Made by a program: the position numbers and the translations under genes. Below, one piece after another: positions 1-41,579 of a DNA stretch of 41,579 bases; positions within the stretch are counted from its first letter, which is position 1; the number at the start of each line of letters is the position of its first letter. The notes below the pieces were generated by a model that was not told the DNA's origin, made no database searches, and was given only the letters and a program-made list of their open reading frames with translations. Source of the stretch: an uncultured Clostridia bacterium (GTDB taxonomy: Bacteria; Bacillota; Clostridia; Oscillospirales; QAMX01); assembly GCA_944376195.1 (NCBI GenBank), contig CALWBW010000020.1, positions 1 to 41,579 on the forward strand. Direction: 5' to 3'.

Positions 1-186
1 CCGGAACAAACGTATTCGGAGCCTGACGTAAACGAAATTATTCGTTCTCATATTGCGTTTTCCGACTATGTAACCATGCGCCGCGAGTTAGTCGATTTTG
101 GCTTTCTCTCCCGCAGCGTTGACTGCCGGGAATATCGACGTACGGCAGAGCTTCCCACTGTAGAATCCATCCTGGAAACCCATTAG
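1..186 (+). CDS. C-terminal fragment of a DUF2087 protein (5' end outside window)
   Basis: The first 61 codons are open and end at a TAG at 184-186. The peptide contains YSEPDVNEIIR, then RRELVDFGFLSR, then CREYRR. This is the pattern I associate with the DUF2087 domain (Y-S-E-x-E-V-N ... R-R-E-L-V-D-x-G-x-L-x-R), a small domain of unknown function found alone or at the C-terminus of Firmicute transcriptional regulators. The start and any N-terminal DNA-binding domain lie upstream, so a regulatory role cannot be judged. The stop is 17 bases before obgE, so the two may be co-transcribed. The domain call is fairly secure; the function is unknown. Confidence 0.7.
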   Translation, partial: PEQTYSEPDVNEIIRSHIAFSDYVTMRRELVDFGFLSRSVDCREYRRTAELPTVESILETH

Positions 187-203
187 CTTTTAAGGAGTAA
201 CAA

Positions 204-1475
204 ATGTTTGTAGATCTTGTAAAAATCCGCGTTCAGGCCGGACGAGGCGGTGACGGCGCGGTTTCGTTCCATCGAGAAAAATATGTTGCGGCTGGTGGGC
301 CGGATGGCGGCGACGGAGGCCGTGGTGGAAATGTGGTTTTTCTCGCAGACAACCACATGTCGTCCCTGATGGATTTTCGATACACACGGAAATATGTCGC
401 GGGAAATGGTGAAAATGGTCGCGGTGCCCGCTGTTATGGAAAATCCGGAAAAGATGTAGTGGTAAAGGTCCCCCGCGGCACGTTGATTCGCGAAGCAAAA
501 AGCGGTGCGCTTATCAAAGACCTGTCTGATAACGAACCCTTTATTGTCGCGCATGGTGGGCGCGGCGGTTGGGGCAACAGTCATTTTGCCAATGCCCAGC
601 GACAGGTTCCCCGCTTTGCTCATCCAGGACAAGAAGGCGAAGCGTTCGAACTGATTTTGGAATTAAAGCTTTTGGCAGACGTTGGACTGATCGGATTCCC
701 CAATGTTGGGAAATCCACGTTGTTATCCGTTATTTCCGCTGCACGTCCTAAAATTGCAAATTATCATTTTACAACGCTGGTACCAAATCTGGGAGTGGTA
801 TCGGTCGATGAGACCACTTCGTTTGTTGCCGCAGATATTCCGGGACTGATTGAAGGTGCCGGGGAGGGCGCCGGTCTGGGCCACTATTTCCTTCGCCATG
901 TCGAACGCTGCCGTCTGCTTCTGCACCTGGTAGATGTGTCCTGTGTGGAAGGCCGCGACCCAATTGAAGATTTTGAAACTATTAACCGGGAACTCGCCGT
1001 TTACAGTGAAGCACTGTCCAAGCGTCCTCAGATTGTAGTAGCCAACAAAACCGACATGATCCAAGACGAGGAAGCTTTCCGGCGTTTCCGCGCGTACATT
1101 CAAGAATTGAATCTGCCGTATTTTGAAATTTCGGCGGCGACAACGGCCGGTGTGCGTGACGTGATTCGTGCCGCCGCGCAGAAGCTTTCGGAATTGCCGC
1201 CCGTGATTGTTTTCGAACCGGAGTATGTCCCGCCCATTGTGGAGGACGATACTTCCCGGGAAGTTGAAATTACCGTTGAAGACGGGGTATATTACGTCGA
1301 AGGCGCCTGGTTGGAGCGTTTGATCCAGAGCACCAATTTTACCGATTATGAATCCCGTATGTTTTTTGACAAAACACTACGCGAAGCAGGCGTTTATGAT
1401 AAGTTAGAAGAAATGGGAATTTCCGAAGGCGATACGGTGGACGTCGAAGGCTATCAGTTTGACTATGTAGTGTAG
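204..1475 (+). CDS. obgE: Obg-family GTPase ObgE/CgtA
   Basis: Essential-type GTPase that binds the large ribosomal subunit and links ribosome assembly to growth and stress signalling (family knowledge). The 423-residue product has the full three-domain layout. A glycine-rich Obg fold covers about residues 1-158 (GRGGDGAVSFHREK, GGPDGGDGGRGG). The G domain has the P-loop GFPNVGKST near residue 164, switch II DIPGLIEGA, and the guanine-specificity motif NKTD. A C-terminal OCT domain follows from about residue 340 and ends in VEGYQFDYV. The ATG follows TAAGGAG with normal spacing and the length is typical. The assignment is secure. Confidence 0.97.
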   Translation: MFVDLVKIRVQAGRGGDGAVSFHREKYVAAGGPDGGDGGRGGNVVFLADNHMSSLMDFRYTRKYVAGNGENGRGARCYGKSGKDVVVKVPRGTLIREAKSGALIKDLSDNEPFIVAHGGRGGWGNSHFANAQRQVPRFAHPGQEGEAFELILELKLLADVGLIGFPNVGKSTLLSVISAARPKIANYHFTTLVPNLGVVSVDETTSFVAADIPGLIEGAGEGAGLGHYFLRHVERCRLLLHLVDVSCVEGRDPIEDFETINRELAVYSEALSKRPQIVVANKTDMIQDEEAFRRFRAYIQELNLPYFEISAATTAGVRDVIRAAAQKLSELPPVIVFEPEYVPPIVEDDTSREVEITVEDGVYYVEGAWLERLIQSTNFTDYESRMFFDKTLREAGVYDKLEEMGISEGDTVDVEGYQFDYVV

Positions 1476-1637
1476 AAACGTGGTATTTTCCTATCTGTTT
1501 TAATGACATTTTCTGTTCTTGACAGAGTTGGTACGATTTTACCTTCCCAGTCGGGATGAGATTTCCGCCGCAGTTTCCAGCGGTGCTTTTTGCAAAGCTG
1601 CACGACCTTCCCGTGACCGCTTTTCCTGCTTGACAGT

Positions 1638-1677
1638 AAAAAAAGAGCTTGTCAGAATTCTGACAAGCTCTTTTTTT
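1638..1677. terminator. Bidirectional terminator between obgE and the cupin gene
   Basis: A perfect 40-base palindrome (seven A, AGAGCTTGTCAGAA-type arm, its mirror, seven T) lies between the convergent obgE (+) and cupin (-) genes. It gives a stable hairpin with a U-tract on either strand, so it probably ends both transcripts. The 160 bases between obgE and this hairpin show no gene or other signal. Confidence 0.9.
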
Positions 1678-2020
1678 ACTTAATTACCAACGCAAATAAT
1701 TTTACCGGTTCTTCTTCCTCATTTGCGATTGCATGGAATGCGCCGCCGCCGGTATAAATCACATCACCGGCCGAAACCGTAGAAATTTCACCGTTATCGT
1801 CTACCACAGCTTTTCCCTGGGTGATGATATAAATTTCTGCGTCCGGGCCGTGGGGATGACGTCCAATCGAACAACCCTTCTCCAACGTCACCTCAGAAGT
1901 GACACGCATCTTCCCCAGCGTTTCTTCTTCCCGCAACAAATCAAGAAACTGCACCTTTCCCTCACCGTCGCGAACATGCTCCACAACACGGGTCTGCATT
2001 TCATTTCTGCGCTTAATCAT
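1676..2020 (-). CDS. Small cupin-domain protein
   Basis: A 114-residue single-domain cupin. The beta-barrel carries the two cupin motifs: G-x(3)-G-x-H-x-H-x(4)-E as GCSIGRHPHGPDAEIYII with a following glycine, and the second histidine motif in GDVIYTGGGAFHAI. These residues normally bind a divalent metal; the substrate cannot be told from sequence. I chose the ATG at 2018-2020, which overlaps the stop region of the upstream CD1247-like gene and is preceded by AGAGGA; an ATG seven codons later is possible but less well placed. The overlap implies translational coupling within the block efp, CD1247-like, cupin. The 3' end runs into the shared palindromic terminator. Confidence 0.8.
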   Translation of the reverse strand: MIKRRNEMQTRVVEHVRDGEGKVQFLDLLREEETLGKMRVTSEVTLEKGCSIGRHPHGPDAEIYIITQGKAVVDDNGEISTVSAGDVIYTGGGAFHAIANEEEEPVKLFALVIK

Positions 2021-2453
2021 CTTTTTCGTCCTCTTCGTCGTCGCAGTGTTCGCATCCGCAGTCACAATCACAGTCACAGGCAGGATGGAACTCCATCACA
2101 CGTCCACATTTGGGACATTCCAGCGAACCGTCTTCCAGAATATCGCCGTCAATATACAATTCCTCGCCGCAACCGGGGCACTTCACTTCAAAAAAGTCAT
2201 CATCGTCATCCTCATCGTCTTCATCATCCTCATCCTCATAGAAGTCGTCTTCCAAAGAGGTAAGGTCCTCGTCGATTCCGTCGATTTGATCCCCGATATC
2301 AATGATGTCGTCCTCGATATCCAACATATCATGCACAATATCATCCAAAACATCGGCCATTGCATTTAAAACTTTGGTTTCCTTTTTTTCAGGATCTAAC
2401 TCAAGACCTGCCATCAGGCCTTTCAGATACGCTACTTTTTCCTGAGAAGTCAT
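2013..2453 (-). CDS. CD1247-like protein with zinc-ribbon-like and Cys-rich acidic tail
   Basis: A 146-residue protein. The N-terminus (MTSQEKVAYLKGLMAGLEL) is the domain named after Clostridioides difficile CD1247 and seen in many Clostridia; it has no established function. Then come a predicted helical acidic segment, an uninterrupted Asp/Glu-rich stretch (around residues 76-87), a CxxC...CxxC pair (CPGCGEEL and CPKCGRV) typical of a rubredoxin-like zinc ribbon, and a tail of alternating Cys and Asp ending in acidic residues. The ATG at 2451-2453 follows GAGGAG at ideal spacing; the longer open frame upstream would lack a site. It lies 20 bases from efp and overlaps the cupin start, so it is probably one transcript with both. 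Confidence 0.8.
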   Translation of the reverse strand: MTSQEKVAYLKGLMAGLELDPEKKETKVLNAMADVLDDIVHDMLDIEDDIIDIGDQIDGIDEDLTSLEDDFYEDEDDEDDEDDDDDFFEVKCPGCGEELYIDGDILEDGSLECPKCGRVMEFHPACDCDCDCGCEHCDDEEDEKDD

Positions 2454-2473
2454 GCTTTTTCTCCTCGCTTCCA

Positions 2474-3031
2474 TCAGGCGCGGCTCAAGTACTCGCCGAC
2501 GCGCGTGTCAATTTTAATTTTATCACCGATATTGATAAAAAGCGGCACCTTGATTTCCGCACCCGTCTCCAACGTTGCGGGTTTCATCGTATTTGTCGCA
2601 GTATCACCACGGACGCCAGGTTCCGTGGCCGTCACTTCTAGCTCCACAAACGTAGGCGGTTCTACAGCAAAGACACTTCCTTTATAGGAAAGAATTTTGA
2701 CCATCATTTCTTCTTTCACAAATTTCAGGCTGTCACCCAAGACATGTCCATCAATCGGCAACTGCTCAAAGGTCTCCATATCCATGAAATAGTAAAGATC
2801 GCCGTCTGCATAAAGATACTGCATTTCACGACGCTCAACATATGCGTTTTCAAATTTGTCCGTCGGGCTGAAGGTACGTTCCGTAACGGCGCCGGTTATC
2901 ACATTTTTAATCTTCGTACGAACAAAGGCTGCGCCCTTACCCGGTTTGACATGCTGAAACTCTACAACCTGGCAAACCTGTCCATCCATTTCAAAGGTAA
3001 CACCGTTGCGAAAATCGCCGGCAGTAATCAT
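2474..3031 (-). CDS. efp: Translation elongation factor P
   Basis: EF-P binds ribosomes stalled on polyproline and helps peptide-bond formation. The 185-residue product has the expected length and three beta-barrel domains. It starts [17 protein letters not shown], has the loop [14 protein letters not shown] whose lysine is the usual modification site, and ends with the family pattern [17 protein letters not shown] chose the ATG at 3029-3031 because GGAGG sits just upstream and the protein then aligns with the family start; the longer open frame runs into the promoter. No EpmA/EpmB or YmfI-type modification gene is in the window. The assignment is secure. Confidence 0.97.
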
Positions 3032-3074
3032 AGAAAAACCTCCATCAATATATAAATTGCTCATAGCTAGTATT

Positions 3075-3103
3075 ATTATACGACGAAACAAGGTGTTTGG
3101 CAA
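3075..3103 (-). promoter_or_regulatory. Sigma-A-type promoter of the efp block
   Basis: On the minus strand, TTGCCA (3098-3103) and a perfect TATAAT (3075-3080) are separated by 17 bases. This puts the start site about 37 bases before the efp ATG. Confidence 0.75.
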
Positions 3104-3278
3104 GTATTATCTAAAAAATTATGAGTTTTCTCCAACATGTGTCTTCTTTTCTAACAAACCATGCAAATAAAACATATATGTTGCCCTAATCCAAAAGCAT
3201 TTTTCTTTCTTATAAAAATCATAATATTTTTCGATTTTAACAAAAAAATTGATAAAAACTTCGAAAATAAATTTTTTG

Positions 3279-3307
3279 TTGACATTACGTTAATTTTTAT
3301 ATAATAT
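3279..3307 (+). promoter_or_regulatory. Sigma-A-type promoter of the solute-binding lipoprotein gene
   Basis: A perfect TTGACA (3279-3284), a 17-base spacer and TAATAT (3302-3307) in a very AT-rich stretch. The 327-base gap between efp and this gene otherwise holds only the efp promoter and AT-rich DNA. Confidence 0.8.
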
Positions 3308-3358
3308 ATATTTAAAAGACCGACCATAAACCGGTTATATTTTGAAAGGAGACGAAAA

Positions 3359-5278
3359 ATGATGAAGAAATTCTTAGCTCTGCTTCTCGCGTTGCTCATG
3401 TTGCTGGCGCTTTTCAGTGCCTGTGCTACTGAGCCGGACGATGCGTCTGAAGGAAACACTGCCGATGTGGATTCCGCCGGAGATAATGACGCCGATACGG
3501 GCAACGAAGCAGAAAATCAGACAGATGATGAGGACACCTCAAATGAAGACGGTCCTGTCGAAGTTGATCCATTGCAGTTAGAGTATATGGGCCGTGAATC
3601 CCACCAGTGGACCTATACTTATGAAGAGGCAAAACAGCAGAATTTTGAGACGCTTGCCTATTATGAAGAATTACTGCTGGACAAACATAATCTGGTCGTC
3701 ACTATTTCGCCTATTGATAACGAGGCCTATCAGACAACACTTTCTGGCTACCTGGCGGCGAATACTTTGCCGGACACCTTCATCTCTCAGAGCATGATGG
3801 AAGACGCTTTGCTTGTGAACACCATGTTGGATGGGCGTTTTGCCGACATTGATGATATCGTCGCTTGTTCTCCGGACGGGACTTTTGCTTCCCTGATTGC
3901 AGATGGCGGAAAAATGAGTTATCTGAAAGCCTGGTCTACGGCCCCTGATAATCATTGGTATATGGTGAAAAACACCGACAATGGTGCCGTGGGTCTGGAT
4001 ATGGATAACGATGAAATTGATTATCTCGTAGAATTCGGTATGTCCAACTGGTATGACGTCTGTATTCGTCGTGACTGGTTAGATAAGCTTAGCCTGGAAA
4101 TGCCCACTACCGTTGATGAGTTCAAAGAAGCGCTGATTGCCTTCCAGACGAACGATGTCAATGAAAACGGCGCTGCAGATGAGCGTGCATTCCTCGGCTT
4201 CGGAATCAACAATGAAGGCAACGGTATAGGTACTGTTTTCTCCAACGGTGTTGCCGGATGGTTTGGTCTCCATCGTGATAACTTCGTCATGGATACGCAG
4301 GATGGACGTGTAGTATCTGCAATTGAAGATCCGGGTTATGTTGCTTATGTTAATTATGCCCATGAGCTGTACAGCAATAAGGTTGCTTTGATTGGCGAAG
4401 GCATGGCATATCAGCATGCAGTTAATGCAGCCGGTAACTACTGTTCTGCGCATCCGCAGTATCCGAACACCATGATGACTGTATCGACCGGTGATCCGGA
4501 CAGTGAATATGAACCGATGCCCATTATTCAGGCAATTGAAGGCGTAAAGCCGCACCTTCTTGGTCAGGCAACGGTTTCCTCTGCCCGTGCTATTTCCTTC
4601 AGCCCCGAATGTGACTATAACGCCGCAGCAGAATGGCTGAACTGGATCTTCGGGGAAGACCTGTTTATGCTCTGGCAGTATGGTATTGAAGGCATGGCTT
4701 GGGAATGGAACGATGACGGTACGATCTTCCGCTACAGAGTCGGCGAAGAATTGACGGAGGAAGAAGAAGAGCGGTATGGCGACATGTGGTGCTATGCGCC
4801 GTGGTGCCTGTTCCCGCAGTTCAATACCGCGATTTACGATGTCACCGCCGCTACCTATACTTCTATTGACGAAGCCCTTGAAGCTGGCGAACCGTACCGC
4901 AGTGGTATGACTACCTTCGAGGAATGGAAGCAGCAAAACTCCATCTATAATTGGCGTGAAATTTCCCCGCAGGAGCGCTTGATGAATATGATGAATGAGT
5001 TTGGCACCGACAATATTTTGTACGACATCACTGTAAACTTTGAAACGCTCGCCACAGAAGATGAGGCCAAGATTCTTGATACGTACAAATCAGACCTGAT
5101 CCTCTATCTGAACGAGTTGACAACCAGCCATATTACCGGCCAGAAGTCAACAGATACACTCGAGGAAGATCTGCAATACGCTTATGACAATCTTGGCATG
5201 CAGGAGTACACGGATGTCATTCAAGCCAGAATTGACCGTTATCTGGTCACTTTGGGCCGTGAACCGATTTTGGGTTAA
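3359..5278 (+). CDS. Extracellular solute-binding lipoprotein (orphan ABC-type receptor)
   Basis: A 639-residue secreted lipoprotein. The signal peptide is MMKKFLALLLALLMLLALF with lipobox FSAC (Cys22), followed by an Asp/Glu/Asn-rich linker to about residue 65. The body resembles the large family-1-type solute-binding proteins that pair with sugar or oligosaccharide ABC permeases in Clostridia and Paenibacilli. A segment near residue 265 (NDVNENGAADERAF) fits the D-x-N-x-N-G calcium-loop insertion common in that group. The ATG follows AAAGGAG at good spacing. No permease or ATPase gene is adjacent, and the gene has its own promoter and terminator, so it probably serves a transporter encoded elsewhere. 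The ligand cannot be told from sequence. Confidence 0.8.
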   Translation: MMKKFLALLLALLMLLALFSACATEPDDASEGNTADVDSAGDNDADTGNEAENQTDDEDTSNEDGPVEVDPLQLEYMGRESHQWTYTYEEAKQQNFETLAYYEELLLDKHNLVVTISPIDNEAYQTTLSGYLAANTLPDTFISQSMMEDALLVNTMLDGRFADIDDIVACSPDGTFASLIADGGKMSYLKAWSTAPDNHWYMVKNTDNGAVGLDMDNDEIDYLVEFGMSNWYDVCIRRDWLDKLSLEMPTTVDEFKEALIAFQTNDVNENGAADERAFLGFGINNEGNGIGTVFSNGVAGWFGLHRDNFVMDTQDGRVVSAIEDPGYVAYVNYAHELYSNKVALIGEGMAYQHAVNAAGNYCSAHPQYPNTMMTVSTGDPDSEYEPMPIIQAIEGVKPHLLGQATVSSARAISFSPECDYNAAAEWLNWIFGEDLFMLWQYGIEGMAWEWNDDGTIFRYRVGEELTEEEEERYGDMWCYAPWCLFPQFNTAIYDVTAATYTSIDEALEAGEPYRSGMTTFEEWKQQNSIYNWREISPQERLMNMMNEFGTDNILYDITVNFETLATEDEAKILDTYKSDLILYLNELTTSHITGQKSTDTLEEDLQYAYDNLGMQEYTDVIQARIDRYLVTLGREPILG

Positions 5279-5329
5279 TTTCACTCCTACGACTCATTTT
5301 TGTCCCCCGTTGCGTGTATACGCATGTCG

Positions 5330-5365
5330 TCCCCGCAGGTAACGCCTGCGGGGGCTTTTTTTTCT
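5330..5365 (+). terminator. Rho-independent terminator after the solute-binding protein gene
   Basis: A GC-rich hairpin with arms CCCCGCAGG and CCTGCGGGG around a TAACG loop is followed by a run of eight T. Confidence 0.92.
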
Positions 5366-5468
5366 TTCCTTCTTTATAAAAATCAGCGTGCATCACAAAA
5401 AGCCCAGAACGTTCTATAATGAGAGTGTTCAAAAACAGCACATCCCGTGTAGGAGGAAAGATGCTTCT

Positions 5469-6392
5469 ATGGTATATCAAACAATTCTAGAAGGGATCGG
5501 GCGTACACCTGTTGTGGAGCTTCAACGCATGGCTCCTGCAGACGGCGCCCGTATTCTTGTTAAGTACGAGGGACTGAACGTAGGCGGGTCCATCAAAACA
5601 CGTACTGCTTATTATATGATTTTAGAAGCGGAGAGGCAGGGATTAATTGGTCCAGGCTCCACGATTGTGGAACCGACAAGCGGTAATCAGGGAATTGGTC
5701 TGGCACTCGTCGGTGCGGTGCGTGGATATCGGACCATCATCATTATGCCGGATAGCGTCAGTTTGGAACGGCGAAAACTGGTAGAGCACTATGGGGCGGA
5801 AGTTGTTCTTGTGCATGACGATGGCAATATCGGGGATTGTATTCAGCACTGTCTGGATATGGCATTGACCATGCAGCAACGTGATCCTACCGTTTTTGTG
5901 CCGCAGCAGTTCTCTAATCCAGCCAATCCACTTGCACACCGGTATCATACCGCTTTAGAATTGATGGAGCAGATTGCAGCTCCCATAGACGGATTCTGTT
6001 CCGGTATCGGCACAGGAGGAACCATTACCGGCATTGGAGAAGTGTTAAGGGCGCAAAATCCAAACATTCAAATTTGGGCTGTGGAACCGGAAAATGCAGC
6101 CATACTTGCCGGAGGCACTATCGGAACGCATTTGCAAATGGGAATTGGCGACGGTCTGATCCCTGAGAATCTAAATGTGCAAATCTATGACAACGTGTAT
6201 ACTGTCGCAGACGATGTAGCAATTCAGACGGCTAAGGATTTGGCTCGTTTAGAGGGCCTAATGTGTGGCATTTCATCGGGTACCAATGTTGCGGCCGCCA
6301 TTGCGCTGGCTAAGGAACTCGGCCCGGGAAAAACGGTCGTCACCATTCTTCCCGATACCGCCGAGCGGTATTTTTCAACACCCCTTTTTTAA
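5469..6392 (+). CDS. cysK: Cysteine synthase (O-acetylserine sulfhydrylase type)
   Basis: PLP enzyme of the cysteine synthase/cystathionine beta-synthase family, making cysteine from O-acetylserine and sulfide. The 307-residue product has the PLP-lysine loop GGSIKTRTA, the substrate loop TSGNQG, the phosphate-binding GTGGTITG, and the end motif LPDTAERYFSTPLF. The substrate loop is normally TSGNTG, so the Gln is a local variant. The ATG at 5469 gives the family N-terminus but sits 12 bases from AGGAGG (5451-5456). A competing out-of-frame ATG at 5461 opens only nine codons. A TATAAT at 5415-5420 may be the -10 box; no good -35 is visible. The gene is flanked by terminators and is probably monocistronic. 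A cystathionine-type activity cannot be excluded. Confidence 0.87.
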   Translation: MVYQTILEGIGRTPVVELQRMAPADGARILVKYEGLNVGGSIKTRTAYYMILEAERQGLIGPGSTIVEPTSGNQGIGLALVGAVRGYRTIIIMPDSVSLERRKLVEHYGAEVVLVHDDGNIGDCIQHCLDMALTMQQRDPTVFVPQQFSNPANPLAHRYHTALELMEQIAAPIDGFCSGIGTGGTITGIGEVLRAQNPNIQIWAVEPENAAILAGGTIGTHLQMGIGDGLIPENLNVQIYDNVYTVADDVAIQTAKDLARLEGLMCGISSGTNVAAAIALAKELGPGKTVVTILPDTAERYFSTPLF

Positions 6393-6413
6393 TTTTGTCA
6401 CATAAATTTTTTT

Positions 6414-6454
6414 ACCGAAACCGTCTGTTTTCTACGGTTTCGGTTATTTTTTTA
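6414..6454 (+). terminator. Rho-independent terminator after cysK
   Basis: An 11-bp stem, ACCGAAACCGT paired with ACGGTTTCGGT, is followed by TTA and a T-run. Confidence 0.9.
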
Positions 6455-6563
6455 GCAATGGTTTACAAAACCTTGATGAAATCCTCACAAATCCGCTTCA
6501 TTTTGCGTCATAGGACGCTGTATAATAGCCTTTGTGAACAGTACGATAGGAGGATAGATCTCA

Positions 6564-7514
6564 TTGATAGAAGTACAAAATCTCACCAAACGATACGGCG
6601 CCACGATTGCCGTAGACCACCTTACAATGACTATAGAAGATCATCACATTTATGGTTTTCTAGGTCCCAATGGTGCCGGGAAAACCACCACGCTTCATAT
6701 GATAACCGGCTGCCTTGCAGCCGATTCCGGCAATGTGAAAATTGACGGTTATGACATCCTGCGCGCTCCGCTTCAGGCGAAAAGCCGTATCGGTTATCTG
6801 CCAGAGCAACCGCCCCTATATGACGACATGACACCGGAAGAATTTCTCCGTTTTGTAGGGGAAGCAAAAGGACTGCGCGGGAAAAAGCTTCGAACAGCTG
6901 TCGATTCCGTGATGGAACGAACATCCATCGCCGATATGCGGCGCAGGTTGATTCGAAACCTTTCCAAAGGCTACCGGCAGCGCGTTGGCATTGCACAGGC
7001 GATTTTGGGAGACCCGGCCACTGTTATTTTGGATGAACCTACGGTCGGTCTGGATCCTTTGCAGGTTACCGAAATGCGTACTCTAATTCGGGAACTTGCG
7101 CAATCTCACACCGTCGTTTTTTCCAGCCATATTCTTTCGGAAGTCTCAGCCCTCTGCGACCGCGTCTTGATTCTGGCACAAGGCCATCTATTGGCTGAGG
7201 ACACCCCAGAACATCTCTCCGCACATATGCCGGGTCTGCACCGTCTCATCGTCACAGTCCGCGGAGAACCAGACGCTGCGGTTTCCCGATTACGGCAACT
7301 TCCGGATACGACAGTTGTAATTCTTTCAAGCACCGGAACGGAAACACAAATTCAGCTGGAATCTGCCTCTGATAGGAGGGAGTCAGTCTCTGCGGCGTTG
7401 GCTGCCGCCGGTATTCCCCTGCTTGGCATGACTTTGGAAACCGCGACACTGGAAGATGTGTTCCTGGATTTGACCCGGAGTGAGACATCCGAGGAATTCA
7501 AAGAGGAGGTTTGA
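6564..7514 (+). CDS. ABC transporter ATP-binding protein (GldA/CcmA-like, first gene of a Gld-type trio)
   Basis: Cytoplasmic ATPase of an ABC-2 type transporter. The 316-residue product has Walker A GPNGAGKTT near residue 36, the Q-loop region YLPEQPPLYDDMT, signature LSKGYRQRVG, Walker B VILDEPTVGLD and the switch His in VVFSSHILSE. The C-terminal ~80 residues form the accessory domain typical of the GldA/NatA group. Translation appears to start at TTG (6564-6566), ten bases after AGGAGG; no ATG fits. A TATAAT lies at 6521-6526, without a convincing -35. It is followed two bases after its stop by the permease gene, so the three genes form an operon. The substrate is unknown; it is not evidence of gliding. 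Confidence 0.88.
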   Translation: MIEVQNLTKRYGATIAVDHLTMTIEDHHIYGFLGPNGAGKTTTLHMITGCLAADSGNVKIDGYDILRAPLQAKSRIGYLPEQPPLYDDMTPEEFLRFVGEAKGLRGKKLRTAVDSVMERTSIADMRRRLIRNLSKGYRQRVGIAQAILGDPATVILDEPTVGLDPLQVTEMRTLIRELAQSHTVVFSSHILSEVSALCDRVLILAQGHLLAEDTPEHLSAHMPGLHRLIVTVRGEPDAAVSRLRQLPDTTVVILSSTGTETQIQLESASDRRESVSAALAAAGIPLLGMTLETATLEDVFLDLTRSETSEEFKEEV

Positions 7515-7516
7515 CC

Positions 7517-8380
7517 ATGCGGGCAATTTATAAACGGGAACTGCGTTCCTATTTTACCGGATTTACCGGTTATCTGTTCCTGGCATTGATGCTGCTTTTT
7601 GCCGGTATTTATGTTTCCATTATCAATCTTACAAACGCCTACCCCACTTTTGAATTCACCTTATATAATATGGATTATGTCTACCTAATCATCCTCCCCA
7701 TCCTCACCATGCGGGTATTTGCAGAGGATCGTCGAAGGCACACATCAGAATTGCTTTATTCCATGCCGTTGCGTCTCTCTTCCATCGTTCTCGGTAAATA
7801 TTTTGCGCTCGTGACGGTACTTGCGATCCCGTGCATCGTATTCTGCTGCTTTCCCGCGATTTTTTCACTCTACGGAACTGTTAATCTTATGACTTCCTAT
7901 AGTTCCATTTTTGCCTTTTTCCTGATGGGCGCGGCACTTCTTGCCGTCGGCATGTTTCTCTCTTCCCTGACGGAAAGCCAAGTAGTTGCGGCCGTTTTAA
8001 GCTTTGGAGCAGTTCTTCTTTCCTATTTAATGGCAAGCCTCACAGCTTATATTCCCGCTTCCGCTTATCATTCGCTCTTTTATTTTGTTATCGTCATCCT
8101 TCTCTGCGCAGTTATCATCCGATTTTTAACGAAGAGTACTTTTTTTGCCGCTTGCTGCGCGATTGTGGCGGAATTGCTTTTGACCATTCTCTATATTTGC
8201 AAAGCTTCCCTTTTTGAAGGATTATTTGCAAAATTTCTCTCCGCGCTTTCTGTTTTTTCCCGTTATGAAAACTTTATGGCCGGCCTTTTTGATTTTGCCG
8301 GCCTCGTGTACTATTTTACGATCATTGTCCTTTTCCTGCTTTTCAGTGTATTTTCCCTTGAAAGAAGGAGGTGGTGTTAA
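7517..8380 (+). CDS. ABC-2 type permease (GldF-like)
   Basis: A 287-residue integral membrane protein with about six hydrophobic segments: one near residue 20-40, then four in the middle, then a C-terminal helix ending in SLERRRWC. The sequence MRAIYKRELRSYFTGFTGYLF and the EDRRRHTSELLYSMPL segment after the second helix are typical of the GldF/ABC-2 permease group, where the permease pairs with the preceding ATPase. The ATG at 7517 is 7 bases from AGGAGG; an upstream in-frame TTG is too close to that site. It abuts the auxiliary gene, so all three are translated from one message. Confidence 0.82.
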   Translation: MRAIYKRELRSYFTGFTGYLFLALMLLFAGIYVSIINLTNAYPTFEFTLYNMDYVYLIILPILTMRVFAEDRRRHTSELLYSMPLRLSSIVLGKYFALVTVLAIPCIVFCCFPAIFSLYGTVNLMTSYSSIFAFFLMGAALLAVGMFLSSLTESQVVAAVLSFGAVLLSYLMASLTAYIPASAYHSLFYFVIVILLCAVIIRFLTKSTFFAACCAIVAELLLTILYICKASLFEGLFAKFLSALSVFSRYENFMAGLFDFAGLVYYFTIIVLFLLFSVFSLERRRWC

Positions 8381-9841
8381 ATGGTACAGAGAGAAAAAAA
8401 CAACCTCCTTCAAAAAACCAAAGAGCGCTTGCACACACGCTCGTTTCATTCCGGTATATGGATCGTCTTGCTCGCTTTCATTGCAATCGTACTTGCTGTC
8501 GGTATTAATTTGGCTGTTGCCGCATTGCCGGAAGACATCACAAAAGTAGATACCACACCAAATGCACTTTATACCATTTCACCCGAAACAGAAACGCTGC
8601 TCCGTTCCCTTTCTGAAGAGGTTACCATCACCTGTGTTGTAACAACCGGATATGAAGACGCCACACTTCAGGAAATGTTGGAACGCTATGCCGATCTCAG
8701 CACCTATCTCTCCATTCAATACGTTGATCCCACTTTGCATCCCGACTTTACGGCACAATATACCTCAGATTCACTTGCAGAAAACAGCCTGATCGTTGAA
8801 AGTCAACGCCGGAATACCATCGTTTCCTATGATTCCATTTACACCTATGAACTCAACTACACCACCTATGTCTATGATACATATTTTGACGGAGAAAGCT
8901 TAATTACATCCGCCATTGATTTTGTTACGAGCGATACCTTACCGACCGCCTATTATTTAACTGGGCATGGGGAATTCACCATTGACGATACCATGTCCGG
9001 CTATGTTTCCCGGCAAAATATTGCCCTCGAACCGCTTTCTCTCCTTTCATCGGAAAGTGTACCGGAAGATTGTGCCTGTCTTTTGATTGTTAGCCCATCA
9101 TCCGATATCAGCGAAGACGATTACGATAAAATCCTCGCTTATCTGCAAAATGGGGGGAAAATGCTGCTCTATACGGATTATATTGAAACGGATATGCCAA
9201 ACTTACACGCGCTTCTTTCCTATTATGGCATAGAACTTCAAGACGGGATTGTGATAGAAAGCGATTCTTCTCGTCATATCCAAGGATATGCACACTATCT
9301 CCTGCCGGACCTGGTGGAGCATGAAATCACCGCGTCGATCATAAATGACGGATATTACATTTTAGCGCCCGTGGTACAAGGACTCATTATCAAAGAAGAT
9401 CTACGAGATACTTTGACTATTGAGCCGCTCTTGACAACCTCAGAGGATGCTTTTTCAAAACTGGTTACCGATTATACTTTGAATAGTTTTGAGTATGAAG
9501 AGGGCGACACAGCCGGCCCCTTTACGCTCGGCGCAGCTATTACAGAGGATAACGAAGACGGTTCTCAGACGCACCTTGTAGTTTATACGACTTCCTATCT
9601 TGTCGATTCTCAGATCGACACCATCGTTTCCGGCGGAAACAGTGCACTGTTTATAAAGTCTTTAAACTGGATGTGTGAAGGGAAACAGACTGTTGCCATT
9701 GACGCCAAGGGAATGAGCGTAGACTTCTTAATTCTCTCCGCACGCGATGTTTCCTTCCTTTCCCTTCTCTTTATTGGCGTATTGCCCCTTTTGGTACTTC
9801 TTTGCGGCGGGATAGTTTGGTACCGACGTCGAAAGCGCTGA
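8381..9841 (+). CDS. GldG-family ABC transporter auxiliary protein
   Basis: A 486-residue protein with one N-terminal membrane helix (about residues 27-48), a large extracytoplasmic domain and a second membrane helix near the C-terminus followed by WYRRRKR. The external part begins with TPNALYTISPETETLLRSL and contains YYLTGHGE, both characteristic of the GldG / ABC-transport auxiliary (GATase-like) family, and a later segment NGGKMLLYTDY. AAGGAGG lies directly before the ATG and overlaps the end of the permease gene. In related operons ATPase, permease and GldG protein form one exporter; the cargo here is unknown. Confidence 0.85.
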   Translation: MVQREKNNLLQKTKERLHTRSFHSGIWIVLLAFIAIVLAVGINLAVAALPEDITKVDTTPNALYTISPETETLLRSLSEEVTITCVVTTGYEDATLQEMLERYADLSTYLSIQYVDPTLHPDFTAQYTSDSLAENSLIVESQRRNTIVSYDSIYTYELNYTTYVYDTYFDGESLITSAIDFVTSDTLPTAYYLTGHGEFTIDDTMSGYVSRQNIALEPLSLLSSESVPEDCACLLIVSPSSDISEDDYDKILAYLQNGGKMLLYTDYIETDMPNLHALLSYYGIELQDGIVIESDSSRHIQGYAHYLLPDLVEHEITASIINDGYYILAPVVQGLIIKEDLRDTLTIEPLLTTSEDAFSKLVTDYTLNSFEYEEGDTAGPFTLGAAITEDNEDGSQTHLVVYTTSYLVDSQIDTIVSGGNSALFIKSLNWMCEGKQTVAIDAKGMSVDFLILSARDVSFLSLLFIGVLPLLVLLCGGIVWYRRRKR

Positions 9842-9861
9842 TCAAACCCTCAGACAGAAAT

Positions 9862-9878
9862 GTTAAATCACATTTAAC
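9862..9878 (+). promoter_or_regulatory. Inverted repeat just upstream of the oadB-like -35 box
   Basis: A perfect 7-base inverted repeat, GTTAAAT-CAC-ATTTAAC, ends one base before the -35 hexamer. It is a plausible activator or repressor site; the binding protein is unknown. Confidence 0.4.
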
Positions 9879-9907
9879 TTGAATTCACTGTTTTGATATG
9901 ATATACT
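9879..9907 (+). promoter_or_regulatory. Promoter of the Na+-pump subunit genes, with operator-like repeat
   Basis: TTGAAT (9879-9884), 17-base spacer, TATACT (9902-9907). A second inverted repeat, ATATGATA/TATCATAT (9896-9919), starts inside the spacer and crosses the -10 box, where a bound repressor would block polymerase. Confidence 0.65.
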
Positions 9908-9945
9908 AACTTATCATATATCATAACACTTTGGGGGATCAAACA

Positions 9946-11085
9946 ATGGAATTTCTGTATTCCGGACTTTTGTCAATCAATTGGCAAATGCTTGTCATGT
10001 ATGCAGTCGGCGGACTTCTGATTTGGCTTGCCATCGCCAAAGACTTTGAGCCTGCGTTACTGCTTCCCATGGGGTTCGGCGCAATTCTGGTGAACCTTCC
10101 AGATTCCGGCGTCTTAAACCAAATGGTCGAGAACGTCGGTGAGACAAGCGGTATTATTCAGTGGTTGTTTGAAGTTGGTATCGAAGCTTCAGAAGCGCTT
10201 CCTCTCCTTTTGTTTATTGGTATCGGTGCAATGATTGACTTCGGTCCGTTGCTTTCCAACCCGAAAATGTTCCTCTTTGGTGCAGCGGCGCAATTTGGTA
10301 TTTTTGTGGTCATCGCTGTTGCCGTATTACTGGGATTTGACTTAAAAGATGCCGCTTCCATTGGCATGATTGGCGCAGCAGACGGTCCTACATCCATCTT
10401 GGTTTCTCAGGTTTTGAAATCGCAATATGTCGGTCCGATTGCCGTCGCGGCGTATTCCTATATGTCGCTCGTTCCTCTTGTCCAACCTGTGGCAATTAAA
10501 ATGGTTACTACGAAGAAAGAGCGTATGATCCGGATGCCATATCAGCCCGGCAACGTTTCCAAACTGACCCGCATTCTTTTCCCGATCATCGTGACGTTTA
10601 TCGCCGGTATCGTAGCTCCTATGAGTGTCGCGCTCGTCGGCTTCCTGATGTTCGGAAATCTTCTCCGCGAATGCGGCGTGCTTGGCCGTATGTCCGACAC
10701 AGCTCAGAATGTTTTGGCAAATCTTGTTACGCTTCTTTTGGGTATCACCATTTCCTTCTCCATGCGTGCCGAAATGTTTGTCACCTGGCAGACGCTTTTG
10801 ATTATGGGCCTTGGGCTGGTTGCCTTCGTCTTTGACTCCATTGGCGGCGTTCTGTTTGCAAAATTATTGAACCTCTTTATGAAAAACAAAATCAACCCGA
10901 TGATCGGTGCGGCGGGTATTTCCGCATTCCCGATGTCGGCGCGCGTTGTTCAGAAGCTTGGTCTGAAAGAAGATCCGACCAATCATCTGCTTATGCACGC
11001 AATCGGAGCGAATGTTTCCGGACAGATTGCTTCAGTATTGGCGGGCGGTATGATCTTGTACCTGATTCCGCAGCTCATTCGATAA
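9946..11085 (+). CDS. Sodium-translocating decarboxylase beta subunit (OadB/GcdB/MmdB family)
   Basis: Integral membrane subunit that couples decarboxylation of a carboxybiotin carrier to Na+ export. The 379-residue product has about ten hydrophobic segments and the family hallmark GMIGAADGPTSI around residue 145-155, whose Asp is the Na+-linked residue in the Klebsiella enzyme. A second conserved block is AAGISAFPMSARVVQK, and the protein ends with HAIGANVSGQIASVLAGG. The ATG at 9946 follows GGGGGA; the longer frame starts at a TTG inside that site. Only the small partner follows. No carboxyltransferase, biotin carrier or decarboxylase alpha gene is in the window, so the substrate is unclear. 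Confidence 0.92.
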   Translation: MEFLYSGLLSINWQMLVMYAVGGLLIWLAIAKDFEPALLLPMGFGAILVNLPDSGVLNQMVENVGETSGIIQWLFEVGIEASEALPLLLFIGIGAMIDFGPLLSNPKMFLFGAAAQFGIFVVIAVAVLLGFDLKDAASIGMIGAADGPTSILVSQVLKSQYVGPIAVAAYSYMSLVPLVQPVAIKMVTTKKERMIRMPYQPGNVSKLTRILFPIIVTFIAGIVAPMSVALVGFLMFGNLLRECGVLGRMSDTAQNVLANLVTLLLGITISFSMRAEMFVTWQTLLIMGLGLVAFVFDSIGGVLFAKLLNLFMKNKINPMIGAAGISAFPMSARVVQKLGLKEDPTNHLLMHAIGANVSGQIASVLAGGMILYLIPQLIR

Positions 11086-11100
11086 AAGGAGGGGTTCTTT

Positions 11101-11217
11101 ATGTCTTACAATTTACTTTCCGCACTGAATGTGATGTGGCAGGGAATGCTGGGAATCTTTGTTGTAATGATTCTCATTTCACTCATTGTCAAGCTGCTTG
11201 CGAAAGTCACAAAATAA
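11101..11217 (+). CDS. OadG-related small membrane subunit (38 aa)
   Basis: A 38-codon gene with an excellent site (AAAGGAGG, 7-9 bases before the ATG), 15 bases after the beta-subunit gene. The peptide has one strong membrane helix (MLGIFVVMILISLIVKLL) and a basic end (AKVTK). That is the shape of the small gamma/OadG-related subunits that accompany OadB-type pumps, particularly the WQGMLGIFVVM segment. It lacks the longer cytoplasmic tail of classical OadG. Position, Shine-Dalgarno and helix make it a real gene despite its size. Confidence 0.8.
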   Translation: MSYNLLSALNVMWQGMLGIFVVMILISLIVKLLAKVTK

Positions 11218-11223
11218 AACGCT

Positions 11224-11261
11224 GGGACGGCGCCGGAAATCCGGCCGCCGTCTCGTTTTTT
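11224..11261 (+). terminator. Rho-independent terminator after the small pump subunit
   Basis: A GC-rich hairpin (GGGACGGC...CCGG pairing with CCGG...GCCGTCTC, with one bulge) around an AAAT loop, followed by six T. Confidence 0.85.
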
Positions 11262-11325
11262 ACCACTGGTAACTTTTTTATGTTATAATGTTATCGGTAA
11301 CCGAAAAAGGAGATGGAATTTTATT

Positions 11326-12177
11326 ATGACCACCCAAACCGCTCTTGTACTGGAAGGCGGGGGCCTTCGTGGAATTTATACCGCCGGTGTTTTGGATTGC
11401 TTTCTGGAGCATAACATTCATTTGCGGGACGTGTATGCAGTCTCGGCTGGCGCTTGCCATGCGTGCAGTTATCTTGCCGGGCAAAAGGGACGCGCTTACC
11501 ATACAAACGTCGATTATCTGCATGACAAGCGCTATTGCAGTCTCACCAGTCTGGTTACAACCGGAAATTTATTCGGTGTGGAGTTTTTATATCACGAGCT
11601 TCCCGAAAAACTATATCCCATTGATAACGCCGCATTTTGTAAAACGCCTTCAGATTTTCACACAGTTGTGACAAACTGCGTCACAGGCGCCCCTGAATAT
11701 CCCCAGGTTCGTGACTTATTCCGCGACATCGATTTCGTACGGGCTTCCAGTTCCCTTCCGGGGCTTTCCCGTTTTGTGATGCTAAACGGCGTGCCCTATC
11801 TAGACGGTGGCATTTCCGACGCCATTCCACTGCGCCGCAGCCAAGAAGACGGACATTTTAAAAACGTTGTCGTGCTCACCCGTGACCGTTCCTACCGAAA
11901 GGGTCCGAGCAAGTCCACCGCGCTTTTGAAATGGAAATATCGGGCATATCCCGCCCTGGTAGAGCGATTGGAAATGCGGCATTTGGCATATAACGCCCAA
12001 TTGGATTTTGTGCATAATGCGGAGAAAACCGGACAGGCGTTTCTCATTGCGCCATCTGTTCCCCTGCAGCTTGGACGAATGGAAAAAAACCGCGAAAAGC
12101 TGGACAGCATCTACCAGTTAGGGAAAAAAGATGCCTTGGAACGGCTGGATGCATTGCGAGAATACCTCACAACATAA
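11326..12177 (+). CDS. Patatin-like phospholipase family protein
   Basis: A 283-residue hydrolase of the bacterial patatin group (RssA/YjjU-like), using a Ser-Asp dyad on lipid acyl esters. It has the oxyanion motif EGGGLRGIYTAGVLD near the N-terminus, the nucleophile elbow AVSAGA around residue 42 (the first Gly of G-x-S-x-G is Ala here), and the Asp motif LDGGISDAIPL around residue 160. No signal peptide is visible, so it is probably cytoplasmic or membrane-associated. A TATAAT lies at 11284-11289 and AGGAG at 11308-11312, 13 bases from the ATG. It is a single gene between two terminators. The family is clear; the substrate is not. Confidence 0.87.
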   Translation: MTTQTALVLEGGGLRGIYTAGVLDCFLEHNIHLRDVYAVSAGACHACSYLAGQKGRAYHTNVDYLHDKRYCSLTSLVTTGNLFGVEFLYHELPEKLYPIDNAAFCKTPSDFHTVVTNCVTGAPEYPQVRDLFRDIDFVRASSSLPGLSRFVMLNGVPYLDGGISDAIPLRRSQEDGHFKNVVVLTRDRSYRKGPSKSTALLKWKYRAYPALVERLEMRHLAYNAQLDFVHNAEKTGQAFLIAPSVPLQLGRMEKNREKLDSIYQLGKKDALERLDALREYLTT

Positions 12178-12240
12178 ACGAATATGGAATTTGCTTTAAC
12201 GTTGCCCTATTATTTCATAGTATCTCTCTTCCAAAACGAA

Positions 12241-12275
12241 AAAACGAGGAAATCGAAAACTGATTTCCTCGTTTT
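12241..12275. terminator. Bidirectional terminator between patatin and acyl-CoA ligase genes
   Basis: AAAACGAGGAAATC pairs with GATTTCCTCGTTTT around a seven-base loop. It has A-run and T-run flanks, so it can act on both converging transcripts. Confidence 0.88.
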
Positions 12276-12312
12276 TCTGCTTTTCAGGCCAAATTGCCTT
12301 GCTTGTCACCAT

Positions 12313-13947
12313 TTATTTCGATATTTGTTCCGCTACCAAGCGACCAACGCCGTAACGCTCACGAAGCTTCGGCTTTTCAATCTTCCCGGTCGGATTTCTC
12401 GGGACATCATCAAAAATAATCTTTCTCGGACGCTTGTAGCGCGGCAGACGCGCGCAGAAGGTGTTAATCTGTTCTTCCGTGCACTCCATGCCGGGTTTCA
12501 ATTCAATCACCGCCGCCGGGATTTCACCCAAACGCTCATGCGGAAGCCCAATCACCGCGACATCTTTTACGACATTTAACTCCCGCAGGAAATCTTCGAT
12601 TTGAACCGGATAAATATTTTCGCCGCCCATAATAATGACGTCTTTCTTCCGGTCTACCAGATAAATGAAGCCCTCTTCATCCTGCATTGCCATATCGCCT
12701 GTGAAAAGCCAACCATCACGAAGTACAGCTGCCGTCGCCTCTGGATCATTAAAATAACACTTCATCACGCCGCGTCCACGAACACAAAGCTCGCCCACGT
12801 CTCCCTGCTTCACCGGCACTCCTGATTCATCGGCAATCTTGACCTCCCAGCTATAACCGGGCACGCCAATGGCCCCAACTTTGCGGATGTTCTCTACTCC
12901 CAGGTGCACACAACCCGGACCAATTGACTCAGAAAGTCCATAATTGGTGTCATAGGCATGGTTGGGGAATACTTCTTTCCAACGGCGAATCAGAGAAGGC
13001 GGTACTGGCTGCGCACCAATATGCATGAGTCTCCACTGATCCAGTTCATATTCTGACAGGTTTATTTCGCCACGCTCGATCGCATCCAGAATATCCTGCG
13101 CCCACGGCACCAACAGCCAAACGATGGTGCAATGCTCCTCGCTGGCGGTCTTTAAAATCCATTCAGGACGGACGCCGCGCAAAATCACAGCCCGGCTGCC
13201 TGTCAAGAGACTTCCAAACCAGTGCATTTTTGCACCGGTATGATACAGGGGCGGAATACAGAGAAATACATCTTCACGGGTTTGTCCATGGTGATGTTGT
13301 TCCACTTCACAGGCACAAACCAAACTGCGATGCGCGTGCAGGATTGCCTTGGGGAATCCCGTCGTACCGGAAGAAAAATAAATGGCGGCATCATCATCAT
13401 CTGTGAGATGGACACGAGGCGGCTCCGTTGAGAAAAACGGCATCAATTTATCATAACTTTCGGCAAAGGTGGGCGCCTGTTCTCCTACGTAAAGGATGGT
13501 CCCCACGCGCGGAATATCCATACAAATATCTTCCACACGCCCTATAAACTCCGGTCCAAACACCAGCGCATCCGATTCGGAAAGTTCCAGACAATATTTG
13601 ATCTCATCGGCAGTATACCGGTAATTCATCGGCACTACCACTGCGCCGGTTTTTAAAACACCAAAATAAATCGGCAGCCATTCCAGACAGTTCATCAACA
13701 AAATGGCAATCTTGTTTCCGCGCCCCAAGCCGCGGCTCATCAAAAGATTTGCAAAGCGGTTTGCCATATCGTCAAACTCCCGCCAGGTGATCTCCCTGCG
13801 GTAACGGTTCGCCGGATTGGTCTCAACCAGTTCATATTCACGCCAGGTCGTGCCGTGCCGCTCCCGTATTTCGGGGTTCACTTCCACTAAGCTAACGTCG
13901 TTGCCATAAAGCGCAGCATTCCTTGCCAAAATTTCCGTAATGGGCAT
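12313..13947 (-). CDS. AMP-forming acyl-CoA synthetase under T-box control
   Basis: A 544-residue enzyme of the ANL superfamily, activating a carboxylic acid with ATP and joining it to CoA. Motifs in order: A3 phosphate loop YFSSGTTGFPKAI (about residue 190), A5 NYGLSESIG, A7 DGWLFTGD, A8 hinge DRKKDVIIMGGENIYP, and A10 catalytic Lys in NPTGKIEKPK. Length and motifs fit medium/long-chain or aryl-CoA ligases; the acid is not recognisable. Start: ATG at 13945-13947, seven bases from GGAGAG. The gene is alone on its transcript, directly behind a T-box leader with an apparent Tyr specifier, which suggests its acid is linked to tyrosine metabolism (inference). It diverges from the AEC-dehydratase operon. 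Confidence 0.88.
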   Translation of the reverse strand: MPITEILARNAALYGNDVSLVEVNPEIRERHGTTWREYELVETNPANRYRREITWREFDDMANRFANLLMSRGLGRGNKIAILLMNCLEWLPIYFGVLKTGAVVVPMNYRYTADEIKYCLELSESDALVFGPEFIGRVEDICMDIPRVGTILYVGEQAPTFAESYDKLMPFFSTEPPRVHLTDDDDAAIYFSSGTTGFPKAILHAHRSLVCACEVEQHHHGQTREDVFLCIPPLYHTGAKMHWFGSLLTGSRAVILRGVRPEWILKTASEEHCTIVWLLVPWAQDILDAIERGEINLSEYELDQWRLMHIGAQPVPPSLIRRWKEVFPNHAYDTNYGLSESIGPGCVHLGVENIRKVGAIGVPGYSWEVKIADESGVPVKQGDVGELCVRGRGVMKCYFNDPEATAAVLRDGWLFTGDMAMQDEEGFIYLVDRKKDVIIMGGENIYPVQIEDFLRELNVVKDVAVIGLPHERLGEIPAAVIELKPGMECTEEQINTFCARLPRYKRPRKIIFDDVPRNPTGKIEKPKLRERYGVGRLVAEQISK

Positions 13948-13990
13948 ACAGTTCTCTCCTTCACACAAGATCAAAAAACCGTCAGAGGGC

Positions 13991-14262
13991 AATAAAAAAC
14001 GCCCTCTGTTAAATAACAGAGGGCGGAAACATCCGCGGTACCACCTCTATTCACCGACGGCCTCACAGCGCCGGCCTCAACGAGTACAAACATACCCCGA
14101 CCCTATAACGGGAGCACCCGTCACCACCTACTGCGCTTTTGCGGTTCAGCGTGAAACTCTCGAAATGTATTCCCTTTGTCTTTTCACCCGCGCCTCTCAC
14201 CATCCGGCAACTCTCTGATGGTTCCGACAAAGCTACTTCTTTTCGGTCATCGTCTGTAACAA
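13991..14262 (-). promoter_or_regulatory. T-box riboswitch leader, apparent Tyr (UAC) specifier
   Basis: On the minus strand the leader shows the whole T-box plan. Stem I has helices CGAAA/TTTCG and CTTTGTC/GACAAAG flanking a specifier loop with AGAAGTAG on the 5' side and GGAATACA on the 3' side. The specifier read as TAC (plus-strand 14167-14169) is followed by the usual A. The distal arm has AGAGAG and GGTGAGAGGC. Stem III is ACGGG/CCCGT. The T-box GGTGGTACCGCGG lies at 14033-14045 and a terminator hairpin CGCCCTCTGTT/AACAGAGGGCG with T-run at 13993-14024. The antiterminator AGAGG/CCCTCT competes with that hairpin. The class is certain; the specifier is by hand folding. Confidence 0.92.
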
Positions 14263-14267
14263 TAATT

Positions 14268-14296
14268 AGCATAACATTTTGTTGCACAAAAGTCAA
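14268..14296 (-). promoter_or_regulatory. Promoter of the T-box / acyl-CoA ligase transcript
   Basis: Minus-strand TTGACT (14291-14296), 17-base spacer and TATGCT (14268-14273), directly upstream of the T-box stem I. Confidence 0.7.
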
Positions 14297-14379
14297 GCGT
14301 AAAAAAATCTTCGCACAAATTTATAGATTTTCCCCAGGTTAATATCTTCCTTTTGTTTGACAAAAGTATTAAATACATG

Positions 14380-14393
14380 TTTACGCGTGTAAA
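14380..14393. promoter_or_regulatory. Operator-like palindrome between divergent promoters
   Basis: TTTAC-GCGT-GTAAA, a perfect 5-base inverted repeat with a self-complementary centre (14 bases symmetric). It lies between the T-box promoter and the promoter of the five-gene operon. No regulator gene is adjacent, so the role is speculative. Confidence 0.3.
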
Positions 14394-14457
14394 TCCACTT
14401 GGTTTTTCCCAGAGAATACCGTTGCGCCATATTTTCCAAATCTCTCTCCATTTTGCC

Positions 14458-14486
14458 TTGTCATTACGAAAATAAAGTCGTATAAT
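14458..14486 (+). promoter_or_regulatory. Promoter of the AEC-dehydratase-Gcl operon
   Basis: TTGTCA (14458-14463), 17-base spacer, perfect TATAAT (14481-14486). The untranslated leader to the first ATG is about 108 bases. Confidence 0.75.
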
Positions 14487-14600
14487 AAATTTGAAATTAA
14501 ATTAATTCCACCGGTATTGCAAGTAATTATATCTCTGTTCTTCTATGCAAACAGCTCCGTTTGCCTGTTTTGTGAAAAGTAATAAGGGGATAGGAAGCCC

Positions 14601-15539
14601 ATGGAAAATCTGATTCTTTCTTTTAATGTTGTTTTCCCTATGTTTGCGCTTTTGGCAGTGGGTTTTCTCATGAAAAAAGTACATATTTTGGGGAAAAGTT
14701 TGGCCAGTGGGATCAACAGACTGATTTTCAGTCTATTCATCCCGGTCATGATTTTTAAGAATATCATTGACGCAGATTTGGAATCGGTCTTCAGTTGGCG
14801 CATGCTGGGTTACAGTATTGCAGGAACTACGGCAGTCTTTATCTTATGCATGCTGCTCATTCCGCATATAGAACGCGATAACCGGCGCCGCGGCGCCATT
14901 GCCGTCTCTCTCTTCCGCTCCAATTTCATCATTTACGGGATGCCTCTCGCTACCGGGCTATACGGAAATACGGCCGGCGCCATGCTCTCTGTTCTGACCG
15001 CACTTGTTGTGCCTCTCGCCAGCGCATATTCGGTTTTTGCGCTAGAATATTATCAGACCGGAAAGCCGAAGGTTCGAGATCTTGTCATCAATGTTATTAA
15101 AAACCCGTATATCGTCTCCTCCATTCTGGGATTCGCTGTACTGTTATCCGGATGGAAGCTCCCCGAATTTCTCTCCTCTCCTGTTGCCAGCATCGCGCAG
15201 GTTGCTTCTCCGCTTGCGCTGATTGTCTTAGGATCCACATTTGAATTTTCCAACATTTCTACCTACCGGACTTATATTTTCGCCTGTTCCGCAGCACGTC
15301 TGATCCTGGTTCCGGGAATCTTTGTTACGCTGGCCATTTTACTTGATTTCCGTAATGCCGAACTGGCCACCTTAATGGCGCTGTTTGCCACACCTCCTGC
15401 CACTTCGTCCTATGTGCTCACCCGGCAACTTGGCGGCGACGACGAACTGATGTCACAGTTGGTCGTCTTTATCACGTTATTTTCTATTTTAACTGTTTTC
15501 CTGTGGATCTGGGTCTTAAAGACACTGACCTTCCTATAA
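14601..15539 (+). CDS. AEC-family (auxin efflux carrier-like) transporter
   Basis: A 312-residue secondary carrier with about ten hydrophobic segments in two halves, as in the AEC family (PF03547-type). Bacterial members move small organic acids such as malonate or malate; the substrate here is unknown. Recognisable blocks are NVVFPMFALLAVGFLMKK at the start, NPYIVSSILGFAVLLSGW mid-protein and FATPPATSSYVLTRQLGGD near the end. The ATG follows AGGGGAT/GGAAG-type sites. It is the first gene of a five-gene operon, 30 bases before the dehydratase, so it probably imports the acid that the operon degrades (inference). Confidence 0.83.
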   Translation: MENLILSFNVVFPMFALLAVGFLMKKVHILGKSLASGINRLIFSLFIPVMIFKNIIDADLESVFSWRMLGYSIAGTTAVFILCMLLIPHIERDNRRRGAIAVSLFRSNFIIYGMPLATGLYGNTAGAMLSVLTALVVPLASAYSVFALEYYQTGKPKVRDLVINVIKNPYIVSSILGFAVLLSGWKLPEFLSSPVASIAQVASPLALIVLGSTFEFSNISTYRTYIFACSAARLILVPGIFVTLAILLDFRNAELATLMALFATPPATSSYVLTRQLGGDDELMSQLVVFITLFSILTVFLWIWVLKTLTFL

Positions 15540-15569
15540 GAGAAATTAAGCAAACTGAGGGGGGATTTC

Positions 15570-16793
15570 ATGAAAATTACAGGTATGCGCATTGAGAACC
15601 TGACCATGCCGGACCACGCGCCCGCAGAAGGCGTCGGCGCACAACGTTCTGCCGCACCGCTGGATATTTACAAAGAATATGCAGAAATGGGAGACGGCCG
15701 TCCCTTCCCAAAAACACGCCGTGACCACTGTTGGTGGGACAAATCCGAAAATGGGTATTATACCGTGGCGTTTTTGGTCATTGAAACGGACGAGGGGTTG
15801 GAGGGCTGGCACGGTCCCATTGAATACCGCAGCCAGCTTCTGGTTGCCATGGAGGGGTTGCGGGAGCATTTGCTTGGACGCGACCCGCTTGAGACGCGGT
15901 TTTTATGGGACATTCTGTCACGTTTTGAGCGTCACGCTTCCACTGGTGTGATGATGATGGCGATTTCTGCCGTTGATATTGCGCTTTGGGATTTAAAAGG
16001 CAAAATTTTAGGCCAACCAGTCTATAAACTGTTGGGCGGCGGACGGCGGCAAATTCTCCCCTATCTCTCCACGCTCAGCTTTGCAACTGACGCAGAGTCG
16101 GTGCGTACTCGTGCGCGCCAGTTTATTTCGATGGGATTTCAGGCGCAAAAGTGGTTTTTCCCCTATGGTCCCGGTTCCGGAACGGAGGGAATGCGCCATA
16201 ATCTTTCCATGGCCCATGCGCTTCGTGAGACTGTCGGCCCGGATTATCCCATCATGTTTGATTGTTGGATGGGCTGGGATTATGCATACGCGCGGGAGAT
16301 GCTGCGCGAATTGGAACCGCTGCATCCAAAATTCATTGAGGAACTCTTCCGTCCGCAATATTTGGAAGCGTATCGGCGCATCGCGCAGGAGACATCCATT
16401 CCACTTGCCGCCGGAGAACATTTTTACAACCGGCAGCAAGTTCAGCAATATTTAAAAGAAGACGTTTTTTCCTATATTCAATCCGATCCGGAATGGTCAG
16501 GCGGTATCACGGAAACTTTGCGCATTGCCGATTTGTGCGAGGTCTACGGCGTAAAGATGATTCCGCATGGGCACAACCTGTTGCCCGCCATGCATGTCAT
16601 CGCCGCTTCTTCCCCAGAAACCTCGCCTATGGGCGAATATCTCTTGAATATCAATTACCATAAAACCTGTTTTTATAAGCGCCACCCGCTGATCGACGGA
16701 TATCTGACGCTGAACGACACGCCCGGTCTTGGCGAGGATATTAACTGGGATGTAGTAGAAAATCGAGAAATTGTCACCAGTTTTATATTTTAG
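15570..16793 (+). CDS. Enolase-superfamily (mandelate racemase/MLE) sugar-acid dehydratase
   Basis: A 407-residue member of the mandelate racemase group. The metal ligands are visible as MFDCWMGWD (Asp), KFIEELF (Glu) and AAGEHF (Glu). The general base region has AQKWFFPYGPGSG, and the His on the last strand is in MIPHGHN. The N-terminal capping domain ends with the block DIALWDLKGKILGQPVYKLLGG. The K-W-F-F and PHG-H arrangement resembles acid-sugar dehydratases such as L-rhamnonate dehydratase; I cannot name the sugar acid. The ATG follows GAGGGGGG. It shares one message with the ThDP enzyme, isomerase and dehydrogenase. A racemase activity is the main alternative. Confidence 0.82.
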   Translation: MKITGMRIENLTMPDHAPAEGVGAQRSAAPLDIYKEYAEMGDGRPFPKTRRDHCWWDKSENGYYTVAFLVIETDEGLEGWHGPIEYRSQLLVAMEGLREHLLGRDPLETRFLWDILSRFERHASTGVMMMAISAVDIALWDLKGKILGQPVYKLLGGGRRQILPYLSTLSFATDAESVRTRARQFISMGFQAQKWFFPYGPGSGTEGMRHNLSMAHALRETVGPDYPIMFDCWMGWDYAYAREMLRELEPLHPKFIEELFRPQYLEAYRRIAQETSIPLAAGEHFYNRQQVQQYLKEDVFSYIQSDPEWSGGITETLRIADLCEVYGVKMIPHGHNLLPAMHVIAASSPETSPMGEYLLNINYHKTCFYKRHPLIDGYLTLNDTPGLGEDINWDVVENREIVTSFIF

Positions 16794-16814
16794 AGAAATA
16801 CAAGGAGGTTGAGA

Positions 16815-18479
16815 ATGATGAACGTATCACAAGTCACCGTAAAGATTCTGGAGCGTGAGGGCATTACCGATGCATTTGGTATCCCCGGCGCAGGCATTAA
16901 CGGCCTTTACAAGTACATGGCGGAGAGCAAAATCCATCATTACACCCATCGCCACGAGGAATGCTGCGTTCACGCGGCAGGCGGCTATTTCCGCGCATCC
17001 GGCCGTATGGCAGTTGCGCTCTGTACATCCGGCCCCGGCGCAACCAATTTTGTCACGGGAATTTATACCTGCAACATCGACTCCATCCCTGTTCTGGCAA
17101 TCACCGGTCAGGCTGTCCGCGCACAACTTGGCCTAGACGCCTTCCAGTGCGTCGATATCGCAAAGATTGCGGCTCCTGTTGCCAAACGTACCTGGCAGAT
17201 TACCGAGCCGGAAAAAGTTCCGGAAATTTTCCGAGAGGCATTTTTGACCGCTCGTTCCGGAAAGCCGGGGCCTGTCCTGATCGATCTTCCGCTCGATGTG
17301 CAAAACGCCGACATTGATTATGATCCCGACACTTATGTCCCCGCCTCTTACGATGCACCAGCGCCTGATCCCGATCAGATTCACAAAGCCATAGAATTGA
17401 TTTCCGCCGCGAAGAAACCGTTGCTTCTGATGGGCGGCGGCGTAATTCTCGCCGGCGCGGAACGCGAATGTGTCCGGCTTGCGGAAACACTGAATATGCC
17501 GGTGATTACCACCTATATGGCAAAAGGCGGAATTCCGATTAACCACCCGCTTAACGCCGGTCATTGCGGAATTCAAGTAGGACAGCCGATTGGCAACCAT
17601 GTCTTCCTTGAATCAGACCTGGTGCTTGGCATTGGCTGTCGTTTCACCGACCGTCACACCGGCGATATCAACGTGTATCGCGGAAATCGAAAATTTATTC
17701 ATATTAATATTGAGCCGTCTGAAATCGGGAAGATTTTTAAGCCGGATCTCGGCATCGTGGCAGATGCGAAAAAGGCCATCCTTGCACTGCTGGAAGAAGC
17801 CGCAAACGCGAAAAAATCCGATTGGAATATCGACGTGCCCGCGCTTCGGAAGCAGCTTGCGCGGAAAACCGATTATGACTGTCAGCCTATTAATCCACAC
17901 CGCGTCATGGCAGAGTTGAACCGTTATTTCGGCGATCACGCAGTATTTACGACCGGCTGCGGCATTACGCAAATCTGGTCCGGTCAGCTTCAGGAAACCA
18001 ATATTCCGCGCAATTATTTGCCGTCCGGCGGCGCAGGTTGCCTGGGTTACGATATTCCCGCCGCATTCGGTGCTGCCATCGCAACCGGAAAACAGACCGT
18101 CGCCGTTATGGGTGATTTCGGCTTTACGTTCCATGTACAGGAACTCGCTGTCTGTGCCAAGAATAAAGTTCCAGTTATCGTCGTCGTTGTCAATAACGCC
18201 TATTTGGGCCTGATTCGTCAGAACCAGAAATATGCCTATGGCTATGAATATGCAGTGGAAATGTCCGAAAACCAGAATCACGATATCGTCGACTACGTTA
18301 AAGTCGGCGAGGGACTCGGCTGTTACGCCGAACGCGTGTTTGACCCGAACGAAATCGGCGCTGCGCTGAAACGTGCGCAGGAAAGCGGCAAGCCGGCCGT
18401 AATTGATATTATTTGTGATCCGAGCGTCGACTGTTCAATGGGCAGCAGCCTGGCAAATGTCCGTGAATTCGTGTACTAA
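16815..18479 (+). CDS. Glyoxylate carboligase-like ThDP enzyme carrying the canonical Glu
   Basis: A 554-residue three-domain ThDP enzyme of the acetohydroxyacid synthase fold. Several blocks follow E. coli Gcl (tartronate-semialdehyde synthase) rather than acetolactate synthase: ITGQAVRAQLG, the run VLGIGCRFTDRHTGD, NIEPSEIGKIFKPDLGIV, VNNAYLGLIRQ and VKVGEGLGC. The ThDP/Mg site is GDFGFTFHVQELAV. E. coli Gcl lacks the catalytic Glu that activates ThDP (Val51); here the aligned residue is Glu48 in HRHEECCVHAAGGY. The product could be tartronate semialdehyde, acetolactate or another acyloin. Start ATG at 16815, six bases from AGGAGG; 16818 is also possible. It lies 21 bases after the dehydratase gene. 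Confidence 0.8.
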   Translation: MMNVSQVTVKILEREGITDAFGIPGAGINGLYKYMAESKIHHYTHRHEECCVHAAGGYFRASGRMAVALCTSGPGATNFVTGIYTCNIDSIPVLAITGQAVRAQLGLDAFQCVDIAKIAAPVAKRTWQITEPEKVPEIFREAFLTARSGKPGPVLIDLPLDVQNADIDYDPDTYVPASYDAPAPDPDQIHKAIELISAAKKPLLLMGGGVILAGAERECVRLAETLNMPVITTYMAKGGIPINHPLNAGHCGIQVGQPIGNHVFLESDLVLGIGCRFTDRHTGDINVYRGNRKFIHINIEPSEIGKIFKPDLGIVADAKKAILALLEEAANAKKSDWNIDVPALRKQLARKTDYDCQPINPHRVMAELNRYFGDHAVFTTGCGITQIWSGQLQETNIPRNYLPSGGAGCLGYDIPAAFGAAIATGKQTVAVMGDFGFTFHVQELAVCAKNKVPVIVVVVNNAYLGLIRQNQKYAYGYEYAVEMSENQNHDIVDYVKVGEGLGCYAERVFDPNEIGAALKRAQESGKPAVIDIICDPSVDCSMGSSLANVREFVY

Positions 18480-18496
18480 TGGAAAGGAGCCATATC

Positions 18497-19396
18497 ATGC
18501 AGGAATCCATTCATAAATATTTTAAAATCGGTACCATTCAGTGGATGAGCCATCCACCGGCAGACCGTGACGTATTGACTTCCATCCGGCAAATTGCGTG
18601 CGACGATTTTTTTGACGCCATCGAGGTCTGTAAATTCGACACTGACGAAGCCCGTGCAAAGGCAAAAAAAATGTTGGAGCAAGGGCATATGACGGTTTGT
18701 TATGGTGCGCAGCCGCGCCTTTTGGGGCCAAAACTGAACCCGAACGATCTTGATGAGGAAGGCCGCAAAAAAGCGGAGGCGACGCTTCTGGAAGCGGTGG
18801 ACGAAGCGGAATACCTCGGTGCACGCGGAATTGCGTTTTTAGCAGGAAAATGGGCGCCCGAAACAAAGGAACAGGCTTATGCACAGCTTCTCAAAACCAC
18901 GAAAACGGTCTGCGATTACGCGGCGACCAAGGGAATGACCGTAAATCTGGAGGTCTTTGACTTTGACATGGATAAAGCCGCGCTGATCGGACCCGCTCCG
19001 CTTGCCGCGCGCTTTGCCGCCGACATGCGTACCATGTGCAACAATTTCGGCCTCATGGTCGATCTTTCCCATTTCCCGACTACCTATGAGACTACGAAGT
19101 TCGTTATTCGCACTCTGCGGCCCTACATCAACCATTTCCACATTGGAAATGCTGTTGTGAAGCCTGGCGCCGAAGCCTATGGCGATCAGCATCCCCGGTT
19201 CGGTTTCCCGGAGAGTGCTAATGACACTATGGAACTGGTGGATTTCTTCCAGGTCTTAAAAGCCGAGGGGTTCTTCAATGCCGCTGAACCTTATGTCCTC
19301 TCTTTTGAGGTCAAACCATGGGGCGAGGAAGATGCCGACATTGTGCTGGCCGGTACAAAACGCGTCATTAACCGTGCCTGGGCACTGTGTGAATAA
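18497..19396 (+). CDS. Xylose isomerase-like TIM-barrel protein (hydroxypyruvate isomerase-like role)
   Basis: A 299-residue protein of the sugar-phosphate isomerase/epimerase (AP-endonuclease-2-like TIM barrel) group. Candidate metal ligands stand where this fold has them: Glu in TVNLEVFDFD, Asp and His in LMVDLSHFP, His in INHFHIGNAV and Glu in LSFEVKPWG. It is longer than typical hydroxypyruvate isomerase (about 258 residues), so the substrate is not settled. The ATG at 18497 follows AAAGGAG; the open frame begins 18 bases earlier without a site. Sitting between a Gcl-like enzyme and a 2-hydroxyacid dehydrogenase suggests interconversion of tartronate semialdehyde and hydroxypyruvate (inference). 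Confidence 0.75.
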   Translation: MQESIHKYFKIGTIQWMSHPPADRDVLTSIRQIACDDFFDAIEVCKFDTDEARAKAKKMLEQGHMTVCYGAQPRLLGPKLNPNDLDEEGRKKAEATLLEAVDEAEYLGARGIAFLAGKWAPETKEQAYAQLLKTTKTVCDYAATKGMTVNLEVFDFDMDKAALIGPAPLAARFAADMRTMCNNFGLMVDLSHFPTTYETTKFVIRTLRPYINHFHIGNAVVKPGAEAYGDQHPRFGFPESANDTMELVDFFQVLKAEGFFNAAEPYVLSFEVKPWGEEDADIVLAGTKRVINRAWALCE

Positions 19397-19405
19397 GGAG
19401 GGCCT

Positions 19406-20365
19406 ATGAAAATCGTAGTTTTGGATGGGTATACTGAAAATCCAGGCGATCTCTCCTGGAGTGGGTTTGAAGCGCTCGGCGAGTTTATCTGTTATGATCG
19501 TACTCCTGCGGCAGAGGCCGTTGCCCGCATCGGCGACGCGGAACTTGTCATTACAAATAAAACCCCCATCACGCGCGCTGTAATAGAGGCGTGTCCGAAC
19601 ATGAAATATGTCGGCGTGTTGGCAACGGGATATAATGTGGTGGATGTTGCCGTAGCAAAAGAACACGGTATTGTCGTGACCAATATCCCGACTTACGGCA
19701 CCGACAGTGTTGCACAGTTTGCCTTTGCTATGCTTTTGGAGATCTGTCATCACGTACAGCATCACTCCGACGCCGTTCACGAGGGGCGTTGGGAGCACAA
19801 CAAAGACTGGTGTTTTTGGGATTATCCGCTCATAGAGCTTGCCGGAAAAACTATGGGGATTATTGGATATGGCCGAATCGGTCAGGCCACCGGCCGCCTG
19901 GCGCAGGCTTTTGGGATGAAAGTCCTGGCAAACGACACAGTTCAAAACCCCGCGCTGGAAAACGAAAACTGCCGGTATGCAGAGCGCGAAGAGCTCTTCC
20001 GTGAAAGCGACGTGATTGCACTGCACTGTCCGCTCTTCCCGGATACGGAAGGCATCATTAACCGCGATACGATTGCCAAGATGAAGGACGGCGTGATCAT
20101 CCTCAACAATTCCCGTGGCCCACTGATCGTCGAGCAGGATCTTGCGGATGCGTTAAACAGCGGTAAAGTTGCCGCAGCTGCTGTAGACGTCGTCTCCACC
20201 GAGCCAATTCACGGCGATAACCCCCTGCTCTCCGCAAAAAATTGTCTGATTACACCGCACATTTCCTGGGCGCCGAAGGAAAGCCGCGAACGTCTCATGA
20301 ATATCGCAGTCGATAACCTCCGTGCGTTCCTCGCAGGCAAGCCCGTAAATGTTGTAAACCCGTGA
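19406..20365 (+). CDS. D-isomer 2-hydroxyacid dehydrogenase (glycerate/hydroxypyruvate reductase type)
   Basis: A 319-residue NAD(P)-dependent dehydrogenase reducing a 2-keto acid to the D-2-hydroxy acid. The cofactor domain carries MGIIGYGRIGQATGRLAQAF. The catalytic triad residues appear as Arg in LNNSRGPL, Glu in VSTEPIHGDNPLL and His in ITPHISWAPKE. The active-site loop LATGYNVVDV near residue 75 fits hydroxypyruvate/glyoxylate reductases. AAGGAGG overlaps the stop of the preceding isomerase gene, 9 bases away. As last gene of the operon it could reduce hydroxypyruvate to D-glycerate (inference). The coenzyme preference and exact substrate cannot be read reliably. Confidence 0.85.
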   Translation: MKIVVLDGYTENPGDLSWSGFEALGEFICYDRTPAAEAVARIGDAELVITNKTPITRAVIEACPNMKYVGVLATGYNVVDVAVAKEHGIVVTNIPTYGTDSVAQFAFAMLLEICHHVQHHSDAVHEGRWEHNKDWCFWDYPLIELAGKTMGIIGYGRIGQATGRLAQAFGMKVLANDTVQNPALENENCRYAEREELFRESDVIALHCPLFPDTEGIINRDTIAKMKDGVIILNNSRGPLIVEQDLADALNSGKVAAAAVDVVSTEPIHGDNPLLSAKNCLITPHISWAPKESRERLMNIAVDNLRAFLAGKPVNVVNP

Positions 20366-20375
20366 AAGGAAACAC

Positions 20376-20410
20376 AAAAACGCCACAGGAAAATTCCTGC
20401 GGCGTTTTTT
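20376..20410. terminator. Bidirectional terminator at the end of the five-gene operon
   Basis: AAAAACGCC-CAGGAA pairs with TTCCTG-GGCGTTTTT, with one mismatch near the loop. It lies between the convergent dehydrogenase and aminotransferase genes. Confidence 0.88.
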
Positions 20411-20421
20411 CATGCTCAAAT

Positions 20422-21600
20422 TTATGCTTCAAATTCCTTGGCCATGCGGCGCAAGCCCTCCAACAACACAGCTCGGGCACACGGCACACACATCCTCTGG
20501 AATTGACCGCCCCTGTCCGGATCATGCACTGTACCATCCTGCAATAGAACGCGGGCTTCTTCGTAGATGCGCCGATGGATTTCCTCCGCGGAAAGACCAT
20601 ACGCAGAAAAGTCCAACCACAGGATATACGTTCCCTCCGGCTTGCGCACTTTCACCTTCGGCATATGTTCTCTCAAAAACGCAATTGCAGCATCGATATT
20701 CCCTTCAATATAGCTGCGCAGCTGATCAAGCCATTCATCGCATTCCGTATATGCTGAAATCAGCGCCGCAATCGAGAATGGAGACAATAAACCGTGTCCA
20801 AATTCTTTACTAAAAATCCCGCGTAAATTATCATCCGGGATGACGGCATTGGCACAGGCAAGGCCTGCGACATTAAATGTCTTATTAATTCCCGTAACCA
20901 TGATGAGGTTGTCCCACGCATCCGTCGCCTGCAAAATCGGGGTATGATGCTGCCCGGCCATTAAAATGTCACAATGCACTTCGTCAGAGACCAGCAGGAC
21001 ATGGTTCCTTCGCGTAATCTCACACATACGCGCAAGTTCTTCCTTGGTCCAGACACGACCAACAGGGTTTGCAGGAGAACAGAGGATAAATGCGCGGTTT
21101 TCCGGGCGGGCGCAGGCAGCCTCAAACGCATCCCAGTCCATTTCATAATAGCCATCCCGGTTAATAAGTTGTACGTTTACGACCCGGCGATAAAGTTCTT
21201 CTTCAATACAGCCAGTGAAATGGCCGTAAACCGGACGGCAAATGATCACACCGTCGCCGACATTCGTAAAAGTACTCACCGCAGCATTGACTGCTGACAT
21301 GGAACCATGTGAGGGGAGAATCCATTCCCCCTTGAGTTCCAGACCATAACGCCGCCGATACCAGGTAATAAACGCCTCTGTATATTCCTCCGTACGGACG
21401 GAATATCCGAAAATACGATGATCTGCGACACGATGCATAGCCTGTACAATTGGTTCCGGGCAGGCCAGATCCATGTCCGCCACCTGAAATGGAAGCTTAA
21501 CGGCAGGATTACGGTAGTCCAAGCTGCTTCCACCTGTTCCCATCCATTTGGCGCTGTAGGTTCCCTGACGTTCTACGATTTCATCAAAATTCACTTTCAT
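20422..21600 (-). CDS. MalY/PatB-type PLP aminotransferase / C-S lyase
   Basis: A 392-residue fold-type I PLP enzyme of the MalY/PatB subfamily, most members of which cleave cystathionine or cysteine conjugates. Typical blocks are LPFQVADMDLACPEPI at the N-terminus, LCSPANPVGRVWTKEEL, the Asp-x-His of SDEVHCDILMAG, and the PLP lysine in VTGINKTFNVAGL, where most relatives have an S-K-T-F-N loop. The ATG follows GGAG at normal spacing. The gene has its own promoter (21725-21753) and converges on the five-gene operon. Activity as a true aminotransferase is the main alternative. Confidence 0.88.
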   Translation of the reverse strand: MKVNFDEIVERQGTYSAKWMGTGGSSLDYRNPAVKLPFQVADMDLACPEPIVQAMHRVADHRIFGYSVRTEEYTEAFITWYRRRYGLELKGEWILPSHGSMSAVNAAVSTFTNVGDGVIICRPVYGHFTGCIEEELYRRVVNVQLINRDGYYEMDWDAFEAACARPENRAFILCSPANPVGRVWTKEELARMCEITRRNHVLLVSDEVHCDILMAGQHHTPILQATDAWDNLIMVTGINKTFNVAGLACANAVIPDDNLRGIFSKEFGHGLLSPFSIAALISAYTECDEWLDQLRSYIEGNIDAAIAFLREHMPKVKVRKPEGTYILWLDFSAYGLSAEEIHRRIYEEARVLLQDGTVHDPDRGGQFQRMCVPCARAVLLEGLRRMAKEFEA

Positions 21601-21724
21601 ATTTGCATCTCCATTTTGTCATGTTATTTTGATGACGGTTGTGCGGTAGCCGATTTATGAAAGATCTCCACCATTGGCCCGATCCCAAGCTGTTCCATCA
21701 TTCATCGACTCAGTTCATACCGAT

Positions 21725-21753
21725 ATTCTAGCACTAATTTCAGAGAGTAGCAA
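21725..21753 (-). promoter_or_regulatory. Promoter of the MalY/PatB gene
   Basis: Minus-strand TTGCTA (21748-21753), 17-base spacer and TAGAAT (21725-21730), leaving an untranslated leader of about 118 bases. Confidence 0.6.
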
Positions 21754-21812
21754 GCAGTCAGGGAAATACCTTTACAAAATAGCCAATTAACCATTATACC
21801 TTTCCAGCAGTA

Positions 21813-21841
21813 TTGTAAATCACGACGAAATGTGCTACACT
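21813..21841 (+). promoter_or_regulatory. Promoter upstream of the HD / DUF1294 / ABC operon
   Basis: TTGTAA (21813-21818), 17-base spacer, TACACT (21836-21841). Transcription would enter the 17-codon frame just downstream. Confidence 0.55.
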
Positions 21842-21878
21842 AACTCTATTATGAAAATGTTTTGAGAGGAGAATGTCC

Positions 21879-21932
21879 ATGAAACGCACGGAGAATGAGA
21901 AAAAACAAACCTGCTTTATAATAACACCTTAA
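21879..21932 (+). CDS. Possible 17-residue leader peptide
   Basis: A tiny frame, MKRTENEKKQTCFIITP, with GAGAGGAG ending seven bases before its ATG and a promoter about 40 bases upstream. It ends 19 bases before a short GC hairpin with eight T and 127 bases before the HD gene. The arrangement (promoter, well-initiated short peptide, terminator-like element) is that of an attenuation leader, but the peptide has no run of a single amino acid. It could also be the remnant of a lost gene. Nothing else is seen in the 459-base gap. Confidence 0.35.
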   Translation: MKRTENEKKQTCFIITP

Positions 21933-21939
21933 TCAGCCG

Positions 21940-21959
21940 GCGCAGTGGCGCTTTTTTTT
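21940..21959 (+). terminator. Weak terminator-like element before the HD gene
   Basis: A 4-bp stem, GCGC-AGTG-GCGC, is directly followed by eight T. The stem is short, so it may be a partial or regulated terminator rather than a full stop. Confidence 0.3.
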
Positions 21960-22059
21960 GGAAAAACCAATACACGACTAAACAACCATATTAGAGTCAT
22001 AACGCCATTTTTTGAATTTGGTAAGTTTTTGGAAATATACGGAAATTGGGGGTGCTGAC

Positions 22060-22629
22060 ATGAAATTGACTTTTCAAAAAGCAGTGGAACTTCTTCAAAA
22101 ACATGTAACGGAAGAGCATCTCTTTCAACATGCATTGGCGGTCAGCGCTGCAATGGGGGCCATGGCAGCATACTTTCACGCCGACGAAGAACATTGGCGC
22201 GCAATTGGATATCTGCACGATGTCGATTATGAAAAATTCCCGGATGAGCATTGTCTCCATATTGAGGAGTTACTTGCGCCTGAGGGAGTAGATCAAGAAG
22301 ATATCCGTGCCATCGAATCGCATGGTTACGGTCTTTGTACCGACGTGGAACCCCTCACAGATTTGGAAAAAAGCCTCTTTACGGTAGATGAACTCACGGG
22401 AATTATCACCGCTGCATCACTCATGCGCCCAGCCGGAATTACCAGTTTAAACGTGAAAAGCCTGATGAAAAAGTTTAAAGATAAACGGTTTGCTGCGAAA
22501 TGCGATCGTTCTGTAATTTTGCAGGGCTGCGAAATGTTACATATGGACATTATCGATGTAGCAGACCTGTGCATCCAAGGCATGAAAGTTGAGGCAGAAG
22601 CGCTTGGGCTGGGAGGAAATGAGGAGTAA
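22060..22629 (+). CDS. HD-domain hydrolase
   Basis: A 189-residue single-domain protein of the HD superfamily (metal-dependent phosphohydrolases). The metal-site residues fit: His24 in LFQHALAV, His53-Asp54 in GYLHDVDYEKFPDEH, a His near residue 86 in IESHGYG and Asp in TVDELTGII. This matches the HDIG-type hydrolases often annotated in Clostridia without a known substrate; a nucleotide is likely. The start at 22060 follows GGGGGTG; the open frame begins 48 bases earlier without a site. It is the first gene of an operon with the DUF1294 and ABC exporter genes. Confidence 0.82.
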   Translation: MKLTFQKAVELLQKHVTEEHLFQHALAVSAAMGAMAAYFHADEEHWRAIGYLHDVDYEKFPDEHCLHIEELLAPEGVDQEDIRAIESHGYGLCTDVEPLTDLEKSLFTVDELTGIITAASLMRPAGITSLNVKSLMKKFKDKRFAAKCDRSVILQGCEMLHMDIIDVADLCIQGMKVEAEALGLGGNEE

Positions 22630-22632
22630 CAT

Positions 22633-22929
22633 GTGGAACTGACTTTTTCTTCATTTCTCTTTATTTATTTTTTCCTAGTCAACTTCTGTACCTTTCTTAT
22701 CATGTTTGCCGATAAAAGGCTGGCTCGCAACGGGGGAAGTCGCGTTCCGGAGGCAACACTCTTGTTTTTTTGCGCAGCGGGCGGTTCGATAGGCTGTCTT
22801 GCTGCTATGTACGCGTTTCGGCATAAAACGCGTCACCGCAAATTTACGGTTGGTGTCCCTCTTATTTTGTGCTTTCAGTTGCTGCTGGCCATCATTTTAA
22901 TCTGGCGTTATATCTCTTTACTTTCCTAG
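22633..22929 (+). CDS. DUF1294 small membrane protein
   Basis: A 98-residue protein with three hydrophobic segments. The family pattern is clear: FADKRLARNGGSRVPE after the first helix, GGSIGCLAAMYAFRHKTRH, then a short basic stretch KFTVGVPL and a final helix. DUF1294 has no established function. Translation starts at GTG (22633), six bases after GAGGAG; the overlapping ATG two bases earlier opens only three codons in another frame. It lies three bases after the HD gene, so the two are coupled. Confidence 0.85.
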   Translation: MELTFSSFLFIYFFLVNFCTFLIMFADKRLARNGGSRVPEATLLFFCAAGGSIGCLAAMYAFRHKTRHRKFTVGVPLILCFQLLLAIILIWRYISLLS

Positions 22930-22944
22930 TAAGGTGGTATTCAT

Positions 22945-24705
22945 TTGAAAGTTTTTTGGAATTATTTGAAGCAGGTCTGGCATCTGCTGCTGCTATCCGT
23001 AATCTGCATCGCGTTAGAATCGCTTGCGGATCTTTTGCAGCCTTCTTTGCTCGCCAATATCGTCGATATCGGCGTACAGAATCACGACATGGCATACATT
23101 TTAAAAACCGCCGCGCTCATGCTGGGGATTGTTATTATCACCGCTTTTGCCGCAGCAGGCCGAAATATTTTCTCCAGCCGTGGTTCTGAACGAGCTGGAT
23201 TCCTCATGCGCCGCGATCTGTATCGCAAGATACAGGAACTCTCTCCTGATGAACTGGACCGTTTTGGTCCGGGTACACTGATGACCCGTATGACTAACGA
23301 CGTAACCCAGCTGCAAAACCTGTCGCACAGCATGATGCGCGTCTTTGTAAAAGCGCCAATTTTGTGTGTCGGCGGAATCATTATGTCGTTCCGGCTTAAT
23401 CCTTCATTGGGTATGATCCCATTGATCCTGGTGCCGATTATCTTTGGCGTAATTTTTCTTAACCTGAAAATCGGATTCCCGCTTTATGCCAAAGTTCAAA
23501 ACGCCTTGGACCGTGTCAATACCGTCATCCGCGAATATCTCTCCGGCGTACGGGTAGTAAAAGCGTTTAATCGTTTTCGCTATGAAGTACTTCGGTTCTC
23601 CGGTCCAAACGAGGATTTGAAAAAAACCAGTATCACGGCATCCCGTGTCATGTCCATTTTTAATCCTACCGTTACGCTTATCATCTATTTCGGTATTGTC
23701 ATGATCTTTTGGCGCGGCGGAATCAAGGTCAACGATGGCATTATGCAGGCGGGTGAAATCATCGCATTTTATTCCTATATGACCCAGATTTTACAATCGC
23801 TGAATATGTTCTCCATGATCTTCAACCGTATCGTCCGTGCAAAGGCATCCTGTACCCGTATCAGTGAAGTGTTGGATTCTACCGAATTACAATTTATGCC
23901 GGAAAAACCGGAAAAACTGGATTACAGTCAGGGAATCCGCTTTGAAAATGTTACGTTTTCCTACCGTGGTAAGGAACCAGCACTGAAAAATATTACCTTC
24001 TCCTGTAATGTTGGAGAAAAGGTCGGCATCATCGGTGCTACCGGTTCTGGTAAAACTACGTTAATTTCATTAATTCTCCAGTTTTATCAACCAACAGAAG
24101 GCAGTATCCATATTTTTGGAGTAGATGCAACAAAATCTAATCCGCACGATGTCCGCAACTCTCTTGCTGTTGTGCCACAGCGCGTGATGCTGTTTACCGG
24201 TACCATTTTGGAAAACCTTCTTTGGGGAAAAGAAGACGCCACACAGGAGGAAGTAGAAGCTGCGACGCGTGCCGCCTGCGCACATGAATTTATCCAGAAT
24301 TTCGTGGAAGGCTATGATACACTGATCGGCCATAGCGGTGTCAATCTCTCCGGAGGTCAGCGCCAGCGTATTGCCATTGCGCGCGCATTAATCAAGAAAC
24401 CTCGTATCTTGATCCTGGACGATTGTCTCAGCGCGGTCGACGCCCTGACAGAAGCTTCCATCCGGAAAAGTCTGGCGGAAGAAGCGCATGAGCGGGGCCT
24501 TTTAATTGTTTCTCAAAAAATCAGTTCCATCATTGATTGCGACAGAATTATTGTTTTAGACGACGGTCATGCCGCCGGAGTCGGTACCCATCAGGAACTT
24601 TTAGCGTCCTGCCAGGTTTACCGTGATATTTATCAGTCGCAGTATGGCAAAGAGGCGCTTTCCGAAAACGCCCCGCTTGGACAGGAGGCGATGGTCAATG
24701 GATAA
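22945..24705 (+). CDS. ABC exporter half-transporter with degenerate ATPase site (subunit 1)
   Basis: A 586-residue type IV ABC exporter half: six-helix membrane domain (about residues 1-310) fused to an ATPase domain. It has Walker A GATGSGKTT, signature LSGGQRQRIAIARAL, and Walker B ILILDDCLSAVD. The catalytic Glu after Walker B is Asp, and the switch His is Gln in IVSQKISSI. These are the degenerate-site changes known in heterodimeric exporters such as TM287/288. The start is TTG (22945), seven bases after AGGTGG. The partner gene overlaps its 3' end by eight bases, so the subunits are made together. Export of drugs, lipids or peptides is possible; the substrate is unknown. Confidence 0.92.
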   Translation: MKVFWNYLKQVWHLLLLSVICIALESLADLLQPSLLANIVDIGVQNHDMAYILKTAALMLGIVIITAFAAAGRNIFSSRGSERAGFLMRRDLYRKIQELSPDELDRFGPGTLMTRMTNDVTQLQNLSHSMMRVFVKAPILCVGGIIMSFRLNPSLGMIPLILVPIIFGVIFLNLKIGFPLYAKVQNALDRVNTVIREYLSGVRVVKAFNRFRYEVLRFSGPNEDLKKTSITASRVMSIFNPTVTLIIYFGIVMIFWRGGIKVNDGIMQAGEIIAFYSYMTQILQSLNMFSMIFNRIVRAKASCTRISEVLDSTELQFMPEKPEKLDYSQGIRFENVTFSYRGKEPALKNITFSCNVGEKVGIIGATGSGKTTLISLILQFYQPTEGSIHIFGVDATKSNPHDVRNSLAVVPQRVMLFTGTILENLLWGKEDATQEEVEAATRAACAHEFIQNFVEGYDTLIGHSGVNLSGGQRQRIAIARALIKKPRILILDDCLSAVDALTEASIRKSLAEEAHERGLLIVSQKISSIIDCDRIIVLDDGHAAGVGTHQELLASCQVYRDIYQSQYGKEALSENAPLGQEAMVNG

Positions 24706-26590
24706 ATATCAGTCCGACGCACGAGCCTCGATCGGCGGGATGCGGGGAGGGCGCGGACGCCGCGGGATGCCGGTACAAAAGGCAAAAGACTTCAAAGGAA
24801 CCGTACAGATGTTATGGCGCTATTTGGGAAACTTGAAGTGGTATCTCTTCCTGATTATTCTCATTTCAGCCTGTACGGCAGGACTCGGTGTACTGATCCC
24901 GATGATTGTCGGCGAGGTGGTGGACTCTATGGGGACCATCCCCGGCACCACAGATTTTCCGCTGCTTACCAATCTTCTGACTGTTCTGGCAGCCGTGTAT
25001 GTCACCGATCTTGTCTTGATTTTCATGCAGGGGTTCATCATGGCCGGTGTGTCGCAGCGGTTTGTAAACCGCCTGCGCACGGAGCTGTTTGCCAAGCTGC
25101 AAAAACTCTCCCTGAAATTTTTTGATACATACGAATCCGGCGACATTATGAGCCGCCTGACCAATGACATGGATACTATTTCCGGCACAGTTGCCCAATC
25201 CGCCACTCAACTGATCTCCGGTGTTCTCACTGTGCTCGGTACGCTTACCATGATGCTGGTTCTCAGTCCCCTCCTTTCCATCGCAGTTTTTGTTACCGTA
25301 CCGCTTATTTTCTTGCTGACCCGTACAGTAACCAAGCGTACCGGAAAACTTTTCCGGGAGCAACAGGCTTATCTGGGAATCATGAATAGCCACATTGAAG
25401 AGACCATCAGTGGGATTCAAACAGTTCGCGCCTATGGCCGTGAACGACAGATTATCCAGCATTTTGATGAGCTGAACGAAACCCTCTGCGATGTTGGTAC
25501 CCGAGCCAATACCTGGTCCGGCTATATTATGCCGCTGCTCAACGTAATTAACAACTTTGGCTATGCACTGATTAGTACGTTCGGCGGAATTCTCTGCCTG
25601 AATGGTGCTCTGACCGCCGGTGTGATTGCCTCATTTGTAAGTCTCGCAAAGCAGTTTACGCGGCCTCTCAATGAAATCGCAAATACCTATAATACTTTTT
25701 TATCCGCTATAGCCGGTGCGGAACGTGTCTTTGAAATTATCAGTGAGCAAGAAGAATCCAAAGACCGGCCTGGTGCAATTGCACCGGATCACATTGAAGG
25801 CCATGTAGAATTTGATCATGTGACCTTTGGATACCGCAGCGATGTTCGCGTGTTGGAGGATGTCTGTATTGATATCAAACCCCGTATGCGGGCAGCGTTT
25901 GTGGGACCAACCGGCGCAGGAAAAACCACCATCATTAATTTGCTGACGCGTTTCTATGATGTGGACAAAGGATCTATTAAATTAGACGGCGTAGATCTTC
26001 GGGACTATACACGAGATTTCATCCGTTCTACCTTCGGCGTGGTATTGCAGGAAACTTATCTTTTTGGCGGTACGATCCGGGATAACATTCGTTACGGGAA
26101 ATTAGACGCGACGGACGAAGAAGTTATGGAAGCAGCCAAAGCCGCCGGCGCCGATGGGTTCATTTCCCGGCTGGAGTATGGCTACGATACGATTGTACAG
26201 GATAATGGCGCCAATCTTTCCTCTGGTCAGCGCCAAATGATTGCCATTTCGCGCGCTATTTTGGCAGACCCGCCGATTTTAATTTTGGACGAAGCCACAT
26301 CAAATATTGATACCCGGACGGAAATGCACATTCAACACGTAATGGCAGAACTGATGCGTGGACGAACAACATTTGTCATTGCACACCGCCTTGGTACCAT
26401 TCGCGATGCCGATGTCATCATGGTGGTGGATGGCGGACACATCATTGAGTCCGGTACACATGAGGAGCTGATGCAGCAGGGTGGATTCTATTATCACATG
26501 TATACCGCCCAAATGGGCATCGCCGGTTTGGAAGCGCAGGCGGCTTTGGAAATGCAAAACGATGATCTTGATCGGTATGCAAATATTTAA
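24698..26590 (+). CDS. ABC exporter half-transporter with canonical ATPase site (subunit 2)
   Basis: A 630-residue partner of the previous gene. A basic, Gly/Arg-rich N-terminal tail of about 30 residues precedes the six-helix membrane domain. The ATPase domain has Walker A GPTGAGKTT, Walker B ILILDEATSNID with the catalytic Glu, and the switch His in VIAHRLGTI. Its signature is LSSGQ instead of LSGGQ; in heterodimeric exporters this altered signature faces the degenerate site of the other subunit, so the two sequences fit together. The ATG at 24698 is nine bases from AGGAGG, inside the end of subunit 1. A terminator follows the stop by about 40 bases. Confidence 0.92.
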   Translation: MDKYQSDARASIGGMRGGRGRRGMPVQKAKDFKGTVQMLWRYLGNLKWYLFLIILISACTAGLGVLIPMIVGEVVDSMGTIPGTTDFPLLTNLLTVLAAVYVTDLVLIFMQGFIMAGVSQRFVNRLRTELFAKLQKLSLKFFDTYESGDIMSRLTNDMDTISGTVAQSATQLISGVLTVLGTLTMMLVLSPLLSIAVFVTVPLIFLLTRTVTKRTGKLFREQQAYLGIMNSHIEETISGIQTVRAYGRERQIIQHFDELNETLCDVGTRANTWSGYIMPLLNVINNFGYALISTFGGILCLNGALTAGVIASFVSLAKQFTRPLNEIANTYNTFLSAIAGAERVFEIISEQEESKDRPGAIAPDHIEGHVEFDHVTFGYRSDVRVLEDVCIDIKPRMRAAFVGPTGAGKTTIINLLTRFYDVDKGSIKLDGVDLRDYTRDFIRSTFGVVLQETYLFGGTIRDNIRYGKLDATDEEVMEAAKAAGADGFISRLEYGYDTIVQDNGANLSSGQRQMIAISRAILADPPILILDEATSNIDTRTEMHIQHVMAELMRGRTTFVIAHRLGTIRDADVIMVVDGGHIIESGTHEELMQQGGFYYHMYTAQMGIAGLEAQAALEMQNDDLDRYANI

Positions 26591-26628
26591 GCCAAATTGC
26601 CTGTAAAACATATATCTGTATAAAAGAG

Positions 26629-26668
26629 TACCCTCTGGAAGCCGCTTGGGTTTACAGAGGATATTTTT
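26629..26668 (+). terminator. Terminator after the ABC exporter operon
   Basis: CCTCTG (26632-26637) pairs with CAGAGG (26655-26660), with further A-T pairs outside one mismatch. A T-run follows from 26663. Confidence 0.75.
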
Positions 26669-26785
26669 TACTTTAGAAATTAATATAAAGCTTTGTGATC
26701 CAATGCAATTCGTATAAGTATATGAAATAATGCACAAATGTACAGTGTATTTAATTGTGCAATTTATAAAACTTTAAAAAAGGTG

Positions 26786-26814
26786 TTGACAAATTAAAAT
26801 ACGAATGTTATACT
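26786..26814 (+). promoter_or_regulatory. Strong sigma-A promoter of the large non-coding RNA
   Basis: A perfect TTGACA (26786-26791), 17-base spacer and TATACT (26809-26814) in AT-rich DNA, the best promoter match in the window. No start codon with a ribosome site leads into a long frame downstream. Confidence 0.85.
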
Positions 26815-26820
26815 ATAGAC

Positions 26821-27752
26821 ACAAGGAGAGATCCTCCCGGAAAAGTAAACCAGCAAGTATCCTTCTAAAGGCAAAGGCGAAAAGAAAAGTTCTTTACCTC
26901 GAGGCACCAAGAGAATTGTGTGTGTTGAAAGAATGGATTCTTCATATAAGGATTTGAAAGATAACTTTTTAGAAGATAGTTATAAAAATCTTTAAGAGAA
27001 TCTATTGGTAAAACAGATTTTATGATCTTGGAAGTTACGAGTGAAGACTCCAAATGTTTTCAGTTCTTTTGTGTTTCGAAGCAAAAGTTTGAAAAGTGAT
27101 TTGGTCTTTTGTAAAGGTCAAAAAGAAGGAGCAAAGAAATATTTGCAATGCTGGTGTTTTCGGTAAATGGAATTACTCCTGAGTAAGTCGAGAGGGGGCT
27201 GAGTCCAATGTACTATTTATTGTAAGTAGTACAGGGTATTTATGATAAAGATGATTAATTTGTTGAACATGCAGCCCGCGGTTTTACTCGGGTTGTAAGA
27301 CAAACACTGATTATCAAGAGACTTTACCTATTGTACTATTTCAGTAAAGCTACGTGAAGCTTCTTGGCAGCGCATTATATAGAAAGTTTATTTTTCTCAT
27401 GTAATGTGGCATCGAAAAAGTGTAAAATCAAACCAATGTATGTTTGCAATATTGTTGTAACTCCTGATTTGATAAGACGCTTGTCATAGAAGTGGTCACA
27501 GAAAAAGAAGGTAGCATCTCTAATCTGACAGCATTATGTATGGTACTCGGTATCTGATGAAATGCAATCAGTGTAAAGTAACCGAGAGAAAGTTCACAGG
27601 ATCTATTCTGGAATGCGGGAGCCGAGGAGAGTCAGTCTACAGGTTTTATTTGAATAGTACATAAATAGTGAGTAAAGTAGGATAATGAGTTTGCCCTGAA
27701 CTACGAAGTTAGGCCCCGTTAGAAAGTATTATGCTTTCTAACGGGGCTTTTT
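26821..27752 (+). ncRNA. Candidate large structured non-coding RNA (about 930 nt), unclassified
   Basis: This stretch is bracketed by a near-consensus promoter and a 14-bp terminator hairpin and holds no credible protein gene; the only frame of 60 codons is on the other strand and lacks a site. Local helices visible by eye: GCAAA/TTTGC (27132-27147), TTACT/AGTAA (27173-27186), TGTACTA/TAGTACA (27209-27233), CAGCCCG/CGGGTTG (27272-27295), CTTTAC/GTAAAG (27322-27349), and nested CTCGGT/ACCGAG with CTGAT/ATCAG (27546-27586). A 7-base complement joins the ends (AGATCCT 26829-26835 with AGGATCT 27598-27604). Size and layout recall the giant RNA classes GOLLD, ROOL and OLE, but I cannot assign it to one. 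It is not RNase P, tmRNA, SRP or 6S by length or motif. Confidence 0.75.
27713..27752 (+). terminator. Terminator of the large non-coding RNA
   Basis: A perfect 14-bp stem, GCCCCGTTAGAAAG (27713-27726) with CTTTCTAACGGGGC (27734-27747), a seven-base loop and five T. Confidence 0.93.
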
Positions 27753-27856
27753 GTTTTGTGCTCTGCTTTTTATATGGGGAGCCCGTCAAACAAGCGCATC
27801 AAGTTTTCTATGAGAGATTCATTTGACAGGATGCCCATTTCTTTTAAAAATTTATG

Positions 27857-29023
27857 TCATAAATTTACCCAAACAGCACCCTTGCTTGAACTTTCCACGC
27901 ACTTCTCAATAAATCTCACGCCACTGATTCCCATTTCCACTCCCGGATAGTCATACTGCCCGTCCTGTACAGACTCCCCCGTTTTTTGTGCAGAAACAGC
28001 CAGCAAAAACTGATCATACAAATTGGCAAGCGCCTCATGATAACCTTCCGGATGTCCGCTCGGCAAGCGGCTAAAAGATTTGACACTTTCGTGAATGTAC
28101 CCGTTCCCTCGGGAAAGCAGACGCGGGGGCTCTCCCTTTCGTGTCAATGTCAAGTAATTACTGCGCTCCTGTTCAAATTCTATTGCACCTTTTGTGCCAA
28201 AAATCCGCACTTTTAGCGCGTTATCATAGCCAGCCGCAACTTGTGAACACCAATAGCATCCACTTGCGCCATTGGAAAAGCGAAGCAAAATTTCCGCATT
28301 GGTATCCAGCGAACGTCCTTCCCCTATGACATCAAGATTCGCGCAAAGCTGCGTAATTTTTAATCCAGTCATGTATGCTACAAGGTTTTCAATATGGCTT
28401 CCGATATCCCCCACACAGTTAGAGATTCCGCTCCTGGCAGGATCTGTCCGCCAAGAAGCTTGTTTGCTCTCGCTTTCGACCAAATCCATCAGCCATTCCT
28501 GCGGATATTCCGCAATCACAACCCTTATATCCCCTATGACGCCGTCTCGAATCAATTCCCGTGCTTCTTTTACCATCACATGTCCGGTATAGACATAACT
28601 GACGCCCAACAGACAACCTTTTTCTTTTGCAAGGCGTTCCAACTCCAGAGCCTCTTCCAAACTACAGGTAAACGGCTTCTCGCACATGACAGAAAATCCC
28701 TGTTCTAAAAAAGCCCGGCAAGCGTCAAAATGTCCCACATTCGGAAGAGTCACGACCATAAAATCCGGACGATCCGGCCTTGCTCCCTCGCCTTTCGCCA
28801 TTTCCTCATAATTTTTGTAAATACGATCATCGGAAAGATTCAACATTCGCCCCGTTTCCAAGGATTTTTCATAATTTTGCGAAAAACACCCGCAAACAAG
28901 ACGCGCATCCCCTCCCATTCGAATTGCTGCTCTGTGTACAGACCCGATAAAGGACCCGGGGCCCCCTCCCACCATTCCATACGTCAAACGACCTGTTTTT
29001 TTGGAGATGCTGGCCTCAATCAT
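27857..29023 (-). CDS. Gfo/Idh/MocA-family oxidoreductase
   Basis: A 388-residue NAD(P)-dependent dehydrogenase of the Gfo/Idh/MocA family, which oxidises or reduces sugars, inositols and related polyols. The Rossmann motif is GMVGGGPGSFIGSVHRAA, and the family Glu-Lys-Pro signature is in VMCEKPFTCSLEEALELE. The second domain has the WRTDPARSGISNCVGDIGSH block; its Asp and His are the usual catalytic residues. The ATG at 29021-29023 has only a modest AAAGG site. It faces the large RNA gene from the other side and has no operon partner, so the substrate cannot be inferred. Confidence 0.88.
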   Translation of the reverse strand: MIEASISKKTGRLTYGMVGGGPGSFIGSVHRAAIRMGGDARLVCGCFSQNYEKSLETGRMLNLSDDRIYKNYEEMAKGEGARPDRPDFMVVTLPNVGHFDACRAFLEQGFSVMCEKPFTCSLEEALELERLAKEKGCLLGVSYVYTGHVMVKEARELIRDGVIGDIRVVIAEYPQEWLMDLVESESKQASWRTDPARSGISNCVGDIGSHIENLVAYMTGLKITQLCANLDVIGEGRSLDTNAEILLRFSNGASGCYWCSQVAAGYDNALKVRIFGTKGAIEFEQERSNYLTLTRKGEPPRLLSRGNGYIHESVKSFSRLPSGHPEGYHEALANLYDQFLLAVSAQKTGESVQDGQYDYPGVEMGISGVRFIEKCVESSSKGAVWVNL

Positions 29024-29065
29024 AAAACAACCGCCTTTCCAACCATTTCGGCATTCCGATAATTC

Positions 29066-29095
29066 ATTGTATCATAGCAAAAGGGCAACGGACAA
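29066..29095 (-). promoter_or_regulatory. Probable promoter of the Gfo/Idh/MocA gene
   Basis: Minus-strand TTGTCC (29090-29095) and TACAAT (29066-29071), 18 bases apart. The match is moderate. Confidence 0.45.
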
Positions 29096-29180
29096 GGGGC
29101 CCTTAAACTTTTCAAAAAATTTCTTCCGATAAAAGACAAAAATATTTACATAGCCTTCACGGTTTTTCTAGAATTTCTGT

Positions 29181-29209
29181 TTGCTTTTCATCGCCATTTA
29201 TGCTATTAT
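29181..29209 (+). promoter_or_regulatory. Promoter of the small lipoprotein gene
   Basis: TTGCTT (29181-29186), 17-base spacer, TATTAT (29204-29209). Confidence 0.6.
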
Positions 29210-29246
29210 GTAAATCGGTTTGTGATTGGAGGATGAGATTTTTTAT

Positions 29247-29750
29247 ATGAAAAAGACAGTTCTTTTGGTTTTCACTGCACTTCTTTTAGCATTTTGTTTT
29301 TCCGCCTGTTCAGATCAGGATGAGGTGGATGAAGAGGCGGCCAATAAAATCAAAGAAGCAATTATTGCTGCCGAAAACGGCGAAATGACCAGTGGCATGG
29401 ACCTTGACACGGAGTATTTTCACTTTGACGAAGAAGAGTATTCGTATGTTCTATTAACTGGGGAAAATCCGCTGCCCAGTAATGAATCTGGTCTGCGCGA
29501 GGCCATTGATTTGGTGGAATGGTGGTGCAACCCCGCGTCACAATACGATGAGGATGCTGAAATTGCTTATCAGTTTGTCAATATTCAGCTGATTAATAAC
29601 GAATTTGAATGCTATGATTTTGCATTTGGTTTCTATGAAGACGGTGAATTTGTCTGGAAACGAGAATTCGCAGTGGATTTTGATGCCACCCATATTTTTG
29701 AGCTCAACGTAAATACATTGGAATACGTTGAAATCTATGCTGCCAAATGA
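29247..29750 (+). CDS. Small lipoprotein of unknown function
   Basis: A 167-residue predicted lipoprotein. The signal peptide MKKTVLLVFTALLLAFCF ends in lipobox FSAC (Cys21). The mature part is strongly acidic (many Glu/Asp), with no Cys pattern or catalytic motif I recognise. It looks like a compact alpha/beta fold with alternating hydrophobic strands near the C-terminus (ECYDFAFGFYEDGEFVWK). The ATG at 29247 gives a proper signal peptide; GGAGG lies 14 bases upstream, and the in-frame TTG before that has no site. It is a single gene with its own promoter and a shared terminator. I do not recognise a family. Confidence 0.7.
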   Translation: MKKTVLLVFTALLLAFCFSACSDQDEVDEEAANKIKEAIIAAENGEMTSGMDLDTEYFHFDEEEYSYVLLTGENPLPSNESGLREAIDLVEWWCNPASQYDEDAEIAYQFVNIQLINNEFECYDFAFGFYEDGEFVWKREFAVDFDATHIFELNVNTLEYVEIYAAK

Positions 29751-29801
29751 GGAAGCTTGTGGTTTACAGTATGGCCGTCTAAATCTCTCACGAATAAAGT
29801 A

Positions 29802-29845
29802 AAAAAGGAGCCTGCGCAATTAAAAAATTGCGCAGGCTCCTTTTT
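29802..29845. terminator. Bidirectional terminator between lipoprotein and anti-sigma genes
   Basis: GGAGCCTGCGCAATT pairs perfectly with AATTGCGCAGGCTCC around a short A-loop, flanked by A-run and T-run. The minus-strand anti-sigma gene ends inside the T-run side. Confidence 0.93.
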
Positions 29846-30695
29846 AAGGAACGTAAATCGGAAATTCAATTTGCCCGGCCGCTCCCGCTGCTATTTCGTA
29901 TTTTTCAAACACCACCATCAGCGTTACGCCGTCTTCAGCAATATAGAACTTTCGATTTTCATCAATGAGATTTTTTATATCGACTTCCGGAAACAGCATG
30001 GACTTTGTAAATTCGTCCAGTTCCGGAATCTGTTCGCTGATTTGTTCATAGACAATATCCTGATATTGTTCTCCCAAAAAGTCGCGCAACGTTAATTCTT
30101 CGCCGGTTTCCAGATCAATATTATAGTATCGATTCGTTTGATAAGCATTTGCTATCGTTTCCAGCTTATAAATCAAAAAAGAAATCATATTCTGGGAAAT
30201 ATATTTAATCTCATAGTCAATGCTGGTTGCCGGCGGATGATATGTGCTAGGATCTCCCCCTGTTGCAAGGAATGCATCATAATATTCCTGCGCGCGCTCT
30301 GTTGATTCCTCCACCTCACGCTCTATCATTTTTGAAATCTCAAGATTGATTCGCGCTTCCAAATCTGAATTGCCCGTATTTTCTATTTGGGGGACAGTCA
30401 CATTGATAACCTTTACCTCATCTTCAAATCCATATTGACGGAATGTGAAAATTCGGCAAAGATCACCTAATACCGGCACGTCTTGTACCGCTTTTGCAAA
30501 CACAGGATTTAAATTCAACAAGGCGACAGCTGTAATGACAAATACCGCGGCCACTGACGATGCATATTTAAATACGCGCACCATCCGCATCCTGCGTTTT
30601 TCTTGCCGTATAGCACGTTCCAACAGGGTGTCCAGATTTTGTGGAACCTTAATGCAGTCAAACGCCTCATTAATTTGATCTTTTGGATGTTTCAA
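29844..30695 (-). CDS. RsiV-like transmembrane anti-sigma factor (DUF3298 type)
   Basis: A 283-residue protein: short cytoplasmic N-terminus, one membrane helix (VAAVFVITAVALLNLNPVFA, near residue 55), then an extracytoplasmic domain. The outer part resembles RsiV (DUF4163/DUF3298): VPQIENTGNSDLEARIN, YYNIDLETGEELTLRDFL and the final strands KYEIAAGAAGQIEFPIYVP. RsiV holds SigV inactive and, in Bacillus, is the lysozyme receptor. The best start is TTG at 30693-30695, eight bases after AGGAGG; the 10 extra codons upstream run through that site. The gene overlaps the sigma gene by 26 bases, as expected for a sigma/anti-sigma pair. Confidence 0.8.
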   Translation of the reverse strand: MKHPKDQINEAFDCIKVPQNLDTLLERAIRQEKRRMRMVRVFKYASSVAAVFVITAVALLNLNPVFAKAVQDVPVLGDLCRIFTFRQYGFEDEVKVINVTVPQIENTGNSDLEARINLEISKMIEREVEESTERAQEYYDAFLATGGDPSTYHPPATSIDYEIKYISQNMISFLIYKLETIANAYQTNRYYNIDLETGEELTLRDFLGEQYQDIVYEQISEQIPELDEFTKSMLFPEVDIKNLIDENRKFYIAEDGVTLMVVFEKYEIAAGAAGQIEFPIYVP

Positions 30696-31185
30696 AATAT
30701 GCCACCTCCTCATCCACGATTTCAAGCCGCAAAAGCTTCAAAGCTCGATATAACCTGGACTTGACAGTGCTTAAATTGGTCTGCGTAACCTTTGCAATTT
30801 CCTCCAATTTCATTTCCTCGTAAAATCGAAGAAAAATCACAGTCTTCAGTGTCGGATCTAGCTTTTCAATATAAGACAATAACTCAACCGGCTCAGGTGT
30901 TTCATATGAGGGATCTGGAAGCAATTCACTTTCCAACGGAAGACTAATGATTTTTCGTTTTCGCAAATACATCAAACATTCATTGACAAGAATTTTATAA
31001 AACCAAGTCTTAATGTACTCCGGCTGGCGTAATGTTGTAAGCTTCTGTAACGCTCGCACCACCGCTTCCTGTACCAGATCCAATGCTTCCTCCTGATTTT
31101 TCACATAGCTGTATGCCAAACGATAAAACTTATGTTGATTTTCCTGTACAAATCTTGCAAACCCATCTTGTGAAACCGTACTCAT
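30670..31185 (-). CDS. ECF sigma factor (SigV-like)
   Basis: A 171-residue sigma-70 family factor with regions 2 and 4 only. Region 2 includes FYRLAYSYVKNQEEALDLVQEAVVRAL and TWFYKILVNECLMYLRKRK. Region 4 includes TVIFLRFYEEMKLEEIAKV and the helix-turn-helix NLSTVKSRLYRALKLLR. The ATG overlaps the stop of the preceding DUF4358 gene (ATGA), and its 3' end overlaps the anti-sigma gene, so all are coupled. It probably activates the operon and other envelope genes when the RsiV-like partner is degraded (family knowledge plus inference). Confidence 0.9.
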   Translation of the reverse strand: MSTVSQDGFARFVQENQHKFYRLAYSYVKNQEEALDLVQEAVVRALQKLTTLRQPEYIKTWFYKILVNECLMYLRKRKIISLPLESELLPDPSYETPEPVELLSYIEKLDPTLKTVIFLRFYEEMKLEEIAKVTQTNLSTVKSRLYRALKLLRLEIVDEEVAYFETSKRSN

Positions 31186-31646
31186 ACGCCACCCTGTTCC
31201 ACGTACCGTGCCATTTTTTCCGACACGCCGTTGTCATTTCCAATGATCAGCACTACAGTATCCCCATAACGTTTTAAAAATGCATGATCAATTCTCTGTA
31301 CTTCTTCCGGCTGATAATCCTCGTAGGATTCCCGCTGATCCTGCACGTGCTGCTCCAAAAGAGAGACCAAATCCGACGCCGAATCATCATCAATCGCCTG
31401 CATAACACAAACTTCCTCGGCGGTTGCTCCGCTTCCGGCAAAAACACGCGCATCCACATCTTCTTCCACATTATAACGCCATCTTATCACATCACGATCC
31501 AGTTCTTCAAGTGTATCTTCAAAAATTACCGTATTCATGATATATTCCGTGCATGAATCAAGATCTAAATCCAGATTTTCCTGAGTACATCCGGATGCAA
31601 AGCAAAGCAGGAAAAGCAATAACGCCGGAAATATTTTTTGTCTCAT
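31182..31646 (-). CDS. DUF4358-type lipoprotein
   Basis: A 154-residue lipoprotein with signal peptide MRQKIFPALLLFLLCFA and lipobox ASGC (Cys20). The mature domain fits DUF4358: a short acidic segment, RWRYNVEEDVDARVFAGSGATAEEVCVM, a helix with SLLEQHVQDQRESYEDYQPEEV, and a strand VVLIIGNDNG. The family is common near ECF or SGNH genes in Clostridia but has no known function. The ATG lies directly after the SGNH stop and is preceded by GGAGG. Its stop overlaps the sigma factor start. Confidence 0.8.
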   Translation of the reverse strand: MRQKIFPALLLFLLCFASGCTQENLDLDLDSCTEYIMNTVIFEDTLEELDRDVIRWRYNVEEDVDARVFAGSGATAEEVCVMQAIDDDSASDLVSLLEQHVQDQRESYEDYQPEEVQRIDHAFLKRYGDTVVLIIGNDNGVSEKMARYVEQGGV

Positions 31647-32558
31647 TTATTTTTCCTCCACTGTATGCGTTTTCAGATAATCCAGCCACGTCTCACAGCT
31701 TTCTCGATTTAAATGAACGCCGTCAAATGCGCTATCGGCAGGAAGCGCGCCGTTTTCATCACACACGGCTTCCGCGACATTGACATAGTATGCCTGCTTA
31801 TCTTCACACATCTTCTGCAAAAGTTGATTCAACGTCTGAATATTTTCATTGTTATATATGGCGTCATGTTCAGATTTTTCGCTGGTAACAGGAAGAATAG
31901 ACTGTACATAAATAACAACACCCGGCTGAATTTCGCGGAGGGCATCAATAATTTTCCCATACTGCTCAATAAAGGAGGCATAATTGGTCCAACCCAACTC
32001 ATTGATTCCCAGCATAATATAGGCCTTGGAAAAAGCTTGCGCATTTTGAACAGCTTCCATTATGGTGACCTTTTCTCCCTTCTGCGAGATTACAGGATCC
32101 GTAAACACAGAAATAACGCTGGCGCCACGCGCCGTATAAGCCCGGATATTCCCCAATCCGGAATAAAGCGCGAATCCTTCCGTCCTGGAATTCCCAATAA
32201 AAATTGCATCGTCAAAATACGTATTTTCCACCGCTGTGCGCTCCGGCACCGGTTCGGAAAAACAATATGATTCCTCTGTTTCCGAAGTTTCAGTGGTTTC
32301 TTTTACCCGGCCTGCCCCGGTTTCAACACAATTTTGAAAATCTCCCTGTTTTTCTAAATTTTCGTTCAAATCCGCATGATCCTTCAAAACGGTTTTCGGT
32401 ATCACGGTATAGGAAGCTTGTACCATCTCTCCGGCACTTTTGGCGCTTAACTGCGACAGATAACGTGTTGCAGAAAAGAATCCCGCAAATGTCAACGTCA
32501 ATGCAAGTAAAAATCCCAATTTTCTTCTCCGGCGCACTTTCTTTTGTATTCTTGTCAT
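31647..32558 (-). CDS. Membrane-anchored SGNH/GDSL hydrolase
   Basis: A 303-residue protein with an N-terminal signal-anchor (KLGFLLALTLTFAGFFSATRYL), a Thr/Glu-rich linker and an extracellular SGNH domain. Block I is DDAIFIGNSRTEGF (Ser nucleophile), block II contains ARGAS, block III is IMLGINELGW (Asn) and block V is FDGVHLN (Asp and His). SGNH enzymes of this kind remove or transfer acyl groups, for example acetyl groups on cell-wall or exopolysaccharide sugars. It is first in the operon with DUF4358, sigma and anti-sigma genes, and GGAGGG lies before the ATG. A link to wall O-acetylation and lysozyme resistance is inference. Confidence 0.85.
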   Translation of the reverse strand: MTRIQKKVRRRRKLGFLLALTLTFAGFFSATRYLSQLSAKSAGEMVQASYTVIPKTVLKDHADLNENLEKQGDFQNCVETGAGRVKETTETSETEESYCFSEPVPERTAVENTYFDDAIFIGNSRTEGFALYSGLGNIRAYTARGASVISVFTDPVISQKGEKVTIMEAVQNAQAFSKAYIMLGINELGWTNYASFIEQYGKIIDALREIQPGVVIYVQSILPVTSEKSEHDAIYNNENIQTLNQLLQKMCEDKQAYYVNVAEAVCDENGALPADSAFDGVHLNRESCETWLDYLKTHTVEEK

Positions 32559-32611
32559 TTTGATCCCTCCAAAGCTGTTCTAACCTTTAGATGCAGCGGA
32601 TTTCGAAAAAG

Positions 32612-32623
32612 TTTACCGGTAAA
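32612..32623. promoter_or_regulatory. Palindrome upstream of the SGNH-sigma operon
   Basis: TTTACCGGTAAA is a perfect 12-base palindrome 54 bases before the SGNH start codon. On the minus strand TAAAC then, 17 bases on, CATCTA could be an ECF-type promoter, but that match is weak. Confidence 0.3.
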
Positions 32624-32655
32624 AAAATTTTTTCGACATAAGTTTTAAAGAAAAC

Positions 32656-32692
32656 AAAAAAGCATCGCGGCCGAAAAACCGCGATGCTTTTT
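32656..32692 (-). terminator. Terminator of pheST
   Basis: GCATCGCGG pairs with CCGCGATGC around CCGAAAAA. On the minus strand the hairpin is followed by six T. T's on the other side make it potentially bidirectional. Confidence 0.88.
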
Positions 32693-32722
32693 CGTAAAAC
32701 CAAATTATTAACTTCCCATTCC

Positions 32723-35122
32723 TTATGCACGCAGTTCCGCACCGGTACGGGAGGAAAGCAACTGCAAAATACGCTTCATGGCCGCTTCCGCATCTTCGTC
32801 TGTAAGACTGCGCGTGCGGTCGCGCAATGTAAACGTATAGGCCAGACTCTTCTTCCCGGCGCCAAGCTGTGCGCCACGATAAACGTCAAACAGACGGACC
32901 TCTTCCACCAATTTTCCTGCGCCTTCGCGGATACAGGCCTCAATTTCCGCTGCCGTCACTTCTTCCTTGCACACAACAGCAATGTCTCGGCTGATTGCCG
33001 GGAACTTTGCCAAAGGTTCGTACTCCACAAGACCGCCGCGATTTTCATAAAGCGCTTCCACTTCGAGCTCCATCGCATAAATTTCTCCGGAGACATTAAA
33101 GTTTTCCGTCACTTTCGGATGCACCTGTCCAAATACGCCGACAAGCTCATCGCCGCAATAAACCTCCGCACAGCGGCCGGGATGATAAGAAGGATTTTCG
33201 TGTGTTGCCCGGAAAGTCAGATTTTGAATGCGCAAGCCCTCAGCCAACGTCTCAATCGCGCCCTTGATATCGTAGAAATCCACATTGCCATACGCCGCCG
33301 CAGAAAGGATCTTCCGCTCACGGGGCAATTTTTCTCCCTCTACCGGCGTATACACACTGCCCAAATCATAGAGCCGCAGCGCACTGTTTTTCATGTTGAA
33401 ATTTCGCGCCGCCACTTCCAGAATCGAAGGCAACATCACCGTGCGCATCAGGCTCATATCCTCCGAAAGCGGATTTCGAATCACCACTCCGTTCCGCAAC
33501 GGACTATCCTGCGGAAGCCGAATACGGTCAAGCGCCTTTTGGCCGCTTAATGAGAATGTCTGTGCCTCGCTGTAACCCATCGCATAAAAAATGGTTCGAA
33601 TCTTATCATCAAACGCAATGCGCGGCATTGGAATGTAGCGCGTTGCTCCGCCAAAGAGCGTTGTGGGAATATTATCATATCCATAGAATCTTGCCACTTC
33701 CTCTGCAATATCGGCAAATTGCTCGACATCCATACGCCAGGAAGGCACAATAATTTGTTCGCCATCCATCTGGAAGCCCAGAAGATCAAACCAGTGCAGC
33801 ATATCTTCTTTCGGGATATCAATGCCGATAAAACGGTTGATCCGGTCCGGCTCAAAGGGGATGACCGTAGGCCGATAGCCGGATTGGTCGATATCGATGA
33901 TTCCGTCACAGACCTCACCGGCGCCCAAAAGCTCTACCAGTTCGCAGGCACGTTCCAGAGCAGGCAGGGTGTTCTGCGGGTCCAAACCCTTCTCATAGCG
34001 GCCGGAACTTTCTGTCCGCATTCCCAAGCGGCGGGAAGTCAGACGAATCGACGTGCCATTAAAGTTTGCGGATTCAAATACAACCATTTTTGTGTTGTCC
34101 GTGATCTCACTGTTCGCGCCGCCCATGACGCCGGCAATGCCTACCGGTTTCTTTGCGTCGGCAATCACAAGCATATCGGCGTCCAATTTGCGTTCCTGAT
34201 CGTCCAACGTATTCATCGGCTCGCCTTCCCGTGCACGGCGAACCACAATTTCCGCGCCGTCCAGACAGGCATAATCAAAGCTGTGCATCGGCTGGCCGTA
34301 TTCCAGCATGACATAGTTTGTAATATCAACGATGTTATTGATTGGGCGCACACCGCAGGCACGCAAACGGTCACGCATCCACTTCGGCGACGGTGCAATT
34401 TTTACATTTTTTACAACACGTGCTGAATAACGCGGACAAAGCTTCGGCTCTTCCACGCGTACGCGCAGCCATTCTGCAATGCTGCCTGCTCCTCCGCGAA
34501 CCACTGGTGTTTCGGGCACATATTTTTTATCATAGGTTACGGCGCTTTCACGTGCCAACCCAATCATGGAAAGACAATCGGGACGGTTCGGCGTTATTTC
34601 AAAATCAACCACCCAATCGTCAAAGCCCAGCACTTTTCGAATGTCCCGTCCAGGGACTGCCTCTTTCAGTTCTTCCGCAGTCAGCGTATCTCCAAGAATC
34701 AAAATGCCGTCTTCATAGGCGCCCGGAACATCATGCTCCGTCAATCCCAATTCTTTATAGGAGCACAGCATTCCGTTGCTGACCAGTCCACGCAGTTTTC
34801 CCTTTTTAATATGCACATCACCCGGGAGCGTGGAATCATGAAGTGCAACAGGAACCAGATCTCCCGTCTTCACATTCTGCGCACCGGTGATAATTTGTAT
34901 ATTTTCGCCCGTTCCCACATCCATTTGACATACCCAGAGATGGTCGGAATCCGGATGGCGTTCCATACTGACTACACAGCCAACCACTACATTTTCAATT
35001 TCCTCGCCCAGATACGTCAGCGTTTCCACTTTCGAGCCGGACATTGTCATATCCGCAATATACTGCTTCGGATCATAATCATATGGAACCAGGCTTTTCA
35101 GCCAATTCATTGAAATTTTCAT
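32723..35122 (-). CDS. pheT: Phenylalanyl-tRNA synthetase beta subunit
   Basis: Charges tRNA-Phe together with PheS as an alpha2-beta2 enzyme. The 799-residue product has normal length. Domains in order: N-terminal MKISMNWLKSLVPYD, tRNA-binding/OB domain (about residues 40-150, HPDSDHLWVCQMDVG), editing region B3/B4 (about 210-380, with NNIVDITNYVMLEYGQPMH), B5 (about 400-475), the catalytic-like core, and the FDX-ACB domain at the end (KFPAISRDIAVV...KKSLAYTFTLRDRTRSLTDE). The start follows GGGAGG, 15 bases after pheS, in the same T-box-controlled transcript. Confidence 0.97.
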   Translation of the reverse strand: MKISMNWLKSLVPYDYDPKQYIADMTMSGSKVETLTYLGEEIENVVVGCVVSMERHPDSDHLWVCQMDVGTGENIQIITGAQNVKTGDLVPVALHDSTLPGDVHIKKGKLRGLVSNGMLCSYKELGLTEHDVPGAYEDGILILGDTLTAEELKEAVPGRDIRKVLGFDDWVVDFEITPNRPDCLSMIGLARESAVTYDKKYVPETPVVRGGAGSIAEWLRVRVEEPKLCPRYSARVVKNVKIAPSPKWMRDRLRACGVRPINNIVDITNYVMLEYGQPMHSFDYACLDGAEIVVRRAREGEPMNTLDDQERKLDADMLVIADAKKPVGIAGVMGGANSEITDNTKMVVFESANFNGTSIRLTSRRLGMRTESSGRYEKGLDPQNTLPALERACELVELLGAGEVCDGIIDIDQSGYRPTVIPFEPDRINRFIGIDIPKEDMLHWFDLLGFQMDGEQIIVPSWRMDVEQFADIAEEVARFYGYDNIPTTLFGGATRYIPMPRIAFDDKIRTIFYAMGYSEAQTFSLSGQKALDRIRLPQDSPLRNGVVIRNPLSEDMSLMRTVMLPSILEVAARNFNMKNSALRLYDLGSVYTPVEGEKLPRERKILSAAAYGNVDFYDIKGAIETLAEGLRIQNLTFRATHENPSYHPGRCAEVYCGDELVGVFGQVHPKVTENFNVSGEIYAMELEVEALYENRGGLVEYEPLAKFPAISRDIAVVCKEEVTAAEIEACIREGAGKLVEEVRLFDVYRGAQLGAGKKSLAYTFTLRDRTRSLTDEDAEAAMKRILQLLSSRTGAELRA

Positions 35123-35137
35123 CTCATTGCCCTCCCA

Positions 35138-36169
35138 TTAACCGTTGAACTGGCTTAAGAAGCGCAGGTCGTTATCGTAAAATTTCCGGATTTCATCAAT
35201 CTTATAGCGCAGCATGGCAATTCGTTCCACACCCATGCCAAACGCAAATCCGCTGTATACCTCAGGAGAAATACCGCAATCACGCAGCACGTTCGGATGC
35301 ACCATGCCGCAGCCCAGGATTTCAATCCAGCCTTCTCCCTTGCAAAGACGGCAGCCCTTACCGCCGCAGGCAAAACAAGATACATCCATTTCTGCGGAAG
35401 GCTCCGTAAACGGGAAGTGGTGCGGACGGAACCGCACACGCGTTTCTTCTCCAAAAATACTCTGGGCAAAGACCTCCAGATACCCCTTTAAATCGCTCAT
35501 CCGTACGCCTTTGTCAATCAAAAGTCCCTCAATTTGATGGAATAACGGGCTGTGCGTAGCGTCCAAATCATCGTTTCGGTAAACACGGCCCGGCGCAATC
35601 ACGCGAATCGGCGGTTCTTTTCCCTGCATCGTACGAACCTGAACAGATGAAGTCTGTGTACGCAGCACCACGTCATCCGTAATGTAAAAGGTATCCTGCG
35701 GATCCCGGGCAGGGTGATCTGCGGAAGTATTCAACGCATCAAAATTATAATACGCAAGCTCCACTTCCGGTCCCTCGACCGTCTGGAACCCCATGCTTTC
35801 AAACACCCGGCGAACGTCGGAAATTGTTGTGGTGAGCGGATGCCGGAATCCAGGTTTTGGCGCCTTGCCCGGCATGGTGACGTCGAGCGTCTCTGCTTTT
35901 AATTTTTCCTCCAAAGCAGCAGCACGTAATGCTTCAAAACGTTCTCCGAGCTTTTCCTCGATCTGTGCTCGGACTTCGTTTGCCAGCTGACCCATCACCG
36001 GACGTTCTTCTGCGCTCAATTTTCCCATGGTTTTTAAAATTGCCGTCAATGCACCTTTTTTCCCGGAATACCGAATGCGAACCGGCTCCAGTTCCTGTTC
36101 ATTGCCTGCCGCTTTAATCGCCTCAAGCGCTTCCTCGCGGATACGCTCAAGATCCTCTCTCATTCCCAT
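35138..36169 (-). CDS. pheS: Phenylalanyl-tRNA synthetase alpha subunit
   Basis: Catalytic subunit of PheRS, 343 residues. Class II motifs are present: FNTSADHPARD-type loop (DALNTSADHPARDPQDTFY), motif 2 VIAPGRVYRNDDLDATHSP followed by FHQIEG, and motif 3 FGMGVERIAMLRYKI. A four-Cys cluster (CFACGGKGCRLCKGEGW) is typical of many bacterial PheS proteins. I chose ATG at 36167-36169, preceded by AAGAGGTG at good spacing; an in-frame GTG three codons earlier overlaps that site. It is first in the pheST operon, right behind its T-box leader. Confidence 0.97.
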   Translation of the reverse strand: MGMREDLERIREEALEAIKAAGNEQELEPVRIRYSGKKGALTAILKTMGKLSAEERPVMGQLANEVRAQIEEKLGERFEALRAAALEEKLKAETLDVTMPGKAPKPGFRHPLTTTISDVRRVFESMGFQTVEGPEVELAYYNFDALNTSADHPARDPQDTFYITDDVVLRTQTSSVQVRTMQGKEPPIRVIAPGRVYRNDDLDATHSPLFHQIEGLLIDKGVRMSDLKGYLEVFAQSIFGEETRVRFRPHHFPFTEPSAEMDVSCFACGGKGCRLCKGEGWIEILGCGMVHPNVLRDCGISPEVYSGFAFGMGVERIAMLRYKIDEIRKFYDNDLRFLSQFNG

Positions 36170-36205
36170 TCTTGACACCTCTTTATCACATAATTACAAA
36201 CAAAA

Positions 36206-36520
36206 AACCCTTCGTCCGACATGCTTTACAAGCACATCGGGGACGAAGGGAAACTCTCCGCGGTACCACCCCGGTTTTTCCACCCAAAGGCGGAAACACT
36301 TATTCCTGCGCGGCAGTGAAAGCACCGGGCAGGGAGGCCTTAACGCAGCCCAAACGCCATCCGCTTACTGGTAAAGTTCGGCGGCGGGACTCACGGGGGA
36401 AATTTCGCACTGTGACACGGGAAATGCTTGCAGCCGGTGACATTTCCTCTCTGATCCATGTCTGATACAACGCTAGTTGGTCCAAAACAGACCACCCGAT
36501 CATCGTCTTTCTCAAGATTT
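36206..36520 (-). promoter_or_regulatory. T-box riboswitch leader of pheST (Phe specifier)
   Basis: On the minus strand: stem I helices GCGTTGT/ACAGTGC and GACATGG/CCGTGTC, distal AGAGAG and CGGCTGCAAG, T-box GGTGGTACCGCGG (36258-36270), and a terminator hairpin with arms CCCTTCGTCC and GGACGAAGGG plus six T (36203-36250). The specifier side reads GAAATTTCC; TTT or TTC (36399-36405) both mean Phe, matching the genes it controls. The exact register is not resolved. Confidence 0.93.
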
Positions 36521-36526
36521 CAGTTT

Positions 36527-36555
36527 ATTTTAACACAACAACTTCCTTTTTTCAA
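36527..36555 (-). promoter_or_regulatory. Promoter of the pheST T-box transcript
   Basis: Minus-strand TTGAAA (36550-36555), 17-base spacer and TAAAAT (36527-36532), just upstream of the leader. Confidence 0.7.
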
Positions 36556-36599
36556 CGGTTATTTTGCACAACGATCTTTTTTTCTATACCAGAGGCACG

Positions 36600-37280
36600 T
36601 TACTTCGCCACGTAGAAAAAACGATAATACGCTGCCACGGCCACAAGAGCCAATAGAAACAGTGCTACTAACGCCACAATGTGCCGTTTGGTCAGTTTCA
36701 AATCCGGCTGTTCGCCAACCGGCAGATTCAAGCGGCGCAAAATGGGAATCATGATCCCCATAAACATCATCAGCAGTACCGCTTCCAGCGGGAACAACAA
36801 TAAATTTTTCGCAATGCGAGGGATCAGATACACCATAATGGACTTTCCATACATCCAGGAAAGTGCCAGTGGTGTCAGAACAATATTCAGTATGGCGTTC
36901 ACTGTAAGCTTCGCGCTAAAAATACGCACCGGGCTAAGACGGGCACGATAGAAAAACAGTGCATAGAACAATGAGCCCAGCCCTTCAATGAAGGTGAACG
37001 GAAAAAAATAAGGGCCGCTGGGAAACAGCAGACATCCCAACAAATCGCATACGATTCCGGACAAAAAGCCCAAAACCGGACCATACACCATGCTGCCAAC
37101 CGCATTAACAAAGAAGCCTACCGTAATATATAGGCTCTCCCCTACCGGAATAGACAGGGATTTTAGCGCCACGCGCACTGCCACCAACAATGCCGTAAGC
37201 ACCAGCATCCGAGTGCTTTTCACCTCTTTGCAAGCTTCACGCCAGTACGCGTGAGTAAACGGGGTTTTATATGTATGCAT
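36600..37280 (-). CDS. folT: Folate-type ECF transporter S component
   Basis: A 226-residue membrane protein with about six hydrophobic segments, the substrate-binding (S) part of an energy-coupling factor transporter; it would share EcfA/EcfT with other S proteins. Family features: STRMLVLTALLVAVRVALKS at the start of helix 1, GFFVNAVGSMVYGPVLGFLSG, and CLLFPSGPYFFPFTFIEGL. This pattern is what I associate with the folate-family S components of Clostridia; another vitamin is possible. AGGAG precedes the ATG. It lies 33 bases after the NagZ-like gene, probably in the same transcript. No EcfA/T genes or THF riboswitch are seen here. Confidence 0.8.
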   Translation of the reverse strand: MHTYKTPFTHAYWREACKEVKSTRMLVLTALLVAVRVALKSLSIPVGESLYITVGFFVNAVGSMVYGPVLGFLSGIVCDLLGCLLFPSGPYFFPFTFIEGLGSLFYALFFYRARLSPVRIFSAKLTVNAILNIVLTPLALSWMYGKSIMVYLIPRIAKNLLLFPLEAVLLMMFMGIMIPILRRLNLPVGEQPDLKLTKRHIVALVALFLLALVAVAAYYRFFYVAK

Positions 37281-37313
37281 ATCTCTACTCCTGTTCCACG
37301 CCGGCCGGCGTCA

Positions 37314-38549
37314 TTATACGGGGATTAATCCCAAGTCTATTTTCCAAGTTAAAATCCGCTTGACGGATGCATCAATCTGCTCCGCTGAAATGCGGCCTTC
37401 CTCAATCGCTGCCAGAATTGCATGGATACTGCCTTCATAATCCGACGTCAGCAGCAAATCGTTTCCCGCCAATACTGCCTGAACAGCCGCCGACGCCCCA
37501 TCCGTATATGCCTGTATTCCCTGCATATCCAAGTCATCGGTCAATACCACGACGTTATCTCCCAATGTTTCCCGCAGAATCTCATGAACAGCCGGGGACA
37601 GCGAAGCAGGCAATTCTGCATCAAACGCCTCTACAATATTGTGACACACCATAACGGCACGCGCACCACTTTCCACTCCCGCTTGAAACGGCAAAAAATC
37701 CGAGCTCGTAAAATCTTCCGCAGCGCGATGATCCACTACAATGCCCTCATGCGTATCCGCACAGTTTCCATAACCAGGAAAATGTTTCAGTACACTGCCG
37801 ATTCCTTCTTCACACATCGTCATGACGACTTGTGAAATATAAGTAGATACGGTTTCCGCATCGTCTCCAAAACTACGGTCATAAATGAAATCGTCTTGAT
37901 TGGCGGAAATGTCACACACCGGCGCCAAATTTACATTGATCCCCAATGAGAGCAATAATTGCGATTTTTCCTGTGCATCTGCTATCAAAAGCGCGTCTCC
38001 GCCTTCTGCGAGAAGCTCCCGCGGAGACGCAAAAGGTTTTTCCCGAAGATTTGGATTAGAACTGACGCGCACCACGGTACCGCCTTCTTCATCCACGCCA
38101 ATCAGCAGCGGAATTTTTGCATTCCGTTGCAGGTCTTCCACCATGCCACGCACTTCCTCTGCCGTTAATCCGGAGAAATGAGAAGCAAAGAAAATGTAAC
38201 CACCCAGCGCATACTCCGATAAAATCTCCGCCCCACCTGATGATGGGCAACTGACAAACAGCATTTGCGCTACACGTTCTTCCAAAGACATATCAGACAG
38301 AAGCGTCTCAAGCACTTCGTCCTTCGGATCCAGTTCAACCGGGGGAGGTTCCGATTCCTCGTCCCTTGTCGCAGGAATCACAGTGTACCCAAGATTTTCT
38401 TCATTCTCCGTCGTTTCTTCCTCTACGCCATCCTCAATCGGCGCAGCTGATGAAACATCCGCCCCGTCATCGGCAGGCAATATTCCACAGCCACAGAGGA
38501 ACACGATACACAACAGAGCAAGCGCCAATTTCATACAAACTGATTTCAT
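37314..38549 (-). CDS. NagZ-like family 3 beta-N-acetylhexosaminidase lipoprotein
   Basis: A 411-residue GH3 enzyme releasing N-acetylglucosamine from muropeptides or other GlcNAc glycosides. The signal peptide is MKSVCMKLALALLCIVF with lipobox LCGC, followed by an acidic linker to about residue 70. The catalytic domain has LLIGVDEEGGTVVR, the NagZ loop KHFPGYGNCADTHEG with its catalytic His, and the nucleophile Asp in VLTDDLDMQGI. Only the first GH3 domain is present, as in NagZ. Secretion as a lipoprotein suggests action on wall fragments outside the membrane. Promoter at 38629-38657; folT follows. Confidence 0.88.
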   Translation of the reverse strand: MKSVCMKLALALLCIVFLCGCGILPADDGADVSSAAPIEDGVEEETTENEENLGYTVIPATRDEESEPPPVELDPKDEVLETLLSDMSLEERVAQMLFVSCPSSGGAEILSEYALGGYIFFASHFSGLTAEEVRGMVEDLQRNAKIPLLIGVDEEGGTVVRVSSNPNLREKPFASPRELLAEGGDALLIADAQEKSQLLLSLGINVNLAPVCDISANQDDFIYDRSFGDDAETVSTYISQVVMTMCEEGIGSVLKHFPGYGNCADTHEGIVVDHRAAEDFTSSDFLPFQAGVESGARAVMVCHNIVEAFDAELPASLSPAVHEILRETLGDNVVVLTDDLDMQGIQAYTDGASAAVQAVLAGNDLLLTSDYEGSIHAILAAIEEGRISAEQIDASVKRILTWKIDLGLIPV

Positions 38550-38628
38550 AGGACATCCTCAACTATTTCAAAAGGCACGCCTCTTTTGCAAGGTTTCCGC
38601 TTTTCGACAAAAAGCGCCGCCAAATATT

Positions 38629-38657
38629 ATTGTACCACACTTGTAAATACCCTGCAA
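38629..38657 (-). promoter_or_regulatory. Promoter of the NagZ-like / folT transcript
   Basis: Minus-strand TTGCAG (38652-38657), 17-base spacer and TACAAT (38629-38634). The -35 box overlaps the T-tract of the preceding terminator. Confidence 0.6.
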
Positions 38658-38705
38658 AAAAGCCCTTCGCGCAGACGAAGTTCTACGTCTTTGCGGAGGG
38701 CTTTT
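38656..38705 (-). terminator. Terminator of the trpS-tagO-hypothetical transcript
   Basis: AAAAGCCCT...CAGACG pairs with CGTCT...AGGGCTTTT. The stem is long with a few internal mismatches; the minus-strand 3' side ends in a T-run. Confidence 0.85.
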
Positions 38706-38709
38706 AATT

Positions 38710-39456
38710 TTAAGATGGCGGGACAATCAATTCGCCGGCAGACGTATCCGCAGAATATTCCAACATGGACATGGAATAGACCAGTTCCCCTTGCGTATAA
38801 GTTTCCGCATGCACCAATAGTCCCAAATCATCGGAAACATAATACCGATTTGTGTAATTGAGAAGGGGGTCATACGACTCTACATAAATGCAGGAATAAC
38901 CTTCCCATTCTCGATAATCGGCAACGGTAATCGTCTGCATATCCAATTCCAAAATATCTTCATAAGTAGGAATTCCGGCAATCATGTCCGCAGTTGCTTC
39001 CGTCGCCAGGCTGACCGTGCGGTCATCACCCTCATACCAATAAACGGTGACGCCATCCCGCGCCAAAGCACAGAGCGTTCGCCCTGTCAAGCTATCCAGC
39101 GTCTGTGTAACGCAAGCATCTTCCAAAACCCATTGCCGCGTACTCATTACCCGGCTTTCCTCCTGGTAAGAAACAACGTTTTCCACATAAATTGCATACG
39201 TCTGAGGCCGTTCCAGGGTCTTTATCACATTTTGCACATTCTGAGCAGTGACCTTGGCACGTTGTGCGTCGTCTCCAGGTTCTTTCGGACGCTGTTTTTC
39301 GTCGCTACTGTCTCCAACTTCCGACTCATCCGGCAACGTGATGCTCACTTCATGATGATTGGGATTTAATGTGGTCAACAAAAGGAACACCAACACCACA
39401 CCCATTACCAAAACAACAAGTACTGCCGCCAGCCACTCAACCTTCCACTTTTTCAT
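38710..39456 (-). CDS. Membrane-anchored extracytoplasmic protein of unknown function
   Basis: A 248-residue protein with an N-terminal membrane anchor (WLAAVLVVLVMGVVLVFLLL), a polar linker with SDEKQRPKEPGDDA, and a beta-rich outer domain of about 170 residues. The succession of strands (TYAIYVENVVSYQEES, QWVLEDACVTQTL, VTVYWYEGDDRTVSL, YSCIYVESYDPLLNYTNRYYVSDDLGLLVHAETY) suggests a LolA/RseB-like open barrel, which is a guess. The ATG at 39456 is preceded by AGGTG; it lies 21 bases after the glycosyltransferase gene and before a terminator, so it may act in the same envelope process. Confidence 0.65.
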   Translation of the reverse strand: MKKWKVEWLAAVLVVLVMGVVLVFLLLTTLNPNHHEVSITLPDESEVGDSSDEKQRPKEPGDDAQRAKVTAQNVQNVIKTLERPQTYAIYVENVVSYQEESRVMSTRQWVLEDACVTQTLDSLTGRTLCALARDGVTVYWYEGDDRTVSLATEATADMIAGIPTYEDILELDMQTITVADYREWEGYSCIYVESYDPLLNYTNRYYVSDDLGLLVHAETYTQGELVYSMSMLEYSADTSAGELIVPPS

Positions 39457-39476
39457 GTGCGTCACCTATGCAACGG

Positions 39477-40631
39477 CTAAATATTTTCATGCCGTTCAAG
39501 ACGGTCCTGAGGCTCTTTTCCGTCTTTCGGTTGTATTTCCGTCAGGCTCTCACTTTGCGGTTTATCTGAAGAAGCAGCATGCTCTTCTTCCTGCTTATGC
39601 TCCCGCGCTGCAATCAAACGGACACCGAACACCGCCGCAACCAAAATGGCAAGCAAAAGCAAAATGGCCTTGATTTCTCCACCGGCAGCCAGAACAACCG
39701 CCGCAATTCCAAACATTCCGGAAATACAGTAAAGGATCGCCACAGTCTGCTTCTGGTTAAAGCCCATGTCAATCAGTTTATAGTGCATATGTTCCCGATC
39801 GGAAGCCATGGGACTCTGTCCATGCGCCACCCTGCGGATGATCGCAATAAACATATCCAATAAGGGAATTCCAATTGCAAGAAACGGCACCAGGAAACTA
39901 ACCACAACATAGAATTTAAAAAGGCCCTGAATCGACATAGTGGCCAAAATAAATCCCAAAAACATCGCGCCGGTATCGCCCATAAAAATTTTGGCAGGAT
40001 TCAAATTGTAAGGCAGGAATCCAATGATCGCTCCAGCCAGAGCCGCCATGACAATTGCGGCATATCCATTCCCTAAAATACAGGAAATGAGCAGCAAAGT
40101 AATAGCGGATATTCCAGAAACCCCCGCCGCCAAGCCATCCAGGCCATCGATCCAGTTGACTGCATTCGTGATCCCCACAATCCAAATAATGGTCACTGGA
40201 ATGGTAATGAATTCACTCAATACAATATCTGGATTGGACCCCAGGCCAAATGTCGAAAGCACATCAATCCGGAGGCCTCCATAAAACACTGGAATCAGAG
40301 CTGCCGCAATTTGCACCAGCAGTCTGAGCCAGGCCGGCAAATCATAAATATCATCAAACGCACTGATAACGATAATCACCAGAGCGCCTAACAATATGCT
40401 TGTCATTTGCCGGTCCATACTGCCAAACGTCAACAGGGCTACAACAAAGCCGAAAAAGATCGCCAGTCCACCCATCAGAGCAGTTGGTTTTTCATGCGCA
40501 TGGCGTCCGCGCGGTTCGTCCACGGCGCCAACTAAAAACGCAAATTTCTTTGCAAGCGGCGTCGTTGCAAACGCCAGAATACCTGCCATCACAAATGCTG
40601 CCGTAATCCGCAGGTAGGAGATTGGTATCAT
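39477..40631 (-). CDS. WecA/TagO/MraY-family sugar-phosphate transferase
   Basis: A 384-residue membrane enzyme that moves a GlcNAc-1-phosphate type unit to undecaprenyl phosphate, starting teichoic acid or another wall glycopolymer. About eleven helices. Family motifs: [18 protein letters not shown] near the N-terminus, SAFDDIYDL, the catalytic block [31 protein letters not shown] and the basic [15 protein letters not shown] loop. The H-x-H-x loop and length fit WecA/TagO better than MraY. The cytoplasmic tail is long and polar. GGAGG precedes the ATG. It sits between trpS and a membrane-anchored protein, all on one strand. Confidence 0.9.
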
Positions 40632-40648
40632 AGCATCCTCCGCAAAAC

Positions 40649-41579
40649 TCAGTGCTTCACAAAACCGACCTTGCGATAGACTTTATCCAGCGTTTTGCGT
40701 GCAATCCTTTGTGCGCGCTGCGCGCCATCGGTATATACATCTTCCAAATACGCCTTATCTTTTAAAATTTCCTCTGTTTTCTCTCGAATCGGGCGTAAAA
40801 GTTCTACCACAGCTTCACCGACTTTGGTTTTGAAATCTCCGTAACCATGTCCGGCAAACTCCGTCTCGATTTCTGCAAAGGTCCGACCCGTTGCAGCAGC
40901 ATAAATTGTCATGAGATTGGAAATTCCCGCTTTCTTTTCCGGATCATACCGAACTTCCGTTTCACTGTCTGTGACGGCACGCTTAAAGCGGCGCATAATG
41001 TCCTCCGGCTTGTCCATCAAAATAATACGGCCCGGATCCTCATCTTCAGATTTCGACATTTTCTTCGTCGGATCCACCAAACTCATCACACGCGCACCGA
41101 CTTTTGGCACAAACGACTGCGGGATCTTAAAGGTCTCGCCATATACGCCGTTAAAGCGGTTTGCAATATCGCGTGTCAACTCTACATGCTGTTTCTGGTC
41201 TTCTCCAACCGGGACATAGTCCGGCTGGTACAACAAAATATCAGCCGCCATCAGGCTCGGATACGTGAAAAGTCCACCATTGATATTTTCCGCATTTTTG
41301 GCGGATTTATCCTTAAACTGCGTCATGCGGGAAAGTTCGCCAAACATGGCGTAGCAATTGAGCACCCAGCCCAATTCCGCGTGTTCATGCACATGACTCT
41401 GAATAAACAGCGTATTTTTTTTCGGATCCAATCCGCAGGCAATATACTGCGCCAGCTGCTCAATCGTACGGCGGCGCAGATCCGCCGGTTTTTGCCGAAC
41501 GGTGATTGCGTGCAAATCCGCCATGAAATAGTAGCAATCATAATCATCCGCACGCTCTGCCCAATTGCGAATTGCACCT
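40649..41579 (-). CDS. trpS: Tryptophanyl-tRNA synthetase (5' end outside window)
   Basis: Class I synthetase charging tRNA-Trp. The frame stays open to the window edge, giving about 309 residues of the usual 330 or so; the missing part is the N-terminus with the HIGH-type motif. An internal ATG at 41524 is not the real start, because the codons before it ([19 protein letters not shown]) match the family. Other marks: [64 protein letters not shown] and the KMSKS loop [12 protein letters not shown]. The C-terminus reads [11 protein letters not shown]. The assignment is secure. Confidence 0.96.

Follow-up and report, generated by a model that had tools for sequence, protein, structure and literature searches.

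A candidate gene for a large structured RNA, bounded by a promoter and a terminator and found in two species of one Clostridia genus

Few bacterial RNAs besides ribosomal RNA are longer than 500 nt, and most of these were discovered through being widespread. In GOLLD the 3´ part is conserved and the 5´ part varies, and ROOL genes sit mostly in phages and prophages, close to tRNAs (PMC12286853). The raiA-motif RNA (ModT) is a structured stand-alone RNA of Clostridia-type bacteria, which is about 205 nt long and occurs in over 2,500 species (PMC11706538). Here we describe a locus that probably encodes a structured RNA of about 935 nt that stands alone and acts in trans. Its sequence predicts a sigma-70 promoter and a terminator of its own, and the RNA most likely works as an RNP or as RNA only.

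The RNA gene is located in an intergenic gap of 1,266 nt within the window, that is, the whole stretch of 41,579 nt of DNA that was analysed. Upstream, on the same strand, the second member of an ABC exporter pair ends at 26590 and is followed by its own terminator-like hairpin, ahead of the RNA gene. Downstream, a convergent Gfo/Idh/MocA oxidoreductase gene on the opposite strand ends at 27857, ~100 nt from the RNA terminator. These flanking genes agree with the first-pass annotation, which had placed the transcript in a chromosomal, non-phage setting; neither a tRNA island nor phage genes appear beside the RNA gene in the ORF list and the neighbour annotation. The RNA gene is present in a single copy in its own genome and is therefore not a repeat element. 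A BLAST search of 21 genomes in the family revealed one relative, in the congener Oscillospiraceae bacterium SIG497 (G001, contig SVLW01000019), at the same locus behind the ABC exporter. BLAST matches in two further genomes (G328 and G158) fell within other genes and were rejected. Both the window RNA and its relative come from draft assemblies. The relative (locus L004) is shorter and heavily diverged; its transcript, as delimited by its promoter and terminator, would be about 580 nt long.

A cmscan of all 4,227 Rfam families at gathering thresholds gave nothing for the RNA gene, and no Rfam or tRNA-type match was located near it; the sole match in the window is a T-box leader at 14016–14259 on the − strand (99 bits, E 8.9e-21). 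Permissive cmscan of 26600–27900 and of the relative returned chance-level matches only, with no large RNA class up to E 10 for either RNA, and GOLLD, HEARO, the raiA motif and the group I and II introns were all absent from both. The ROOL (RF03087) and OLE (RF01071) models had no match in the window, the relative or the whole genome, and the control genomes were likewise without a match to either. The first-pass annotation had offered membership in a class such as GOLLD, ROOL, OLE or HEARO, or else a new class; the second option stands, whereas the first is unsupported by the search of the 4,227 families. Since GGGGGCUGA resembles a tmRNA start, the rest of the genome was searched for RNase P RNA and tmRNA. 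A divergent copy of either was rejected, as the normal genes are found at C10 (E 1e-88) and C77 (E 4e-57), respectively.

The window RNA resembles GOLLD in its length of over 800 nt, conserved 3´ part and variable 5´ part (PMC12286853). However, it has no Rfam match and lies away from phage and tRNAs, and its conserved part begins at P1, the stem at the extreme 5´ end, into which the variable 5´ part is inserted. ROOL is also ornate and several hundred nt long (the relative is about 580 nt, compared with 574 model positions), but its model is unmatched here. In place of the phages or prophages and nearby tRNA genes typical of ROOL, and of the phage or tRNA-array setting of GOLLD, the neighbours here are metabolic and transport genes. 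OLE RNA is likewise a large chromosomal RNA of Bacillota, but its model does not match the window RNA. The raiA-motif RNA is similarly a stand-alone structured RNA with a Clostridia-type host, but it differs in the length and species range given above and matches neither of the two RNAs. A diverged member of a known large class (ROOL, GOLLD, OLE, HEARO, raiA or an intron) beyond the reach of the Rfam models would share the size, the ornate fold, the promoter-to-terminator unit and the GOLLD-like pattern of a conserved 3´ and a variable 5´ part. Given the empty searches, and an exporter and an oxidoreductase as neighbours in place of a tRNA island or phage genes, this is very improbable. We regard the RNA as a real lineage-restricted large structured RNA for which no Rfam class is matched, the ROOL and OLE models included.

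The putative non-coding transcript, defined by its promoter-to-terminator span, its fold z and the lack of a protein or Rfam match, would extend over 26820–27755 on the + strand. The near-consensus sigma-70-type promoter (26786–26814, + strand) consists of TTGACA (26786–26791), a 17-nt spacer and TATACT (26809–26814), with TG preceding the −10 box; 11 of 12 promoter matches are reached at only three sites on both strands of the whole 41.6-kb window. The relative has a counterpart, TTGACA-N18-TAGCAT (L004 2622–2651), equally far from the first stem, which starts 7–9 nt past the −10 box in both RNAs. The intrinsic terminator (27713–27755, + strand) contains a perfect 14-bp stem formed by GCCCCGTTAGAAAG (27713–27726) and CTTTCTAACGGGGC (27734–27747), a 7-nt loop and a U-rich tail (TTTTTGTTTTG), and the terminator of the relative (L004 3201–3236) occupies the same place with an unrelated sequence. 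The longest start-to-stop frame inside the RNA gene encodes 50 aa on the + strand, starting within the −10 box, and 62 aa on the − strand. No credible Pfam match was obtained in any of the six frames (best E 0.22), and tblastn found no + strand frame common to the window RNA and the relative. Weak antisense tblastn matches between the two track the conserved core DNA and were rejected as coding. The promoter, the 14-bp terminator stem and the lack of a plausible coding frame, all of which the first-pass annotation had put forward, are thereby borne out.

The position between two genes might suggest a cis-acting leader or an antisense element for one of the neighbours. However, the RNA has its own promoter and starts after the upstream operon, its strong terminator lies about 100 nt before the convergent gene, and the gene that follows in the relative is of the MarR family, unlike the oxidoreductase in the window, which makes a cis-acting role extremely improbable. 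Because the right-hand neighbour differs, conservation of the RNA is independent of a common downstream gene.

The + strand with the terminator folds to −280 kcal/mol, compared with −218 kcal/mol for shuffles (z −8.6), and without the terminator z is −7.3; across thirteen 890-nt pieces taken from other parts of the window, z ranged from +1.1 to −2.8. In the two-domain fold model, residues 26824–27180 form a long branched rod with P1 as its closing stem (z −5.5; helices with p mostly 0.8–1.0), and residues 27188–27706 form the second domain, in which most helices have p of 0.7–1.0. The + strand folds better than the − strand in both domains (z −5.5 vs −3.1 and −3.9 vs −1.7). The strand preference of the conserved core (window 27190–27276, L004 2686–2764) runs opposite to that of the rest of the RNA, with z −3.9 on the minus strand and −1.5 on the + strand. 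Four of the five hairpins named in the first-pass annotation are present in the minimum-energy fold (27131–27146, 27209–27233, 27270–27297 and 27546–27586), whereas the place of the fifth (27322–27349) is taken by a longer-range helix (27321–27351 : 27642–27678). The locus has the sequence signals of an independent transcription unit, no protein and a fold beyond chance. These features give good support to the original proposal of a large structured non-coding RNA that has a promoter and a terminator to itself.

The RNA appears to begin with the 5´-terminal stem P1, followed by the conserved core (about 85 nt), the large variable arm and finally the 3´ tail; all coordinates below refer to the + strand. 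P1, identified from the fold and the comparison with the relative, pairs AGGAG (26824–26828) with CUCCU (27176–27180) and is capped by a 5´ expansion domain of about 347 nt (26829–27175; counterpart L004 2659–2676). The corresponding stem in the relative, CAGGAAG-AGAA-CUUCCUG, encloses a 4-nt loop in place of the ~347 nt, which indicates either expansion in the window lineage or loss in G001. The 347-nt domain may be a peripheral expansion on P1, comparable to variable domains in other large RNAs. The core, GGGGGCUGAGUCCRAUGUAC...GUAGUACAGGGU...GCAGCC (27193–27276), is 80% identical to its counterpart in the relative over about 70 nt. The core segment GUAGUACAGGGU and the 3´ motif GCCCUGA(A)CUAC are mutually complementary and are separated by 467 nt in the window and 458 nt in G001.

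Two helices compete for the core. The local 11-bp hairpin Pa (27209–27233) is paired in both species, with 10 of 10 compared pairs kept and one double and two single changes. The long-range helix connects 27226–27238 with the 3´ strand UGCCCUGAACUAC (27692–27704; conserved as GGCCCUGACUAC in G001) through 12 pairs in both species, the last pair changing from A-U (window) to C-G (G001); only 0.05% and 0.1% of shuffles for the two species give a duplex as good as this. P2 pairs AUUAUC (27310–27315) with GAUAAU (27681–27686) and recurs in G001 with six pairs kept and one A-U to C-G change, at a p of only 0.40 in G001. The large variable arm (27321–27678; z −3.3), predicted to be closed by the long helix 27321–27351 : 27642–27678, carries hairpin H1 (27371–27408) with the conserved 5´ strand GCGCAUNAYAUAGA, in which 12 of 13 compared pairs are kept with three double and three single changes. 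A counterpart of the helix 27360–27368 : 27621–27629 was not confidently placed in the relative.

In total, the four helices contain six double changes (H1, 3; P2, Pa and the long-range helix, 1 each), and this covariation is anecdotal because only two sequences are compared. The helices were picked after both folds had been viewed, so the changes are suggestive rather than a blind test. In a Sankoff-type alignment of the main domain, the total score was reached by 1 of 160 column-shuffled nulls, while the number of paired positions was reached by 28 and that of compensatory positions by 113 of the 160. These pair counts are within the null range, and the structural alignment therefore does not establish a common fold of the whole variable arm.

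In a third congener (G002), the exporter and the oxidoreductase are 110 nt apart and the RNA is absent, with the exporter 93% identical to that of the window over the last 196 aa, compared with 87% for G001. The simplest reading is that the RNA was lost in G002; since so close a congener does without it, the RNA is dispensable at the genus level. A covariance model built from the core (R1) yielded no further member in order, class and phylum samples (about 1,180 genome searches, with some genomes repeated), and three matches near E 0.003 look like coding-region chance and were rejected. When about 85,000 genomes were scanned for the pattern GGGCTGAGTCC-N15-45-GTACAGGGT, nine stretches matched, of which SIG497 SVLW01000019 alone is credible; the other eight, from unrelated phyla and about the chance number (an estimated 14 or so expected), were set aside. 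No relative was found among phages, plasmids and viral contigs. The nucleotide search for homologues suggested at the outset thus produced the G001 relative and none beyond it. The class thus has two known members, both from one genus, and the relative is about 580 nt in length, so that on present evidence this is not a widespread giant RNA.

The base composition differs sharply between the two RNAs, with a G+C content of 36% in the window (26815–27752) and 53% in the relative (L004 2645–3236), while the two exporters share the 87% identity given above. The low value in the window, compared with about 48–50% in the flanking genes, and the fact that of two sisters sharing the same neighbours one has the RNA would fit the decayed remnant of a protein gene, a prophage or an insertion element that folds well by accident. 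However, no protein trace is seen in six frames, the gene is single-copy, the promoter and terminator are intact in two species, and conserved elements are found at both RNA ends; the 53% G+C of the relative further argues that the two do not derive from a common foreign AT-rich insert. A remnant is thus quite improbable. On present evidence the RNA is confined to two species of one genus, with a third congener that has the same neighbours lacking it, and its length shifts by a whole 347-nt domain between sister species. If the RNA is transcribed, it shows that a large structured RNA can be young, dispensable and quick to change, and that searches for common classes overlook such RNAs.

Pa and the long-range helix use the same core bases and thus exclude each other within one molecule. 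The bare duplex energies, with the loop-closure cost left out, are −18.2 and −19.1 kcal/mol for the long-range helix and −11.5 and −9.0 kcal/mol for Pa. During transcription, the core may fold first as Pa; after synthesis of the 3´ end, the core could pair with the 3´ tail in the stronger 12-bp helix (−18 to −19 vs −9 to −11.5 kcal/mol), which would displace Pa and close the molecule. The main alternative is a trans-acting base-pairing regulator, such as a large sRNA or a sponge, with structure mainly for stability. The independent transcription unit with an intrinsic terminator and a conserved unpaired stretch of the core (AUGAUAAAGAUGA) are consistent with this, but the size and closed architecture are atypical of such regulators, and we consider it unlikely. 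For the preferred stand-alone structured RNA, the most likely mode of action is through the RNA itself, either protein-bound as an RNP scaffold or in an RNA-only assembly. A more specific and unlikely version is a new large-RNA class with a two-state core, in which Pa and the 12-bp helix are both kept in two species and intermolecular pairing could build an RNA-only complex; such a complex would resemble those of ROOL and GOLLD. Assembly into RNA-only homo-oligomers is a behaviour of GOLLD, ROOL and OLE.

Further downstream in the window, a sigma-70 family factor (30670–31185, − strand) precedes a 293-aa protein that has a membrane-like segment (29844–30725, − strand), and the two look like a sigma/anti-sigma pair.
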